This document shows positions 1 through 64,000 of a stretch of DNA of 64,000 nucleotides, piece by piece; positions within the stretch are counted from its first letter, which is position 1; each line of letters opens with the position of its first letter. The notes beneath the pieces are model-generated. The model was given only the letters and a program-made list of their open reading frames with translations. It was not told the DNA's origin and did no database searches. The stretch comes from Yoonia sp. BS5-3 (GTDB taxonomy: Bacteria > Pseudomonadota > Alphaproteobacteria > Rhodobacterales > Rhodobacteraceae), in NCBI RefSeq assembly GCF_038069655.2, contig NZ_CP150951.2, positions 558,001 through 622,000 of the forward strand. The letters run 5' to 3'. The translations under genes were made by a program, and so were the position numbers.

Positions 1-378
1 TTCTGCGGCCCAATCCAACAGTGGATCCCAAGCCGCGGCTTGCTGGGCGATCAGCCCCTCAGGGCCCGCCGCGCGATAACACAGCAAATCGCTATCGCCA
101 TATTCGGCCAACATGGCGATCACTTCAGCGCGTTGCACGCTGACCTTGTCGACAGCGGCATTAGCACCGCGCGTTACGGGCATGGTGCCGGGATCCAGAA
201 CCTCTTCTTGGGCATCCCATTCACGGGCAATGGCCTCGGCCAAAGCCAATGTCGGGACCACCAACGCCGCCTTGGCCGGTGTTTTCACCGGACGGTCATC
301 CAGGGTCACCGTATAGCCGCCTTCACAAGGACCTGCGCTTGCATTTTTCCAGAATCTTTTGGGCTTCCAATCACTCAT
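1..378 (-). CDS. ATP12-family F1-ATPase assembly chaperone (5' part only)
   Basis: The first 126 codons of a protein starting MSDWKPKRFWK, followed by a GYTVTLDDRPVKTPAK segment and an AIAREWDAQ segment; this is the N-terminal signature of ATP12 chaperones, which in alphaproteobacteria and mitochondria help assemble the alpha subunit of the F1 ATP synthase in the cytoplasm or matrix. The gene runs off the left edge, so the C-terminal half is not visible. Its ATG overlaps the TGA of the upstream HAD phosphatase by 4 bp, so it is the last visible gene of a crcB-rluC-HAD-ATP12 transcription unit. Family assignment is from recognised sequence; the role is family knowledge. Confidence 0.85.
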   Translation of the reverse strand, partial: MSDWKPKRFWKNASAGPCEGGYTVTLDDRPVKTPAKAALVVPTLALAEAIAREWDAQEEVLDPGTMPVTRGANAAVDKVSVQRAEVIAMLAEYGDSDLLCYRAAGPEGLIAQQAAAWDPLLDWAAE

Positions 379-1052
379 GTGGCAGGTCCAATCAGTTGAT
401 CAACAGTGTCAGGCAAGGCCGCAAAATCATCGATCAGGCGATCGCAAACCAGCGTGTCCGCCGCATGATAGCCCCAGCTGACGCCAATGCTGCAAATACC
501 GGCGGCACGGGCCATATCCATGTCAAAACTTGTGTCACCGATCATGACGGCACGGGCAGCTGGCACGCCGGTTTCAGCCAGAATGGCGTGGATCATTGAC
601 GGGCTAGGTTTTGATGGGTGGTCATCGGCGGTCTGACGACTGATAAAATACCCCTCAAGGCCATAACCCGCGATCAACTTATCCAGGCCCCGGGTGGATT
701 TCCCCGTCGCGACCCCAAGCAAAGTCCAATCCTGCGCATGAAACAGGTCCAAGGCCGCACGGGCACCAGGGAAGAAGGGGGAACTGGCGCGACTGCCCCG
801 CTCTTGGCGGATATGGAAATAGGCATCACGATAGCCTTGCACCAAAGCGGCATGGGTCGGCGAATCCAGTTCTGGCGATAGGGCAGGAAAAATCTTTTCC
901 AGCGACATGCCCACATAGCTCAGCGCCTCAGCGCGGTCGGGCGCAGGCAATCCGGCACGGGTGTAGGCAAAGGAAAACGCATCATAGATCATCACCTGGC
1001 TGTCCACCAAAGTGCCATCGACATCAAAGATGATCAGGCGCAGATCACTCAT
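375..1052 (-). CDS. HAD-superfamily phosphatase (phosphoglycolate phosphatase-like)
   Basis: A 225-aa HAD hydrolase, subfamily IA. Motif I is LIIFDVDGTLVDS at the N-terminus (nucleophile and acid/base aspartates), the lysine motif is in SKPSPSMI, and the last motif is VMIGDTSFDMDMARAAG with its metal-binding aspartates. The cap domain sits between motif I and the middle of the protein. I start at MSDLRLI rather than the longer frame because it begins directly before motif I and overlaps the rluC stop by only 8 bp. The end overlaps the ATP12 start by 4 bp, so translational coupling is likely. The substrate cannot be told from sequence; Gph-like phosphoglycolate phosphatase is the closest guess. 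Confidence 0.85.
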   Translation of the reverse strand: MSDLRLIIFDVDGTLVDSQVMIYDAFSFAYTRAGLPAPDRAEALSYVGMSLEKIFPALSPELDSPTHAALVQGYRDAYFHIRQERGSRASSPFFPGARAALDLFHAQDWTLLGVATGKSTRGLDKLIAGYGLEGYFISRQTADDHPSKPSPSMIHAILAETGVPAARAVMIGDTSFDMDMARAAGICSIGVSWGYHAADTLVCDRLIDDFAALPDTVDQLIGPAT

Positions 1053-2100
1053 CAGGCATATTGAACGGATCAACCGGGGCATGATCGACGACCCAGCCCA
1101 CAAAATCCCATGTATGCTGCATATGATCCGGCAGCGGGGCTGTGATATGTAAGGTTGCCTTGGTCACCGGATGTTCGATGGTCAGGCTGCGCGCATGCAG
1201 ATGCATCTTGCGGCCAATCTCTGATCCCATGCCAGCGCCCCAACCATCGCCCAGATTTTCCTGGCTCGAACCGCCGTATTTGCCGTCTCCGATAATCGGA
1301 TGACCAATCTCGGCCATATGGGCACGCAACTGATGGGTGCGGCCTGTGATCGGCACCAGCGCGCACCATGACGCGCGGCTGGCCAGGGTGTCCATCACCG
1401 CATAATCGCTGGTGGCGCGCTTGGCGCCCTCGGTCGCGTCCACATCGCGTGGATGCACGCAGCGCATCTTTTCATTCTCACCGCCGCGGCCATGGCCGGG
1501 GGCCTTGACCAACCCGTATTTGATGGTGCCCGCCCGTGGGTGGGGCACGCCAGCAATCGCCGCCCAATAAATTTTGCGGGTCTCGCGATGCTTCAGGTTC
1601 TCAGTCAGCTGTTTGGCCATCAATCGCGTACGGGCCAGCAGCAAAACACCCGATGTGTCCTTGTCCAAACGATGCACCAAACGCGGCTTTTCCTCATAGC
1701 CAAAGGTCAAGGCCTCAGCCATGCCATCTACATGGCGAGTCGTCTTTGATCCACCTTGCGTCGCCAGACCGGCAGGCTTGTTGATAGCGATGATATGATC
1801 ATCTTTGTAAATGACGCAGGATTGGATCAGCTTGGCATCGGCCTTGGTCACGCCCGTCCGGGCAAGGGCACGCTGGGCGTTTGCCTCTTCCTCCGAAGGA
1901 AGCGGCGGAATGCGAACTTTCTGGCCCTCTTCCAGGCGCGTATTCGGCTTCACCCGACCACCATCAACCCGCAATTCACCCTTGCGGCACATCTTTTCAA
2001 TGCGGCCTTGGGTCAGATGGGGAAACAAACGGCGCAGATAACGATCAACGCGCTGATCGCCATCATCGGGGCCAATCATCCGGGTCTGTACACCACTCAT
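1045..2100 (-). CDS. rluC: RluC/RluD-type 23S rRNA pseudouridine synthase
   Basis: A 351-aa pseudouridine synthase. An N-terminal S4 RNA-binding domain (RVDRYLRRLFPHLTQGRIEK, then KGELRVDGGRV) is followed by the RluA-type catalytic domain with the HRLDKDTSG motif, whose aspartate is the catalytic nucleophile, and ITGRTHQLRAHM further on. It should isomerise specific uridines of 23S rRNA; RluC is the usual Rhodobacterales annotation, but site specificity (RluC versus RluD) is not certain. The start MSGVQTRMIGP is chosen because its ATG overlaps the crcB TGA by 4 bp; the longer frame would extend well into crcB. Confidence 0.88.
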   Translation of the reverse strand: MSGVQTRMIGPDDGDQRVDRYLRRLFPHLTQGRIEKMCRKGELRVDGGRVKPNTRLEEGQKVRIPPLPSEEEANAQRALARTGVTKADAKLIQSCVIYKDDHIIAINKPAGLATQGGSKTTRHVDGMAEALTFGYEEKPRLVHRLDKDTSGVLLLARTRLMAKQLTENLKHRETRKIYWAAIAGVPHPRAGTIKYGLVKAPGHGRGGENEKMRCVHPRDVDATEGAKRATSDYAVMDTLASRASWCALVPITGRTHQLRAHMAEIGHPIIGDGKYGGSSQENLGDGWGAGMGSEIGRKMHLHARSLTIEHPVTKATLHITAPLPDHMQHTWDFVGWVVDHAPVDPFNMPDE

Positions 2101-2456
2101 GAGGTAACCCCCTTGGCAAGCCATAGACCCATAGCGCAAGCCAGCAGCGACAACCCGACCGAGGCCACCACATAGCCGCCCGCCGCGCCCAAGCGGCCGC
2201 CTTCAACCAGACGCATCGTATCCAGCGAAAAGGCCGAAAATGTCGTGAACCCGCCCAAAAACCCGGTCATCACGAAAGGCAGCCAGTGCTGCAAGCCGCG
2301 GGCGGCCAGCAGAACCCAGACCAAGCCAATCACGAATGAGCCAATCACATTCACCGTCAGCGTGCCCAAGGGAAACGCCACGGCCAGTCCGACCAGATAG
2401 CGCCCTACAGCGCCCAACGCCCCGCCTAGGGCCACAGAAATCAACGGTGTCATCAT
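2097..2456 (-). CDS. crcB: CrcB/Fluc fluoride channel
   Basis: A 119-aa membrane protein with four hydrophobic segments and the family signatures GGALGAVGRYL (N-terminus), TLTVNVIGSFVIG (asparagine in the pore helix) and TGFLGGFTTFSAFS. Fluc channels are dual-topology dimers that export fluoride from the cytoplasm. The start is at MMTPLIS; the longer frame adds a charged, non-conserved stretch. No fluoride riboswitch is obvious in the 31 bp between this gene and rarA, so it is probably co-transcribed with rarA and rluC. The stop overlaps the rluC start by 4 bp. Confidence 0.9.
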   Translation of the reverse strand: MMTPLISVALGGALGAVGRYLVGLAVAFPLGTLTVNVIGSFVIGLVWVLLAARGLQHWLPFVMTGFLGGFTTFSAFSLDTMRLVEGGRLGAAGGYVVASVGLSLLACAMGLWLAKGVTS

Positions 2457-2487
2457 TCGGCTGCTTTGGCGCTTTCCCGGCGGGATG

Positions 2488-3798
2488 TCAATTCTTGGCC
2501 CGTTTGGCGCGCAGCCCGGCAAAGTAATCGACGCGCTTTTTCAACTCGCGTTCAAATCCGCGATCAACCGGGGTGTAATAGACCCCGCGTTTCATCCCGT
2601 CAGGAAAGTAATTCTGGCCTGAAAATCCGTCTTCGGCATCATGATCATAGGCATAGCCCGCGCCAAACCCCTGCTCCTTCATCAGGCTGGTGGGGGCGTT
2701 CAGGATATGGGCCGGTGGCGGTTCTGATCCGGTTTTCTTGGCCGCCGCGATGGCAGCTTTATAGCCCACATAAGCCCCATTCGATTTCGGAGCGAGCGCA
2801 AGGTAGACAAGCGCCTGCGCCAGAGCCAACTCGCCCTCGGGGCTGCCAAGCCGCTCATAAGTCTCCCATGATTGCAGACAGACCGCCTGCGCCTGCGGGT
2901 CGGCAAGGCCGATATCCTCAACCGCCATGCGGGTAATGCGGCGGGCCAGATAGCGCGGGTCCTCGCCACCGGTCAGCATGCGGGCAAACCAATAAAGGGC
3001 GGCATCCGGGTCCGAGCCGCGCACCGATTTATGCAACGCACTGATCAGATTGTAATGCTCATCGCCAGATTTGTCGTATTTCGCCGCGCGCTTCATCAGA
3101 CGCTTGGTCAAATCATCAGTGCTTAGCTTGGTGGGCGCATCCCACGCAGCCACCTGCTCAATCAGATTGAGCAAGGCACGGCCATCACCATCAGCCATCT
3201 CCAACAACGCGTCGCGGGCCGGTCCATCCAGGGGCAAGGCGCGGCCCAATTCCTGTTCCGCACGCTGGGCCAAAAGCGCAAGGTCTTTCAGATCGAGACG
3301 CTTCAACATCAAAACCTGCGCCCGGCTCAGCACAGCAGCGTTCAGCTCGAAACTGGGGTTCTCAGTGGTGGCACCGACAAGCAGGATGGTGCCATCCTCC
3401 ATATGCGGCAGAAACCCGTCTTGCTGGGCTTTGTTAAAGCGGTGGATCTCATCGACAAATAAAAGGGTGCCCTTGCCATTTTGGCGGCGGATCTTGGCGG
3501 CTTCAAAGACTTTGCGCAGCTCGGGAACGCCTGTGAAAATCGCGCTGATCTGGACAAAATGCAAATCGGTTTCATCGGCCAAAAGGCGGGCAATTGTGGT
3601 CTTGCCCACACCGGGCGGGCCCCAGAAAATCAGCGAAGAAAGTGAACCAGAGGCCAGCATGATCCCAAGCGGGGACTCGGGCCCCAAAACCTGGTCTTGC
3701 CCAATGACATCAGCCAGCTTGTCAGGACGCAGCCGGTCCGCCAAAGGGCGCGAGGCAGCAGGGCTTTCGGCAGCGCCAGCGTCAAAAAGGTCGGCCAT
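2488..3798 (-). CDS. rarA: Replication-associated recombination ATPase RarA (MgsA)
   Basis: A 436-aa AAA+ ATPase of the clamp-loader type. It has LADRLRPDKLADVIGQDQ at the N-terminus, Walker A GPPGVGKTT, Walker B LLFVDEIHRFNKAQQD (DEIH), sensor 1 GATTENPSFELN, and a C-terminal MgsA domain ending in a KKRVDYF segment. RarA/WRNIP1 proteins act at stalled replication forks. The length matches the family. The start MADLFDAG is chosen because the longer frame would run into the upstream DUF3052 gene, whose stop is only 5 bp away. Confidence 0.92.
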   Translation of the reverse strand: MADLFDAGAAESPAASRPLADRLRPDKLADVIGQDQVLGPESPLGIMLASGSLSSLIFWGPPGVGKTTIARLLADETDLHFVQISAIFTGVPELRKVFEAAKIRRQNGKGTLLFVDEIHRFNKAQQDGFLPHMEDGTILLVGATTENPSFELNAAVLSRAQVLMLKRLDLKDLALLAQRAEQELGRALPLDGPARDALLEMADGDGRALLNLIEQVAAWDAPTKLSTDDLTKRLMKRAAKYDKSGDEHYNLISALHKSVRGSDPDAALYWFARMLTGGEDPRYLARRITRMAVEDIGLADPQAQAVCLQSWETYERLGSPEGELALAQALVYLALAPKSNGAYVGYKAAIAAAKKTGSEPPPAHILNAPTSLMKEQGFGAGYAYDHDAEDGFSGQNYFPDGMKRGVYYTPVDRGFERELKKRVDYFAGLRAKRAKN

Positions 3799-3803
3799 GG
3801 GTA

Positions 3804-4211
3804 TCAGCTCTTCCGTTTCAAGAATTTCAGCGCAGACCAATCGGTATCAACGGCACAGACCTTCACATCAACCCAACCCAGCGGCAAAACAGCGGTTCGC
3901 AAATCGTCCTCGGTCACGCCGGCATGCAGTTTTGAAGATTTCTTCGCCCAGCTGATCCACAACATACCGCCCGGGTTCAGCTTAGCGATGGCATCTTTTG
4001 ACTGCGCCGCAATATCGGCAGGCGCAGGCAGAAAAAGATGGACAGCATCAAAAGGCCCATCCCCGGCCTTGAATGAAAATGAAACCTCTTCAGCGTCCGC
4101 CAGCAGCACGCAGTAGTGCTCAGGGGCTGCGATGACACCAACCGTCATGCCAGGCTTAAAGCCCAGCTTTTTGTGCAACGGGGTGCCAGAATATCCTGCT
4201 GTCTTTGACAT
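3804..4211 (-). CDS. DUF3052-family protein
   Basis: A 135-aa soluble protein (MSKTAGYSGTPLHKKLGFKP at the start). The pattern of a GYSGTPL.KKLG opening, a LF.....D.......A...L.PGG.LWISW core and a basic C-terminus matches the DUF3052 family, whose biochemical function is unknown. It is the first gene of the minus-strand run leading into rarA (5-bp gap), diverging from an XRE regulator across 122 bp. I can say nothing firm about its role; the Rossmann-like beta-alpha pattern with PGGMLWISW only loosely resembles methyltransferase folds. Confidence 0.7.
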   Translation of the reverse strand: MSKTAGYSGTPLHKKLGFKPGMTVGVIAAPEHYCVLLADAEEVSFSFKAGDGPFDAVHLFLPAPADIAAQSKDAIAKLNPGGMLWISWAKKSSKLHAGVTEDDLRTAVLPLGWVDVKVCAVDTDWSALKFLKRKS

Positions 4212-4333
4212 GGGTCCAGTCTACTTCAGTTGATCCAAGGCATCTATCTTCAATTCACCTGCCATGAATAACCCCACGGACCACTTGCAAGATCGGCATT
4301 TCTGCGCAATCTGAAAGTTATTCACGCAGAAGG

Positions 4334-4621
4334 ATGATGACCTTGGCCGATATCGCGATTGATGCGCCCACACTCAAAACGATCCGCAAGGCGCGCAAAT
4401 TAGGGCGGCCCCGTTTGGCACGACTGGCCGGGCTGAGCGAACGGCAGCTTTCACGCCTCGAACAAGCGGCGGCGGGTGCAGGCATGCAGACCGATACGCT
4501 CTCTCGGCTCGCCTTGGCGCTTGATGTCCCCGAGGGTGTTCTGACCGGCGCTATTCCGGTGACCGAGGCTGATCTGACGCCGCTGGCGGCAAGCAAATGC
4601 ACGTCTGGGTGCTGCGGATAA
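4334..4621 (+). CDS. XRE-type helix-turn-helix regulator with Cys-rich tail
   Basis: A 95-aa protein with one Cro/CI-type HTH domain at about residues 12-70 (LKTIRKARKLGRPRLARLAG, LSERQLSRLEQA, then DTLSRLALALDV). It ends in the unusual tail CTSGCCG. The shine-dalgarno AGAAGG lies immediately before two tandem ATGs (4334 and 4337), so either may be used. It is the only plus-strand gene between the DUF3052 gene and rplQ and diverges from the former, so autoregulation or control of DUF3052/rarA is conceivable but unproved. The cysteine cluster could bind a metal or sense redox; that is speculation. Confidence 0.75.
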   Translation: MMTLADIAIDAPTLKTIRKARKLGRPRLARLAGLSERQLSRLEQAAAGAGMQTDTLSRLALALDVPEGVLTGAIPVTEADLTPLAASKCTSGCCG

Positions 4622-4658
4622 ATAGTGGCATCGCGCGGCAGGATGCCAAAAATGCAAA

Positions 4659-4680
4659 AGGCCCCTTCGAAAAGGGGCCT
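4659..4680 (-). terminator. Intrinsic terminator of the rpsM-rpsK-rpoA-rplQ unit
   Basis: A 9-bp perfect stem (AGGCCCCTT/AAGGGGCCT) with a UUCG-type tetraloop when read on the minus strand, followed by TTTTGCATTTTT. It lies 26 bp downstream of the rplQ stop and closes the last ribosomal block. Confidence 0.85.
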
Positions 4681-4706
4681 GCGTTACGACGGTTCAGTCG
4701 TTTGTA

Positions 4707-5126
4707 TTAGTCTTCGGCAGCTTCTTCAGCTTCCAAACGGGCCTTGTCAGCAGCGCCTTTGGCGTCAACATCACGGTCAACGAATTCGATGATCGCCATT
4801 GGGGCCATATCGCCATAGCGGAAGCCCGCTTTCATGATGCGGATGTAGCCACCCTGACGCTCGGCATAGCGTGGACCAAGAACCTCGAACAGTTTTGCAA
4901 CGTCCTTGTCTTCTTTCAGCTGGGCTGCGGCCTGGCGGCGGGCGTGCAAATCGCCGCGCTTGCCAAGGGTGACCAACTTTTCCACCACACGGCGCAGTTC
5001 TTTGGCCTTGGGCAGAGTTGTTTTGATTTGCTCATGTTCAATGAGCGAGCCAGCCATATTCGACAGCAGCGCTTTGCGGTGCTCATGGGTGCGGTTCAGG
5101 CGGCGGTAGCCTCTTGCGTGACGCAT
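4707..5126 (-). CDS. rplQ: 50S ribosomal protein L17
   Basis: 139 aa, starting [17 protein letters not shown], the L17 signature, with the [21 protein letters not shown] segment that packs at the exit-tunnel rim. The acidic, alanine-rich C-terminal tail (about the last 25 residues) is an alphaproteobacterial extension. It is the last gene of the rpsM-rpsK-rpoA-rplQ block, separated from rpoA by 182 bp that hold palindromic repeats, and followed by a strong terminator. Confidence 0.97.
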
Positions 5127-5160
5127 TTTCTTTCTCCTAAGTCTTTATGCTTTGTCTGGC

Positions 5161-5296
5161 GGGGGATGCGTGTCCCCCACTCTCCTTGGGGCCATTCTGG
5201 CCCAGATCGTCCCCGCACAGGGCGGGCATTTTATTGGCTTCGCGCCCCGGACTTGATCCGGGGCCTCCTGGTCGAGATCCCGGATCAAGTCCGGGA
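5161..5296 (-). repeat. Palindromic repeats between rpoA and rplQ
   Basis: Three hairpins inside the rpoA-rplQ message. 5161-5178 is GGGGGA/TCCCCC around a 6-nt loop. 5245-5263 is the palindrome CCCCGGACTTGATCCGGGG. 5278-5296 is an inverted second copy (TCCCGGATCAAGTCCGGGA). The last two belong to the same family as copies at 11957-11975 and 16351-16369. With the two copies here facing each other, the RNA could fold either as two small hairpins or one long one. Confidence 0.85.
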
Positions 5297-5308
5297 TTTG
5301 CGGATCAA

Positions 5309-6325
5309 TTAAAACTGATCCTCAAACTTCTTGGCCAGATCTTCGATATTGTCTGGCGGCCAGTCCTCAACGTCCATGCCCAGATGCAGCCCCATACCTG
5401 ACAGCACTTCCTTGATCTCGTTCAAGGACTTGCGGCCAAAGTTCGGGGTACGCAGCATTTCGGCTTCGGTTTTCTGGATCAGATCTCCAATATACACGAT
5501 ATTGTCGTTCTTCAGGCAGTTTGCAGACCGGACAGACAGCTCCAGCTCGTCCACTTTCTTCAGCAGAAGCGGGTTGAACTCAAGGCCATCATCATCGGCG
5601 CCAGCCTGCGCGCTTTCCGGCTCATCAAAGTTGACGAAGATCGACAGCTGATCCTGCAGAATGCGGGCAGCGTAGGCCACCGCATCATCAGGGGTCAGCG
5701 AGCCATCGGTTTCAACCTTCATGGTCAGCTTATCATAATCCAGCACCTGGCCCTCACGGGTGGGCTGAACGTCATAGCTGACTTTCTTGACGGGCGAATA
5801 GATGGCGTCGATAGCCATCATACCGATAGGGGCATCTTCGGGCTTGTTCTTGTCGGCCGAAACATAGCCCTTCCCGGTATTAACGGTCAGCTCCATGTAA
5901 AGATCAGCGCCATCGTCCAAGTGACAGATCACGTGATCCTTGTTCAGGATCTCGATGCCAGCGGTTTCGCTGATGTCAGCGGCTGTCACAACGCCAGGGC
6001 CTTTGGCCTGAACGGACAAACGCTTGGGGCCTTCGACTTCCATACGGATGGCGACGCCTTTGAGGTTCAGCACGATATCGGTGACGTCTTCACGCACACC
6101 AGAAACGCTGGAAAATTCGTGCAGCACGTTATCGATTTGCACGGCGGTGATTGCAGCCCCCTGCAAGGACGACATCAGGACACGGCGCAATGCGTTGCCC
6201 AGTGTCAGACCAAAACCACGCTCAAGCGGTTCGGCAATGACAGTGGCCTGGCGCATCGGGTCATTGCCCGGTTTGACATCCAATTGAGTTGGTTTGATCA
6301 ACTCTGCCCAGTTCTTGTGGATCAT
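5309..6325 (-). CDS. rpoA: DNA-directed RNA polymerase subunit alpha
   Basis: 338 aa, the usual alphaproteobacterial length. The N-terminal dimerisation domain ([17 protein letters not shown], then [19 protein letters not shown]) assembles beta and beta'. A linker ([15 protein letters not shown]) leads to the C-terminal UP-element/activator-binding domain, where [22 protein letters not shown] includes the conserved DNA-contacting region and [14 protein letters not shown] follows. I start at MIHKNW; the longer frame lacks conservation and reaches towards rpsK. It sits in the classic rpsM-rpsK-rpoA-rplQ order (no rpsD in this block). Confidence 0.97.
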
Positions 6326-6436
6326 AGTCCCTCCATTCCTGTCTGCCTCATGATCAAAAGGCAGACGCCCGAGGTTAAAATGACGGATTAGGGCCACGCG
6401 GAAAATACACGCAGCCCCAAGGCGTTTGTTAAATGC

Positions 6437-6826
6437 TTAGACGCGACGGCGCTTTGGTGGGCGGCAGCCGTTATGGGCCATTGGGGTCACGTCACGGATC
6501 GATGTGATGTTGAAACCAACGGCAGCCAGGGCGCGCAATGCGCTTTCACGGCCGGAACCAGGACCCTGCACTTCGACTTCCAACGTTTTCACGCCGTGGT
6601 CCTGTGCTTTGCGGCCTGCATCCTCAGCAGCCATCTGGGCCGCGTAAGGTGTCGATTTCCGAGAGCCCTTGAAACCCATGGTGCCAGCAGACGACCATGA
6701 AATGGCGTTGCCCTGCACGTCAGAGATCAGGATTTTGGTGTTGTTGAAAGAAGAGTTCACATGCGCCACACCAGCGGCGATGTTCTTGGAGACCTTCTTT
6801 TTGGTGCGTCTAGGATCGCGAGCCAT
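6437..6826 (-). CDS. rpsK: 30S ribosomal protein S11
   Basis: 129 aa. It has the S11 hallmarks: basic N-terminus [16 protein letters not shown], the [21 protein letters not shown] core, [32 protein letters not shown], and the C-terminal CRPPKRRRV. It binds 16S rRNA at the platform of the small subunit. It lies 15 bp downstream of rpsM and 111 bp upstream of rpoA, in one transcription unit. Confidence 0.98.
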
Positions 6827-6841
6827 AATGAATGCCCTCCC

Positions 6842-7210
6842 TTACTTCTTCTTACCGGCAATGGCCTTTGCAGGGCCTTTGCGGGTACGTGCGTTGGTGG
6901 ATGTACGCTGGCCACGGACAGGCAGGTTGCGGCGGTGGCGCAGGCCACGGTAGCAGCCCAGGTCCATCAGACGCTTGACGTTCATCGTAACTTCGCGGCG
7001 CAGATCGCCTTCAACCATCAGGTTGGCGTCGATATACTCGCGGATGGATAGGATCTCAGCATCAGACAGATCGTTCACACGGCGGTGACGCTCAATCTTG
7101 GTTGCTTCACAGATTTCTTCGGCTTTGGCGTTACCAATTCCGGTGATGTAGGTAAGGGCGATTGGAACCCGCTTCGCAGTGGGTATGTTTACGCCGGCAA
7201 TACGTGCCAC
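6842..7210 (-). CDS. rpsM: 30S ribosomal protein S13 (GTG start)
   Basis: 122 aa when started at the GTG that gives [19 protein letters not shown], the universal S13 N-terminus; AAAGGAA lies 8 nt upstream. The open frame continues about 90 nt further, but that part has no S13 similarity. Other landmarks are the helix-hairpin-helix [27 protein letters not shown] and the basic tail. It contacts the 50S subunit and P-site tRNA. It is the first gene of the block containing rpoA, with its own upstream promoter. Confidence 0.96.
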
Positions 7211-7368
7211 GTGTGCAATTCCTTTTCGTTGCGGGTCCGTAGTTCCAGACCCTTTTTTCACAACGTAAGCCCGGTGCGTTTGGGCGCCGGGCTGCGTCAT
7301 ATCTAGGTGGTCTGTGGCATCAGGGTGCGACCCTTAACCACAATGCTGATTCTCTTACGAGATGGCGT

Positions 7369-7397
7369 TGTGTAGGAGGGTTACAGATAAGCGTCAA
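7369..7397 (-). promoter_or_regulatory. Putative sigma70 promoter for rpsM-rpsK-rpoA-rplQ
   Basis: On the minus strand, TTGACG (-35, 7392-7397), a 17-bp spacer and TACACA (-10, 7369-7374), about 160 nt upstream of the rpsM start. The -35 overlaps the stop of the membrane-protein gene inserted upstream. It fits the idea that this block is transcribed on its own after separation from adk. Confidence 0.6.
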
Positions 7398-7780
7398 GGG
7401 CTAGAAATGATTGGCCCGTGATCGATCTTAGACGCAGGCGCGGCTTGACCCAAAGGCTTATACTTCACACCCGACAGCATCTTCTTCATGACCGCTGGCC
7501 AATATATTAAATAAGCAAAGCCAAGCGTCACAATCGACAAAAATATCCAGATGATCATGTGTCCTATGATTTCGCCAAGATTGACGTCGACATGTAGCTG
7601 AGCAAGCTTGTCACCGTTTTGATCAACGACGAATGTCTTGTTGATGGGCCCTTTGAGGAAATAGTACGGTAACACAAACAGCGCCAACCCCAATGTGACG
7701 ATAATAAGTAAAAACCAAATAACCAATTGGCCGATAGCTTCGCTGACCGAATACTCACACTTCAAACCGCAACCCAACAT
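7394..7780 (-). CDS. Small membrane protein with internal duplication, unknown function
   Basis: 128 aa. Two similar hydrophobic halves can be read: GQLVIWFLLIIVTLGLALFV near residues 17-36 and GHMIIWIFLSIVTLGFAYLI near residues 73-92, each with the IVTLG motif. A soluble loop of about 30 residues (FVVDQNGDKLAQLHVDV) separates them. The tail is polar. The repeated IW.....IVTLG pattern recalls DUF898-type membrane proteins, but I do not claim that family. It is inserted between adk and rpsM, which are adjacent in canonical spc operons, and its base composition is more AT-rich than the ribosomal genes around it, suggesting recent arrival. Confidence 0.7.
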   Translation of the reverse strand: MLGCGLKCEYSVSEAIGQLVIWFLLIIVTLGLALFVLPYYFLKGPINKTFVVDQNGDKLAQLHVDVNLGEIIGHMIIWIFLSIVTLGFAYLIYWPAVMKKMLSGVKYKPLGQAAPASKIDHGPIISSP

Positions 7781-7847
7781 ATCCCCGAACCCCCTTAAAG
7801 ATAGTAAAGGGACTGAATATCACCCCAGGATTGAAGTCAAGCGCGCC

Positions 7848-8426
7848 TTACTTCAGAACTTTTGCGATGCTCGCTGCGACCTCATCCATGCTGGCCAAGC
7901 CATCAACAGCTTTCAGATCGCCTTTGGCATAGTAATAGCCCACCAAAGGGCTGGTCTGTTTGTAATAGGCAAACAGACGGGTGCGCATGCTCTCTTCGTT
8001 GTCATCTGGGCGGACAGGTTGACCGGCGGCCTCCGCCTCTTTGGCGCGGCCAATGACACGCTCAACGATGACATCATCATCAACCTGCAATTCGATCACG
8101 GCATCCAGGTTCTCGCCCATATCAATCAGCAAACGGCCCAGTGCCTCGGCCTGGGCCAATGTGCGGGGGAAACCATCAAAGATGTAGCCGCCTGCACCAT
8201 TGTCCTGTTCAAGCTGGTCACGAATGATACCGATGACAACCTCATCAGGAACCAGATCGCCGCGATCCATGATCTCGCCGGCTTTTTTACCCATCTCAGT
8301 GCCTGCACGGCGGGCCTCACGCAGCATGTCCCCAGTGCTCAGCTGCACCATGTTCCGTTCTGCAACAAGCCTCGCAGCCTGCGTGCCCTTACCCGCTCCT
8401 GGCGGGCCCAGTAGTATAATATTCAT
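7848..8426 (-). CDS. adk: Adenylate kinase
   Basis: 192 aa, the short bacterial form without the zinc-binding LID insertion. P-loop [10 protein letters not shown] lies at residues 7-16, the AMP-binding segment [10 protein letters not shown] follows, and [13 protein letters not shown] and the arginines of RVIGRAKEA are present. It interconverts ATP + AMP and 2 ADP in the cytoplasm. Its ATG overlaps the secY TGA by 4 bp, so it is translationally coupled to secY, as in many spc operons. Confidence 0.97.
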
Positions 8427-9784
8427 TTACGTGCCGGCCCTTTACGTTTCTTGGCGCTACGCTTGCCACGCAATTGAGACTTCTCAATCAGGCCTTCGTA
8501 TTGATGTGCGACCAGATGAGACTGGATTTGTTGGATTGTGTCCATACCTACGGACACAATAATCAAAATTGATGTGCCGCCAAAGTAGAATGGGATGGAC
8601 AGTTCTGCCCGGATGATCTCGGGCAGCAAGGCAACCAGCGCCAGATAACCAGAGCCCAACACCAGAATGCGGGTCACCACGTAGTCCAAATATTCCTCGG
8701 TCTTTTTACCGGGGCGAATGCCGGGGACAAAACCATTTTGGCTCTTCAGGTTCTCGGCGACATCTTCGGTCTTAAAGGCCACCTCACGGGTGTAGAAGTA
8801 GGTGAAGAAAACAATCATGCCGCCAAAGAAGATCAGATAAAGGGGCTGACCGGGGCCAAACAGGGCCAGGATCGTGGACATGAACGGGCCGGATGTGCCG
8901 CCGCTAAAGGTGCTGATGGTCGTGGGCAGCAAAAGCAGGGCCGAGGCAAAAATGGCCGGGATCACACCAGCGGGGTTCACTTTGATGGGCAAGTGGCTGC
9001 TTGAGCCATCATAGACTTTCTGACCGCGCTGCTGACGGGGATACTGAATATGGATCTTGCGCAGTGAGCGCTCCATGAACACGACAAAGGTCAAGACAGC
9101 GGCAAGCATGACGATGATGCCGACAACAACAGCGGGGCTGATGGCGCCCGAACGGCCTTGGCTCAGGAACTGGGCCATGGCGGCGGGGATTTCGGCGATG
9201 ATGCCAACAAAGATGATCAGGGAAATACCGTTACCGATGCCGCGTGCGGTGATCTGCTCACCAAGCCACATCAGGAACATACAACCACCCACGATGGTGA
9301 TGACAGTCGAGGCTTGGAAGAAGAGACCCGGATCAGAAGCCAGACCGCCGGTTTCCAGGCTGACAGCCAGGCCATAAGCTTGGACGGTGGCCAGAACCAC
9401 GGTGCCGTAACGGGTATATTGGTTCAGCTTGCGACGTCCCTGCTCACCTTCTTTTTTCAAGGCTTTCAGCGGTTCATACATGGAACCAAGCAGCTGCATC
9501 ACGATGGATGCGGAAATGTAGGGCATGATGCCCAAGGTAAAGATGGCCATCCGGGACAAGGCGCCGCCGGTGAACATCGACAAAATACCGCCAATGCCTG
9601 ACTGGGCATCTTCCATAAACTGTTGCAGGGCGGCGGTATCAATACCGGGAACCGGGATGAACGTGCCAAGGCGGTAAATGATCAGCAAGCCAATCGTAAA
9701 CAGAATGCGCTGACGAAGTTCAGTCGCTTTGCCGAAGGCGCTCCAACTGACGTTGGCTGCCATTTGCTCTGCTGCAGAAGCCAT
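8423..9784 (-). CDS. secY: Protein translocase subunit SecY
   Basis: 453 aa with ten transmembrane helices. Recognisable are the N-terminal [26 protein letters not shown] (TM1 and plug region), [27 protein letters not shown], the [33 protein letters not shown] segment and the lysine-rich C-terminal tail. It forms the SecYEG channel in the inner membrane; secE is in the block near 63.3 kb. It lies in the rplO-secY-adk block, 103 bp after rplO. Confidence 0.97.
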
Positions 9785-9887
9785 ATGGGTCTCTTTTCAT
9801 GCTAAACGCCGCTGCGGTTTCCCGATCAGCGGCGTTTGGGAAAACTTGAAAGGTTATGTAAGCGACGGTTGCGCCGCTCACAAGGTC

Positions 9888-10361
9888 TTACTCAGCCGCT
9901 GCCGGTGTTGTGACAGTCAGTGAACCGCCTGCTTTGGCAACTGCATCAACGGCACCCTTGGATGCGCCTGTGACGGTGATGTTGGCTTTGGCTTTGAATT
10001 CACCTTTGGCCAGCACACGGATACCGTCTTTCTTGCGGCGAACCAGACCCGAAGCAACCAGCGCATCTTCGGTGATGTCGGCTTTGGCGTCGATCTTGCC
10101 TTCGTCGATGAATTTCTGGATCAAGCCCAGATTTACAACGGCAAATGCCTTGCGGTTTGGCTTGTTAAAGCCACGCTTAGGCAGACGTTGGTAAAGGGGC
10201 ATTTGGCCACCTTCGTAGCCATTGATGGCAACACCCGAACGGGATTTTTGACCTTTGATACCACGGCCACCGGTCTTACCGACGCCGGAGCCTGGACCAC
10301 GGCCAATACGTTTCTTACGGCGGGTTGCGCCTGGATTGTCTGAAAGCTCATTCAGCTTCAT
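9888..10361 (-). CDS. rplO: 50S ribosomal protein L15
   Basis: 157 aa, with the glycine/arginine-rich N-terminal arm ([20 protein letters not shown], then [22 protein letters not shown]) that penetrates 23S rRNA, and a globular C-terminal half ending in VTTPAAAE. In the classic order it follows rpmD directly. Here it is separated from rpmD by an unrelated gene and a terminator, and has its own promoter at 10459-10487, so it heads an rplO-secY-adk unit. Confidence 0.97.
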
Positions 10362-10458
10362 GTCGCTTCTCCTTATGCCGGAACTACCCCCCAGCGACGG
10401 GAGCGGGCAAACACGGCGTTACATCTGAGTCGGGGCAAGAGCGCCGTCCGACCGGGCG

Positions 10459-10487
10459 CGTATAGAACGAGGGGTGAGAGAGGTCAA
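10459..10487 (-). promoter_or_regulatory. Putative sigma70 promoter for rplO-secY-adk
   Basis: On the minus strand, TTGACC (-35, 10482-10487), exactly 17 bp, then TATACG (-10, 10459-10464), about 95 nt upstream of rplO. The -10 hexamer is the same as those before rpsJ and rpsL. It lies just downstream of the inserted 147-aa gene, so the separated block has kept or gained its own promoter. Confidence 0.7.
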
Positions 10488-10567
10488 CAATTGGATGTAC
10501 GAAGCACATTCGAGCACGATAATCTAACGCAGGAGCACAACCGCAGCAGCTCACTTAAGCTGACATC

Positions 10568-11011
10568 TTATGCGATACCTTTCCTCCGCCCGCTTGCCTT
10601 TGCGGCGTTCCATCTTTCATCGGCCTCTTTGTCTTCCTTCTTGCCTTGCTCGATGTTCTTCATCTCTTCTTCAGTCGGCTTCAATGTTATTGGCACAGCA
10701 AAACTAACCCGGCTCACCTGCTCACCGGAATAGGCGGACGTTCCATCTCCCCCTAACTCAAGTGATAAGACGCGGATCCCTGCTTTACCGCCCAGTTCTT
10801 TTGATGTTGCAGCGGTGACCGCAACATCAAAAGATATATTCTGTACTCTGCGCATCGTGTAATTCCTACTACCAGATAGATACACGTCAGACCCTGACTG
10901 CGCCGACGGCGGATTTATCAGTATTTGCTCATCTGCATACTTTGACTGAAGTTCAGACGTCGCATCGGCGATCGCTGCGATCGTCTCGGATATAAATTCT
11001 TTTAGTTCCAA
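10568..11011 (-). CDS. Unknown 147-aa protein inserted between rpmD and rplO
   Basis: I start this gene at a TTG (M-ELKEFISETIAAIADATSE) because AAGGAGG sits exactly 7 nt upstream; the longer ATG frame would place that site inside the coding sequence. An N-terminal helix (ELKEFISETIAAIADA) is followed by two beta-rich segments, NISFDVAVTAATSKELGGKAG with IRVLSLELGG, and SRVSFAVPITLKP, then a highly charged C-terminal tail. The helix-then-strands layout loosely resembles the Trypco-type small domains found beside trypsin-like effectors, but that is a weak impression. It is AT-richer than its neighbours and lies behind a strong rpmD terminator, so it is an independent cassette. Confidence 0.65.
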   Translation of the reverse strand: MELKEFISETIAAIADATSELQSKYADEQILINPPSAQSGSDVYLSGSRNYTMRRVQNISFDVAVTAATSKELGGKAGIRVLSLELGGDGTSAYSGEQVSRVSFAVPITLKPTEEEMKNIEQGKKEDKEADERWNAAKASGRRKGIA

Positions 11012-11060
11012 TGCATGTCCTCCTTCGACACTGCTTATCACAAAATTTGCCGATAAAAAA

Positions 11061-11086
11061 ACGCCCCGCAGTTCCCTGCGAGGCGT
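11061..11086 (-). terminator. Strong intrinsic terminator after rpmD
   Basis: On the minus strand a GC-rich stem of about 11 bp (ACGCC.CGCAG against CTGCG.GGCGT, one opposed mismatch) with a 4-nt loop is followed by seven T residues. It ends the rpmC-to-rpmD block ahead of the inserted 147-aa gene. Confidence 0.9.
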
Positions 11087-11101
11087 CTTGAAATCAAGCC
11101 G

Positions 11102-11122
11102 GTAAGTCGGGGTTAGCCCGAC
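11102..11122 (+). repeat. REP-like hairpin variant (GTAA head)
   Basis: GTAAGTCGGGG followed by TTAGCCCCGAC-like complement forms a small hairpin just after the rpmD stop. The sequence after the head, including the trailing ACAAAG, matches the right half of the REP pair at 30141-30161, so it is probably a drifted member of the GTAG family. Confidence 0.5.
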
Positions 11123-11129
11123 AAAGCAT

Positions 11130-11318
11130 TTAGCCTTTTTCTTCGATGATCTCGACCATATGGCTGATCGAATTCACCATGCCGCGGACGGAAGGGGTGT
11201 CTTCCAGTTCGCGGGTGCGGTTCATTTTGTTCAGGCCCAGACCGATCAGCGTTGCGCGCTGTTTTGCGGGGCGACGGATGGGCGAGCCCACCTGTTTGAC
11301 AACGATTGTTTTAGCCAT
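11130..11318 (-). CDS. rpmD: 50S ribosomal protein L30
   Basis: 62 aa, [20 protein letters not shown] followed by [20 protein letters not shown] and a [14 protein letters not shown] segment, all standard for bacterial L30. It lies 12 bp after rpsE. In this genome it is the last gene of its block, followed by a strong terminator; normally rplO would follow. Confidence 0.96.
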
Positions 11319-11330
11319 CTGTCTGCTTCC

Positions 11331-11903
11331 TTATGCTTCAGCTTCGGCAGGGGCAGGCGCAGCCTCTTCCCGCTTGGGCAGGATATCAGCAACCTTCTTG
11401 CCACGACGCTGGGCCACATTGCGCGGGCTCTGCTCTTTTTGCAGGCCGTTCATGGTGGCGCGGATCATGTTGTAAGGGTTCTGCGAGCCGATGGACTTGG
11501 ACACAACGTCCTTAACGCCCAGCATTTCAAACACGGCACGCATCGGACCACCGGCGATGATACCAGTACCCTCTGGGGCGGTGCGCATAACGACTTTACC
11601 AGCGCCGTGGCGGCCCTGCATGTCGTGGTGCAATGTCCGTCCGTCGCGCAGTGGCACGCGGATCATCTGGCGCTTGGCTTGCTCTGTGGCCTTACGGATC
11701 GCCTCAGGAACTTCCTTGGCTTTACCCTTGCCAAAGCCGACACGGCCTTTCTGGTCACCTACAACAACAAGTGCGGCAAAACCGAAGTTCTTACCACCTT
11801 TGGTCGTCTTGGATACCCGGTTGATGGCGACCAGACGGTCGGCAAACTCGGGCGCTTGCTCTTCACGGTTACGGCCACGGCCGCGGTTTTCACGTTCTGC
11901 CAT
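11331..11903 (-). CDS. rpsE: 30S ribosomal protein S5
   Basis: 190 aa. The N-terminal double-stranded-RNA-binding-like domain reads [21 protein letters not shown], then [29 protein letters not shown]; the C-terminal domain has [19 protein letters not shown] and [15 protein letters not shown]. The alanine/glutamate-rich tail is an alphaproteobacterial feature. S5 helps decoding fidelity and mRNA unwinding at the entry channel. It is separated from rplR by 144 bp packed with palindromic repeats. Confidence 0.97.
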
Positions 11904-11956
11904 CTAGGGCATCCTTTTGCTGTGGGCCGCGCGCGGCCCGTTGTCCAATCCAAGTG

Positions 11957-11975
11957 TCCCGGACCTGATCCGGGA
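11957..11975. repeat. CCGGACYTGATCCGG-type palindrome
   Basis: TCCCGGACCTGATCCGGGA, a 19-bp near-perfect palindrome followed by CCTC, lies between rplR and rpsE. It is one of four copies in the window (also 5245-5263, 5278-5296 inverted, 16351-16369), all outside coding sequence. Confidence 0.85.
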
Positions 11976-11989
11976 CCTCGATCATCGAA

Positions 11990-12040
11990 GGTGGGTTTCA
12001 CCCACCCTACAGGTCGTTGGTAGGGTGGGTGAAACCCACC
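11990..12040. repeat. Divergent pair of GTAG-headed REP-like hairpins
   Basis: Two 21-bp units in opposite orientation: 11990-12010 (read on minus) and 12020-12040 (read on plus). Each starts GTAGGGTGGGTG and folds back with CACCCACC-type complement; the two GTAG heads face each other across 9 bp. The GTAG head plus short hairpin is the hallmark of REP elements mobilised by RAYT-type (TnpA-REP) enzymes. The pair sits inside the rplR-rpsE intergenic space of an essential operon. No RAYT gene is in this window. Confidence 0.75.
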
Positions 12041-12047
12041 GCCACCT

Positions 12048-12413
12048 TTAGATTTTCAGACCACCTTCACGGGCAGCTTCGGCCAAAGCCTTGATCTTGC
12101 CATGAAAGAGGAAACCACCACGGTCGAAATAGGCAACTTCGACACCAGCTTTCTTGGCACGCTCTGCAATTGCAGTGCCCACTTTGGTCGCGGCTTCGAT
12201 GTTGTTCTTTCCAACCACGCCCAGTGCTTTTTCGAGCGACGAAGCCGAGGCGATAGTCACGCCGTTGACGTCGTCGATCAGCTGGACGCTGATGTTTTTG
12301 TTGCTGCGATGTACCGACAAACGGGCGCGGCCCTGGTTGGCGGTGACGCTGCGCAGCTTGTTCCGAACGCGCATACGGCGCTTCAGAAACAATTGTCTCT
12401 TGCTGTTTGCCAT
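12048..12413 (-). CDS. rplR: 50S ribosomal protein L18
   Basis: 121 aa. [20 protein letters not shown] is the basic N-terminal arm, followed by [20 protein letters not shown] and the C-terminal [23 protein letters not shown]18 binds 5S rRNA together with L5. Its start codon shares one base with the rplF stop (TAATG), so the two are coupled. The gap to rpsE downstream is long and repeat-filled. Confidence 0.97.
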
Positions 12414-12946
12414 TACTTCTTCTTCCCTTCTTTGCGGAAGATATATTCGCCTTTGTACTTGATACCCTTGCCTTTATAGGGCTCGGGCTTACGCCATTCG
12501 CGGATGTTCGCCGCAACCTGGCCGACAAGCTGTTGGTCAATACCTTCAACGATCACATCAGTTGGCTTGGGGGCGGTCACTGTGACACCCTCAGGCACTT
12601 CGAAGTTCACGTCGTGGCTGTAACCCAGCGACAGTTTCAACACGTTACCCTGCATTTGCGCACGATACCCAACACCGGACAGCTCAAGCTCTTTCTTGAA
12701 GCCGTTGGTGACGCCTTCCACAAGGTTGGCCACCTGGGTGCGGCTCATGCCCCACTGCTGGCGGGCGCGCTTGGACTTACCGCGCGGATCGACGGACACA
12801 GCGTCGCCATCAACCGTGATGGTGACATCATCTGTGGCCGTAAAGCTACGGGTGCCCTTGGGGCCCTTCACTTCAATGGTCTGGCCGCTGACCGAGGCAC
12901 TCACACCTGCAGGCAGCTCAACCGGTTTTTTACCAATACGAGACAT
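12413..12946 (-). CDS. rplF: 50S ribosomal protein L6
   Basis: 177 aa. Starts [18 protein letters not shown] and ends in the L6 signature region [20 protein letters not shown], then [16 protein letters not shown]. Two tandem L6 domains are present, with [20 protein letters not shown] in the middle. It binds helix 97 of 23S rRNA near the factor-binding site. I use the MSRIGKKP start because it is universal and lies 10 bp after rpsH. Confidence 0.97.
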
Positions 12947-12956
12947 CGAATTCTCC

Positions 12957-13349
12957 TTAGAATACGGTGCAAAGCACTTCGCCACCAACATTGGCAGCAC
13001 GCGCTTTTGCATCCGACATCACACCCTGCGGGGTAGAGACAATCGACACGCCCAGGCCCTGACGGACAGATGGGATGTCATTTGCGCCCATGTACACGCG
13101 ACGACCGGGTTTTGAGACCCGCTTGACTTCGCGAATAACAGGAGTGCCCTCGTAGTATTTCAGCTCGATGTTGAAAGCAGGGTGGCCATCTTTGCCGTCC
13201 TTCTTTTCATATCCGCGGATGTAGCCTTCGTCAGAAAGCACATCCAGCACCCAGCCGCGCAGTTTGGACGCAGGTGTTTCCACCGCTGCCTTGCCGCGCA
13301 TTTGGCCGTTGCGGATACGTGTGAGCATATCACCGATAGGATCGTTCAT
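12957..13349 (-). CDS. rpsH: 30S ribosomal protein S8
   Basis: 130 aa. [17 protein letters not shown] is the standard N-terminus; [15 protein letters not shown] and [19 protein letters not shown] are the conserved C-terminal 16S rRNA-binding regions. In E. coli S8 is also the translational regulator of the spc operon through a site at rplE; no equivalent site was identified here. Confidence 0.97.
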
Positions 13350-13361
13350 AATATGTGCTCC

Positions 13362-13667
13362 TTACCAGCTTGACTTGACCATGCCGGGGATCTCGCCATT
13401 GGAACCAAGGTCCCGCAGCGCAATCCGGCTGATCTTCAGTTTACGGTAATAGGCGTGTGGACGCCCGGTCAGCTGGCAACGGTTGTGCAAACGGGTCGCA
13501 GAAGAGTTCCGGGGCAGTTTTGCCAGTTCAAGGGTTGCCTTGAAACGCTCTTCCACAGGGACTTCTTTGTCGTTGATGATTGCCTTCAAGGCGGCACGCT
13601 TTTCGGCATACTGCTTGACCAGCTTTTCACGCTTCACTTCGCGTGCGATCATGGATTTCTTAGCCAT
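13362..13667 (-). CDS. rpsN: 30S ribosomal protein S14 (zinc-free form)
   Basis: 101 aa, the long C-minus form: it has no CXXC zinc ribbon. The conserved C-terminal half [20 protein letters not shown] followed by [19 protein letters not shown] is clear. It assembles late into the 30S head. It is flanked by rplE (13 bp) and rpsH (12 bp). Confidence 0.97.
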
Positions 13668-13680
13668 ATCTAATTTCCCC

Positions 13681-14244
13681 TCAGCTGTTGAACGGCATGT
13701 TGAAGTGCTTCAACAGTGCCTTTGCTTCAGCGTCAGTGTTCGCTGTTGTGCAGATGACGATGTCCATGCCCCAGTTCTCATCGATCTTGTCAAAGTCGAT
13801 CTCGGGGAACACCAGATGCTCTTTCAGGCCGGTGGCATAGTTGCCGCGACCGTCAAAAGACTTGCCAGATACGCCGCGGAAGTCACGGATACGAGGCATA
13901 GCAACAGTGATCAGACGATCCAGGAATTCAAACATACGGTCGCCGCGCAAAGTGACCTTTGCACCAAGGGGCATGTCTTCACGAACGCGGAAACCAGCGA
14001 TAGATTTCTTGGCGCGCGTTGTCATGGCCTTCTGACCGGCGATGATAGTCAGATCTTCCTGAGCGGATTTTGCTTTCTTGCTGTCACGAACAGCTTCAGC
14101 ACCGCAGCCGATATTCAGGACAATCTTGTCCAGCTTCGGGATCTGCATGTCGTTTTTATACCCAAACTCTTCTTTCAGAGCAGCCCGGATTGTACCGGTA
14201 TATTGGGTCTTCAGGCGGGGGGTGTAGTTTGCAGCGTCAAGCAT
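13681..14244 (-). CDS. rplE: 50S ribosomal protein L5
   Basis: 187 aa. [21 protein letters not shown], then [20 protein letters not shown], and [22 protein letters not shown] with [14 protein letters not shown] are L5 signatures. It binds 5S rRNA at the central protuberance. Its ATG shares a base with the rplX stop, so it is coupled to L24. Confidence 0.97.
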
Positions 14245-14549
14245 CAGATCGCATCCCCTGTTGTCTTGGCATAACGAACCTTGTTGTCGCCATCCATACG
14301 GAAGCCAACGCGGGTCGCTTTGCCATTTGCATCAACAATCGCTAGGTTGCTCAGCTGGATTGGCATCGCCTTGGGCGTACGGCCACCTTGTGAGGTCTGA
14401 GATTGCTTTGTGTGACGGATAGAGATGTTGACGCCATCGACAACAGCCTTGCCAGTTTTCGGGTCAACCGACGAAATCTCGCCTGTTTTACCCTTGTCCT
14501 TACCGGCCAGGACGATGACCTTGTCACCTTTACGGAGTTTGGCAGCCAT
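14244..14549 (-). CDS. rplX: 50S ribosomal protein L24
   Basis: 101 aa with an N-terminal KOW motif ([20 protein letters not shown]) and a [20 protein letters not shown] stretch. L24 starts 50S assembly at the 5' end of 23S rRNA and lines the tunnel exit. It lies 2 bp after rplN and overlaps the rplE start by one base. Confidence 0.97.
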
Positions 14550-14551
14550 GA

Positions 14552-14920
14552 TTACAGCACCTCCGGAGCAAGCGAGATGATCTTCATGAAGTTCTTTGCG
14601 CGCAGTTCGCGAACGACTGGGCCAAAGATACGGGTGCCGATCGGCTCACCGTTATTGTTGAGGATCACAGCAGCGTTGCTGTCAAAACGGATGGCGGTGC
14701 CATCTTCGCGGCGAACTTCTTTGGCGGTGCGTACGACGACGGCCTTACGGACGTCACCTTTCTTTACGCGACCGCGTGGAATGGCTTCCTTCACCGATAC
14801 GACAATGATGTCTCCAACACTGGCGTAACGACGGTGGGAACCACCCAGAACCTTGATGCACTGAACACGGCGGGCGCCGCTATTGTCAGCAACATCCAGA
14901 TTGGTCTGCATCTGGATCAT
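14552..14920 (-). CDS. rplN: 50S ribosomal protein L14
   Basis: 122 aa. [20 protein letters not shown] is the invariant start, followed by [20 protein letters not shown] and the [26 protein letters not shown] end. It forms bridge B8 with the small subunit. It lies 77 bp after rpsQ within the rpmC-to-rpmD unit. Confidence 0.98.
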
Positions 14921-14997
14921 TTGGTTTCTCCGACCTTTGGGGGAATGCCGATTTCTGACCGGCGCCCCAGGGTTTCATTAAACCGGGTGTGATGGCC

Positions 14998-15228
14998 TTA
15001 AGAGGCAATCACCTCCCAGCGTTTCGTCTTCGACTTGGGGGCACATTCCTGAATGCGGACTGTGTCACCAACGTTGAATGCGTTGTTCTCGTCATGGGCC
15101 CGGTACTTTTTGGACTTACGGACGGTCTTTTGCAGCAGCGGGTGCTTAAAGCGGCGCTCAACCGAAACAGTGACGGTCTGGGCGTTCTGGTTGCTTGTAA
15201 CAACCCCTTGCAGGATACGCTTAGGCAT
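14998..15228 (-). CDS. rpsQ: 30S ribosomal protein S17
   Basis: 76 aa OB-fold protein: [19 protein letters not shown], then [25 protein letters not shown] and [17 protein letters not shown]. It binds 16S rRNA h7/h11 early in assembly. It lies 4 bp after rpmC. Confidence 0.97.
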
Positions 15229-15232
15229 AGTG

Positions 15233-15439
15233 TTAAGCCTCCGATGCTGCTGCAGCAGCTTTTTCGTTCAGAATTGTTTTGACCTTCGCGGCGTTACGAC
15301 GTGCTTTACGCATCGCAGCTGTGTTTTCCATCTGGCCTGTGGCCTGCTGGAAGCGCAGGTTAAAGGATTCTTTCTTCAGATTTGCCAGCTCATCACGAAG
15401 CTGATCGGGAGTTTTCTCCCGCAGTTCTTTGGCATCCAT
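15233..15439 (-). CDS. rpmC: 50S ribosomal protein L29 (first gene of the detached spc-side block)
   Basis: 68 aa, two-helix protein: [20 protein letters not shown], then [20 protein letters not shown] and a basic [14 protein letters not shown] end. It sits at the tunnel exit. Normally rpmC follows rplP directly; here rplP is more than 10.8 kb upstream, beyond the fucose cluster, so rpmC starts a new transcription unit and depends on a nearby promoter (candidate at 15518-15544). Confidence 0.96.
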
Positions 15440-15517
15440 TGCCTTGGTCCTTTCAACATCACCGGTGGGCCGTTTGATACGTCACCCGATTCCCGGTGGA
15501 GGGGTATAGAAGTGCGC

Positions 15518-15544
15518 CGTATAGGGGGGAGGAAGAGTTGGCAA
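15518..15544 (-). promoter_or_regulatory. Candidate promoter for the rpmC block
   Basis: TATACG (-10, 15518-15523), preceded on the minus strand by a C-rich spacer and TTGCCA (15539-15544). The -10 and the pyrimidine-rich run before it resemble the rpsJ and rpsL promoters, but the spacer is only 15 bp to TTGCCA (16 if CTTGCC is taken), so the -35 is uncertain. It is placed right for the block isolated by the insertion. Confidence 0.5.
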
Positions 15545-15666
15545 GCCTTGAAATAGACTGGGAGAATATTCTCGGTACCGCCGATCTGTTTAGGCTTCAT
15601 TAATTGTGCAAAAGGCACCATATATCAACCGCGAGGTTACGGCATCAAATTGAGAAGGAGGTCAAA

Positions 15667-15855
15667 TTGGGAAAATCTTCAACAGTACGGTCTCCGGTCA
15701 ACGGAGGCTGGGTCGCCCGCAGCGCAAAGACCGGTCGTTTTATCGAAGTTCACAACGGCAACGGCAAAAGCGTTGCGCGTGCGACCACATCAAAAGTTGT
15801 AAAGGAGGCTTCAGCCAAACGCAGCGCCGCGCTGAAGCGTTTGGCTGATCGCTAG
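15667..15855 (+). CDS. Small basic protein, probable antitoxin-like partner of a decayed Doc toxin
   Basis: 62 aa starting at a TTG (M-GKSSTVRSPVNGGWVARSAK) with GAAGGAGG five nt upstream; the longer frame seen in this region starts at unsupported codons. The protein is basic: TGRFIEVHNGNGKSVARATT lies in the middle and the KRSAALKRLADR end looks helical. It lies directly upstream of a broken doc-like gene in the order typical of antitoxin-toxin pairs. I recognise no named antitoxin family; the call rests mainly on position. Confidence 0.55.
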   Translation: MGKSSTVRSPVNGGWVARSAKTGRFIEVHNGNGKSVARATTSKVVKEASAKRSAALKRLADR

Positions 15856-15862
15856 GAGACAC

Positions 15863-16228
15863 TATAAGGTCACGCTAGCAGACGCATTTACGGCGCATGA
15901 TGAAGCTTTGACATATGGCGGCTTGGATGGTGTGACCAGCCTCCACTTAATCGAATCTGGCTTGTCGCGCCCTTACTCAGGATATCATCGTTTTATCTAC
16001 AGTAAGGCTGCTGCATTACTGCACAGTATGATCAACAATCATGGATTCACAGACGGAAATAAGCGAACGGCGTGGTTGTTGGTCGAAATCCTGATCTAAA
16101 GAAGCGGCTACACGCTCAATATCGATGACGACGCACCTGTGGATGACTTTGTTGTATCCGTCGCCGACAATCAAATGAATTTTGACCAAATCAGCGATTG
16201 GTTCATGCACAGAATTGAAAGCCAGTAG
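15863..16228 (+). pseudogene. Decayed Doc/Fic-family toxin gene
   Basis: The frame reads KVTLADAFTAHDEALTYGGL, then a GVTSLHLIESGLSRPYSGY segment and the Fic core HGFTDGNKRTAWLLVEILI. A TAA stop follows at 16097-16099, after which the same frame continues RSGYTLNIDDDAPVDDFVVS to a TAG at 16226-16228. The total of about 121 codons matches full-length Doc. No ATG, GTG or TTG stands before the conserved KVTLADAF; the sequence CTATAAGGTC there would become ATGAAGGTC by restoring one G. So two lesions, a lost start and a nonsense codon, appear to have inactivated it. Doc enzymes phosphorylate EF-Tu; the catalytic motif itself is intact. Confidence 0.8.
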
Positions 16229-16350
16229 TTTTCGCAACGTCAGCGAACCAAACAGCACAACGCTACCACGTCTAGCACCGTCACACGCGACACCACCGTT
16301 CCAAACGCCTTCCAGGTCAGGCGTTCCCCTCGGCACACAATCCCAGGCCG

Positions 16351-16369
16351 TCCCGGACTTGATCCGGGA
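16351..16369. repeat. CCGGACTTGATCCGG palindrome
   Basis: TCCCGGACTTGATCCGGGA followed by CCTC. It has the same core as the copies at 5245-5263 and 11957-11975. Confidence 0.85.
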
Positions 16370-16446
16370 CCTCTACCCCCCCCCAAAAAAAAACCGGGCC
16401 CAAGCAACGCCCGCCACCTTAACCTCTCTCCGCCGCATATACCGAT

Positions 16447-16475
16447 ACATACGCTCTCTGTACGGCATCTGTACG
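16447..16475 (+). promoter_or_regulatory. Operator-like box, three half-sites with 11-bp period
   Basis: CATAC at 16448, TGTAC at 16459 and TGTAC at 16470; the last two are within CTGTACG-GCAT-CTGTACG, a 7-bp direct repeat with 4-bp spacing. It lies about 110 bp upstream of the TIGR02466-type gene. Close matches occur at 49396-49426 and 63408-63427. Such 7+4 direct repeats are the usual layout for OmpR/PhoB-family response regulators; the protein that binds here is unknown. Confidence 0.5.
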
Positions 16476-16582
16476 CATTGCATAACGCCATATCCCTTGT
16501 TTCCATGGCCGTTAACCATGTTTAGGCAGAAATGCGGTCTCCGCCCCCTCGCCCTGCCCGATCCGACAGGCTATGAAGCCCC

Positions 16583-17206
16583 ATGCCCGATATTAAATCC
16601 CTCTTCGCGACCCGCCTCTACCATGCCCCCCTCTCGGCCCACACGCCGACGATTGACCAAGATGAGCTGGAAAATTCCTGCCTCGTAATCGCCGGTGATG
16701 ATGAGGCCGGTCAGGACTGGTGCGAGGCCAATGATTTTCCCGGATATACCTCTTATGCGTCGCTGACTGATCTGCCTTGGCGGTTTCCAATCTTTGCTGA
16801 TCTGGTCAAAGCGCTCGATGCACATGTCATTGAATTTGCAAAGGATTTGCAATTTGATCTCGGTGACGGGAAACTGGTTCTTGATAGTCTGTGGATCAAT
16901 ATCCTGCCCGAAGGCGGCATCCATACCAGCCACATCCATCCCCATTCCGTGATCAGCGGCACGACCTATGTAGCGATGCCGGAAGGGGCCAGCGCGATCA
17001 AATTCGAAGACCCGCGCTCTGCCATGATGATGGCCGCCCCCACACGGCAAAAGGACGCCAGGGACGAGCTGAAATCCTTCTTTTACGTCGCCCCCGCCGT
17101 GGGTGACGTGTTGCTTTGGGAAAGCTGGCTTCGCCACGAAGTGCCCATGAACATGGCCGAGGAAGAGCGGATTTCGGTCAGCTTCAACTATGGATGGGAA
17201 AAATAG
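16583..17206 (+). CDS. TIGR02466-family protein, putative 2OG-Fe(II) oxygenase fold
   Basis: 207 aa. It opens with SLFATRLYHAPL, typical of TIGR02466 proteins. The mid-protein segment LDSLWINILPEGGIHTSHIHPHS, with several histidines, then SGTTYVAMPEGASAIKFEDPR and the C-terminal RHEVPMN...RISVSFNYGW give a double-stranded beta-helix pattern: an H-x-H-like motif, a distal H, and a late R. This suggests an Fe(II)/2-oxoglutarate dioxygenase, but the substrate is unknown. It is convergent with the fucose dehydrogenase gene (18 bp between stops). It is not obviously part of the fucose pathway. Confidence 0.75.
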   Translation: MPDIKSLFATRLYHAPLSAHTPTIDQDELENSCLVIAGDDEAGQDWCEANDFPGYTSYASLTDLPWRFPIFADLVKALDAHVIEFAKDLQFDLGDGKLVLDSLWINILPEGGIHTSHIHPHSVISGTTYVAMPEGASAIKFEDPRSAMMMAAPTRQKDARDELKSFFYVAPAVGDVLLWESWLRHEVPMNMAEEERISVSFNYGWEK

Positions 17207-17224
17207 CGCAGCCTTATCAATGCG

Positions 17225-18001
<777 letters not shown>

Positions 18002-19279
18002 TTATCCCCCCGTAAATGCATAGTCCGCCAAGGATTGCGCATGCATTTCAATCGAAAACCCCGGTGCGGTGGGCGGCATATAGGCCGCATCGCGGATGAC
18101 GCAGGGATCGCGGAAATGTTCATGCAAATGGTCCACATATTCAATCACGCGGCCCTCATAAGTGCCTGCGATACAAAGGTAATCGATCATCGACATATGC
18201 TGAACATATTCGCAAAGACCAACCCCGCCCGCGTGGGGGCACACCTTAAGCCCATGTTTGGCGGCCATCAGCATAACGGCCAATACCTCGTTTAGGCCGC
18301 CCAGACGGCAGCTGTCAATCTGCACCACGTCAATCGCGCCCTCCATGATGAACTGTTTGAAAACAATGCGGTTTTGGCACATCTCGCCAGTGGCCACCTG
18401 CACGGGGGATACGGCTTCGCGGATTTTGCGATGCCCGGCGATGTCATCAGGGCTGGTCGGCTCTTCGATGAACCAGGGCTGGACAAAGGACAGTTTCTTG
18501 ACCCAGTCAATCGCTTCATCGACCTCCCATACCTGATTGGCATCGATCATCAGATGAACGTCAGGGCCACATTCATCACGGGCGATTGTCAGGCGACGGA
18601 TATCATCATCCAGATCGCGCCCAACCTTCATTTTGATATGGCGGAAACCGGCATCCACGGCCTCGCGGCAAAGACGGCGCAGTTTGGCATCATCATAACC
18701 AAGCCACCCGGCAGAGGTGGTGTAACACGGATAGCCAGACGCCTTTAATGCGGCGACACGTGCCGATTTTCCGGCCGCTTGCTGCGTAAGAAAATCCACA
18801 GCCCATTCAGGCGTGATGCAATCGGTCAGATAGCGAAAATCGATGCAGCGCACCAATTCGGCAGGAGTCATGTCTGCGACCAATTGCCAAACAGGTTTGC
18901 CCACAGCCTTAGCCCATAAGTCCCACGCGGCATTCACAACAGCGCCAGTCGCCAGATGGATCGCGCCCTTGTCTGGGCCAATCCAACGCAGTTGACTGTC
19001 CGAGGTGACATGCCGCCAAAAACGGCCCATATCCTCGGCAATCCAATCAAGCGAAAGGCCAACGACCAATGGGCGCAGGGCCTCGATTGCGGCGATGCAA
19101 ATCTCATTGCCGCGTCCGATGGTGAATGTCAGACCATGCCCCTCAAGCGCCCCATCGGTTTCCAGAATGACGTAGGCGGCCGAGTAATCCGGATCAGGGT
19201 TCATCGCATCCGATCCATCCAGCGCATCCGAGGTCGGGAACCGGACATCGACGCTCCGCAGGCCAGTGATTCGGGTCAT
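18002..19279 (-). CDS. L-fuconate dehydratase (enolase superfamily)
   Basis: 425 aa, mandelate-racemase-type enolase. The catalytic K-x-K is HIKMKVG (Lys216, Lys218). The metal ligands are Asp246 in MIDANQ, Glu272 in FIEEPT and Glu299 in ATGEM, and the catalytic histidine is His349 in CPHAGG. These positions parallel the characterised L-fuconate dehydratase of Xanthomonas with a two-residue offset. It converts L-fuconate to 2-keto-3-deoxy-L-fuconate. It overlaps the FAH hydrolase stop by 4 bp. Function is known for the family; specificity here is inferred from residues plus the gene cluster. Confidence 0.9.
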   Translation of the reverse strand: MTRITGLRSVDVRFPTSDALDGSDAMNPDPDYSAAYVILETDGALEGHGLTFTIGRGNEICIAAIEALRPLVVGLSLDWIAEDMGRFWRHVTSDSQLRWIGPDKGAIHLATGAVVNAAWDLWAKAVGKPVWQLVADMTPAELVRCIDFRYLTDCITPEWAVDFLTQQAAGKSARVAALKASGYPCYTTSAGWLGYDDAKLRRLCREAVDAGFRHIKMKVGRDLDDDIRRLTIARDECGPDVHLMIDANQVWEVDEAIDWVKKLSFVQPWFIEEPTSPDDIAGHRKIREAVSPVQVATGEMCQNRIVFKQFIMEGAIDVVQIDSCRLGGLNEVLAVMLMAAKHGLKVCPHAGGVGLCEYVQHMSMIDYLCIAGTYEGRVIEYVDHLHEHFRDPCVIRDAAYMPPTAPGFSIEMHAQSLADYAFTGG

Positions 19280-20130
19280 GCCGGGCGGACCTTTTGTGTC
19301 TGTACACCCAGCTTATCGATGCCAAGGCGCATGACCTCACCGCCTTTCAGATAGACCGGTGGGGTCTGCCCCATGCCTACGCCGGGCGGTGTCCCGGTTG
19401 AGATAATATCGCCCGGCTGCAACGACATAAATCGCGAGCAATAGGAAATCAGATGCGGCACCTTATAGACCATCGTGGCTGTGCTGCCGTCCTGATAGCG
19501 ATGGCCATCCACCTCGCACCACATTTTCAGATTGTCATAGTCACCGACCTCATCGGGGGTAACAAGCCACGGGCCGGTCGGGCCAAAAGTATCGCAGCCC
19601 TTGCCCTTGTCCCAGGTGCCTGCCCGCTCAATCTGGAATTCGCGTTCTGAGACATCATTGACGACGCAAAACCCGGCCACATGGTTCAGCGCATCAGGCT
19701 CTTCAATATAGCTGCCGCCCGTGCCGATGATAACGCCCAGCTCGACCTCCCAATCGGTTTTGACGGAACCGCGAGGGATCTGCACATCATCATCCGGCCC
19801 CACAATGGCCGAGGTCCATTTGTTGAAAATCACCGGCTCTGGCGGGACGTCAAGACCGCTTTCTTCGGCGTGATCGGCATAGTTCAGACCAATACAGATG
19901 AATTTCCCTGTGGCGCCGACACAAGGGCCGAGGCGCAGATCACCCTGCGCTGTACCGGGCACCGCAGGCAGCGATTGTGGATCAATTGCGGCGATCTTTT
20001 TCAGGCTATCCGGCGCCAAGGCATCCCCTGACAAATCAGGGATCAACTGGCTTAGATCACGGACGATACCGTCCTCATCCAGCAGCCCCGGTTTTTCCTG
20101 GCCGCTTGGCCCGTAGCGCAAAAGTTTCAT
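19276..20130 (-). CDS. FAH-family hydrolase, probable 2,4-diketo-3-deoxy-L-fuconate hydrolase
   Basis: 284 aa. An N-terminal lid domain (MKLLRYGPSGQEKPGLLDED) is followed by the fumarylacetoacetate-hydrolase core: CIGLNYADHAEESG, then PVIFNKWTSAIVGPDD, WEVELGVIIG (acidic metal ligands), GKGCDTFGPTGPWLV and TGTPPGVGMG. In the non-phosphorylating L-fucose pathway this family cleaves 2,4-diketo-3-deoxy-L-fuconate to pyruvate and L-lactate. Database entries often mislabel such genes as ureidoglycolate lyase. It lies between the binding protein (hairpin in the 65-bp gap) and the dehydratase. Confidence 0.82.
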   Translation of the reverse strand: MKLLRYGPSGQEKPGLLDEDGIVRDLSQLIPDLSGDALAPDSLKKIAAIDPQSLPAVPGTAQGDLRLGPCVGATGKFICIGLNYADHAEESGLDVPPEPVIFNKWTSAIVGPDDDVQIPRGSVKTDWEVELGVIIGTGGSYIEEPDALNHVAGFCVVNDVSEREFQIERAGTWDKGKGCDTFGPTGPWLVTPDEVGDYDNLKMWCEVDGHRYQDGSTATMVYKVPHLISYCSRFMSLQPGDIISTGTPPGVGMGQTPPVYLKGGEVMRLGIDKLGVQTQKVRPA

Positions 20131-20154
20131 GATAGTCCCTTGGAATATAGTGCA

Positions 20155-20183
20155 GGTGACCCGGGGCTGTCCCCCGGATCACC
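20155..20183 (-). promoter_or_regulatory. Hairpin between binding-protein and hydrolase genes
   Basis: GGTGA.CCGGGG pairs with CCCCGG.TCACC around a 5-nt loop, with one mismatch. There is no U-run after it on the minus strand, so it is unlikely to be a terminator. Hairpins placed just after binding-protein genes commonly protect the upstream mRNA and raise the binding-protein level relative to the rest of the operon. Confidence 0.6.
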
Positions 20184-20195
20184 CGATTTGCCTGT

Positions 20196-21140
20196 TTAGT
20201 CGTAAAGAACGGCGGCGATTTGCGGCTCGTCCATGTTGCCGGCGTCATAATAGTAAAAGCCGGTATCGATGATCTCGGGCACGGTTTCGCCATTGATGGT
20301 CATCACCGCGGCTTTCACGGTTTCATAACCGATGCCAACCGGGTTCTGGGTGATCGCGCCCGCCATCAGACCAGAGCGCACAGCGTCTTTCTGCGCAGCC
20401 CCGCTATCGTAGCCAATGATCACAATGTCCGCCCCGCTTTCGGTGACGCCGTTCACCACCCCAATGGCCGAGCCTTCATTGGCGCCAAAAATCCCCTTGA
20501 TATCGGGGTTCGCCGTCAGGATTGATTTGGTGATTTCGGTTGAGATCAGGTGATCACCACCGCCATACTGGATCGAGACGATTTCGATATCAGGATATTT
20601 CTCGGCGACCTGATTGACGAAACCATCCACCCGCTCAATCCCGGTGACACTGGTCTGGTCATGCGAAATAATCGCGACTTTCCCTGCGCCGCCGATGGCT
20701 TCGGCCATCTTATCTGCGGCCAGCGCCGCCGAGGCGAGGTTATCGGTAGTGCAGGTGGTCACAGGCAAATCACTGGCCACGCCGCTGTCAAAAGCGATGA
20801 TCGGTACGCCGGCTGCATCGATTTCACGCAGCATGGGGATTGAGGCCTGACTGTCGACAGCGGCAAAACCAATCGCTGCCGGGTTCTTGGCCAGAGCCGC
20901 CGCCAACATGTCGATCTGCCGGTCAACCTGCCCTTCATTGTCGGGGCCTTCGAAGGTAACATCGACGCCGAATTCTTCGGCGGCCTGTTCCGAGCCCAGC
21001 TTGACCGCCTGCCAGAACTGGTGTGAAAATCCCTTTGAGATCAGCGGAATATAATGCCGTGTCTGACCAACAGCGACTGTCACACTGGCCAAAACGGTGG
21101 TCGCACTCAAGCTTCCAATCATTGTTCTTCTGTTCATCAT
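20196..21140 (-). CDS. Sugar ABC transporter, periplasmic substrate-binding protein
   Basis: 314 aa. A signal peptide with arginines (MMNRRTMIGSLSATTVLASV, cleavage likely after AVGQ) leads into a type-I periplasmic binding fold of the RbsB/PBP4 class: HYIPLISKGFSHQFWQAVKLG, AAVDSQASIPMLREIDAAGVP, IIAFDSGVA, IFGANEGSAIGVV and IIGYDSGAAQKD. It delivers a sugar to the permease encoded just upstream. L-fucose is the likely ligand given the cluster; the fold alone does not tell. It starts with GGGAGG 9 nt before the first of two ATGs. Confidence 0.87.
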   Translation of the reverse strand: MMNRRTMIGSLSATTVLASVTVAVGQTRHYIPLISKGFSHQFWQAVKLGSEQAAEEFGVDVTFEGPDNEGQVDRQIDMLAAALAKNPAAIGFAAVDSQASIPMLREIDAAGVPIIAFDSGVASDLPVTTCTTDNLASAALAADKMAEAIGGAGKVAIISHDQTSVTGIERVDGFVNQVAEKYPDIEIVSIQYGGGDHLISTEITKSILTANPDIKGIFGANEGSAIGVVNGVTESGADIVIIGYDSGAAQKDAVRSGLMAGAITQNPVGIGYETVKAAVMTINGETVPEIIDTGFYYYDAGNMDEPQIAAVLYD

Positions 21141-21183
21141 TATTTGGTTCCTCCCTTAGAATGATGATGTGATGAATGCCGCT

Positions 21184-22188
21184 TCACGCGGTCTTTTTGC
21201 GTCGAACTGTGTCTGCATAAACGGCCAGGATGATGATCACCCCGGTCACAACAGTCTGCCATTCCTGCGCGACGTTCAGGATACGCAGCCCGTTCAGCAA
21301 CACGGCCATGATCAGCGCGCCGATCAACGTGCCCAGGATTGTCCCTCGCCCCCCCGACAGGGACGTACCACCGATGACAACGGCGGCAATCGCCTCAAGC
21401 TCGTATCCAAGCCCCAGGGCCGGCTGCGCGGAATTCAGGCGCGATGCGATGATCAGCCCGCCGATCCCGACAATTGCGCCGGACAAGCTGTAGATCGCGA
21501 TTTTCCAGCGGTCCGTATTGACCCCGGACAGGCGCACGGCCTCTTCGTTGCTGCCAAGCGCAAAGCAATAACGCCCCAGCACCGTGCGGCTGAGAATATA
21601 AGACGCAGCCCCCGCTACGAGAAACAAGATTAACACACCATTGGGGACTGGCACCGCCGGGAATATCTCTCCGATCAGTGACCCACGCGAGATTTGGTCA
21701 AAACCTGGCGTGTCGTTAAAGTAAATCGGCCGCGTGCCCGAGACGACAAGGGACATACCCTTGAGGATCAACATCAGGCCCAGCGTGGCGATAAAGGGGG
21801 GAATTTTCATTTTGGCGACCAATGTGCCGGACAGGCATCCGGCCATGGCCCCGGTTGCGATCGCGGTCAGAACACCCAGCGGCAAAGGCAGACCCAGATA
21901 GGTCAGCACCACGCCGGTCATCACCGCGCAAAAGGTCATCAACGTACCGACAGACAGATCAATACCACCGGTGATGATCACCAACGTCGCTGCGATGGCC
22001 AGCACCCCGTTCACGGATGTCGCCTGCAAGATAGCCAGAATGTTGGCCGTTTGGAAAAAATTGGGCGAAGCGATGCTGAACCCGATCATCAACACCACGA
22101 GACTGGCGAAGGCGAGCAGTTTTTGGGTTGCCCCGCTTGCGGCCATTTTGGCAAATATCGTTTGGGGTGCGTCGCTTGCTGCGCTCAT
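21184..22188 (-). CDS. Sugar ABC transporter permease (RbsC-like)
   Basis: 334 aa with about 8-10 membrane spans. Family signatures are [25 protein letters not shown], followed by [39 protein letters not shown] and [19 protein letters not shown] near the end. It forms the inner-membrane channel of the importer. It overlaps the ATPase stop by 4 bp and is followed by the binding protein. Confidence 0.9.
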
Positions 22189-23702
22189 GCTACCTGCTCC
22201 TGCGGGGTGGATTTTGTTTGTGTGGCCAACTGCATAATGCTTTCCTGGCTCGCCTCATCGCGGCTAAGGATGCCGGTCAGATGCCCTTCGCACATGACGG
22301 CAATCCGGTGCGACAGGCGCAGAACCTCAGGCAATTCAGATGAGATCACGATGATCGCCTTGCCCTGCTCGGCCAGCGCGACCAACAGTTTGTAGATTTC
22401 CGCCTTTGCACCCACATCAATACCGCGCGTCGGTTCGTCAAAGATCAGGATATCGCAATCACGCAAAAGCCATTTGGCGATAACGATCTTTTGCTGATTA
22501 CCCCCCGACAACAGCCGGACCTCTTGCTGGTCTGACGGCGTGCGGATGTCCAGTTTTCGGATATAATCCTGCGCCACCTGGGCCATTGCGGCCTCATCCA
22601 GCACGCCCGTCTTGCTAGCAAACGCCCCCAGATGGGTCATGGCGATGTTTTCGCGCACCGTCATACCGGTCGCTAAGCCAAAATGCTTGCGATCCTCTGA
22701 CAGATATCCAATCCCGGCAGCCACTGCATCCGCCGGAGACCGTATCTGCACGACCTGCCCATGCGCCTTGATCGTGCCACCCTCACGCGAATCAGCCCCG
22801 AATATCGCGCGTGCCACTTCGGTCCGGCCAGCGCCCATCAGCCCGGCAAGGCCTAATATTTCACCCTGGCGCAGTGAAAAACTGACGTCCTTGATCTCGC
22901 GCCCTCGGCGCAGGTTTTGCACCTCAAGCGCCACGGGGGCATCCGTCACATCCGGCAGTGCCAGCGCCGTTTCATCCAGCGCCCGGCCCACCATCATCGA
23001 AATAATCTGACCAACCGGCGTGGTTGCCGCATCAACCGTGCCGATGGTTTCGCCATCGCGCATCACCGTCACCCGGTCAGCGATCTGTTGCAGCTCGTCC
23101 ATTTTATGGCTGATATAGATGATCCCCACCCCTTCGGCGCGCAGTTTGCGCACGATGGTGAAAAGCTCTGCGATTTCAGCGTCGTTCAGCGCGGCGGTGG
23201 GTTCATCCATCACCAGCACCCGGCTGTTGAAGCTCAGCGCCTTGGCGATCTCAACCATCTGCTGCTTGGCAATGGTCAGCCGCTCCACCGGCACGGTGGG
23301 GGCCAGATCAAGGTTCATCTGCGCAAAAATCGCCGCCGTGTCACTATTCAGTTGTGCCTCATCCAGCCGTCCAAACCGGCGGCGCGGTTCGCGGCCGATA
23401 TAGATATTCTGGGCCGCGGTCAGATCATTCATCAAGCTCAGCTCTTGATGAATGATACAGATACCTGCATCCTGCGCGGCCTTCGGCCCGTCAAAGGCAA
23501 CAGCATCCCCGTCCAGCAGAACCGTGCCACCATCGGATTGATAGACGCCAGACAAGACCTTCATCAATGTCGACTTGCCTGCACCGTTTTCCCCCATCAA
23601 GGCATGGACCTCGCCCGGGCGCAGATCGAAATGGACGTTCTTCAATGCATGCACGCCGGGAAAGCGTTTTTCGATGCCGGTCATGGTGATCAGATTGCTC
23701 AT
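22185..23702 (-). CDS. Sugar ABC transporter ATPase (RbsA/MglA-like, two domains)
   Basis: 505 aa with two nucleotide-binding domains. The first has Walker [13 protein letters not shown], signature [16 protein letters not shown] and Walker [14 protein letters not shown]. The second starts with a degenerate P-loop [14 protein letters not shown], then signature [16 protein letters not shown] and [10 protein letters not shown]. This asymmetric layout is standard for carbohydrate CUT2 importers. It powers uptake of the substrate bound by the SBP two genes downstream. ATGA-type overlaps couple it to both neighbours. Confidence 0.92.
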
Positions 23703-24568
23703 GCGGCCTCCAATCCATAAAAACTGCGGGCCGTGCCGCCATAGATCGCAGCGCGTGCAGAGGCGCTAAGATCGGATAACAATGCATCGCTTAACACCGC
23801 CCAGCCCGCGTAATCCCCGGCCAAGGTCAAGACCGGCCAATCAGAGCCCCACATCAACCGATCAGGGCCAAACCACGTTAGCAAATCTTCAACGATCGGA
23901 CGCAATATCCGGGCGGCTTTCGGCAAATCCGCCTTGCACATTTCAGTCAGCAAACCGGAAAGCTTACAAAACGCACCCGTATCCTCCGCCAATTCGCGCA
24001 TCCCCTGGCGCCATGACGCCCCTTCGGTCCCGTCCATCCCTCCCGCGAGCGGCGGTTTAGCGGCGTGATCGATCACAACCTGCAGATCGGGGTTGGCGCG
24101 TGCAAATCCCAGCAGATGCGGTAGATGCCGGGTCGTCACCAACGCATCAAAACGCAGATCAGCGCGCAGCATCGCGGCAATGCAATCGGGATGGGTCTGT
24201 GTGCTGATCCAGTCGGACGCAGCAATATCCTGCAGCATCGGACGTAGTCCCTTAAATTTGGGATTGGTCGCCCAAAGTGCGATCTGCGCGACACTTGCTG
24301 GATTGCTTAGATCAACCCAACCAACGACGCCCGTCACCTGCGGGGTTTGCCTAGCAAGACCCAGCATAAAGTCTGTTTCTGCCATGGTCGCGGCGGCCTG
24401 CACCAAAACAGCGGCTTTAACGCCACAAACGTCCATTTGCGCCCCTAAATCCGCCGGCCCGAAATCCCGGGCAATCGGCGCAAGATCAGGATTGGCTGGA
24501 TCAAGCCATGCATAGTCACCCCGACCAAGCGACCATAGATGGCAATGGCTATCCACCCGGCCCGCCAT
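23699..24568 (-). CDS. Amidohydrolase family 2, probable L-fucono-lactonase
   Basis: 289 aa TIM-barrel hydrolase of COG3618 type: the N-terminal metal motif [35 protein letters not shown], a [10 protein letters not shown] histidine segment and the C-terminal MWGSDWPVL with its catalytic aspartate. Members of this group hydrolyse sugar lactones in the fucose and rhamnose pathways, giving L-fuconate here. It is the second gene of the operon, its ATG sharing one base with the preceding TGA. Confidence 0.83.
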
Positions 24569-25317
24569 CAGATCGTCACGCCGCCATCGACAAGCAGCGC
24601 CTGCCCGGTCACAAACCGGCTCTCATCCGACAACAGATAGCGGATCATCGGGACCATATCGTCGACAGTGCCCAGCCGCATCATGGGCTGGCGGGCGACA
24701 AAATCCTTTTCGGCCTGCACCGGATCTGCGGCCTCGGCAATGCGCCCCCGCAAAGATGGCGTGTCGATGGTTCCGGGGCAAAGCGCGTTGCAGCGCACCC
24801 CCTGCCCGACAAAATCGGCGGCAACAGCCTTGGTCAAGCCAATCACAGCCGCCTTGGTGGCGCCATAGGCGGTTCGGCTTGGAAACCCTTTCACGGAAGA
24901 GGCCATAGAGGCCATATTCAGAATTGAGACAGAGCCCGTCTGCTTGGCCCGGTTCAGCATCCCCGGCAGGAATGCGCGGATCATGCGGACCATCGAAGTG
25001 ACATTCAGGTTCAGACTGGCATCCCAGGCGGCATCATCCAGATCCAGGATCGTGCCGTTATGCACCATGCCAGCACAGTTGAACAAACCATCGAGATCCA
25101 GGCTCTCTGCGGCCATTGCCAGAACGGCGTCAGGATCTGTGACATCCAGAACTTTGGCCTGAAGCCGACCGTCAATATCGGGCAAAGCCGCGAGCAGGTC
25201 GCGATCACGGTCCGTTGCGATCACATTGGCCCCCGCCTGCGCCAAGGCAATGGCACTGGCACGGCCCATACCTTGACCGGCTGCTGTAATCAGCAGGGTC
25301 TTCTCCTCCATCGACAT
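24568..25317 (-). CDS. 2-keto-3-deoxy-L-fuconate dehydrogenase (SDR family)
   Basis: 249 aa SDR. TLLITAAGQGMGRASAIALA is the nucleotide-binding motif with an unusual TAAGQG, followed by LFNCAGMVHNGTILDLDDAAW and the catalytic NMASMASSVKGFPSRTAYGATK (Ser, Tyr, Lys); it ends in LLVDGGVTI. The TAAGQG and VHNGTILD features match KDF dehydrogenases of fucose clusters. It oxidises 2-keto-3-deoxy-L-fuconate to the 2,4-diketo acid. I start at MSMEEKTLL because GGGAGGAA lies 6 nt upstream. It is the first gene of the operon, divergent from iclR. Confidence 0.83.
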   Translation of the reverse strand: MSMEEKTLLITAAGQGMGRASAIALAQAGANVIATDRDRDLLAALPDIDGRLQAKVLDVTDPDAVLAMAAESLDLDGLFNCAGMVHNGTILDLDDAAWDASLNLNVTSMVRMIRAFLPGMLNRAKQTGSVSILNMASMASSVKGFPSRTAYGATKAAVIGLTKAVAADFVGQGVRCNALCPGTIDTPSLRGRIAEAADPVQAEKDFVARQPMMRLGTVDDMVPMIRYLLSDESRFVTGQALLVDGGVTI

Positions 25318-25337
25318 GCCTGTTTCCTCCCGGCGTT

Positions 25338-25373
25338 TGATCAAATATGGTCCGACTATTCATATTTGGTCAA
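25338..25373 (-). promoter_or_regulatory. Operon promoter overlapped by a 12-bp inverted repeat (probable IclR operator)
   Basis: TGATCAAATATG (25338-25349) and CATATTTGGTCA (25361-25372) form an inverted repeat with one mismatch across an 11-bp spacer. On the minus strand TTGACC (25368-25373), an 18-bp spacer and CATATT (25344-25349) read as a promoter for the fucose operon, so the two arms cover the -35 and -10. A regulator bound here would block polymerase. It lies between the divergent iclR and the operon. Confidence 0.75.
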
Positions 25374-25439
25374 TTGTTTTTTTCTAGCGACTGGCCTATT
25401 GATCGTTGCAGCCGTCAGCCAAACAGGATGGAGCCCTGC

Positions 25440-26207
25440 GTGAACGCCCCTGATACAGCCGTGAAATATCGCGCCCCTGCCCTTGATAAGGGTCTCGACA
25501 TTCTTGAATTACTAGCTGCGCAGCCCGCAGGCATGACCCGCGGCGAGATCGTCAGGGCGCTAGACCGCGGCCCAAGCGAGATTTACCGGATGATCGAGCG
25601 TCTCGTGGCCCGGGGCTATGTTGGTCGCTCGGTCGAAGGGGACCGCTACGCGCTGACGATCAAGCTGTTTCAACTTGGTTCGGCCTTCCCGCCGCTGCGC
25701 AGGCTTGTCGCGCAGGCCCAGCCCTTGATGGATTTGTTTGCCCAAGACACCGGACAATCGGTGCATCTGGTGACCCCCGATTTGGGCCAATCATACGTTG
25801 TGGCGCAGGCCAGTAGTTCGTCGCCCTGGGAATTTCGGCTGCGGCTAGGGGCAGAGCTGGATTTATTCACCACGGGGTCAGGCCAAACCCTGCTGGCTTT
25901 CATGACCCCTGCGCAGCTGGAACATACGCTGAATATGCGGGGCGGCGCAGAGCGCGAGATACCCAGTCCTCTTGCCACAGCACTGGAAGAGATCAGGCTT
26001 GCCGGATACCGGATGGCGCCTAGCCAGCAATTGGTTGGGGTCAGCGATATTTCAGTGCCCGTTGCAACAGGCGGACAGGATATCGTCGGGGTATTGACCT
26101 GCCCGTTCCTGCCCCTGGTTGGCGCCAAGGGCAGCAGCGTTGAAACGCAATTGGCTGACTGCCTGAGCGCATTGCAAAATACAGCCAATCGGATCGCGTT
26201 GATCTAA
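25440..26207 (+). CDS. IclR-family transcriptional regulator of the fucose cluster
   Basis: 255 aa from a GTG start (GGAG lies 6 nt upstream; an ATG 12 nt earlier is the alternative). The N-terminal winged HTH covers about residues 8-70 (ALDKGLDILELLAAQPAGMTRGE, EIYRMIERLVARGYV), followed by the IclR effector domain with SVHLVTPDLG, TGSGQTLLAFM and DISVPVATGGQDIVGVLTCPF. It diverges from the catabolic operon over a perfect site for autoregulation and local control. The inducer is probably fucose or a pathway intermediate; that is inferred from context. Confidence 0.88.
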   Translation: MNAPDTAVKYRAPALDKGLDILELLAAQPAGMTRGEIVRALDRGPSEIYRMIERLVARGYVGRSVEGDRYALTIKLFQLGSAFPPLRRLVAQAQPLMDLFAQDTGQSVHLVTPDLGQSYVVAQASSSSPWEFRLRLGAELDLFTTGSGQTLLAFMTPAQLEHTLNMRGGAEREIPSPLATALEEIRLAGYRMAPSQQLVGVSDISVPVATGGQDIVGVLTCPFLPLVGAKGSSVETQLADCLSALQNTANRIALI

Positions 26208-26244
26208 AGACTGGACGGGAACGCCCGCCCTAAGCAAAGAAAAA

Positions 26245-26268
26245 CCCCCGGCGCAGATGCGGCGGGGG
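26245..26268. terminator. Bidirectional terminator between iclR and rplP
   Basis: A stem of CCCCCG/CGGGGG, extended by CGC/GCG across one mismatch, with loop AGAT. It is followed by TTTTTCTTTG on the minus strand and by TTAATTCTTTTT on the plus strand. It closes both iclR (plus) and the rplB-to-rplP block (minus). Confidence 0.85.
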
Positions 26269-26309
26269 CTTAATTCTTTTTGGTAGAAGGCCCCATGGGG
26301 GCCCTATGT

Positions 26310-26723
26310 TTACCAGTCTTCGCGAACGATTGTCCGTGTTTTAATCGGAAGCTTCATCGCAGCCAGGCGCAGGGCCTCGCGGGCGATTGGCTCGGACACG
26401 CCATCGATTTCGAACATCACGCGGCCTGGTTTGACCTTGCATGCCCAAAAATCAACGGAACCCTTACCTTTACCCATACGCACTTCGACAGGTTTCGAAG
26501 TCACTGGGGTATCAGGGAAGATACGGATCCAAACCCGACCTTGACGCTTCATGTGACGTGTCATGGCACGACGGGCGGCTTCGATCTGACGGGCGGTGAT
26601 CCGCTCGGGTTCGATCGCTTTCAGGCCGTAAGTACCAAAGTTCAGGTCAGAGCCACCCTTGGCCAGACCTTTGATCCGACCTTTGTGCAGCTTGCGGTGT
26701 TTTGTACGCTTTGGTTGCAGCAT
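26310..26723 (-). CDS. rplP: 50S ribosomal protein L16
   Basis: 137 aa. [20 protein letters not shown] is the standard start; [21 protein letters not shown], then [20 protein letters not shown] and [20 protein letters not shown] complete the L16 signature. It contacts A-site tRNA. It is the last gene before the fucose island; the canonical next gene, rpmC, is more than 10 kb away. Confidence 0.98.
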
Positions 26724-26735
26724 ATCCTGCCCTCC

Positions 26736-27437
26736 TTAGCGGCGTGGGCCGCGAGGGACAGCGCCCTCTTGCAGCTCAGCGTTTTTGCGATCATGCGCAG
26801 ACGGATCATGCTCCATGATGTCACCTTTGTAGATGAACACCTTGATGCCGATGATGCCATAAGGCGTCATGGCTTCGTAATGAGCGTAATCAATGTCAGC
26901 GCGCAGAGTGTGCAGCGGCACGCGGCCTTCGCGGTACCATTCGGTACGGGCGATTTCAGCACCACCAAGACGGCCTGCCAAGTTCACCCGGATGCCCAGG
27001 GCACCCATGCGCATGGCGTTCTGAACCGAACGCTTCATGGCGCGGCGGAAAGAGACACGGCGTTCCAGCTGCTGACCGATGCTTTCGGCGACCAGTTGGG
27101 CGTCCAGCTCAGGCTTGCGGACCTCAACGATGTTCAGGTGCAGCTCTGACGTGGTCAGACGCGACAATTTCTGGCGCAGGCCTTCGATGTCAGCACCTTT
27201 CTTACCGATGATGACACCGGGGCGGGCTGCGTGGATCGTGACGCGGCACTTTTTGTGCGGACGTTCGATGATCACGCGGCTGATGCCGGATTGGGCGCAT
27301 TCTTTCTTGATGAAATCCTTGATGGACAAGTCTTCCAACAGCATGTCGCCATAGTCTTTGGTGTCAGCGTACCAGCGGCTATCCCAGGTGCGGTTCACCT
27401 GAAGACGCATACCGACGGGGTTTACTTTGTTACCCAT
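26736..27437 (-). CDS. rpsC: 30S ribosomal protein S3
   Basis: 233 aa. [20 protein letters not shown] is the N-terminus, the KH domain has [20 protein letters not shown] (the IGKKG loop), and the C-terminal domain [21 protein letters not shown] with [19 protein letters not shown] is conserved. It lies at the mRNA entry site. Its ATG shares one base with the rplV stop. Confidence 0.98.
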
Positions 27438-27817
27438 TATGCTTGCTCCTCAACTTGGCGAACCACAATTGTGATTTCCGAAAACGGCTTGATGATCTTG
27501 CCGAACCGGCCACGGGCACGGGGACGACCGCGCTTCATGATCAGGTTCTTGCCGCAATAGGCTTCGGCGACAACCAATTCATCAACATCCAGGTTGTGAT
27601 TATTTTCTGCGTTGGCGATGGCGGACTGAAGACATTTCTTCACGTCGCCAGCGATGCGTTTCTTGCTGAAGGTCAGGTCAGTCAGCGCCTGCTCAACCTT
27701 CTTGCCACGGATCATGCCCGCAACCAGGTTCAGCTTCTGCGGGGATGTCCGCAGCATGCGCAGCTTGGCCATGGCTTCATTGTCAGCCACGCGGCGAGGG
27801 TTCTTATCCTTGCTCAT
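27437..27817 (-). CDS. rplV: 50S ribosomal protein L22
   Basis: 126 aa: [20 protein letters not shown], then [20 protein letters not shown] and a long beta-hairpin region with [15 protein letters not shown] that lines the exit tunnel. It overlaps rpsS by 4 bp and rpsC by one base, so the three genes are coupled. Confidence 0.97.
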
Positions 27818-28092
27818 TTGCGCTTTGCCTTCTTATCGGCGGCATGACCATAATAGGTCCGTGTTGGGGAATATTCACCAAACTTCTGACCAATCATGTC
27901 TTCCGTGACGTTGACAGGGATGTGCTTCTTGCCGTTGTACACACCAAAGGTGAGACCAACGAACTGAGGCAGGATAGTCGAACGGCGTGACCAGATCTTG
28001 ATCACTTCGTTGCGGCCGCTTTCGCGTGAAGCTTCTGCCTTTTTCAAGACATAGGCGTCGACGAACGGGCCTTTCCAGACGGAACGAGCCAT
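27814..28092 (-). CDS. rpsS: 30S ribosomal protein S19
   Basis: 92 aa: [20 protein letters not shown], then [20 protein letters not shown] and [20 protein letters not shown] with the [10 protein letters not shown]-like tail (here [15 protein letters not shown]). It is in the head of the small subunit. It lies 2 bp after rplB. Confidence 0.98.
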
Positions 28093-28094
28093 AA

Positions 28095-28937
28095 TTACCG
28101 ACCCTTCTTCTTGGCGTGACGCGAACGGACGATAAGCCGCTGCGACGCTTTGTTTTTGTTACGGGTACGCTTGCCCTTGGTGTCTTTGCCCCAAGGAGTA
28201 ACCGGCGTACGACCACCGGATGTGCGGCCTTCACCACCACCATGCGGGTGGTCGATCGGGTTCATCGCAACACCGCGAACGGATGGGCGGATGCCCTTGT
28301 GGCGCATGCGGCCCGCTTTACCAAAGTTCTGGTTGGAATTGTCAGGGTTCGACACAGCACCAACAGTGGCCATGCATTCCTGACGAACCAGACGCAGCTC
28401 GCCCGAAGACAGGCGGATCTGCGCGTAGCCACCGTCACGACCAACGAACTGCGCATAAGTACCAGCAGCACGGGCGATCTGGCCGCCTTTGCCGGGCTTG
28501 AGTTCGATGTTGTGAACGATTGTCCCGATGGGCATGCCGCTGAAAGGCATTGCATTACCGGGTTTGATGTCGGCCTTGGCCGAGGCAATCACCTTGTCAC
28601 CAACAGCCAGACGCTGCGGGGCAATGATGTAATTCTGAGTACCGTCTTCGTACTGGATCAGCGCGATGAATGCAGTGCGGTTCGGGTCATATTCGATCCG
28701 GGCGACAACAGCGGACATGTCCAGCTTGTTCCGCTTGAAATCAATGATGCGGTAAAGACGCTTTGCGCCACCGCCTCTACGACGCGAGGTGATCCGTCCG
28801 GTATTGTTCCGGCCGCCCGATTTTGTCAAACCCTCGGTGAGGGATTTGACTGGACGATCTTTCCAAAGCTCCGAACGGTCGATCAGCACCAGCCCACGCT
28901 GGCCCGGCGTCGTCGGTTTGTACGACTTGAGTGCCAT
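28095..28937 (-). CDS. rplB: 50S ribosomal protein L2
   Basis: 280 aa starting [20 protein letters not shown]. The SH3/OB core ([40 protein letters not shown]) and the peptidyl-transferase-proximal loop [20 protein letters not shown] are all present. The upstream 10 codons of the open frame are not used. It heads the rplB-rpsS-rplV-rpsC-rplP block with its own promoter, since rplW is more than 1.9 kb away behind a terminator. Confidence 0.97.
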
Positions 28938-29018
28938 GTTAGCTTCTTCCGTTTGCTTGGCGGCCACTTGCGTGGCCTATGTGGTTAAGGCCCCCGTAGG
29001 TGCCCGGTTCGTGGTGGC

Positions 29019-29039
29019 GTAGGGTGGGTGAAACCCACA
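29019..29039 (+). repeat. Single GTAG-headed REP-like element
   Basis: Begins GTAGGGTGGGTG and folds back with AAACCCAC; apart from its last bases it is identical to the plus-strand copy at 12020-12040. It lies in the rplB leader. Confidence 0.75.
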
Positions 29040-29056
29040 CGTCGGCCAAATCAAAA

Positions 29057-29078
29057 CACCCCGAACGAATCCGGGGTG
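29057..29078 (-). promoter_or_regulatory. Attenuator-like hairpin in the rplB leader
   Basis: CACCCCG pairs with CGGGGTG across an 8-nt loop and, on the minus strand, is followed by TTTTGATTT. It lies about 14 bp downstream of the predicted -10 and 120 bp before rplB, so it could stop transcription early unless an alternative structure forms. Confidence 0.5.
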
Positions 29079-29091
29079 AAGCGATTGGCGG

Positions 29092-29120
29092 CTTATAGGA
29101 TGGCGAGAACCCTCTGACAA
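29092..29120 (-). promoter_or_regulatory. Putative sigma70 promoter for rplB-rpsS-rplV-rpsC-rplP
   Basis: On the minus strand TTGTCA (29115-29120), exactly 17 bp, then TATAAG (29092-29097). It lies about 155 nt upstream of rplB, consistent with this block being an independent unit. Confidence 0.7.
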
Positions 29121-29270
29121 GGGGTAGCGGGAGTTCAACAAAGTAGGGCCGAGGTATTTGCCGGAGACGCGCCTAGACCCTAAAATGAGCGGGCTTCAAA
29201 ATACGGCCATAATAGCCCGATAGCAGAAACATTGCACATCATGCGATTAGTACCGCAAAAGGAGAAACTC

Positions 29271-29891
29271 ATGACTACCTTAGACCAAGCCACGTTGGTT
29301 TGCAGCCATGTTCTTAAAGATGTCGCAGCAGCAGGATTCGTGTGCAATACGATCAGCGGGTGGGCAGCAGGGTGCTCCGAAGAATGCTTAGAGCGTTCCG
29401 GACCGAATTCACTCGGAATGGTCTGCCTCGGACACCTTACAAATATTCCCGACTTACCGCGATGGTTTTATGAGACACCTCCTAACTTTGCTTTTCAACA
29501 TCTAAGCGGCAGATGGCACCTCGACTACTATGAAACTGACGATGAAGGTGAAGGCTTTGAACTGCCTGAGCATAGTTTGATTGGCGCCCCACATGATAGC
29601 TTGCTGCGCGCAATGCCTTGTGAAGTGTTAGTTACGGCAATCATCCTACCCGACAAAACTCTCGCGGTTCTTAATTTTGAGGAGACTGGACTTCGTAGCA
29701 TCCCATTCTGGACCGCCCCCGAGCTACCTTCAGAAATGTTAGAGAAGTTAGACGGAACCGAAACGATATCGGAAATACCGCTTCAGCACATCAGGGATTT
29801 CGCCATTCGAAACTCTATTCGCTTTCTCTTGGCCAACAATCTCGTCGGAAGGACATCATTTGTCTTATTGGCGAATGAAGGCTCCCAGTAA
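29271..29891 (+). CDS. Unknown protein, 206 aa
   Basis: Starts MTTLDQATLVCSHVLKDVAA with AAAGGAG 7-8 nt upstream, which fixes the start over a longer frame. It is soluble, acidic and cysteine-containing, with LPRWFYETPPNFAFQHLSGR, then WHLDYYETDDEGEGFELPEH and a C-terminal FAIRNSIRFLLANNL helix. I recognise no domain. It is AT-richer than the ribosomal genes on both sides and on the opposite strand, so it was probably acquired. It sits in the split between rplW and rplB. Confidence 0.65.
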   Translation: MTTLDQATLVCSHVLKDVAAAGFVCNTISGWAAGCSEECLERSGPNSLGMVCLGHLTNIPDLPRWFYETPPNFAFQHLSGRWHLDYYETDDEGEGFELPEHSLIGAPHDSLLRAMPCEVLVTAIILPDKTLAVLNFEETGLRSIPFWTAPELPSEMLEKLDGTETISEIPLQHIRDFAIRNSIRFLLANNLVGRTSFVLLANEGSQ

Positions 29892-30029
29892 GCCTCTGTC
29901 ATCTGGTACAATCCGCGGGCGCCGGGCGGGCTGGCGCTTGGGTGCCGTTTTGCGTAACGCATCCTCGGCGCATGGGTGGCTGCCATAAAGTGCCAGACAT
30001 CAAGGGCAGTTGCGCCCGGGGCTCCGCCC

Positions 30030-30077
30030 GTTTGCGGCTAAAACGATCCACCGGATCGTTTCTACTCCGCCGCAAAC
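30030..30077. repeat. Nested palindrome (cruciform-like)
   Basis: An outer arm GTTTGCGG/CCGCAAAC (30030-30037 and 30070-30077) encloses a perfect inner hairpin AAACGATCC/GGATCGTTT (30041-30049 and 30053-30061). It is not part of a gene; no T-run follows on either strand. Confidence 0.75.
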
Positions 30078-30121
30078 ACCCACGGGCAGACGCGACCGGC
30101 TTCCGCTACCATGGTATAGCC

Positions 30122-30161
30122 GGAGAGAACCCCGGCCTACGTAGGTCGGGGTTCTCCCCGA
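30122..30161. repeat. Abutting divergent pair of GTAG-headed REP-like hairpins
   Basis: 30122-30140 read on minus and 30141-30161 read on plus meet head to head as CTAC-GTAG with no spacer. Each half is GTAGG(C/T)CGGGG followed by TTCTC. Together they make a 32-bp palindrome with one mismatch. Confidence 0.75.
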
Positions 30162-30189
30162 CAAAGCTTGCCGATTGACCTGATCCGGA

Positions 30190-30537
30190 TCAAGACCGCA
30201 AGATATTCTCAAACTTCTTGCCCCGCGCCAGTTCATCCACCAGCTTATCAAGATAGCGGATTTCCTGCATCAAAGGGTCTTCGATATCCTCGACCCGGAC
30301 ACCGCAAACGACGCCCTTAATCAACGCCCGGTTCGGGTTCATCTTGGGCGCATCCGCAAAGAACGCCTCAAAATCCCGCTGGTCCGCGAGCACCGCCGCC
30401 AGCCCATCCGCGTCATAGCCCGTCAGCCAAGCAATGATCTCATCCAGCTGCGCTTTGGTCTTGCCCTTCTTCTCAACCTTGGTGACGTAATGCGGGTAAA
30501 CGCTGGCAAAGCTCATTTGAAAGATCGGGTGCACCAT
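30190..30537 (-). CDS. DUF2200-family protein
   Basis: 115 aa from [20 protein letters not shown]. The [31 protein letters not shown] and [20 protein letters not shown] segments are typical of DUF2200, a small family of unknown function. The open frame extends further, but that extension is the shadow of the DUF2892 gene whose end it overlaps by 25 bp. It lies in the accessory stretch between rplW and rplB and ends 29 bp after the REP pair. Confidence 0.8.
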
Positions 30538-30731
30538 GGGGGTCTCCTGTCTGTGACGACCGGAAGGTAACCGATGAACGGCGGCGGGCAAAAGTTCACG
30601 CTGGCGGTCGTCAGCAAGATCACCCCGACCCAGCCCCATACGCCGATAGTGCCCGTCAATGCAGCGATCACAGGTAGCATGCCCAGAACGAAACGCGCGA
30701 TACGGTCCCAATATGCTAGATTACGCGTCAT
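30513..30731 (-). CDS. DUF2892 (YgaP-like) inner-membrane protein
   Basis: 72 aa starting [20 protein letters not shown] with GGAGAG 7 nt upstream. Two membrane helices ([19 protein letters not shown] and [18 protein letters not shown]) and the conserved cysteine of the NFCPP region are the DUF2892 pattern, which is also found fused to rhodanese domains in YgaP. Here it is free-standing and overlaps the DUF2200 start, so the two are probably co-expressed. Confidence 0.75.
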
Positions 30732-30817
30732 ATGCAATCTCTCCATTTCAGATAGAACAACCTAGCAGCAGACAAATGTTTGGAAAATGAAATGCTTTTG
30801 ACCGGCCGGCACAAAAA

Positions 30818-30845
30818 ATCCCCGGCTGCCTGCGCAACCGGGGAT
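30818..30845 (-). terminator. Intrinsic terminator after rplW
   Basis: A perfect 8-bp stem ATCCCCGG/CCGGGGAT with a 12-nt loop, followed on the minus strand by TTTTTT. It lies 22 bp after the rplW stop and separates the rpsJ-rplC-rplD-rplW block from everything downstream, including rplB. Confidence 0.9.
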
Positions 30846-30867
30846 CAATTTCCAACATAAGCGGCGA

Positions 30868-31164
30868 TCAGAGACCGGTGCTTACGTCGATTGTGTTGCC
30901 CTCTTCGAGGGTCACATAGGCTTTTTTGACATCCTTACGAGTGCCGAGCGAACCGCGGAAGCGCTTCACTTTACCTTTGGTGATCGATGTGTTGACCGCT
31001 TTGACCTTCACGCCAAACAAGGCTTCAACAGCCTGCTTGATCTGTGGCTTGTTGCTGTCAATCGCCACTTCGAAAACCACGGCACCATTTTCAGAGGCCA
31101 TTGTGGATTTCTCGGTGATGATCGGCTTGCGGATCACGTCGTAATGTTCTGCTTTCGCGCTCAT
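30868..31164 (-). CDS. rplW: 50S ribosomal protein L23
   Basis: 98 aa: [20 protein letters not shown], then [20 protein letters not shown] and [20 protein letters not shown] with a [16 protein letters not shown] end. It is at the tunnel exit and docks trigger factor and SRP. It overlaps rplD by 4 bp. Unusually for the S10 operon, it is the last gene of its unit, followed directly by a terminator. Confidence 0.97.
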
Positions 31165-31781
31165 GACAAACGAGCCTCCAGTGCTTCGACGCCTGCTTTG
31201 GTCAGGACCAGCGTGTCAGACCGCAGGATGTCGTAGACGTTCGCGCCCTGGCTGGGCAGTACGTCCAAGGTTTTGATGTTTTGGGCCGCCTTAGCGAAGT
31301 TTTCGTTCACTTCAGCGCCGTCGATGACCAAAGCCCGCTTCCAACCAAGTGCGCCGACCTGCTTGGCCAGAGCGCCCGTTTTGGCGTCTTTGACATCGAT
31401 GCTATCCACGACAACCAGCTCACCCGCAGCCTGCTTGGCAGACAAAGCGTGCTTCAGGCCCAGCTTGCGGACCTTCTTTGGCAGATCATGGGCGTGGCTG
31501 CGCGGCGTTGGGCCCTTGTAGATACCACCCGAGCGGAAGATCGGTGCACCGCGCGAGCCGTGGCGTGCGCCACCTGTGCCCTTTTGGCGGTAGATCTTCT
31601 TGGTCGAATAGCTCACTTCGGACCGTGTCAGCACGTCATGCGTACCTGCCATGGCCTTGTTACGCTGCCAGCGAACGACGCGGTGCAGGATGTCCTTGCG
31701 GGGCTCCAGACCAAAGATGTCGTCGTTAAGGTCAACGGAACCGGCTTTGCCGCCGTCCAGTTTGATTGCATCAGCCTTCAT
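31161..31781 (-). CDS. rplD: 50S ribosomal protein L4
   Basis: 206 aa: the internal loop [20 protein letters not shown]-type region (here [20 protein letters not shown]) lines the exit tunnel, followed by [20 protein letters not shown] and a C-terminal [19 protein letters not shown]. In E. coli L4 represses its own operon through the S10 leader; a structured leader is present here upstream of rpsJ (32899-32958), though not obviously of the E. coli type. It overlaps rplC by 11 bp. Confidence 0.97.
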
Positions 31782-32508
31782 TGGTTTCGACCTCCTCAGC
31801 TGGGGCCTCGGTTGCTGCGGCCTCGATCGCCGCCGAGCGCAGACCAGCAGGGTATACTACGTTTTCAGGAACGGGCTTTTTGACCGCATCCTTCAGGGTC
31901 ACCCAGCCGCCTTTGGAACCGGGCACGGCACCTTTGACCATAATCAGGCCACGGTCGGCATCGGTCTTGACGACCTGCAGGTTCTGGGTGGTGACTTTGG
32001 CAGCGCCCATATGGCCAGCCATTTTCTTGCCCTTGAAAACCTTACCCGGGTCCTGACACTGACCTGTCGAACCATGCGAACGGTGGCTGATCGAGACACC
32101 GTGCGTGGCGCGCAGACCGCCGAAGTTGTGGCGCTTCATCGCACCGGCAAAACCTTTACCGATGGATGTGCCGCACACGTCGACATACTGGCCTTCGAAA
32201 TAGTGATCAGCGGACAGCTCGGCGCCCACATCGATCAGGTTCTCAGGGGCCACGCGGAATTCAGCGACCTTGCGCTTTGGTTCCACTTTGGCAGCTGCAA
32301 AATGGCCGCGCATCGCTTTGGATGTGCGCTTGGCCTTGGCCGCACCGGCACCCAGCTGAACGGCAACATAGCCGTCTTTGTCAGCGGTGCGCTGTGCAAC
32401 AACCTGTAGGTTTTCGAGCGAAAGAACGGTCACAGGAATCTGCTTGCCGTCTTCCATGAACAGCCGGGTCATCCCGACTTTCTTAGCGATAAGTCCGGTA
32501 CGGAGCAT
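31771..32508 (-). CDS. rplC: 50S ribosomal protein L3
   Basis: 245 aa: [20 protein letters not shown], then the [20 protein letters not shown] and [20 protein letters not shown] (methylated glutamine region) and [19 protein letters not shown]. The tail ending [12 protein letters not shown] is an alphaproteobacterial extension. It lies 13 bp after rpsJ. Confidence 0.97.
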
Positions 32509-32521
32509 CTATCGATCCTCC

Positions 32522-32836
32522 TTATACGGAAATCTGAACATCAACACCGGCGGCCAGGTCGAGCTTCATCAGCGCGTCCACGGTTTGCGGTGTTGGGTCA
32601 ACGATGTCGAGCAGACGCTTATGCGTGCGGATCTCGAACTGATCGCGGGATTTTTTGTCAACGTGAGGGCCACGCAGAACGGTGAATTTTTCGATCTTGT
32701 TTGGAAGTGGGATCGGACCACGGACAGAAGCGCCTGTGCGCTTGGCTGTGCTGACGATTTCCTGTGTACTTGCATCAAGCACCCGGTAATCAAACGCCTT
32801 CAGGCGAATACGGATGTTTTGGCTCTGAGCGGCCAT
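32522..32836 (-). CDS. rpsJ: 30S ribosomal protein S10
   Basis: 104 aa: [20 protein letters not shown], then [20 protein letters not shown] and [20 protein letters not shown] are standard. It also acts as NusE in antitermination. It is the first gene of the block, with a promoter and folded leader of its own; tuf, its usual upstream neighbour in alphaproteobacteria, is separated by a collagen-like gene. Confidence 0.98.
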
Positions 32837-32898
32837 ATGTCATCCCCTTATACTGGGGTGAAGATCGGATTGGAGGACACCAGCTCATCCAGCACCCT

Positions 32899-32958
32899 CA
32901 TCGCGTCTTTTCGTCCAACGTATAAAGGGCACGCGATGGCGCACCCTTGCTGGATGAG
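32899..32958 (-). promoter_or_regulatory. Folded 5' leader of rpsJ, possible r-protein autoregulatory element
   Basis: Two nested perfect inverted repeats: the outer CTCATCCAGCA/TGCTGGATGAG (32884-32894 with 32948-32958) and the inner CATCGCGT/ACGCGATG (32899-32906 with 32931-32938). With the -10 at 32962, transcription should start near 32955, so the 5' end of the message begins in the outer stem. The stem is about 50 nt from the rpsJ start. Leader RNAs of the S10 operon are L4 targets in gammaproteobacteria; whether this one is a regulator is inference. Confidence 0.6.
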
Positions 32959-32961
32959 CGG

Positions 32962-32990
32962 CGTATAGGGGGAGTCGGGGGATGTGTAAA
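32962..32990 (-). promoter_or_regulatory. Sigma70-type promoter of rpsJ-rplC-rplD-rplW
   Basis: TTTACA (-35, 32985-32990), 17-bp spacer, TATACG (-10, 32962-32967) on the minus strand. The stretch from about -24 to +5 (CGACTCCCCCTATACGCCGC, then TCA) is nearly identical to the rpsL promoter. Confidence 0.8.
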
Positions 32991-32999
32991 GGGGGATTC

Positions 33000-33887
33000 C
33001 TACTGACCAGAAAATGCAACTGAATTCCACGATGTCTTAGTGTTGCAGCCTGTAGTACAAAACTCGACTATCGGCAAACCAGAGCCGTTCGTCTCTGCTC
33101 CCTGAAAGTCTGCGAAGACACGAACTGGCAAATTTGGAATGAAATCGTGTCTCAGCGTGGAATGCGATGTCGCAGTGCGATTTAGTAGCCTTACTCTATT
33201 TGATTCATGCCATTCGGAGGTCTCTAAAGCAATCTGGAAGTCTATGCTCCGAAAACTCACCTCTACTATATCCGACGTCAATGCTTCGACTTGAAATTCA
33301 CAGCTAACCGAACCGCCACCGTTGAAGCAACCAACTAAGTCGACCTGAAGGTCGCCAATACGTTTGGTCTCAAACTCGCTATCAAATATGAACTGTTCGC
33401 GCACCTCTGGACTTGCCAAAGCGACCGCCGTTGTTGTTCCAGTTGCTTCGCCTGCAGGACCCTGGTCACCCTGCGGCCCCTGTTCACCTTGAGGGCCGCG
33501 CGGTCCCGTATCACCGCGCAATGCGTCGCCGTAGTTTTCGAATAAGGCATCGGCCACATCTGAAACATCAATATCCGCCGTTGCAGCGGCGGGGCGCCGT
33601 TCGAGATCAGCAATACGCGCAAGTAACCCGTCGAGCTGATCGAAATCAGTGGGCGGTGGAAGGCTGGCGAGCATCGCCTCCAAACGTTCGACTTCCGCGG
33701 TACTTTCTATTAGTCTTTCGGTTAAACGTTCTTGATTACTTTCAAGACGCGAAATTTTCGAGGCATATTCGCTGAAGCTGATGTCATTTGATCGCGAGTT
33801 GTCCCGCTCTCCATCGATATAGGTGTACAAAAGCGCCAAAGCAGAAACCCCAACTGCTGTAAGCGTTGCAATACGTTCTACACTCAT
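33000..33887 (-). CDS. Membrane-anchored coiled-coil/collagen-like protein
   Basis: 295 aa. An N-terminal membrane helix (TLTAVGVSALALLYTYI, about residues 8-24) is followed by a coiled coil (about 42-75, ISRLESNQERLTERLIESTA), a linker, then seven Gly-X-Y triplets at about 125-146 (GDTGPRGPQGEQGPQGDQGP). A 150-residue C-terminal beta-rich domain with six cysteines follows (CFNGGGSVSCEFQVE, FCTTGCNTKTS). Gly-X-Y repeats and coiled coils both form trimers, so a trimeric surface or periplasmic stalk with a globular head is plausible; with the membrane helix as a non-cleaved anchor it would face the periplasm. I do not recognise the head. It lies between tuf and rpsJ, on their strand. Confidence 0.75.
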   Translation of the reverse strand: MSVERIATLTAVGVSALALLYTYIDGERDNSRSNDISFSEYASKISRLESNQERLTERLIESTAEVERLEAMLASLPPPTDFDQLDGLLARIADLERRPAAATADIDVSDVADALFENYGDALRGDTGPRGPQGEQGPQGDQGPAGEATGTTTAVALASPEVREQFIFDSEFETKRIGDLQVDLVGCFNGGGSVSCEFQVEALTSDIVEVSFRSIDFQIALETSEWHESNRVRLLNRTATSHSTLRHDFIPNLPVRVFADFQGAETNGSGLPIVEFCTTGCNTKTSWNSVAFSGQ

Positions 33888-34046
33888 TCAATTCTCCAAA
33901 AACACTCGATTCAATTTCTAGCTTAGGAAAAGAAGCTAAAACAAGAGCGGATCTGCAAGTTAAAGGGTAGCCGGTTGAGGAGGGAATCCTATTTGTTGAG
34001 TCGAGACCCATCTTACAGGGTTTGGGACGCATGGCACGTCAATGCG

Positions 34047-34164
34047 AAAGGCCGCCCCTGATTGGAGCGGCCTTTGGTCTTTGTCCCACGGGTGCGGGTT
34101 CTCGAAGTTTTCCTTTGGAAAACATCTGCCACCCGCGCGGTGCGTTTGCGGTCAAAGACCGCAA
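34047..34164 (-). terminator. tuf 3' region with four stems, first being a terminator
   Basis: Read on the minus strand after tuf: TTGCGGTC/GACCGCAA (34146-34164, 3-nt loop); then a GCGGGT/ACCCGC stem (34094-34099 with 34131-34136) enclosing a perfect GTTTTCC/GGAAAAC hairpin (34107-34123); then AAAGGCCGC/GCGGCCTTT (34047-34075). The last is the best terminator candidate, with a short T tract. Several hairpins in a row after an extremely abundant message may also protect it from decay. Confidence 0.65.
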
Positions 34165-34176
34165 GCCGCCCCGTAC

Positions 34177-35352
34177 TTACTCGATGATTTTTGAGACAAC
34201 GCCCGAACCAACGGTCCGGCCACCTTCGCGGATCGCGAAGCGCAGGCCGTCTTCCATCGCGATTGGCGCGATCAGCTCAGCAGACAGTTTCAGGTTGTCA
34301 CCAGGCATCACCATCTCGGTCCCTTCGGGCAGCACACATGTGCCGGTCACGTCAGTGGTCCGGAAGTAGAACTGTGGACGGTAGTTCGCAAAGAACGGCG
34401 TGTGGCGGCCGCCTTCTTCCTTGGTCAGGATGTAGACCTCGGCCTCGAACTTGGTGTGCGGCTGCACAGAACCCGGCTTACACAGAACCTGACCACGCTC
34501 AACCGCGTCACGGTCGATCCCGCGCAGCAGGGCGCCGATGTTGTCGCCAGCTTCGCCGCTGTCCAGCAGCTTGCGGAACATTTCAACACCTGTGCAGGTG
34601 GTTTTCTGGGTGTCTTTGATGCCAACGATTTCGATCTCGTCACCAACATTGATCACACCGCGCTCAACACGGCCGGTCACAACTGTCCCGCGGCCAGAGA
34701 TCGAGAACACGTCCTCAACAGGCATCAGGAACGGCTGGTCAACCGCACGGGCTGGTGTTGGGATATATTCATCCACAGCGGCCATCAGCTCGGCGATTTT
34801 CTCTTTACCGATGTTGTCATCGCGGTCTTCCAAAGCGGCCAGAGCCGAGCCTGCAACGATTGGAATATCGTCGCCTGGATACTCGTAAGAGCTCAGCAGC
34901 TCGCGGATTTCCATTTCAACCAGCTCGAGCAGCTCTTCATCGTCGACCTGGTCAACTTTGTTCATGAAGACAACCATATGCGGGATGCCAACCTGGCGGC
35001 CCAGCAGGATGTGCTCGCGTGTTTGGGGCATCGGGCCGTCAGCTGCGTTCACAACCAGGATCGCGCCGTCCATCTGGGCCGCACCGGTGATCATGTTCTT
35101 GACGTAATCGGCGTGGCCGGGGCAGTCAACGTGGGCGTAGTGGCGGGTCTCGGTCTCATATTCCACGTGCGCGGTTGAGATGGTGATGCCGCGGGCTTTT
35201 TCTTCGGGCGCACCGTCGATTTCGTCATAGGCCTGGAATTCACCAAACTGCTTCGTGATCGCCGCCGTCAGTGTCGTCTTGCCGTGGTCAACGTGACCAA
35301 TCGTACCGATGTTAACGTGCGGCTTGTTACGTTCAAACTTTTCCTTAGCCAT
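34177..35352 (-). CDS. tuf: Elongation factor Tu
   Basis: 391 aa from [20 protein letters not shown]. It has G1 GHVDHGKTT, the switch region [17 protein letters not shown]3 [19 protein letters not shown]4 NKVD and G5 SALAA, then the two beta-barrel domains ending in GVVSKIIE. It brings aminoacyl-tRNA to the ribosome. It follows fusA at 86 bp; the gap contains a REP pair. It is the only tuf in the window. The upstream 13 codons of the open frame are not used. Confidence 0.98.
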
Positions 35353-35378
35353 GATGGCCTCCTTGTTTTGTCTTGGGT

Positions 35379-35431
35379 GGTGGGTTGGCACCCACCCTAC
35401 GGGTTGGTGGTAGGGCGGGGTTATCCCCGCC
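35379..35431. repeat. Divergent pair of GTAG-headed REP-like hairpins
   Basis: 35379-35400 (minus) and 35410-35431 (plus), GTAG heads facing each other across 9 bp, the same arrangement and spacing as the pair at 11990-12040. The minus unit is GTAGGGTGGGTGCC...; the plus unit is GTAGGGCGGGGTTATCCCCG. It sits in the fusA-tuf gap of the str operon. Confidence 0.75.
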
Positions 35432-35438
35432 GTCCCGG

Positions 35439-37556
35439 TTATGCGTATTTGGCCTGGATCTCTTCCGAGATGTTGTTTGGCACAGGTTCGTAATGGTCGA
35501 ACTGCATGGTGAACTGGGCGCGGCCCGAGGACATCGAACGCAGCGTGTTGATGTAGCCGAACATGTTCGCCAGAGGTACCATCGCATCGATGGCAATCGC
35601 GTTGCCGCGTGTGTCCTGACCGGACACCTGACCCCGACGGGATGTCAGATCACCAATGATACCACCTGTGTATTCTTCAGGTGTGATCACTTCGACTTTC
35701 ATAATGGGCTCAAGCAGTTTCGCACCCGCTTTGCGCATGCCTTCACGCATACACATCCGTGCCGCGATTTCAAACGCAAGGATCGAAGAGTCAACATCGT
35801 GGAACTTACCGTCCAGCAGTTGCACCTTAAAGTCGATCACAGGGAAGCCCGCCAAAGGACCGCTGTCCATCACGGACTGAATGCCCTTTTCAACACCGGG
35901 GATGTATTCCTTTGGTACCGCACCACCAACGATGAGCGATTCAAACGAATAACCTTCACCAGGCTCTGTTGGCATGATGTTCAGCTTCACCTCACCAAAC
36001 TGACCGGATCCACCGGACTGTTTCTTGTGGGTGTATGTATGCTCAACCGCGTGGCCGATAGTCTCACGATAAGCCACCTGAGGCGCACCGATATTCGCCT
36101 CAACCTTGAACTCGCGCTTCATGCGGTCGACCAGAATGTCGAGGTGCAATTCGCCCATGCCCTTCATGATGGTCTGACCGGATTCCAGATCAGTTTCCAC
36201 GCGGAAGGACGGATCCTCGGCAGACAGACGCTGCAGGGCAAGGCCCATCTTTTCCTGGTCGCCTTTGGTCTTAGGCTCAACCGCGATCTCGATCACCGGA
36301 TCAGGGAAAGTCATCGTCTCCAGGACAACTGGGTCGTTCTGGGCACAAAGCGTATCCCCTGTTGTGGTGTTCTTCAGACCACCCAAGGCGATGATATCGC
36401 CGGCGAATGCTTCATCGATCTCTTCGCGATCGTTTGAGTGCATCATCATCATACGGCCCACACGCTCTTTACCACCTTTGGTGGAGTTGAGCATGGTGTC
36501 GCCCTTGTTCAACTTACCGGAATAGATCCGTGTGAAGGTCAGCGAGCCAACGAAGGGGTCGTTCATGATTTTGAACGCCAGGCCAGAGAAGGCCATATCG
36601 TCATCCGCACGGCGGGCGATGTCACGAACTTCGTCTTCGTCTCCGGGTTTGAAGCCCATGTAATCAACAACGTCCAGCGGGCTGGGCAGATAGTCGATCA
36701 CAGCGTTCAGCAAAGGCTGCACACCTTTGTTCTTGAAGGCAGAACCGCCCAGAACAGGGACAAACGCCATGGACAGGCAGCCTTTGCGGATCAGCGCGCG
36801 CAATGTTGGAACGTCAGGCTCATTGCCTTCGAGATATTCCATCATGGCTTCGTCGTCTTGTTCGACGGCGTTTTCGATCAGCTTGCTGCGCCATTCGTCT
36901 GCCTGATCCTTCAGGCTGTCGCGGATTGGGGCTTTGACCCAGGATGCGCCCAGATCTTCGCCCTGCCACAACCACTCTTCCATGGTGACCAGATCAACCA
37001 GGCCTTCCAACTCGGTTTCAGCACCGATTGGGAAAGCCACTGGAACAGCAACAGCACCTGTACGCTCTTCAACCATGTTCACACAGTTAAAGAAGTCAGC
37101 ACCGATCTTGTCCATCTTGTTGACGAAGACCATGCGCGGAACTTTGTAGCGGTCAGCCTGACGCCAGACGGTTTCTGTCTGCGGCTCAACACCAGCGTTG
37201 GCGTCCAGAACACAAACGGCACCGTCAAGCACGGCTAAGGAACGCTCAACCTCGATGGTGAAGTCAACGTGGCCGGGGGTGTCGATGATGTTCAGGCGGT
37301 GCTTGGGACTGTCAGCGGATTGACCGTCTTCTGTGCGCTCCCAGAATGTGGTTGTCGCAGCAGAGGTGATCGTGATGCCACGCTCTTGTTCCTGCTCCAT
37401 CCAATCCATGGTGGCGGCGCCATCGTGAACTTCGCCAATGTTGTGGGATTTACCTGTGTAATACAGGATACGCTCGGAACATGTGGTCTTACCGGCGTCG
37501 ATATGCGCCATAATCCCAAAGTTGCGGTAAAGTTCGAGAGGATACTCGCGTGCCAT
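35439..37556 (-). CDS. fusA: Elongation factor G
   Basis: 705 aa: [21 protein letters not shown]1 AHIDAGKTT, the [11 protein letters not shown] switch, G3 [16 protein letters not shown]4 NKMDK. Domains II to V follow, with [20 protein letters not shown] in domain IV and the [20 protein letters not shown] end. It drives translocation and ribosome recycling. It lies 15 bp after rpsG. Confidence 0.98.
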
Positions 37557-37571
37557 CTGGATGTTTCCCTA

Positions 37572-38042
37572 TTACCAGCGGTAGTGGCTGAACGCTTTGT
37601 TCGCGTCGGCCATTTTATGGGTGTCTTCGCGCTTTTTCACGGCAGTGCCGCGGTTGTTGACGGCGTCAATCAACTCGCCCGCCAGGCGCTCTTCCATGGT
37701 GTTTTCGTTGCGGTTTTTGGCTGCAGCGATCAACCAGCGGATGGCCAGCGCTTCGCGGCGCTCAGGGCGCACATCCACAGGCACCTGATAGGTGGCACCA
37801 CCAACGCGGCGCGAGCGGACTTCGAGGTTAGGTTTGATGTTGTCGAGACCTTCGTGGAACACTTCCAGAGGGCTTTTCTTCAACTTGTCTTCAACGCGAT
37901 CAAAAGCGTTGTAGACGATGCGTTCAGCGACAGCTTTTTTACCATCGATCATCAGGTTGTTCATGAACTTGGTCAGAACGATATCGCCAAATTTGGCGTC
38001 GGGCAGAACTTCGCGTTTTTCAGCGGCGTGACGGCGTGACAT
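37572..38042 (-). CDS. rpsG: 30S ribosomal protein S7
   Basis: 156 aa: [20 protein letters not shown], then [40 protein letters not shown] and [20 protein letters not shown]. It organises the 16S 3' domain. It lies 12 bp after rpsL. Confidence 0.98.
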
Positions 38043-38054
38043 CTGATCTCTTCC

Positions 38055-38426
38055 TTACTTAGGACGCTTCGCGCCGTATTTCGAACGGCGTTGTTTACGG
38101 TCTTTGACACCCTGGGTATCCAGAACACCGCGCAGGATGTGGTAACGCACACCAGGAAGGTCTTTCACACGGCCGCCACGGATCAAAACAACAGAGTGTT
38201 CCTGAAGGTTGTGGCTTTCACCGGGGATGTAAGAGATGACTTCAAAGCCATTGGTCAGGCGCACTTTGGCGACTTTCCGCATGGCCGAGTTCGGCTTCTT
38301 AGGTGTCGTTGTATAAACGCGTGTGCAAACCCCGCGTTTCTGGGGGCATGATTCCAAGTGCATGGACTTGGATTTGTTCACTTTCGGCTGGCGCGGCTTG
38401 CGGATCAGCTGCTGAATCGTTGGCAT
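38055..38426 (-). CDS. rpsL: 30S ribosomal protein S12
   Basis: 123 aa from [20 protein letters not shown]; the decoding-site motif is [20 protein letters not shown] (the lysine changed in streptomycin-resistant mutants elsewhere is present as wild type), and [20 protein letters not shown] with [15 protein letters not shown]. It is the first gene of rpsL-rpsG-fusA-tuf. The start is fixed by universal conservation. Confidence 0.98.
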
Positions 38427-38807
38427 CGTTTGATGTTCCCATCTATTCACATATTGCGTCCGGCAAACGCGGGTTTCAAAACTGCGCTTCAAAAAGCACA
38501 AAAATTCCGCAGTCGAACCCTTACCGGAGGTTCGGTGCGGTGAGTTTCCAGAGGAACAAAGCAATAAGCGCTCGGTTCTTGGCCACTACGGGGTCTGATA
38601 ACAAGGCAGCAGGAAAGCCCCACGCCCGGTTGAGCGGCGTATAGGAGGAGTCGCTGTGCCTGTCAACAGCCGGGAAATACAGGGCGTTCAAGGCAATAAC
38701 ACGCCGTGTTATTCGATAGCCGCGCGCCCTTATTGTATAGCAACTCCAAGACACGCAAAGCTGAAGCAATCAAATCAAATGCCCAAACGCAGTATCGGAG
38801 TTCGAAC
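38427..38807. other. rpsL leader and promoter region (intergenic)
   Basis: About 200 nt of leader lie between the rpsL promoter (38638-38666) and the gene; no clear terminator-like stem was seen in it. To the right is the short upstream region of the divergent lipoprotein gene. No gene is visible in it. Confidence 0.7.
38638..38666 (-). promoter_or_regulatory. Sigma70-type promoter of rpsL-rpsG-fusA-tuf
   Basis: TTGACA (38661-38666), a 17-bp spacer and TATACG (38638-38643) on the minus strand: a consensus -35 and the same -10, discriminator and upstream run as the rpsJ promoter. Confidence 0.85.
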
Positions 38808-39380
38808 ATGATGAAACCTATCAGTGCCAGCTTGATCGTGATGGCCAGCCTGTCAGCCTGCGCCACCCCGACACCGCCGACAGTGACAGCATCAGATGTG
38901 GATGACGCCTTTGACGAGGCAACGCGGATCAGTGCCCTGCCCCAGACAGCCATTGCGGACCTGCCCACCGGATCAGTGACCTATAACGGGCAAATCGGCG
39001 CAAATGTCAGCGGCGATGCACAAGGAAGCATCCTTGCAGATATGACTATGATTGTTGGGTTCAGTAGCAACGATATTGATGGCAATGTCAGCAATATCAA
39101 CTTGATCAATCCCGACGGCACCCCCGATCAGTTGCTGACGGGCACGCTCCAGATGTCCGGCATCGAAAGCAATGGGGACCTGGACGCAACCGCTTCAGGC
39201 ACAGTGCAAGGTGTCGACAATAGCGGTTTTGTCGTGAATTCGGACATGAATATCGTTCTTGATGGCGCGGTTTATGACGATACCGGGCAAGGTGATGCGG
39301 TCTATGGCTCGGCCGAAGGCGCTGCAAATGGCGATTTTCTGTTGGACATTGACGGGGTCTTTTTCGGGACCAGCAACTAA
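38808..39380 (+). CDS. Putative lipoprotein
   Basis: 190 aa. Signal sequence with lipobox (MMKPISASLIVMASLSACAT; LSA-C) followed by a small beta-rich domain with repeated short strands: GSVTYNGQIGANVSGDAQGS, then TLQMSGIESNGDLDATASGT and an ending AAGNGDFLLDIDGVFFGT-like (here GAANGDFLLDIDGVFFGTSN). This layout loosely recalls the transferrin-binding-protein-B-like barrels common in Rhodobacterales lipoproteins. GGAG lies 7 nt before the first of two ATGs. It is divergent from rpsL and convergent with the EamA gene (stops overlap). Confidence 0.75.
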   Translation: MMKPISASLIVMASLSACATPTPPTVTASDVDDAFDEATRISALPQTAIADLPTGSVTYNGQIGANVSGDAQGSILADMTMIVGFSSNDIDGNVSNINLINPDGTPDQLLTGTLQMSGIESNGDLDATASGTVQGVDNSGFVVNSDMNIVLDGAVYDDTGQGDAVYGSAEGAANGDFLLDIDGVFFGTSN

Positions 39381-40279
39381 CGCTGGCGCCTGCTTTGCGG
39401 GGCGATGGGCTGCTTGATCTGTTTTTCGCGGTAAAGCGTGAACAGCCCTGTCGCCACAACGATACTCGCCCCCAAGATCGTGATCAGGTTTGGCCATTCG
39501 TCAAACAGCAATACCCCTAGGATCAACGCCACCAAAAGGCTGGTATAACGAAACGGGGCGACAAAGCCGATCTCGCCGACGCGCATGGCACTGACCGACA
39601 GAATATACCCGACGCTTAGGAACAAGGTAGCGCAGGCAATGTAACGGCCCGCATCGCCCGTGATCGGTTGCATATCGGTAAAAGCCGTCCCGACACAGCC
39701 CAGCAGGGTCGTGCCAATGGCCGTGATCAAAGCGACGAAAACGGGCGGAACATCATGGGACATGCGCCGCACGGCCAGATCACGCACAGTGACGCAAAGC
39801 ACCGTGATCAGGGCGTAAATGCTGTAACTGTTAAAATCCGCACCGCCGGGCTGAATAATCAGCACCACGCCCACAAAACCAATGGCAATAGCCGCCAAGC
39901 GGCGCCAGCCAAGCGGTTCGCGAAACAACAGGGCGGCCCCAAGGGCCACGGTCAACGGCAGCGCCTGCAAAATGGCGCTGATATTGGCAATTGGCATATG
40001 CAGCAGGGCGGTCAGAAAGAAATAGGTGCCCGTCACCTCGCATAAGGTACGCAGGGCAATCAATGCCCAGTCGGAGGCACGGAAATCAAACCGGAACTGC
40101 CCCATAAAGCGACACATCAGCGCCAAACATAGCACCGCACCAAAACCGCGGATCATGATGGCTTGGAATAGCGGAAAATTGGTGGTGGCAAGCTTCATGA
40201 ACGCGTCATTGACAGTGTAGGCACACATGGCACCCATCATCAAAAGAGCACCGCGGCTATTCTCTGAAGATTTAGTCAT
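39377..40279 (-). CDS. EamA/DMT-family transporter
   Basis: 300 aa with ten predicted membrane helices in two EamA repeats, the first around GALLMMGAMCAYTVNDAFMK to LPLTVALGAALLFREPLGWR, the second ending in PFRYTSLLVALILGVLLFDE, then a WPNLITILGASIVVATGL helix. The R-E-P and D-E-W motifs at the end of each half are typical of drug/metabolite exporters. Substrate unknown. Its stop overlaps the lipoprotein stop (39377-39380). It is inserted between rpoC and rpsL. Confidence 0.88.
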   Translation of the reverse strand: MTKSSENSRGALLMMGAMCAYTVNDAFMKLATTNFPLFQAIMIRGFGAVLCLALMCRFMGQFRFDFRASDWALIALRTLCEVTGTYFFLTALLHMPIANISAILQALPLTVALGAALLFREPLGWRRLAAIAIGFVGVVLIIQPGGADFNSYSIYALITVLCVTVRDLAVRRMSHDVPPVFVALITAIGTTLLGCVGTAFTDMQPITGDAGRYIACATLFLSVGYILSVSAMRVGEIGFVAPFRYTSLLVALILGVLLFDEWPNLITILGASIVVATGLFTLYREKQIKQPIAPQSRRQR

Positions 40280-40509
40280 GAAAGATGCGTAACCGCTTGC
40301 CGGGTAACGCGCCAGAGAAACGCTTAGATACCGGTATCAGGCCGGATCAACGAACCACGGCATGATGATGTTTCCAATATCAGATGGCATCAACATCCCC
40401 GGTGTCGCGTTGAAGGACGCCATACGACCGACAATCTGTCCAGGTTCATCAACGAAACTCAGGCGTATCTTGCAGTGTGCAAGCCGTAAATAGTTCTGCC
40501 ACGCAAACA

Positions 40510-40540
40510 AAAAGGGCCCTCGCATCGCGAAGGCCCTTTT
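40510..40540 (-). terminator. Intrinsic terminator after rpoC
   Basis: A 9-bp stem AAAAGGGCC/GGCCCTTTT with additional CGC/GCG pairing above it; minus-strand sequence continues TTTTTGTTTG. It lies 20 bp after the rpoC stop. Confidence 0.88.
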
Positions 40541-40560
40541 CCAATTCTAACCACGTCTCT

Positions 40561-43500
40561 TTACAGATCGCCGCCTTCTGGTGTGTCAACGATCAGCGCA
40601 TCATCGGCGTCAACATCGCTCGCCATCTCCATCGGGGCAGCAAGACGTGCGGCCTCTTCTGCTTCTTCCCGGCGGGCTTCGATGACCACGTTGTCACGGT
40701 CAGCAGCCACGCGGCGCATCTGCTGTGTCGCCCCGCCTGTACCAGCCGGGATCAGACGACCCACGATGACGTTCTCTTTCAGACCAATCAGCTTATCCTT
40801 CTTACCCTGCACCGATGCTTCGGTCAGTACGCGGGTTGTTTCCTGGAAGGACGCAGCCGAGATGAACGAACGGGTCTGCAAGGACGCTTTGGTGATCCCC
40901 AAGAGGATCGGCTCACCTTGTGCCGGACGATCACCACGTTTCAGCGCCTTGGCATTCGCCTCGTCAAACTCGGCCTTATCGACGTTTTCGCCTTTCAGCA
41001 GAACCGTGTCACCACTGTCCTGGATTTCCCATTTCTGGAGCATCTGGCGGACGATCACTTCGATATGCTTATCGTTGATCTTCACACCCTGCAGGCGGTA
41101 AACGTCCTGAACCTCGTCGATCATATAATCAGCCAAGGCCTCAACCCCCATAACCGCAAGAATATCATGCGGGGCGGGGTTACCATCCATGATGTAGTCG
41201 CCCTTTTTGATAAAGTCACCTTCCGCAACCGGAATGTGCTTACCCTTGGGCACCATGTATTCGACCTTAACCTCTGCATCATCAGAAGATTCAATCGCGA
41301 TGCGACGTTTGTTCTTATAGTCCTTGCCAAAGCGCACGTAGCCATCGATTTCGGCGATGATCGCGTGATCTTTTGGACGGCGGGCTTCGAACAATTCGGC
41401 CACACGTGGCAGACCACCGGTGATGTCCTTGGTCTTGGCACCCTCACGCGGAATACGCGCAACAACGTCACCAGCTTTGATTTCCTGACCGTCTTCAACC
41501 GACAGGATCGCATCCACGGACATACCGTAGGACACGGGGTTACCATCGTCCTTGACGGCAGGTTCACCATCCGCACCAACCACGATAATTTTCGGGGCCA
41601 GTTCGTTGCCTTTGGGGGCTGCACGCCAGTCCGCCACGATACGCTGAGTCATCCCCGTTGCATCATCGGTTTCCTCGCGCACCGCGATCCCGTTGACCAG
41701 ATCGACGTATTTCGCCGTACCGGATTTCTCGGCAATGATCGGCAGGGTATATGGATCCCATTCAAAGAGCTTATCACCGCGCAGGATATCCTGCCCGTCT
41801 TTGACAAATACTTTGGAACCATAACCAACCTTGTGGCTGGCCAGCTCGGTGCCTTCCTTATCCGTGATCGACAAGGTCATGTTCCGGCCCATGACAACGG
41901 TCTCACCAGCTGCATTTTCCAGCAGGTTGGCGTTGTCGAACCGGATCAGACCGGGCTGCGATGCTTCGAGGAAGGACTGCTGACCACCCTGGGCAACACC
42001 ACCGATGTGGAAGGTCCGCATCGTCAGCTGTGTACCAGGCTCACCGATGGACTGGGCGGCGATGATACCGACCGCTTCACCGATGTTGACGCGTGTACCG
42101 CGGGCCAGGTCACGACCATAGCACATGGCACAAACGCCATCTTCGCTTTCGCAGGTTAGCGGGCTGCGGATACGCATCTTGGTGATGCCAGCCACATCGA
42201 TCATGTCAGCTTTACGCTCGTCGATCAGCTCACCCAACTCGACGATCACCTCATCCGTCCCCGACTTGATGACATCCTCGGCGGCGACACGGCCCAGCAC
42301 ACGCTCGGCCAGAGACGCAACAACCTCACCATCATTCACAGCCGCTTCGGCAGTGATCGAGGCTTCGGTCCCGCAATCCAGCTCGCGCACGATACAGTCT
42401 TGGGCGACGTCAACCAAGCGGCGGGTCAGATAACCCGAGTTCGCTGTTTTCAACGCCGTATCCGACAGCCCCTTCCGGGCACCGTGGGTCGAGTTGAAGT
42501 ACTCAAGAACGGTCAGACCTTCTTTAAAGTTCGAGATGATTGGCGTCTCGATGATTTCGCCATTCGGCTTGGCCATCAAGCCGCGCATCCCGCCCAGCTG
42601 CTTCATCTGTGTGACAGAACCACGGGCACCAGAGTGGGCCATCATGTAAACACTGTTTGGTTCGCCTTGCGATCCGTCTTCCAGCGTTGGGGTTTCCCCG
42701 ATGGTGGCCATCATGGCGTCGGTGACTTTGTCGTTCGACTTTGACCAGGCATCGACAACTTTGTTGTACTTCTCACCTTGGGTGATCAGACCGTCCATAT
42801 ATTGCTGTTCAAAGTCCTTCACCTGCTCGCGGGTCTCATTGACCAGATCCCACTTGGTGTCAGGGACAACCATGTCGTCCTTACCAAAGGAAATACCGGC
42901 TTTAAACGCTTCGCGGAAGCCCATGGTCATGATCTGGTCGCAGAAGATGACAGACTCTTTCTGACCACAGTAACGATAGACGGTATCGATGACCTGCTGC
43001 ACTTCTTTCTTGCGGAGCAAACGGTTGACCAAGGCAAAAGGCGCCTTCGCGTTCAGCGGCAACAGCGCACCCAGACGCAAACGGCCAGGGGTTGTTTCAA
43101 AGCGCTCAAGCACTTCGTTGCCTTCATCATCGATCTGCGGCATCCGCGCGGTGATCTTGGCGTGCAGATGCACTTCACCAGCAGTCAAAGCGTGTTCGAC
43201 TTCTTCGATGTCCGAGAATGTCAGCCCCTCGCCCTTCATGCCTTCACGCATGATAGTGGTATAGTAGAGACCCAGGATCATATCCTGCGAAGGCACGATG
43301 ATCGGCGCACCGTTCGATGGGGACAGCACGTTGTTCGTGGACATCATCAGAACGCGGGCTTCCAACTGGGCTTCCAGTGAAAGCGGTACGTGAACCGCCA
43401 TTTGGTCACCGTCAAAGTCAGCGTTAAACGCAGAACAGACCAGCGGGTGCAGCTGAATAGCCTTGCCTTCGATCAGGACAGGTTCAAACGCCTGGATGCC

Positions 43501-44805
43501 CAAACGGTGCAGCGTTGGCGCACGGTTCAGCATGACGGGGTGTTCGCGGATCACCTCATCCAGAATATCCCAAACCTCGGGACGCTCTTTTTCGACCAGT
43601 TTCTTGGCTTGCTTCACTGTGGAAGACAGACCCTTGGCCTCAAGGCGCGAATAGATGAACGGCTTGAACAGCTCCAACGCCATCTTCTTGGGCAGACCAC
43701 ATTGATGCAGTTTCAACTCCGGACCAGTCACAATGACCGAACGACCCGAGAAATCGACACGTTTCCCCAAAAGGTTCTGACGGAAGCGACCCTGCTTACC
43801 CTTCAGCATATCGCTGAGGGATTTCAGAGGACGCTTGTTCGCACCGGTGATCACACGACCACGACGGCCGTTATCAAACAGCGCATCCACAGATTCCTGC
43901 AACATCCGCTTTTCGTTCCGGACGATGATGTCAGGCGCGCGCAACTCAATCAGACGCTTCAAACGGTTGTTCCGGTTGATCACACGACGATACAGATCGT
44001 TCAGATCGGAGGTCGCAAAACGACCACCATCCAGCGGCACCAACGGACGCAATTCTGGCGGGATCACAGGGATCACGGTCAGAACCATCCACTCAGGGCG
44101 GTTGCCAGACTCCAGGAAGCTTTCGACGATCTTCAAACGCTTGATGATCTTCTTGGGCTTCAATTCGCCAGTGGCTTCTTTCAGGTCAGCACGCAGCTGT
44201 TCTGCTTCGCTTTCCAGATCGATCTGAGACAGCATTTCACGGATCGCTTCAGCACCAATATTGGCCTGGAACGCGTCCATCCCGTAAAGGTCTTGCGCGT
44301 CGTTGAACTCTTCCTCGGTCATCAACTGGCCGTAAGTCAGGTCAGTCAGGCCGGGTTCGATCACAACGTAGTTTTCGAAATACAGGATGCGTTCCAGATC
44401 GCGCAATGTCATGTCCAGCATCAGGCCGATGCGGGATGGCAGCGATTTCAGGAACCAGATGTGCGCAACAGGTGCAGCCAATTCGATGTGGCCCATCCGC
44501 TCACGGCGGACTTTCTGCAGGGTGACTTCCACACCACATTTCTCGCAGACAACGCCGCGATATTTCATGCGCTTATATTTACCACAGAGGCATTCGTAAT
44601 CTTTGATCGGGCCAAAGATACGCGCGCAGAACAGACCGTCACGCTCAGGCTTGAATGTGCGGTAGTTGATGGTTTCCGGCTTCTTGATCTCACCAAAGGA
44701 CCACGACAGTATCCGCTCGGGGGATGCCAAAGACACCTTGATTTCGTCAAACGTTTTTGCCGGGGTCAGCGGGTTAAACGGGTTATTTGTCAGTTCCTGG
44801 TTCAT
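40561..44805 (-). CDS. rpoC: DNA-directed RNA polymerase subunit beta'
   Basis: 1414 aa from [26 protein letters not shown] lies 6 nt upstream. It has the N-terminal zinc ribbon ([20 protein letters not shown]), the clamp [20 protein letters not shown], the active-site [20 protein letters not shown] with its three catalytic aspartates, the trigger loop [20 protein letters not shown] and the second zinc site [19 protein letters not shown]. It is separated from rpoB by 91 bp carrying two perfect palindromes. Confidence 0.99.
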
Positions 44806-44846
44806 CTTCAATTCCTTGAATTGGGGTGCGTTGGGAGGGAAAGAGC

Positions 44847-44896
44847 GAACAAATTTCTAGAAATTTGTTCTGCCCCAAGAATTTTCTAGAAAATTC

Positions 44897-44898
<2 letters not shown>
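44847..44898 (-). promoter_or_regulatory. Twin perfect palindromes between rpoB and rpoC
   Basis: 44847-44870 is a 24-bp perfect palindrome (GAACAAATTTCT and its complement) and 44877-44898 a 22-bp one (AAGAATTTTCT and its complement), 6 bp apart, both AT-rich with CTAG at the centre. The second overlaps the rpoB stop codon. In the rpoBC mRNA each would make a hairpin just downstream of rpoB. They could be protein-binding sites, RNase processing sites, or a translational device between the two genes. Confidence 0.85.
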
Positions 44899-49036
<4,138 letters not shown>

Positions 49037-49528
49037 GTTTGCCGGGTCTCCATAATGTCAGAACGCGCGCTTTGGCCGGGCAACCAAAACACACGTCCGA
49101 TTGAGGTAGGATCGTTCCAATACCTGAGATGTATCCCAAACATCTCTCCCGAAACGATCAACTTACCTGTCAAAACGCGCAAGCGAAGCGCTTTGAAAGA
49201 TAAGTTTCAAATGAGCTAGGGTTGTCTATGTCCGATTTCTGAGCGCCTGAACGGACCAATTAAGAGAGATTCGGCAAAAGTTCAAGGGCATTCCCAAAAA
49301 TCAATAGGTTTTCGTAAACCCCGCGCCCGGGCGTCTTGCCTGACCGTGAAGCTGAAAAAAGGCGCCCGGCACGAACGCACCAATACCCCAGCCGTACATA
49401 CAGGTTCTGTACGGAATACATACAGGATATTTCCCGGCAAGAAACCTGACAACAACACTAGACAAAGGCGGCAATTCACGCCCGAGTTGCCAGTTAAGAA
49501 ACCAACTCTCCATAGCCCGCAGGACCTC
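49037..49528. other. rpoB upstream and leader region (intergenic)
   Basis: No gene is visible. It holds a TTGACA on the minus strand (49168-49173) and the 11-bp-period box at 49396-49426. The rpoB promoter was not identified with confidence. Confidence 0.6.
49396..49426 (+). promoter_or_regulatory. Operator-like box, three half-sites with 11-bp period
   Basis: CATAC at 49397, TGTAC at 49408 and CATAC at 49419. ACATAC....TCTGTACGG at the left matches the boxes at 16447 and 63408. It lies about 105 bp upstream of the DUF4034-like gene, the same distance as at 16583. Confidence 0.5.
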
Positions 49529-51160
49529 ATGCGTATTTCATTTTTCAGCATTCTGCTACTGGCCAGCACGACCATCGCGCAAGCCACGATCCAGCCTGAA
49601 GCGCTTCGCAAATTGGCATATGAAGGCAATTTCCAAGCGGTTGATGACGCGATGGCAGCGGCGCACCAAGAAAGCTTGACGGGCGAAATCAGCTATGATG
49701 ATCTGGGAAATGTTTTCCTCCGGACGCATCCGGACATGGATGATTTCCGGGCGCTGTGGCTCGAAAACCTTCCGGATTCGCCCTATGCGCAAATGGCCAC
49801 CGCGTGGTCGCTTTACAATCACAGCTTTTCGGTCCGCGGAGGGGCCTTTGCCCGCGACACGCCTCCGGCGGCATTAGATGCCTTTCGGGAATTGCAGCGG
49901 GAGGCCGCCGCGCTGACGGTGCGTGCCTATGACACGGCCCCAGATTATGTCCCCGCATCCGATGGCATTATCCGAATACAGCTGTCCGCTGGGATCATGA
50001 TGGGGTGGCTCTTTCGCGGCGTCGTCAAGGATATCATGGAAACGACACCCAATTATGGAACACTTGAACGTCTCTCGTCGCATGCGCTTGTACATTGGGG
50101 CGGCCGGGGTCAGCGGGATATCGTCAATCTGTGCGATGCATATTTTGATAGACTTCCAGAATACCCGGACCTGACGTACGAAATATGCCTTGTCTCCCTT
50201 CTCGCCTATAATGACATGTTAGAGCCGAATTGGTCCTTCGTTGCAGATGTACTGGATCGCGAAAACCATGAATTGTTGACCATGGCACGCTTGGAACGCG
50301 CCTTAGCGCGGCGAACCGACGAAGACCTCCAAATTCTGATGGACTATCTCGACAATACGCGGTTCGACGAACCATGGATACGCGATCAGTACCGCATCGC
50401 AAGCAGCTTTGCCCGAATACACTGGAATTCTCGGTATCAAGAAGTCGGTGACTTTATGGCAGATTTTCAACCGCGCTTTTACACCGAGATCATGACCGAG
50501 TTGGCGCGCAATCCATTCAATTTAACTTTATTGGAAATTATAATTGAGGACGACAATCGAAGAAGGGTACGGCTGACCCGAGCTGACCCATTGCAAATTG
50601 GAAACTACAAACTTCGGCGTGCCTTCCTACAACCGTACCACAAAGGGAATTGGTCCGCTGCCGTTGCCCCATACGCTGAACTGGGCAATCCGACGGTTTT
50701 GAACACCTATGATATGCCTCTGTACAATGCGGTGGCGTACTCCAATCATGATATTTTTGCGATTAGGCATTTCCTGTTTCACAAGATTGAGCAATATGAA
50801 CGCTTCCGAGACCCCATTGGAACACGCGGTTTCCGAGGTTGGTCCGAACACCCGGACGAAGATATTATTCGCGAAATTGGTTGCCGCGTGGCAACCCTTA
50901 TTAGGCTCTTTGACGATGCGGCAAAGCGTCACCCGGAGCATATCAACTCTATTGACGGCTTTCGTATCAACCATAACCTGGATGAAGCCGAACTTAGAAC
51001 GGTAAGTGCCTGTGATTATGTGTGGAGCGCGACCATCGGAGAGCTCAGATTTGAACCGATTGAATTGCAGGCAAGATATCTGTTGGTAATCCCGGACAGC
51101 ACGCCTTTTGCGCCCCATCTGGGGATTTTTGAAAGAAACGTGCCCAGCGCAAGACGATAA
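49529..51160 (+). CDS. Exported DUF4034-like protein
   Basis: 543 aa. I start at MRISFFSILLLASTTIAQAT because it is a clean signal peptide; the longer frame before it is basic and unlikely. The N-terminal third (LRKLAYEGNFQAVDDAMAAA, then LENLPDSPYAQMATAWSLYN and GGAFARDTPPAALDAFRELQ) has the layout of DUF4034 repeats, helical hairpins reminiscent of TPR. The rest is helical with conserved-looking RIHWNSRYQEVGDFM and a His/Tyr-rich C-terminus. Function unknown. It is the only plus-strand gene between rpoB and rplL. Confidence 0.65.
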   Translation: MRISFFSILLLASTTIAQATIQPEALRKLAYEGNFQAVDDAMAAAHQESLTGEISYDDLGNVFLRTHPDMDDFRALWLENLPDSPYAQMATAWSLYNHSFSVRGGAFARDTPPAALDAFRELQREAAALTVRAYDTAPDYVPASDGIIRIQLSAGIMMGWLFRGVVKDIMETTPNYGTLERLSSHALVHWGGRGQRDIVNLCDAYFDRLPEYPDLTYEICLVSLLAYNDMLEPNWSFVADVLDRENHELLTMARLERALARRTDEDLQILMDYLDNTRFDEPWIRDQYRIASSFARIHWNSRYQEVGDFMADFQPRFYTEIMTELARNPFNLTLLEIIIEDDNRRRVRLTRADPLQIGNYKLRRAFLQPYHKGNWSAAVAPYAELGNPTVLNTYDMPLYNAVAYSNHDIFAIRHFLFHKIEQYERFRDPIGTRGFRGWSEHPDEDIIREIGCRVATLIRLFDDAAKRHPEHINSIDGFRINHNLDEAELRTVSACDYVWSATIGELRFEPIELQARYLLVIPDSTPFAPHLGIFERNVPSARR

Positions 51161-51302
51161 CCGCCCGCAGGAACCAGGCTGATATTTGATGCCAAAGGTG
51201 CCAAGTTCTTTACGATATGTGAGTTCGTCAAATAAGCCAGCTTGGGGTGTGGAGAAACGCATGCGCTTTAGCCCCCAGCACGGTGTACTTTCTATCGCAA
51301 GA

Positions 51303-53060
51303 TCAGGCCACCCAGGCCCGCTGGCTGTCACCGCCGGTTTCGTCCGGCAAGGAAAAGAGCGTAACATAACCGCGCAAATCATCCGAACGCGCATGCAGCT
51401 GGTCGGTTGATGCTTTGATATTCTCCGCCATGGCGGCACTTTGTTTTGTCGCCTGATCCAACGATGCCGCCCCTTCCTTTATACCACCGAGGGTTTGAGA
51501 ATACCCGACGAAGGTTTCGACCAGCGCGCTGACATCCTGGTCAACCGTGCGCACCCCGCCAATGGCCTGCTCCAACGATGTGCCGACATCCCGCACGAGA
51601 TTGGCGCCGTTTTTCATCTGCTTGACAGAGTTTGAGATAAGCCCATGGATTTCGCGTGCCGCATCGGTCGTACGGTTGGACAGGTTTTGGATTTCGGTGG
51701 CGACCACAGCAAAGCCGCGCCCCGCCTCGCCTGCGCGCGATGCCTCGACTGCTGCGTTCAGGGCCAAAAGGTTTGTCTGGAAAGCGATATCTTCGATGAC
51801 CCCGATAATCTTTTGGACTTCTGCTGAACTGGTTTCGATTTCGGACATCGCGGCCACCGCAGAGACCACGATATCGCCGCTATTCTTCACCGTTTCATTC
51901 GTTGACATCACCGTCGTTCTGACGCCCCTTGCACGGTCCACGGCAGTCTCCGTATGGGTTGCCGCCTCAGAGAGTGAGGCCAGAATATCGGACAATGTCC
52001 TGGCTTGATGATCCGCGCGCGTCGACAAATCAGATGCGGCCGAGACCAGTTGCCCAACTTCGTCATCCACGCTGGAACAGACGCTGGATATACTATGCAA
52101 CGTCGTTCCCATGACATGCTGGGCGGTATTGAAGTTTTCGCGCAGAATTTCGAACTGCCCTGCAAATGGTTGCGCGATATGTGACGCAAGATCGCGATCC
52201 GCCAATGCGGCCAAACCGCCCGATAGCTCTTCAATTGCCGCTGATTTCGCGGCGTTATCGATCCGTTGCTCTTCTTGCATCTTGGCCGCATCTGCCAAAG
52301 CATGCTCAAGCGCGTGGAAATGCTGTTGAATTGATTTCATCTGGGTCAGATGGCCAAAATCATGCCGCGCAACGTCATAATGCCCCGCCTCTAAATCCGA
52401 GAGCGCACCACTGATTGAGCGCAGCGGCCGGCCGACCATGCGGCGCATCATCAAGATTACTAATGTGGTCCAGACTAGGAAGACCCCCGTCAAAACCCCT
52501 ACAGCGGCCAGAGCTAATTTCACAATCGGGGCCTGGATTGCTGCTTGGTCCCAGACCATCAGGATAAATCCGGCCAGGTTGCCATTGGGTTGGATCGCAG
52601 GTGAAACCACCAACTGCAGGTCAGGTAGAGTAACCGGCTGCATCGTCTCGCGGATTGTCGCGAAATGGGGCTCCAAAAACCCGGCGGGCAGCCCATCTTC
52701 ATCGCCCAGCGCGACCATGAGGCCGCCATCTTTGTTATGCACCGCGCCATAGACAAAGACATCGCCAATCCGTTCTATCAGTGCCGTAAAGGCGATTTCG
52801 ATACGCCGGGTGACATTCCTATTAATGTCCTGCACGATTTGGCCAGAGAACAGATGCAAGGTTTCTTCCTGCCGTGTGGTCGCGTTTTCAACCCCTTTTT
52901 GCATCAGCTGTTGATAGTAGATGCTGGAGAGCAAAACGGCCACAATCAAACCAGCACCGCCGAGCGCCAAAGCAATCCGAAAGAAGAGAGACCTTATATC
53001 AAAGGTCGCAGCCAGCCTTTGATACAGGGACATGCGCGGACCCTTTGCATGTTTTGTCAT
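51303..53060 (-). CDS. Methyl-accepting chemotaxis protein
   Basis: 585 aa from MTKHAKGPRMSLYQRLAATF; GAGGAGA lies 5 nt upstream. TM1 is about residues 29-48, a periplasmic ligand domain of about 130 residues follows, TM2 is about 180-204, then HAMP (MMRRMVGRPLRSISGALSDL) and a signalling domain with the conserved tip FQTNLLALNAAVEASRAGEA, then GRGFAVVATEIQNLSNRT. No CheR-binding pentapeptide is at the C-terminus. Ligand unknown. It lies alone between the rplL and rpoB blocks. Confidence 0.92.
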   Translation of the reverse strand: MTKHAKGPRMSLYQRLAATFDIRSLFFRIALALGGAGLIVAVLLSSIYYQQLMQKGVENATTRQEETLHLFSGQIVQDINRNVTRRIEIAFTALIERIGDVFVYGAVHNKDGGLMVALGDEDGLPAGFLEPHFATIRETMQPVTLPDLQLVVSPAIQPNGNLAGFILMVWDQAAIQAPIVKLALAAVGVLTGVFLVWTTLVILMMRRMVGRPLRSISGALSDLEAGHYDVARHDFGHLTQMKSIQQHFHALEHALADAAKMQEEQRIDNAAKSAAIEELSGGLAALADRDLASHIAQPFAGQFEILRENFNTAQHVMGTTLHSISSVCSSVDDEVGQLVSAASDLSTRADHQARTLSDILASLSEAATHTETAVDRARGVRTTVMSTNETVKNSGDIVVSAVAAMSEIETSSAEVQKIIGVIEDIAFQTNLLALNAAVEASRAGEAGRGFAVVATEIQNLSNRTTDAAREIHGLISNSVKQMKNGANLVRDVGTSLEQAIGGVRTVDQDVSALVETFVGYSQTLGGIKEGAASLDQATKQSAAMAENIKASTDQLHARSDDLRGYVTLFSLPDETGGDSQRAWVA

Positions 53061-53214
53061 CTGCGTCTCCTCTTTCAAGGAAGTTGGTAAACGCAAACTA
53101 TTTAAGGTCCTCTAAATTTCTGGATGATAAAAACGGATCGTTCCAAGCGCACGATCCTTTGTGGACTTGCATTTCGTTGCAGCTGTGAAGCATGGGGTTT
53201 CATACGCCGCACGT

Positions 53215-53451
53215 TCAAAAACTAAACCCAAAACGCAGGCCACCGCTGGTCGTTTCCTGATCACCCCCCAGCCCCGACAGTTCAACCGAGCTGTCGAATA
53301 TCACCCCGTTGGCCAGCTCTGTCGCAAAACTAAGACTGATGCGCCCGGTCCAATCACCGTCGGCGATCAAGTCGATCACCAGCGCGTTGTCCGAGGTGGT
53401 TTCAAGCCAATCTGCATGCAGCCCGACAAACCCTTCACCGCCTCCGAATTT
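53215..53451 (-). pseudogene. 3' remnant of an outer-membrane beta-barrel protein
   Basis: 78 codons ending GGLRFGFSF-stop, with amphipathic strands GFVGLHADWLETTSDNALVI and RISLSFATELANGVIFDSSV before it. A terminal aromatic after alternating hydrophobics is the signal of autotransporter and other outer-membrane barrels. A TAG lies immediately upstream in frame and no start or upstream part is present, so only the last strands survive. It lies directly upstream of the chemotaxis receptor gene. Confidence 0.65.
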
Positions 53452-53695
53452 CTACCCTCACGAACTAACGTTTATTTGCGGCCTGACGCGATCACCAAAA
53501 ATTTGGCCTCCAAATCAGGCCTAAAGTAGACGGACCTGGGTCAGAGTTACGTCACCTAATGCACCGACGACTTGCGTGTTATTAAGTGCGCATGAACACA
53601 CTCAGGCATTTTGGGAAAATTTGTTGCGTGGCCCGTGGGCCCCAAGTTTACAGCAAGGAAACGGCGGGCCGTCAGGTTCCATGGCGGCAACAAAA

Positions 53696-53723
53696 AACCC
53701 GGGCCGCCTACGCGCCCCGGGTT
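53696..53723 (-). terminator. Intrinsic terminator after rplL
   Basis: AACCCGGG/CCCGGGTT stem with a 12-nt loop; the minus strand runs on as TTTTTTG-like (AAAAAA on plus, 53692-53697). It lies 23 bp after rplL and detaches it from rpoB. Confidence 0.85.
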
Positions 53724-53745
53724 CTTGTGATCAATGTGATCGGGC

Positions 53746-54120
53746 TTAGGCCAGTTCGACTTCTGCGCCAGCTGCTTCCAGCTTGCCTTTGATGTCTTCG
53801 GCTTCGTCCTTGGCAACGCCTTCTTTGATCTTGCCGCCAGCTTCGACGAGGTCTTTGGCTTCTTTCAGGCCAAGACCTGTGATGCCGCGAACTTCTTTGA
53901 TGACGTTGATTTTGGATGCGCCAGCGTTCTTGAGAACGACGTCGAATTCTGTCTTCTCAGCTGCTGCTTCACCGCCAGCGTCGCCGCCGCCAGCAACCAT
54001 AACTGCGCCACCGGCAGCTGGTTCAATGCCATACTCGTCCTTGAGGATGGTTTTCAGTTCTTGTGCTTCGAGAAGGGTCAGACCAACGATCTCTTCAGCA
54101 AGTTTCTTCAGATCAGCCAT
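53746..54120 (-). CDS. rplL: 50S ribosomal protein L7/L12
   Basis: 124 aa: N-terminal dimerisation part [20 protein letters not shown], an alanine/glycine hinge ([20 protein letters not shown]), and the factor-binding C-terminal domain [20 protein letters not shown]. It forms the stalk on L10. The rpoB gene that usually follows is about 4.7 kb away. Confidence 0.98.
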
Positions 54121-54188
54121 TTGCTTTTTCCGTTTCTAAATAGTGTGTTCCAACGTGAGGCATTTGCCCCAAGTCAATCCAAGTTGCT

Positions 54189-54701
54189 TTATGCAGCTTT
54201 CTCTTCGATGGTTGAGAGAATGCTTGCGATGTTCGAAGCAGGCGCGCCAATGGCTCCGGCGATGTTGCTTGCAGGTGCACCGATGCAGCCAACGATAGAA
54301 GCAATAAGCTCTTCGCGGGACGGCATCGCGGCAACGGCTTTCACACCAGCCACGTCCAGTGCTGTATCACCCATTGCACCACCCAGGATCACGAGCTTTT
54401 CGTTATCCTTGGCGTACTTATCCACGACCTTCGCAGCTGCGACAGGGTCTTCGGAATAGGCGAGCACGGTCATGCCTTCGAGGTATTCAGCAATGCTTGC
54501 ACACGGCTTTCCCTCAAGGGCAATCTTGGCGAGCTTGTTCTTGGCAACGCGTACGGAACCGCCCGCTTCACGCATGTGCGCGCGCAGGTCCTGCATTTCA
54601 GCAACTGTCATGCCTTCGTAGTGGGCAACCACAACGACGCCAGAGCTTTCAAAGATCTGGCCGAGATCGTCGACCAGCTGTTCTTTTTGTGCTCTATCCA
54701 C
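54189..54701 (-). CDS. rplJ: 50S ribosomal protein L10
   Basis: 170 aa from a GTG ([21 protein letters not shown]) with GGAG 7 nt upstream; a longer frame to 54788 is not conserved. [20 protein letters not shown] and the C-terminal helices that bind L7/L12 dimers are present, ending [10 protein letters not shown]. In many bacteria L10 autoregulates through its leader. It is first gene of rplJ-rplL, separate from rplK-rplA. Confidence 0.96.
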
Positions 54702-55028
54702 AGTTTCACTCCAAGTTTGGCACCAGATCAGGTCCGGCACCGGCTCACATTTTGCCTGCGCGCGAACGCGCCGACAGTCGATGTCCACATTTACGGGGGT
54801 TGAGCCAGCTTGGGCTGAGGAGAGCCTCAGATCATTCCGGTCTATCCCGTCTCAGGCAGGAATTATCGGCACAAGGCCCACCCACCGTCTCGGACGAACA
54901 GATCAACAGGCGAATCGCACAATTGGTCTGGGACGTTGGTTACTGCTGATCAGGCGCATTGCCAAGCCCTTTCAGGACAAACCGCAGTAAATCCAGGCGG
55001 TGCAGATGCCAGTTCAGGGAAGGTGTAG
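54702..55028. other. rplJ leader and divergent upstream region (intergenic)
   Basis: It contains an RNA segment with GCGCG-rich stems (GGCGCGTTCGCGCGC region near 54762-54776), where an L10 leader would be expected, and the upstream part of the GGDEF-EAL gene. No gene visible; no promoter assigned with confidence. Confidence 0.55.
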
Positions 55029-56834
55029 ATGATCATAACGACTTCTTTAAGGACCATGGGCTATCGTCGAGCGATGAGCGGGGTAACTGACAAAGATATT
55101 CGTAACCTTGAGGACTTTTCGGGGATTGCGTCAGATTGGTTTTGGGAAACCGATGCTGAGCATCGGTTTTGCTATTTCTCCGGCCGGATGGAGGAAACGA
55201 CCAAGATCTGCCCAGATAATCTGATTGGCCTACGCCGGGATCATTTTGCCGAAGGATACATTAGTGACCCTAAATGGCGGGCCCATCTTGAGGATTTGCA
55301 GAACCATAGGCCTTTTCGAAACTTCGAATATGAAATCGAGCGTCCAACAGATGGCAGCAGCATCTCGATCCGCATCTCGGGCCAACCCTTTTTTGACGAA
55401 ACGGGCACATTTACCGGATATCGGGGCATCGGCCACGACATCACCGCTGAAAAGGAAGCAATGCGCCAATTGCTTGAAACCAATGCAGCGCTGGCCGAAC
55501 GCAACGAGGAATTGGATGAGGCCCGCAAAGCGCTTGAACGCAGTGCCTATGAGGACTTGCTAACGGGGCAACTTAATCGGCGCGCCTTTGAACGTGATCT
55601 CGCCGCCGCGCTCAGCATCCCACAAACCCGATCAGGGCTTTTGCATATCGATCTGGATCGTTTCAAATGGGTCAATGATACGATGGGTCATCCGGCGGGT
55701 GATGCCGTACTGGTCACGGCTGCAGAACGCATATGTCGCGTTATCGATAAGGGGGGGACAGTCTATCGGGTCGGCGGCGACGAATTCATGGTTATTCTCC
55801 AACCTCGCATGACAACCGATGCTGCGGTGATGATCGGCGACAGTATCATTGAGGCGATGGCCGAACCCATTGCCCATGAACATCAAAACGTAACTGTCGG
55901 TGCCAGTATCGGATTGGCGTTCGGCAAGGCGGGGCATATCAGCCCCGCGCAATTGGTCACGGATGCCGATGTCGCCCTGTACGAGGCGAAGGCGAATGGC
56001 CGCAACATCCTTTGCCAGATCAATGCCGAGGTGCAGGCGCGGATTCAAGCGCATCGCCGTATGGCAACGGATATCCCGCTGGCCATCGAACGAAGCGAAA
56101 TCGTACCTTATTATCAACCGCAAGTGCATGTTGGAACCGGCGCTGTCGTCGGCGCAGAAGCATTGGTACGTTGGTTTCATCCAACCTTAGGTATTCTGCA
56201 GCCACGTATGTTTCTGGATGCAGCTTCCGAACTGGGTTTAATGGCCGAAATTGACCGGCTTATGCTCAGACAAGCGCTTGAAATGACAGGCCGGCTGCGC
56301 AGCAATGGTCAGATTTTGCCGTCGATCTCCGTCAATATCAGCGCTGCGCGGCTTATGGATCCAAACTTACCAAATGACATTGAAAGTTACTGGACTGACA
56401 AACGATGCCGGTTAAGCATCGAGCTTCTTGAAACAATCTATTTTGACGAAATGCGCGAGACACCGCAGATTTCAGAGAACCTGAACAGGCTACGCGAACT
56501 TGGCGTCCGCATTGAAATTGATGATTTTGGCAGCGGGCGCGCCTCGATTACGGGATTGCTGAAGATCCGGCCAGACAGGCTCAAGATTGATCGCAGCCTG
56601 ATCCAATCGGCCGTGGCGGACCCGACCACCCGCAATGTCGTCGCAGCGATCCTGGACATGACCCATAGCCTGGGAGTTGAGGCCATGGCCGAAGGCGCCG
56701 AAACCAGGGCCGATATTGAGACGATCCGCGCCCTGGGCTGCAACGTTTTCCAAGGCTATGCCGTGTCGCATCCATTGGCAGAGGCCGAACTGGCGGCCTA
56801 TCTGGGCACACGCCACCAAAGCGCCGCAGGATAA
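55029..56834 (+). CDS. PAS-GGDEF-EAL cyclic-di-GMP protein
   Basis: 601 aa. A PAS domain at about residues 28-140 (SDWFWETDAEHRFCYFSGRM ... YRGIGHDITAEKEA), a short coiled coil, GGDEF at 249-253 in YRVGGDEFMVIL, then EAL at 377-379 in VVGAEALVRWFHP, with IDDFGSGRASI and MAEGAETRADI in place of the usual EGVET. The GGDEF is intact, with no canonical I-site RxxD five residues before it; the EAL active-site motifs are recognisable, so it may both make and break c-di-GMP. GGAAGG lies 5 nt before the ATG chosen. It has no membrane helices: a cytoplasmic sensor. Divergent from rplJ. Confidence 0.92.
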   Translation: MIITTSLRTMGYRRAMSGVTDKDIRNLEDFSGIASDWFWETDAEHRFCYFSGRMEETTKICPDNLIGLRRDHFAEGYISDPKWRAHLEDLQNHRPFRNFEYEIERPTDGSSISIRISGQPFFDETGTFTGYRGIGHDITAEKEAMRQLLETNAALAERNEELDEARKALERSAYEDLLTGQLNRRAFERDLAAALSIPQTRSGLLHIDLDRFKWVNDTMGHPAGDAVLVTAAERICRVIDKGGTVYRVGGDEFMVILQPRMTTDAAVMIGDSIIEAMAEPIAHEHQNVTVGASIGLAFGKAGHISPAQLVTDADVALYEAKANGRNILCQINAEVQARIQAHRRMATDIPLAIERSEIVPYYQPQVHVGTGAVVGAEALVRWFHPTLGILQPRMFLDAASELGLMAEIDRLMLRQALEMTGRLRSNGQILPSISVNISAARLMDPNLPNDIESYWTDKRCRLSIELLETIYFDEMRETPQISENLNRLRELGVRIEIDDFGSGRASITGLLKIRPDRLKIDRSLIQSAVADPTTRNVVAAILDMTHSLGVEAMAEGAETRADIETIRALGCNVFQGYAVSHPLAEAELAAYLGTRHQSAAG

Positions 56835-56841
56835 ATACCAT

Positions 56842-58143
56842 TTAGGACGGGGTGTTATCTGCAACGATCCAACGCAGCCCTGTGGTCGACACACCTTCGG
56901 TCCGCGGCAGATAAATCACCTCGCAATGCGCGCTTAGCTCATCGAACTTGCCCGCCCAGTCATCGCCCATCGCAAAAATATCCGCATCAAAGCGCTTTAT
57001 GTCGTCCGCTTTCTGGTCCCAGCTATGTTCCGGGATCACATCATCAACATAGCGACAGGCCCGCAAAATAATCTCGCGATCAGCATAAGGCATAATGCAC
57101 TTCTTGCCCTTGATGTCGTTGAATTCATCAGTCGAACAGCCAACGATCAAACGATCGCCTAATGCGGCCAATCGGCGCAATAGATGCACATGGCCCACAT
57201 GGAACAGATCAAAGGTCCCATAAGTCAGAATGGTTTTTGGTTTGTTTGTGTTCGTCTCAATTGCAGCAAGTAGTTTGGCAAATTTACGATTTTGGGCTTT
57301 CCATGGAAAAACAAAACGCGGGTTTGGTGTGCGCCATCCAGAACCATAGTTCTGTTCCAAAACGCGCAACGGCGCAGCGGGAATTGGCAAACCACTTACC
57401 TCGCAGGTTCCCAGTGGCACAATATCTGACCGCTGAAGTGTTCCGGCAGCGTAAGGATAGACACTAAAGTTATCATCAGTGCCATATGCCGGAAACAGAT
57501 CAACCTGAAATCCCGCGATTGATGGCAGTTTAATGATGGCCCCACCTCGACCGGCTAAATACGCATCGATCCCGATCGACTTCAATTGGTCAAAAAGGCG
57601 GAAAAAGGCAGCTGCAGCTTCGTCTGGCCCGGCCACATCGAAAATGACCGCAAGATCGATATCGTCGTCATAGGCAATTGGCGCCTTATCTCGGATCAGC
57701 CCGAGTAACGTACCAGAATTTGCAAAAACGGCGTACCCTAGTGACTTTAACTGCTGCACGACCTGATGAACTCCGCCGTAAATCTCAGCCGCGTCGACAT
57801 CCCCCAAACGTGTCGTGACAAAACCATGCGCAGAAAATGACACTCCACCGCTGTGTTTTTCCAACAACTTTTCAAATGCCGTATACTTGTCGAGCTCATT
57901 TGCTTTTTCGCGCGCGGCATACAACATCGACATACGTCCGTGGGCGCGGGCGGGCATTGCGCGCGCAACAACAGCAAACATGATGAATGCTTCATGAAAC
58001 ATGGGACTGCGTCTTTGCGCAACAGGAAGCCCCTTGAGCGCCTGAAACTTAAACCTAGGACGCCCATTGATCGTGCCGCTGATCAGCGCCTCTTTCGCCT
58101 CAGCATGTAATGCTGCCAGTTTTTGGTCTGCGTCCGCTTGCAT
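56842..58143 (-). CDS. LicD-like nucleotidyltransferase fused to a TagD-type cytidylyltransferase
   Basis: 433 aa. The N-terminal 100 residues are helical and unassigned. Residues about 120-290 look like a LicD-type phosphotransferase: NSGTLLGLIRDKAPIAYDDD (SGTLLGLIR at 143-151, DDDID at 159-163). Residues 304-433 are a GT1-like nucleotidyltransferase: TYGTFDLFHVGHVHLLRRL with HVGH at 315-318 and RTEGVSTT at 414-421, as in glycerol-3-phosphate cytidylyltransferases. A single chain might thus make CDP-glycerol (or similar) and transfer the phospho-moiety to a surface glycan. Its end lies 7 bp from the stop of the GGDEF-EAL gene, convergent. It follows the rplA terminator. Confidence 0.8.
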   Translation of the reverse strand: MQADADQKLAALHAEAKEALISGTINGRPRFKFQALKGLPVAQRRSPMFHEAFIMFAVVARAMPARAHGRMSMLYAAREKANELDKYTAFEKLLEKHSGGVSFSAHGFVTTRLGDVDAAEIYGGVHQVVQQLKSLGYAVFANSGTLLGLIRDKAPIAYDDDIDLAVIFDVAGPDEAAAAFFRLFDQLKSIGIDAYLAGRGGAIIKLPSIAGFQVDLFPAYGTDDNFSVYPYAAGTLQRSDIVPLGTCEVSGLPIPAAPLRVLEQNYGSGWRTPNPRFVFPWKAQNRKFAKLLAAIETNTNKPKTILTYGTFDLFHVGHVHLLRRLAALGDRLIVGCSTDEFNDIKGKKCIMPYADREIILRACRYVDDVIPEHSWDQKADDIKRFDADIFAMGDDWAGKFDELSAHCEVIYLPRTEGVSTTGLRWIVADNTPS

Positions 58144-58196
58144 GAAGCTTTATCCCCCTGAATGTACGGCTGAAACAAGCCACCTTCATAAAAAAA

Positions 58197-58223
58197 ATCA
58201 GGCCTACCACCGGCAGGCCTGAT
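58197..58223 (-). terminator. Intrinsic terminator after rplA
   Basis: A perfect 9-bp stem ATCAGGCCT/AGGCCTGAT with a 9-nt loop; the minus strand continues with eight T residues. It lies 48 bp after rplA. Confidence 0.9.
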
Positions 58224-58271
58224 CAAATGCTTTACCAACAATCAGTCTTGGCGCCCTCTGGCACCGACCGA

Positions 58272-58973
58272 TCAGGCGTTACCTGTCGCCGAAGCCACAT
58301 CGATCGATACGCCTGGACCCATTGTTGAGCTGACGGCGATCTTTTTCATGTAAGTGCCCTTGGCACCGGTTGGCTTGGCTTTGCCAACGGCCTCGACAAA
58401 GGCCAGCATGTTTTCTTCAATCTGCTTCGCGCTAAAAGACGCTTTGCCGATCCCAGCATGCACAACACCAGCCTTTTCAGCCTTGAACTGAACCTGACCG
58501 CCTTTGGCGTCTTCAACAGCTTGCTTAACGTCCATCGTGACCGTACCAACGCGTGGGTTTGGCATCAGGTTACGCGGGCCAAGAACCTTACCCAGACGGC
58601 CAACAACGGCCATCATGTCAGGTGTCGCGATGCAGCGGTCGAAATCGATGGTGCCGCCCTGGATGGTTTCCATCAGGTCCTCGGCACCGACGATGTCTGC
58701 ACCAGCTGCCTTAGCTTCGTCTGCTTTTTCGCCGCGGGCGAAAACAGCAACGCGAACCGTCTTACCTGTGCCGTGGGGCAGGCTAACCGTACCGCGCACC
58801 ATTTGGTCGGCGTGACGCGGATCAACGCCCAGTGTCATTGCGATTTCAACAGTTTCATCGAATTTGGCTTTGGCATTATCTTTGACCAAAGACGCAGCTT
58901 CGGCCACTGTGACATTCTGCTTGCCGCCAAATGCTTCGCGGGCCGCAGCAGTCCGCTTTCCAACTTTTGCCAT
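58272..58973 (-). CDS. rplA: 50S ribosomal protein L1
   Basis: 233 aa: [20 protein letters not shown], then [40 protein letters not shown] and [20 protein letters not shown]. It binds 23S rRNA at the L1 stalk and is a translational repressor of rplK-rplA in E. coli. Its ATG shares one base with the rplK stop. Confidence 0.98.
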
Positions 58974-59398
58974 TACTTGACCTCCACACCCATAGACCGG
59001 GCAGAGCCCATGATGATCTGCATCGCGTTATCGATATCGTTCGCGTTCAGATCTTTCATCTTTGCTTCGGCGATTTCACGAACCTGCTTGGCCGTGATCG
59101 AACCAGCAACTGCTTTACCAGGTGTCTGAGACCCGGATTTCAGCTTGGCAGCCTTCTTGATGTAGTAAGACGCAGGTGGCGTCTTGATTTCCATCGAGAA
59201 CGACTTGTCCTGATAGTAAGTGATGATGGTTGGGCATGGGGCGCCGGGCTCCATCTCGCCAGACTTGGCGTTAAAGGCCTTACAGAATTCCATGATATTG
59301 ATCCCGCGCTGACCCAATGCAGGACCCACTGGCGGGGAAGGGTTAGCTTGACCTGCAGGAACCTGCAGTTTGAGCGTGCCCACGATTTTCTTGGCCAT
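58973..59398 (-). CDS. rplK: 50S ribosomal protein L11
   Basis: 141 aa from [40 protein letters not shown] (the thiostrepton-region prolines) and the C-terminal rRNA-binding [20 protein letters not shown]. The start is fixed by conservation; an in-frame extension to 59503 is not used. Normally it follows nusG; here nusG is about 3 kb upstream. Confidence 0.98.
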
Positions 59399-59592
59399 TG
59401 GCCATCTCCTTTTGCAACTCTTGGCACGGCGCGCCGCGACAAGATTTTCGTTGTGTGGTCCGGCGCCGCGCTCGCGAGCGTTTGGCCTCCCACATTTTGG
59501 CATTGCTGATCAGATCAACAACACGGGCGGTCGTTAGCCGAGCATAGCCATGTTTGCAAGATAATTCGGCCTGATAAGGCAGGGTTTCATGG

Positions 59593-61059
59593 CTATCGAT
59601 GCCCGACCCAGCCCCGATCATCGGTGAACATGCGCCCCGGCGCGATCTCGACAGGCCTATAGTCTTCGGGCAAAGCATCCAGCGGCGCAAAAGGCTTTTG
59701 TCCCGCAGCGAGCACGATATTGGCATAGCCCCGCCCGCTGATCGGCCCGCGTATTGCCTGAACATGGGGGTATTGTTTTTGCAAAATCGCATAAGTGCTG
59801 CGGGCAAGCCGGCCATCCGGCGCATCAATCAGGTTCACATAGATCGGGCCATCGGTGATCTGACGCAGCCGAGCATAGGTTTCGACCGTGGTCAGATGCG
59901 CCGGAACCGAAGCGGATGAAAACGCATCCATCACAACCGCATCAAACCGGCGGGTCGTCTCATTGATGAAAACGCGCCCATCCGCATGCACGATCTGATA
60001 CCGTGCGCCGACACCCTGCCCTGCAGCATCTCCCCCATCCCGGATAGTTCCAAACTGCGCAATCATCGCGCCCGCCTGCGGCAGGCGCTGCTGGACGACA
60101 TGGGTGACAAGCGGGTCAATCTCAACGGCGACGGCCTGCGCCTCTGGCCGGGTTTGAAGCAGGGTGGTGGGCAGAGAAAAGCCCCCACCACCGATGAACA
60201 AAACGCTGGGCGCCGGCCCCAAATCCCGGTCCATGCGCGCCCAAAGCAATTGGGTATAGGCCAATGCCAACGCCTGCGCCGGGGTATCTGCGCCGATCTG
60301 TTCGGCAGCCTGTGTCGTCCGGTCCGCATAAAGGCGGATTTCATTGTCGCGGCGCTGCACATCAATGCAGGACAGCCCAGATTCATAGGTGCAGACGGGG
60401 CCCGTGGTCAGGCTTGCGGCAATGAGGGCGCCCGTCAGCACAGCCGGCGCCGGGCTTTGTGCCAATGTCTCGGGCTTATCAGGGGCCTCTACCCGCACGA
60501 AGAATGCACATATCAACGTTGCTGCGCCGCAACCGCTGAATGTCATCGCTGATCCGATAAGCGGCAGGGCCACGAACCCGGCGATAATCGCGCCCGCAAT
60601 CGCCCCGACCGATCCCGCCGCCAAGACGATCCCAAGCGATGATCCCGCCCGTCCAGGACGTGCCTCAACCGCCAATTTTGCCAAAAAGGGCGATGGCAAG
60701 CTGACCAAAACAGAGGCCGGGAAAAAGGTGATGAGCACCGCCAGAAACATCCCACCCGTCCCGCGCAGGCCAATTCCATAGATCACAGCCAGGATCGTTG
60801 GGGACAGCGCCATTAAAACCGCCGTTGCGATCAACGCCTTTCGGATCGCGAGGGCCGCCGCAGCTTTCGGGCGTTCTGCGATAAAACCGCCAATTGCATT
60901 GCCCAGCGCGAACCCTGCCAGCACCGTGGCGATCACCGCGGTCCAGGTGACCAGCGATGTTCCAAAGAACGGCGCCAGAACGCGCCCGGCGGCAATTTCA
61001 TAGGTCAGGCCAACGATGGACAAAACCAAGATCAGGCCGATCGTCGTCCAAAAGCGCAT
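59593..61059 (-). CDS. Fused membrane/spermidine-synthase-like protein
   Basis: 488 aa. The N-terminal half has about six membrane helices (GLILVLSIVGLTYEIAAGRV, TFSGCGAATLICAFF). The C-terminal half is a Rossmann methyltransferase-like domain resembling polyamine synthases: VLFIGGGGFSLPTTLLQTRP, VAVEIDPLV, the VHADGRVFI and FDAVVMDAFSSASVPAHLTT segments. Homologues are annotated fused MFS/spermidine synthase; the usual spermidine-synthase aspartate positions are present (VEIDP, MDAF), but true polyamine synthesis is not proven. It is inserted between rplK and the b561/Rieske pair, divergent from the latter. Confidence 0.82.
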   Translation of the reverse strand: MRFWTTIGLILVLSIVGLTYEIAAGRVLAPFFGTSLVTWTAVIATVLAGFALGNAIGGFIAERPKAAAALAIRKALIATAVLMALSPTILAVIYGIGLRGTGGMFLAVLITFFPASVLVSLPSPFLAKLAVEARPGRAGSSLGIVLAAGSVGAIAGAIIAGFVALPLIGSAMTFSGCGAATLICAFFVRVEAPDKPETLAQSPAPAVLTGALIAASLTTGPVCTYESGLSCIDVQRRDNEIRLYADRTTQAAEQIGADTPAQALALAYTQLLWARMDRDLGPAPSVLFIGGGGFSLPTTLLQTRPEAQAVAVEIDPLVTHVVQQRLPQAGAMIAQFGTIRDGGDAAGQGVGARYQIVHADGRVFINETTRRFDAVVMDAFSSASVPAHLTTVETYARLRQITDGPIYVNLIDAPDGRLARSTYAILQKQYPHVQAIRGPISGRGYANIVLAAGQKPFAPLDALPEDYRPVEIAPGRMFTDDRGWVGHR

Positions 61060-61318
61060 AAATACCTCAACTGCATGCTGCCTGCTTTACCCAAAAGCAG
61101 CTAGCGCTGCACCAAAACAGGGGCAAGGCCATAACGCCTAAACTGGCAGCGTTACGCATTATTCATAAGCTATTGAACCACCATCCAAGCCCACGCTGCG
61201 AAATTTTCCGCCGATGGACTGACAGCTCCGCGCTTTGTGAGATGGCTTCTTACCGTCGCCGCCCTACTATCAAAATGCCGTCCCCAAGGACCCCAGCCTG
61301 ATCTTCGCGAGGTGACAT

Positions 61319-61846
61319 ATGAAATATTCCAAGACGCAAGTCGTCTATCACTGGCTAACCGCCGCGTTGATCTTCGTCATGCTTGGCACGGGGCTGGCCT
61401 ATCGCTTTGATCTGGCAGATCGGGCGGCGCTGAACGCGCACCAGATCGCCGGTCAGTTGCTGATCGTGGTGCTGGCCCTGCGGGTCGGGGCGCGGCTGAT
61501 GCGGCGCAGACCTGTAACGCGCCATCAGCACGCCGCTTGGGAGCGATTACTGGCCGGGGCCGTCCATTTCGGGCTTTACGGAACGATGATCGCCTTTGTG
61601 ATCACCGGGTATGTCTCGGCCTCAGCGCTGAGCAGCAACAGTCTGATTGCGCCTGTCGATATCACCTTCGCCCGCTCTGATACGGGCGAATGGCTGCTGG
61701 ATATTCATTACATGCTGAAATGGGTTCTTCTGGGCTTTTTCGGCCTGCATCTGGCAGGCGCGCTGAAACACCTGCTCATCGATAGGGATGACAGCTTTTC
61801 ACACATGACCTTCACCTCAAAAAAACAGGAGCCACCTAATGCATAA
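61319..61846 (+). CDS. Cytochrome b561-family membrane protein
   Basis: 175 aa with four membrane helices. Candidate heme-ligand histidines are His11 (VVYHWLTAAL), His41 (LNAHQIAG), His83 (AVHFGLYG), His130 (LDIHYMLKW), His144 and His151. Such prokaryotic b561 proteins carry b-type hemes and exchange electrons between quinone and a periplasmic partner. The stop overlaps the start of the Rieske-like gene by 8 bp, so the two are coupled. Confidence 0.87.
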   Translation: MKYSKTQVVYHWLTAALIFVMLGTGLAYRFDLADRAALNAHQIAGQLLIVVLALRVGARLMRRRPVTRHQHAAWERLLAGAVHFGLYGTMIAFVITGYVSASALSSNSLIAPVDITFARSDTGEWLLDIHYMLKWVLLGFFGLHLAGALKHLLIDRDDSFSHMTFTSKKQEPPNA

Positions 61847-62405
61847 ACTCACACGCAGACATGTGATGTTGACGATGACCGGCAGCACCTTGATGCTGTG
61901 TCCGGCAATCTTGAACGCGCAGACTGTCTCGCCGGAATGGGACGGGCTGCCGGATACCACACCTGTCGGCGAAGACCAGTTAATCAATGTCGGCGAAGGC
62001 CCGGCCGAGGTGGACATCACGGATCTGGAACCAGGCCAAGTGACCGTGATCGCAAGACCCACAACCGATGAGGCCTATTCTGCCACGGGGCAGATCCAAT
62101 ATGTCGCCGTGCATTATCGCACCGAAGCGCAAATCGCATTTGGCGCCGAAAATGACCGCGACGGCACCGTTCAGGACCCGCGCTACTTTGTGGTCAATCT
62201 GGTATGTACGCACCGGGGCAAAGCCATTGGCATGACGGGTGATCCTGCTGCGCCATTTGCCTGTTTGGATCGGGGGGATCGCCATTCATCGGTGTTTGAT
62301 GCCTCAGGCTTTGGCATCGCAGGCGCATCCGAGGATGAATATCTGTCTATCCCTGATTACAGCCTTACCACTGACGGGGATCAGGTCGTCCTGCAACTGG
62401 CCTGA
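61839..62405 (+). CDS. Tat-exported Rieske-like protein with altered cluster motif
   Basis: 188 aa. A twin-arginine-type leader (MHKLTRRHVMLTMTGSTLML) precedes a beta-rich domain. The first half of the Rieske box is intact, CTH at residues 123-125. The second is ACLDRGDRHSSVFDASG, with Cys142 and His149, so the spacing is C-x-H-x16-C-x6-H instead of C-x-H-x15-17-C-x-x-H; position +3 after Cys142 is Arg. It could hold a 2Fe-2S cluster with shifted ligand, another metal, or none. It is encoded with a b561 cytochrome, which makes an electron-transfer role likely. Confidence 0.8.
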   Translation: MHKLTRRHVMLTMTGSTLMLCPAILNAQTVSPEWDGLPDTTPVGEDQLINVGEGPAEVDITDLEPGQVTVIARPTTDEAYSATGQIQYVAVHYRTEAQIAFGAENDRDGTVQDPRYFVVNLVCTHRGKAIGMTGDPAAPFACLDRGDRHSSVFDASGFGIAGASEDEYLSIPDYSLTTDGDQVVLQLA

Positions 62406-62410
62406 ACAAA

Positions 62411-62437
62411 AAAGGGGAGCGTCGGACGCTCCCCTTT
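62411..62437. terminator. Bidirectional terminator between the Rieske-like gene and nusG
   Basis: An 11-bp stem AAAGGGGAGCG/CGCTCCCCTTT with a 5-nt loop; A-rich before and T-rich after on both strands. It serves the plus-strand b561/Rieske pair and minus-strand secE-nusG. Confidence 0.88.
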
Positions 62438-62459
62438 CTCTATTCATTATGCAGCAAGC

Positions 62460-62990
62460 CTACTGCTTGGTGACCTGCGTATATTCCAGCTCGACCGGTG
62501 TGGCGCGGCCAAAGATGGACACGGTCACTTTCAGGCGCTGATTTTCTTCGTCGACTTCCTCGACCAGACCATCGAAATCCTCGAACGGACCATCGTTGAC
62601 TTTGACCTTCTCGCCAATCTCGAAGTTGATCAGGGTGCGCGGCGCTTCTTCGCCTTCCTGAACGCGGCCCAGGATCGCCTGCACTTCGGCATCACGCATC
62701 GGCATCGGGCGCCCCTGCGGGCCAAGGAACCCGGTAACGCGGTTGATTGAGTTGATCAGGTGGTAGCCTTCATCGGACATTTCCATATGCACCAGCACGT
62801 AACCGGGCATAAAGCGACGCTCGGCGGTTACCTTTTTGTTGCGGCGGATTTCGATCACTTCCTCGGTGGGGACCAGAACTTCGTCGATCTGCTCATCCAG
62901 CCCGCGTTCTTCCGCTTTGGTCCGGATTTCCTCTGCGATCTTCTTTTCGAAGTTCGACAGAACGCTTACCGAATACCACCGTTTCGCCAT
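62460..62990 (-). CDS. nusG: Transcription termination/antitermination factor NusG
   Basis: 176 aa: RWYSVSVLSNFEKKIAEEIR at the start of the NGN domain, VTAERRFMPGYVLVHMEMSD, RVTGFLGPQGRPMPM, and a C-terminal KOW domain (NFEIGEKVKVNDGPFEDFDG). It lies 187 bp after secE, with a hairpin in between, and is followed by a terminator rather than rplK. Confidence 0.97.
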   Translation of the reverse strand: MAKRWYSVSVLSNFEKKIAEEIRTKAEERGLDEQIDEVLVPTEEVIEIRRNKKVTAERRFMPGYVLVHMEMSDEGYHLINSINRVTGFLGPQGRPMPMRDAEVQAILGRVQEGEEAPRTLINFEIGEKVKVNDGPFEDFDGLVEEVDEENQRLKVTVSIFGRATPVELEYTQVTKQ

Positions 62991-63061
62991 TGTCTGCGCA
63001 CCTTGTCGTCAGCGACCCGTTCGGGTCCAATTCAAAAATATCCGGCGGCCCATCCGCCAGT

Positions 63062-63112
63062 CCCGAAAATAAAAGCGGCGTGCAACTCGATTCGCCACAC
63101 GCCATTTTCGGG
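63062..63112 (-). promoter_or_regulatory. Long hairpin between secE and nusG
   Basis: Outer arms CCCGAAAAT/ATTTTCGGG (63062-63070 and 63104-63112) and inner arms GGCGTG/CACGCC (63077-63082 and 63098-63103). Read on the minus strand, the inner stem is followed by GCTTTTATTTT, so it looks like a terminator or attenuator controlled by the outer pairing. It lies in the 187-bp secE-nusG gap. Confidence 0.6.
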
Positions 63113-63176
63113 AAGTTTCAGGCTCTTACCGCTGCTGCCCGCTATTTTCAAGAGGCACCCACGAAATTCCGGATCG

Positions 63177-63377
63177 TCAGCTGCCGAAATAGTTCAATAC
63201 AGAGGTCAGCCCAGACCGGATCACAATATCAACCAGCGAGAAAAAGATCGCCGTCAAAGCGGCCATGATAAACACCATGATCGTTGTCAAAACCACTTCG
63301 CGGCGTGTCGGCCAAACGACCTTGGACACTTCGGCGCGGACTTCTTGGATGAATTTGACAGGGTTGGCGATGGCCAT
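63177..63377 (-). CDS. secE: Protein translocase subunit SecE
   Basis: 66 aa, the short single-helix form: MAIANPVKFIQEVRAEVSKV, VWPTRREVVLTTIMVFIMAA and a final amphipathic segment. The WPTR motif is the SecE signature. No tRNA-Trp or tuf gene is seen just upstream. Confidence 0.96.
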   Translation of the reverse strand: MAIANPVKFIQEVRAEVSKVVWPTRREVVLTTIMVFIMAALTAIFFSLVDIVIRSGLTSVLNYFGS

Positions 63378-63406
63378 GGTTGATCGTCCTTTGTGGAAAC
63401 AAACGC

Positions 63407-63435
63407 GACATACGGTGTCTGTATGGCAAATTCAA
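63407..63435 (-). promoter_or_regulatory. Putative secE promoter overlapped by the third 11-bp-period box
   Basis: On the minus strand TTGAAT (63430-63435), 17 bp, TATGTC (63407-63412). Over it, on the plus strand, ACATAC....TCTGTATGG (63408-63426) matches the boxes at 16447 and 49396; here only two of the three half-sites are clear (CATAC and TGTAT, 11 bp apart). If the box is an operator it would cover this promoter. Confidence 0.5.
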
Positions 63436-63460
63436 GCCCGGCGCGGCACGGGCGGGATGC

Positions 63461-64000
63461 TCATTTCAGGAATGTGACATCTTCCATACCGGCAATCGCA
63501 GCGGTTTGAGCAGCATAAGCTGCGGCAGCGCGGGCATGTTCATCAGAATCAAACCCATCAAAAGACGGATGCGCCGGCCCCACAGGCCACATTTTGCGCA
63601 TGGCAAACCCCGCCTTGTCCCCTTCTCCAGCCGCGTGACGCTGAAGCGTTTCGGTCACGGCAGCGGCAGACAGACCTTCGTGAATCCGTCGGGGCAGCGG
63701 CGCGACAATTTGGGCGCGGTCCGGACCAACCAAACCTGCACAGATTTGTGTAAAGACGTCGGCGTAATCCTCATGCCGCCAGACAGTCAATTGACCAACG
63801 CCCTTGGCCCCGCGCAGCCGGGTGACCAGATCAAGCCAATCGACACTGGTGATCGGATTTATGCGTTTGAAGCGATCCAGCGGCATGGCCCGCCCGCCCA
63901 TGAGCATCTGACAATACGCAGAGCTAAGAAATGCTGTGGGCTGGCGGATACCCAGAAACACATCGATCGGGCGCCCGATCGCCTCGGCCAGCGCGGCAAC
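63461..64000 (-). CDS. Unknown protein, C-terminal part (runs off right edge)
   Basis: 180 codons are visible in one open frame to the edge, the visible part starting VAALAEAIGRPIDVFLGIRQ and PTAFLSSAYCQMLMGG and ending GMEDVTFLK. The FLGIRQPTAFLSSAYCQ pattern loosely resembles the mid-part of sulfotransferase-like proteins, but I would not assign the family. It lies upstream of secE in the same direction, and ends 84 bp before it. Confidence 0.6.
   Translation of the reverse strand, partial: VAALAEAIGRPIDVFLGIRQPTAFLSSAYCQMLMGGRAMPLDRFKRINPITSVDWLDLVTRLRGAKGVGQLTVWRHEDYADVFTQICAGLVGPDRAQIVAPLPRRIHEGLSAAAVTETLQRHAAGEGDKAGFAMRKMWPVGPAHPSFDGFDSDEHARAAAAYAAQTAAIAGMEDVTFLK

Follow-up and report, generated by a model that had tools for sequence, protein, structure and literature searches.

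A Rieske-like protein with a lengthened second ligand box, encoded beside cytochrome b561 in Rhodobacteraceae

The window, by which we mean the whole 64,000-nucleotide stretch of Yoonia sp. BS5-3 DNA that was analysed, contains two overlapping + strand open reading frames that encode a cytochrome b561 and a Rieske-like protein. The features of this gene pair are as follows.

61319..61846 (+): cytochrome b561 (PF01292), 175 aa; Pfam E 9e-23, 5oc0 profile match E 2.5e-14; candidate haem ligands H11, H41, H130 and H144
61839..62405 (+): Rieske/PetA-like protein, 188 aa, variant motif C-x-H-x16-C-x6-H; from sequence, alignment and fold match
61839..61846 (+): 8-base overlap between the end of the b561 gene and the start of the Rieske-like gene, from the ORF coordinates; the gap ranges from -13 to +34 bases across 12 loci
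61839..61922 (+): N-terminal leader of Tat type, in which R6, R7 and C21-P22-A23 are invariant, from the alignment
62205..62213 (+): first ligand box, C123-T-H125, followed by R-G-K; K128 occupies a disulfide-Cys position in the alignment with canonical relatives
62262..62285 (+): second ligand box, C142-LDRGDR-H149, with the four-residue insertion at about 144-147, from the alignment

An AGGAG ribosome-binding site precedes the ATG of the Rieske-like gene, and the 8-base overlap makes translational coupling of the two genes likely. In the window the Rieske-like gene has b561, nusG, a spermidine-synthase-like gene and rplK as its neighbours. The linkage to b561, pointed out in an earlier sequence-only reading of this DNA, extends to every intact locus: b561 lies directly upstream of the Rieske gene in 12 of 12.

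The Rieske-like protein reads VCTHRGKAIGMTGDPAAPFACLDRGDRHSSVFD, in which the ligand boxes are C123-x-H125-x16-C142-x6-H149 and R145 is the residue three positions after C142; both the spacing and this Arg are as the sequence-only reading had them. The Rieske motif has been reviewed as Cys-X-His-X15-47-Cys-X2-His (PMC11138216). All 12 intact sequences depart from it in having a C-x6-H second box, and the protein is therefore filed here as a variant rather than as a standard Rieske member. Residues C123, H125, C142, H149, R145, G127 and C21-P22-A23 are invariant in the 12 intact sequences, the window protein included, so that Cys142 and His149, the two positions whose conservation had been singled out for checking, are present throughout. 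The Arg pair of the proposed Tat leader, R6 and R7, is likewise invariant. The Cys-Pro-Ala at residues 21–23 (window 61899-61907) is unexpected in a cleaved signal peptide; given its invariance, the N-terminal segment may be retained to anchor the protein in the membrane, like that of PetA.

The 11 intact homologues are all from Rhodobacteraceae and are 47–70% identical, and all have the altered spacing. They comprise six congeners from the first search and a seventh congener (G871), representatives of two other genera (G308 and G231), and two metagenome-assembled sequences (L012 and L013). A frameshift or misassembly as the source of the spacing is rejected because 11 other genomes have the same one. 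In an alignment with 17 canonical relatives, namely L015 (from genome G735) and 16 bc1 PetA proteins, four extra columns fall between the second Cys and the second His in 12 of 12 variants and in 0 of 17 canonical sequences, and the two Cys and two His of the variants align with the canonical ligands. The lengthened loop follows the pattern C-[TL]-[DK]-R-[GR]-x-[RY]-H, and because this is common to the variants the insert itself is conserved. A further copy, from metagenome genome G346 (L014 4395-5582, on a contig shared with L008), has a frameshifted b561 and a Rieske gene interrupted by an in-frame stop, with the C-x6-H motif intact; this damage is decay or an assembly error in that genome.

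Pairwise dN/dS ranges from 0.04 for the closest pair (dS 0.28) up to 0.21, many dS values being saturated and the corresponding ratios rough. By this comparison of coding sequences the Rieske-like gene is under purifying selection. A decayed pseudogene is rejected on the dN/dS values and the conservation in 11 intact homologues. The sequence-only reading had reckoned with homologues bearing a canonical C-x-x-H, next to which the window copy would be a decayed one; no orthologue is of this kind, and canonical relatives occur only outside the b561-linked clade. A related explanation is that the protein is a decayed, metal-free Rieske protein, kept for a structural role beside b561. Its sub-threshold scores to Rieske families and the metagenome copy with an in-frame stop and frameshifted b561 would suit such a history, but the four ligands are invariant in all 12 intact copies under strong purifying selection, and this argues against cluster loss because loss should release exactly those residues. 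We regard the metal-free explanation as quite improbable.

In the tree, which has long branches and a midpoint root, the 12 variants are split off by one branch (support 99/92) that adjoins the canonical L015, and the variants together with L015 are set apart from the bc1 PetA proteins (support 100/99). A canonical ancestor and a single gain of four residues would be the simplest reading of this topology. No further variant was found in viral contigs, plasmids and 299 phylum-wide genomes; the one scan of genome contigs drew its patterns from a single sequence and may miss distant relatives in other phyla. The weak class- and phylum-level matches whose sequences were read all have the canonical C-x2-H box.

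The window protein has no match in Pfam, PF00355 included, which fits its altered second box. Its match to the NCBIfam bc1 Rieske family TIGR01416 is sub-threshold (E 9.1e-5, 22.5 bits against a cut-off of 97.4), and the same family matches 10 of the 11 members at E 0.1 or better. Two structure models were built. The first, from the 11 variant sequences alone, has a mean pLDDT of 68, with the loop at 147-151 under 50, and still matches bc1 Rieske heads (Z 12.6). For the second, canonical PetA relatives were added to the alignment, which leans the model towards the Rieske fold, a bias from which the variants-only model is free; its mean pLDDT is 86.5, rising to about 96 across most of the mature domain and falling to about 83 at residues 141-150, and its best fold match is a bc1 Rieske head (VIA-align Z 14.3, rmsd 2.1 Å, 118 residues). 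The predicted models thus have a Rieske fold with the canonical rows (Z 14.3) and without them (Z about 12.6), and with the TIGR01416 match this places the predicted relationship to Rieske proteins far beyond chance. A role as the bc1 iron-sulphur subunit is rejected as unlikely on the gene context, the TIGR01416 score and the presence of a separate canonical PetA (L031) in the genome. The protein has neither a score above the cut-off for that subunit, nor a link to cytochrome b/c1 genes, nor the disulfide cysteine pair.

The partner matches PF01292 at 81.3 bits against a cut-off of 30.1. Residues H11, H41, H130 and H144 are invariant in 11 b561 homologues, at positions that match the haem positions of Escherichia coli CybB (5oc0), the only solved relative found by the b561 profile. 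From the family score and these four His residues, which are candidate haem ligands, the protein is a four-helix prokaryotic cytochrome b561. This bears on a second claim of the sequence-only reading, that the pair is a minimal analogue of the bc1 couple: this PF01292 protein is related to CybB and not to the cytochrome b of bc1, and the comparison goes further than the evidence does. A redox pair is nonetheless the best-supported reading of the two genes, as judged from sequence and analogy.

The relationship to CybB raises the question of whether b561 alone is the active component, as a CybB-like superoxide oxidase with the Rieske-like protein as an accessory or an independent neighbour. The profile match to 5oc0 alone among solved structures and the conserved haem His residues would agree with this. 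However, the periplasmic residues with which CybB gathers superoxide, R30, R35, R38, R108 and K134 (PMC11869295), correspond in the 5oc0 alignment to positions that are variable or hydrophobic in the b561 family, and in each of the 12 intact loci the two genes lie side by side. A superoxide oxidase acting by itself is very improbable.

Pairing of b561 with a periplasmic partner is an established pattern, since it is seen in LcoA-BcnA (PMC9113575) and in two loci of the same genome. LcoA-BcnA, in which the partner of b561 is an exported YceI lipocalin, protects against lipid peroxidation (PMC9113575). The two loci, in which the YceI-type domains are likely and were assigned by sequence reading only, are a b561 fused to such a domain (L061) and a b561 gene between two such genes (L062).

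The gene pair probably encodes a two-component redox module, in which b561 would link the quinone pool to a periplasmic [2Fe-2S] Rieske-type protein that passes single electrons; this rests on sequence, the predicted models and analogy. In such a module the Rieske-type protein would be located at the periplasmic face of the membrane and bind a [2Fe-2S] cluster, one iron being held by C123 and C142 and the second by H125 and H149. Loop 2 would bulge outwards at the added R-G-x segment, which, together with K128 and R148, would take over the shielding role of the disulfide. By analogy with LcoA-BcnA and CybB, b561 would connect the Rieske-type protein to the quinone pool, and single electrons would move through the Rieske-type protein between the periplasmic-side haem of b561 and some periplasmic donor or acceptor. 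Beyond b561, no partner gene or substrate is linked to the pair.

Retention of the cluster is supported by the invariant C123, H125, C142 and H149 and by the residues kept around the cluster site. The position of the cluster hydrogen-bonding Ser is S151 in 11 of 12 variants and Thr in one, the bc1 Tyr position (153) is Tyr in eight and Phe in four, and G127 is kept. The positions of the bc1 Rieske disulfide cysteines are replaced, by K128 and by R148 (each in 11 of 12). Loss of the disulfide alone does not forbid a cluster, because the AioB of NT-26 has Phe and Gly in place of the disulfide and yet holds a [2Fe-2S] cluster (PMC3758308). Counting against the proposed module, the confident model is biased by the canonical PetA rows, and its loop at 141-150 is modelled at lower pLDDT. 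The sequence-only reading held that the ligand geometry must differ if the cluster is kept; a difference is possible, but not a necessity, since the ligands could keep their positions with the four residues bulging out.

The same residues bear on whether the Rieske fold is kept with a different centre, a mononuclear Zn or Fe held by Cys2His2, in a structural, sensory or catalytic role. The insertion of four residues into a loop whose Cys-X2-His spacing is otherwise fixed (PMC11138216), the loss of both stabilising cysteines and the ability of a Cys2His2 set to hold other metals would all be compatible with such a centre, whereas the Rieske-typical hydrogen-bonding Ser and Tyr/Phe positions and the linkage to a haem redox partner are retained. 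We consider a different centre of this kind unlikely. It is tempting to speculate further that the enlarged, conserved C-x6-H loop alters how the centre is coordinated, how exposed it is or what it consists of, that the site is tuned to exchange electrons directly with b561, and that the pair forms a bc1-independent path from quinone to periplasm; this combination we put forward tentatively, as possible though doubtful.

Several known systems come close to this gene pair. With PetA of bc1 (TIGR01416, PF00355) the window protein shares the fold (Z about 14), the RR leader, the four ligands, the CxHxG box and the Ser and Tyr/Phe neighbours. It differs in having C-x6-H where PetA has C-x2-H, in lacking the disulfide cysteines, and in being partnered by b561 rather than by cytochrome b/c1 of bc1. 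The nearest protein in the tree is a small Rieske-like protein of the G735 lineage (L015, L093-L095), of similar size and with an RR leader; L015 is 33% identical and also has x16 between the boxes. In contrast to the window protein, the G735 form has a CPCH second box and both extra cysteines. At least four genomes of the lineage encode proteins like L015; CPCH is present in those that were read, and no b561 neighbour was seen within the flanks read. The arsenite oxidase Rieske subunit AioB has the Rieske fold and, in its NT-26 form, no disulfide (PMC3758308), but has a canonical C-x2-H box and a molybdenum enzyme as partner. In LcoA-BcnA the b561 gene is likewise directly upstream of, or fused to, that of an exported partner (PMC9113575), which is a YceI-type lipocalin and not a Rieske-fold protein. 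CybB (5oc0) shares the b561 fold and haem histidines with the window b561, but its superoxide-gathering Arg/Lys set is not conserved there, and no Rieske partner figures in its description.

Recognition of Rieske proteins makes use of the Cys-x2-His half of the motif, which is taken to be invariable, and the window protein escapes Pfam. An exception that is conserved and retains every ligand would reveal how far the cluster loop can change, and would offer a natural test of the contributions of the disulfide and the tight loop to redox potential. It would also give cytochrome b561 an electron-transfer partner. No description of altered Rieske spacing or of a b561-Rieske operon was found in open-access papers.

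In most carriers the pair has rplK on one side and nusG on the other and is oriented divergently from the ribosomal operon. Most congeners without the pair have an empty rplK-nusG gap of about 110–125 bases, and the pair is therefore a presence/absence module. Other genes flank it in G308 and G231, in which nusG and rplK lie together elsewhere, and the flanks of the damaged metagenome copy are without rplK and nusG. Among the genomes of the same genus in the first sample, seven of 36 carry the pair, window included. Its function is dispensable for most of the family, because it is found in only 4 of 395 genomes of the family sample.

The rplK-nusG interval was compared between the window (58973-62990) and L068, L069, L071, L076 and L078; several congeners hold other, unrelated genes there, and it may be an insertion hot spot. 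In the window a membrane protein of 488 aa, in which a weak spermidine-synthase-like domain is recognised, is encoded between rplK and the pair (59593-61059, - strand); the gene was not found in that position in other carriers. Adjoining rplA, a gene at window 56842-58143 (- strand) encodes a weak LicD-like region joined to a cytidylyltransferase-like domain.
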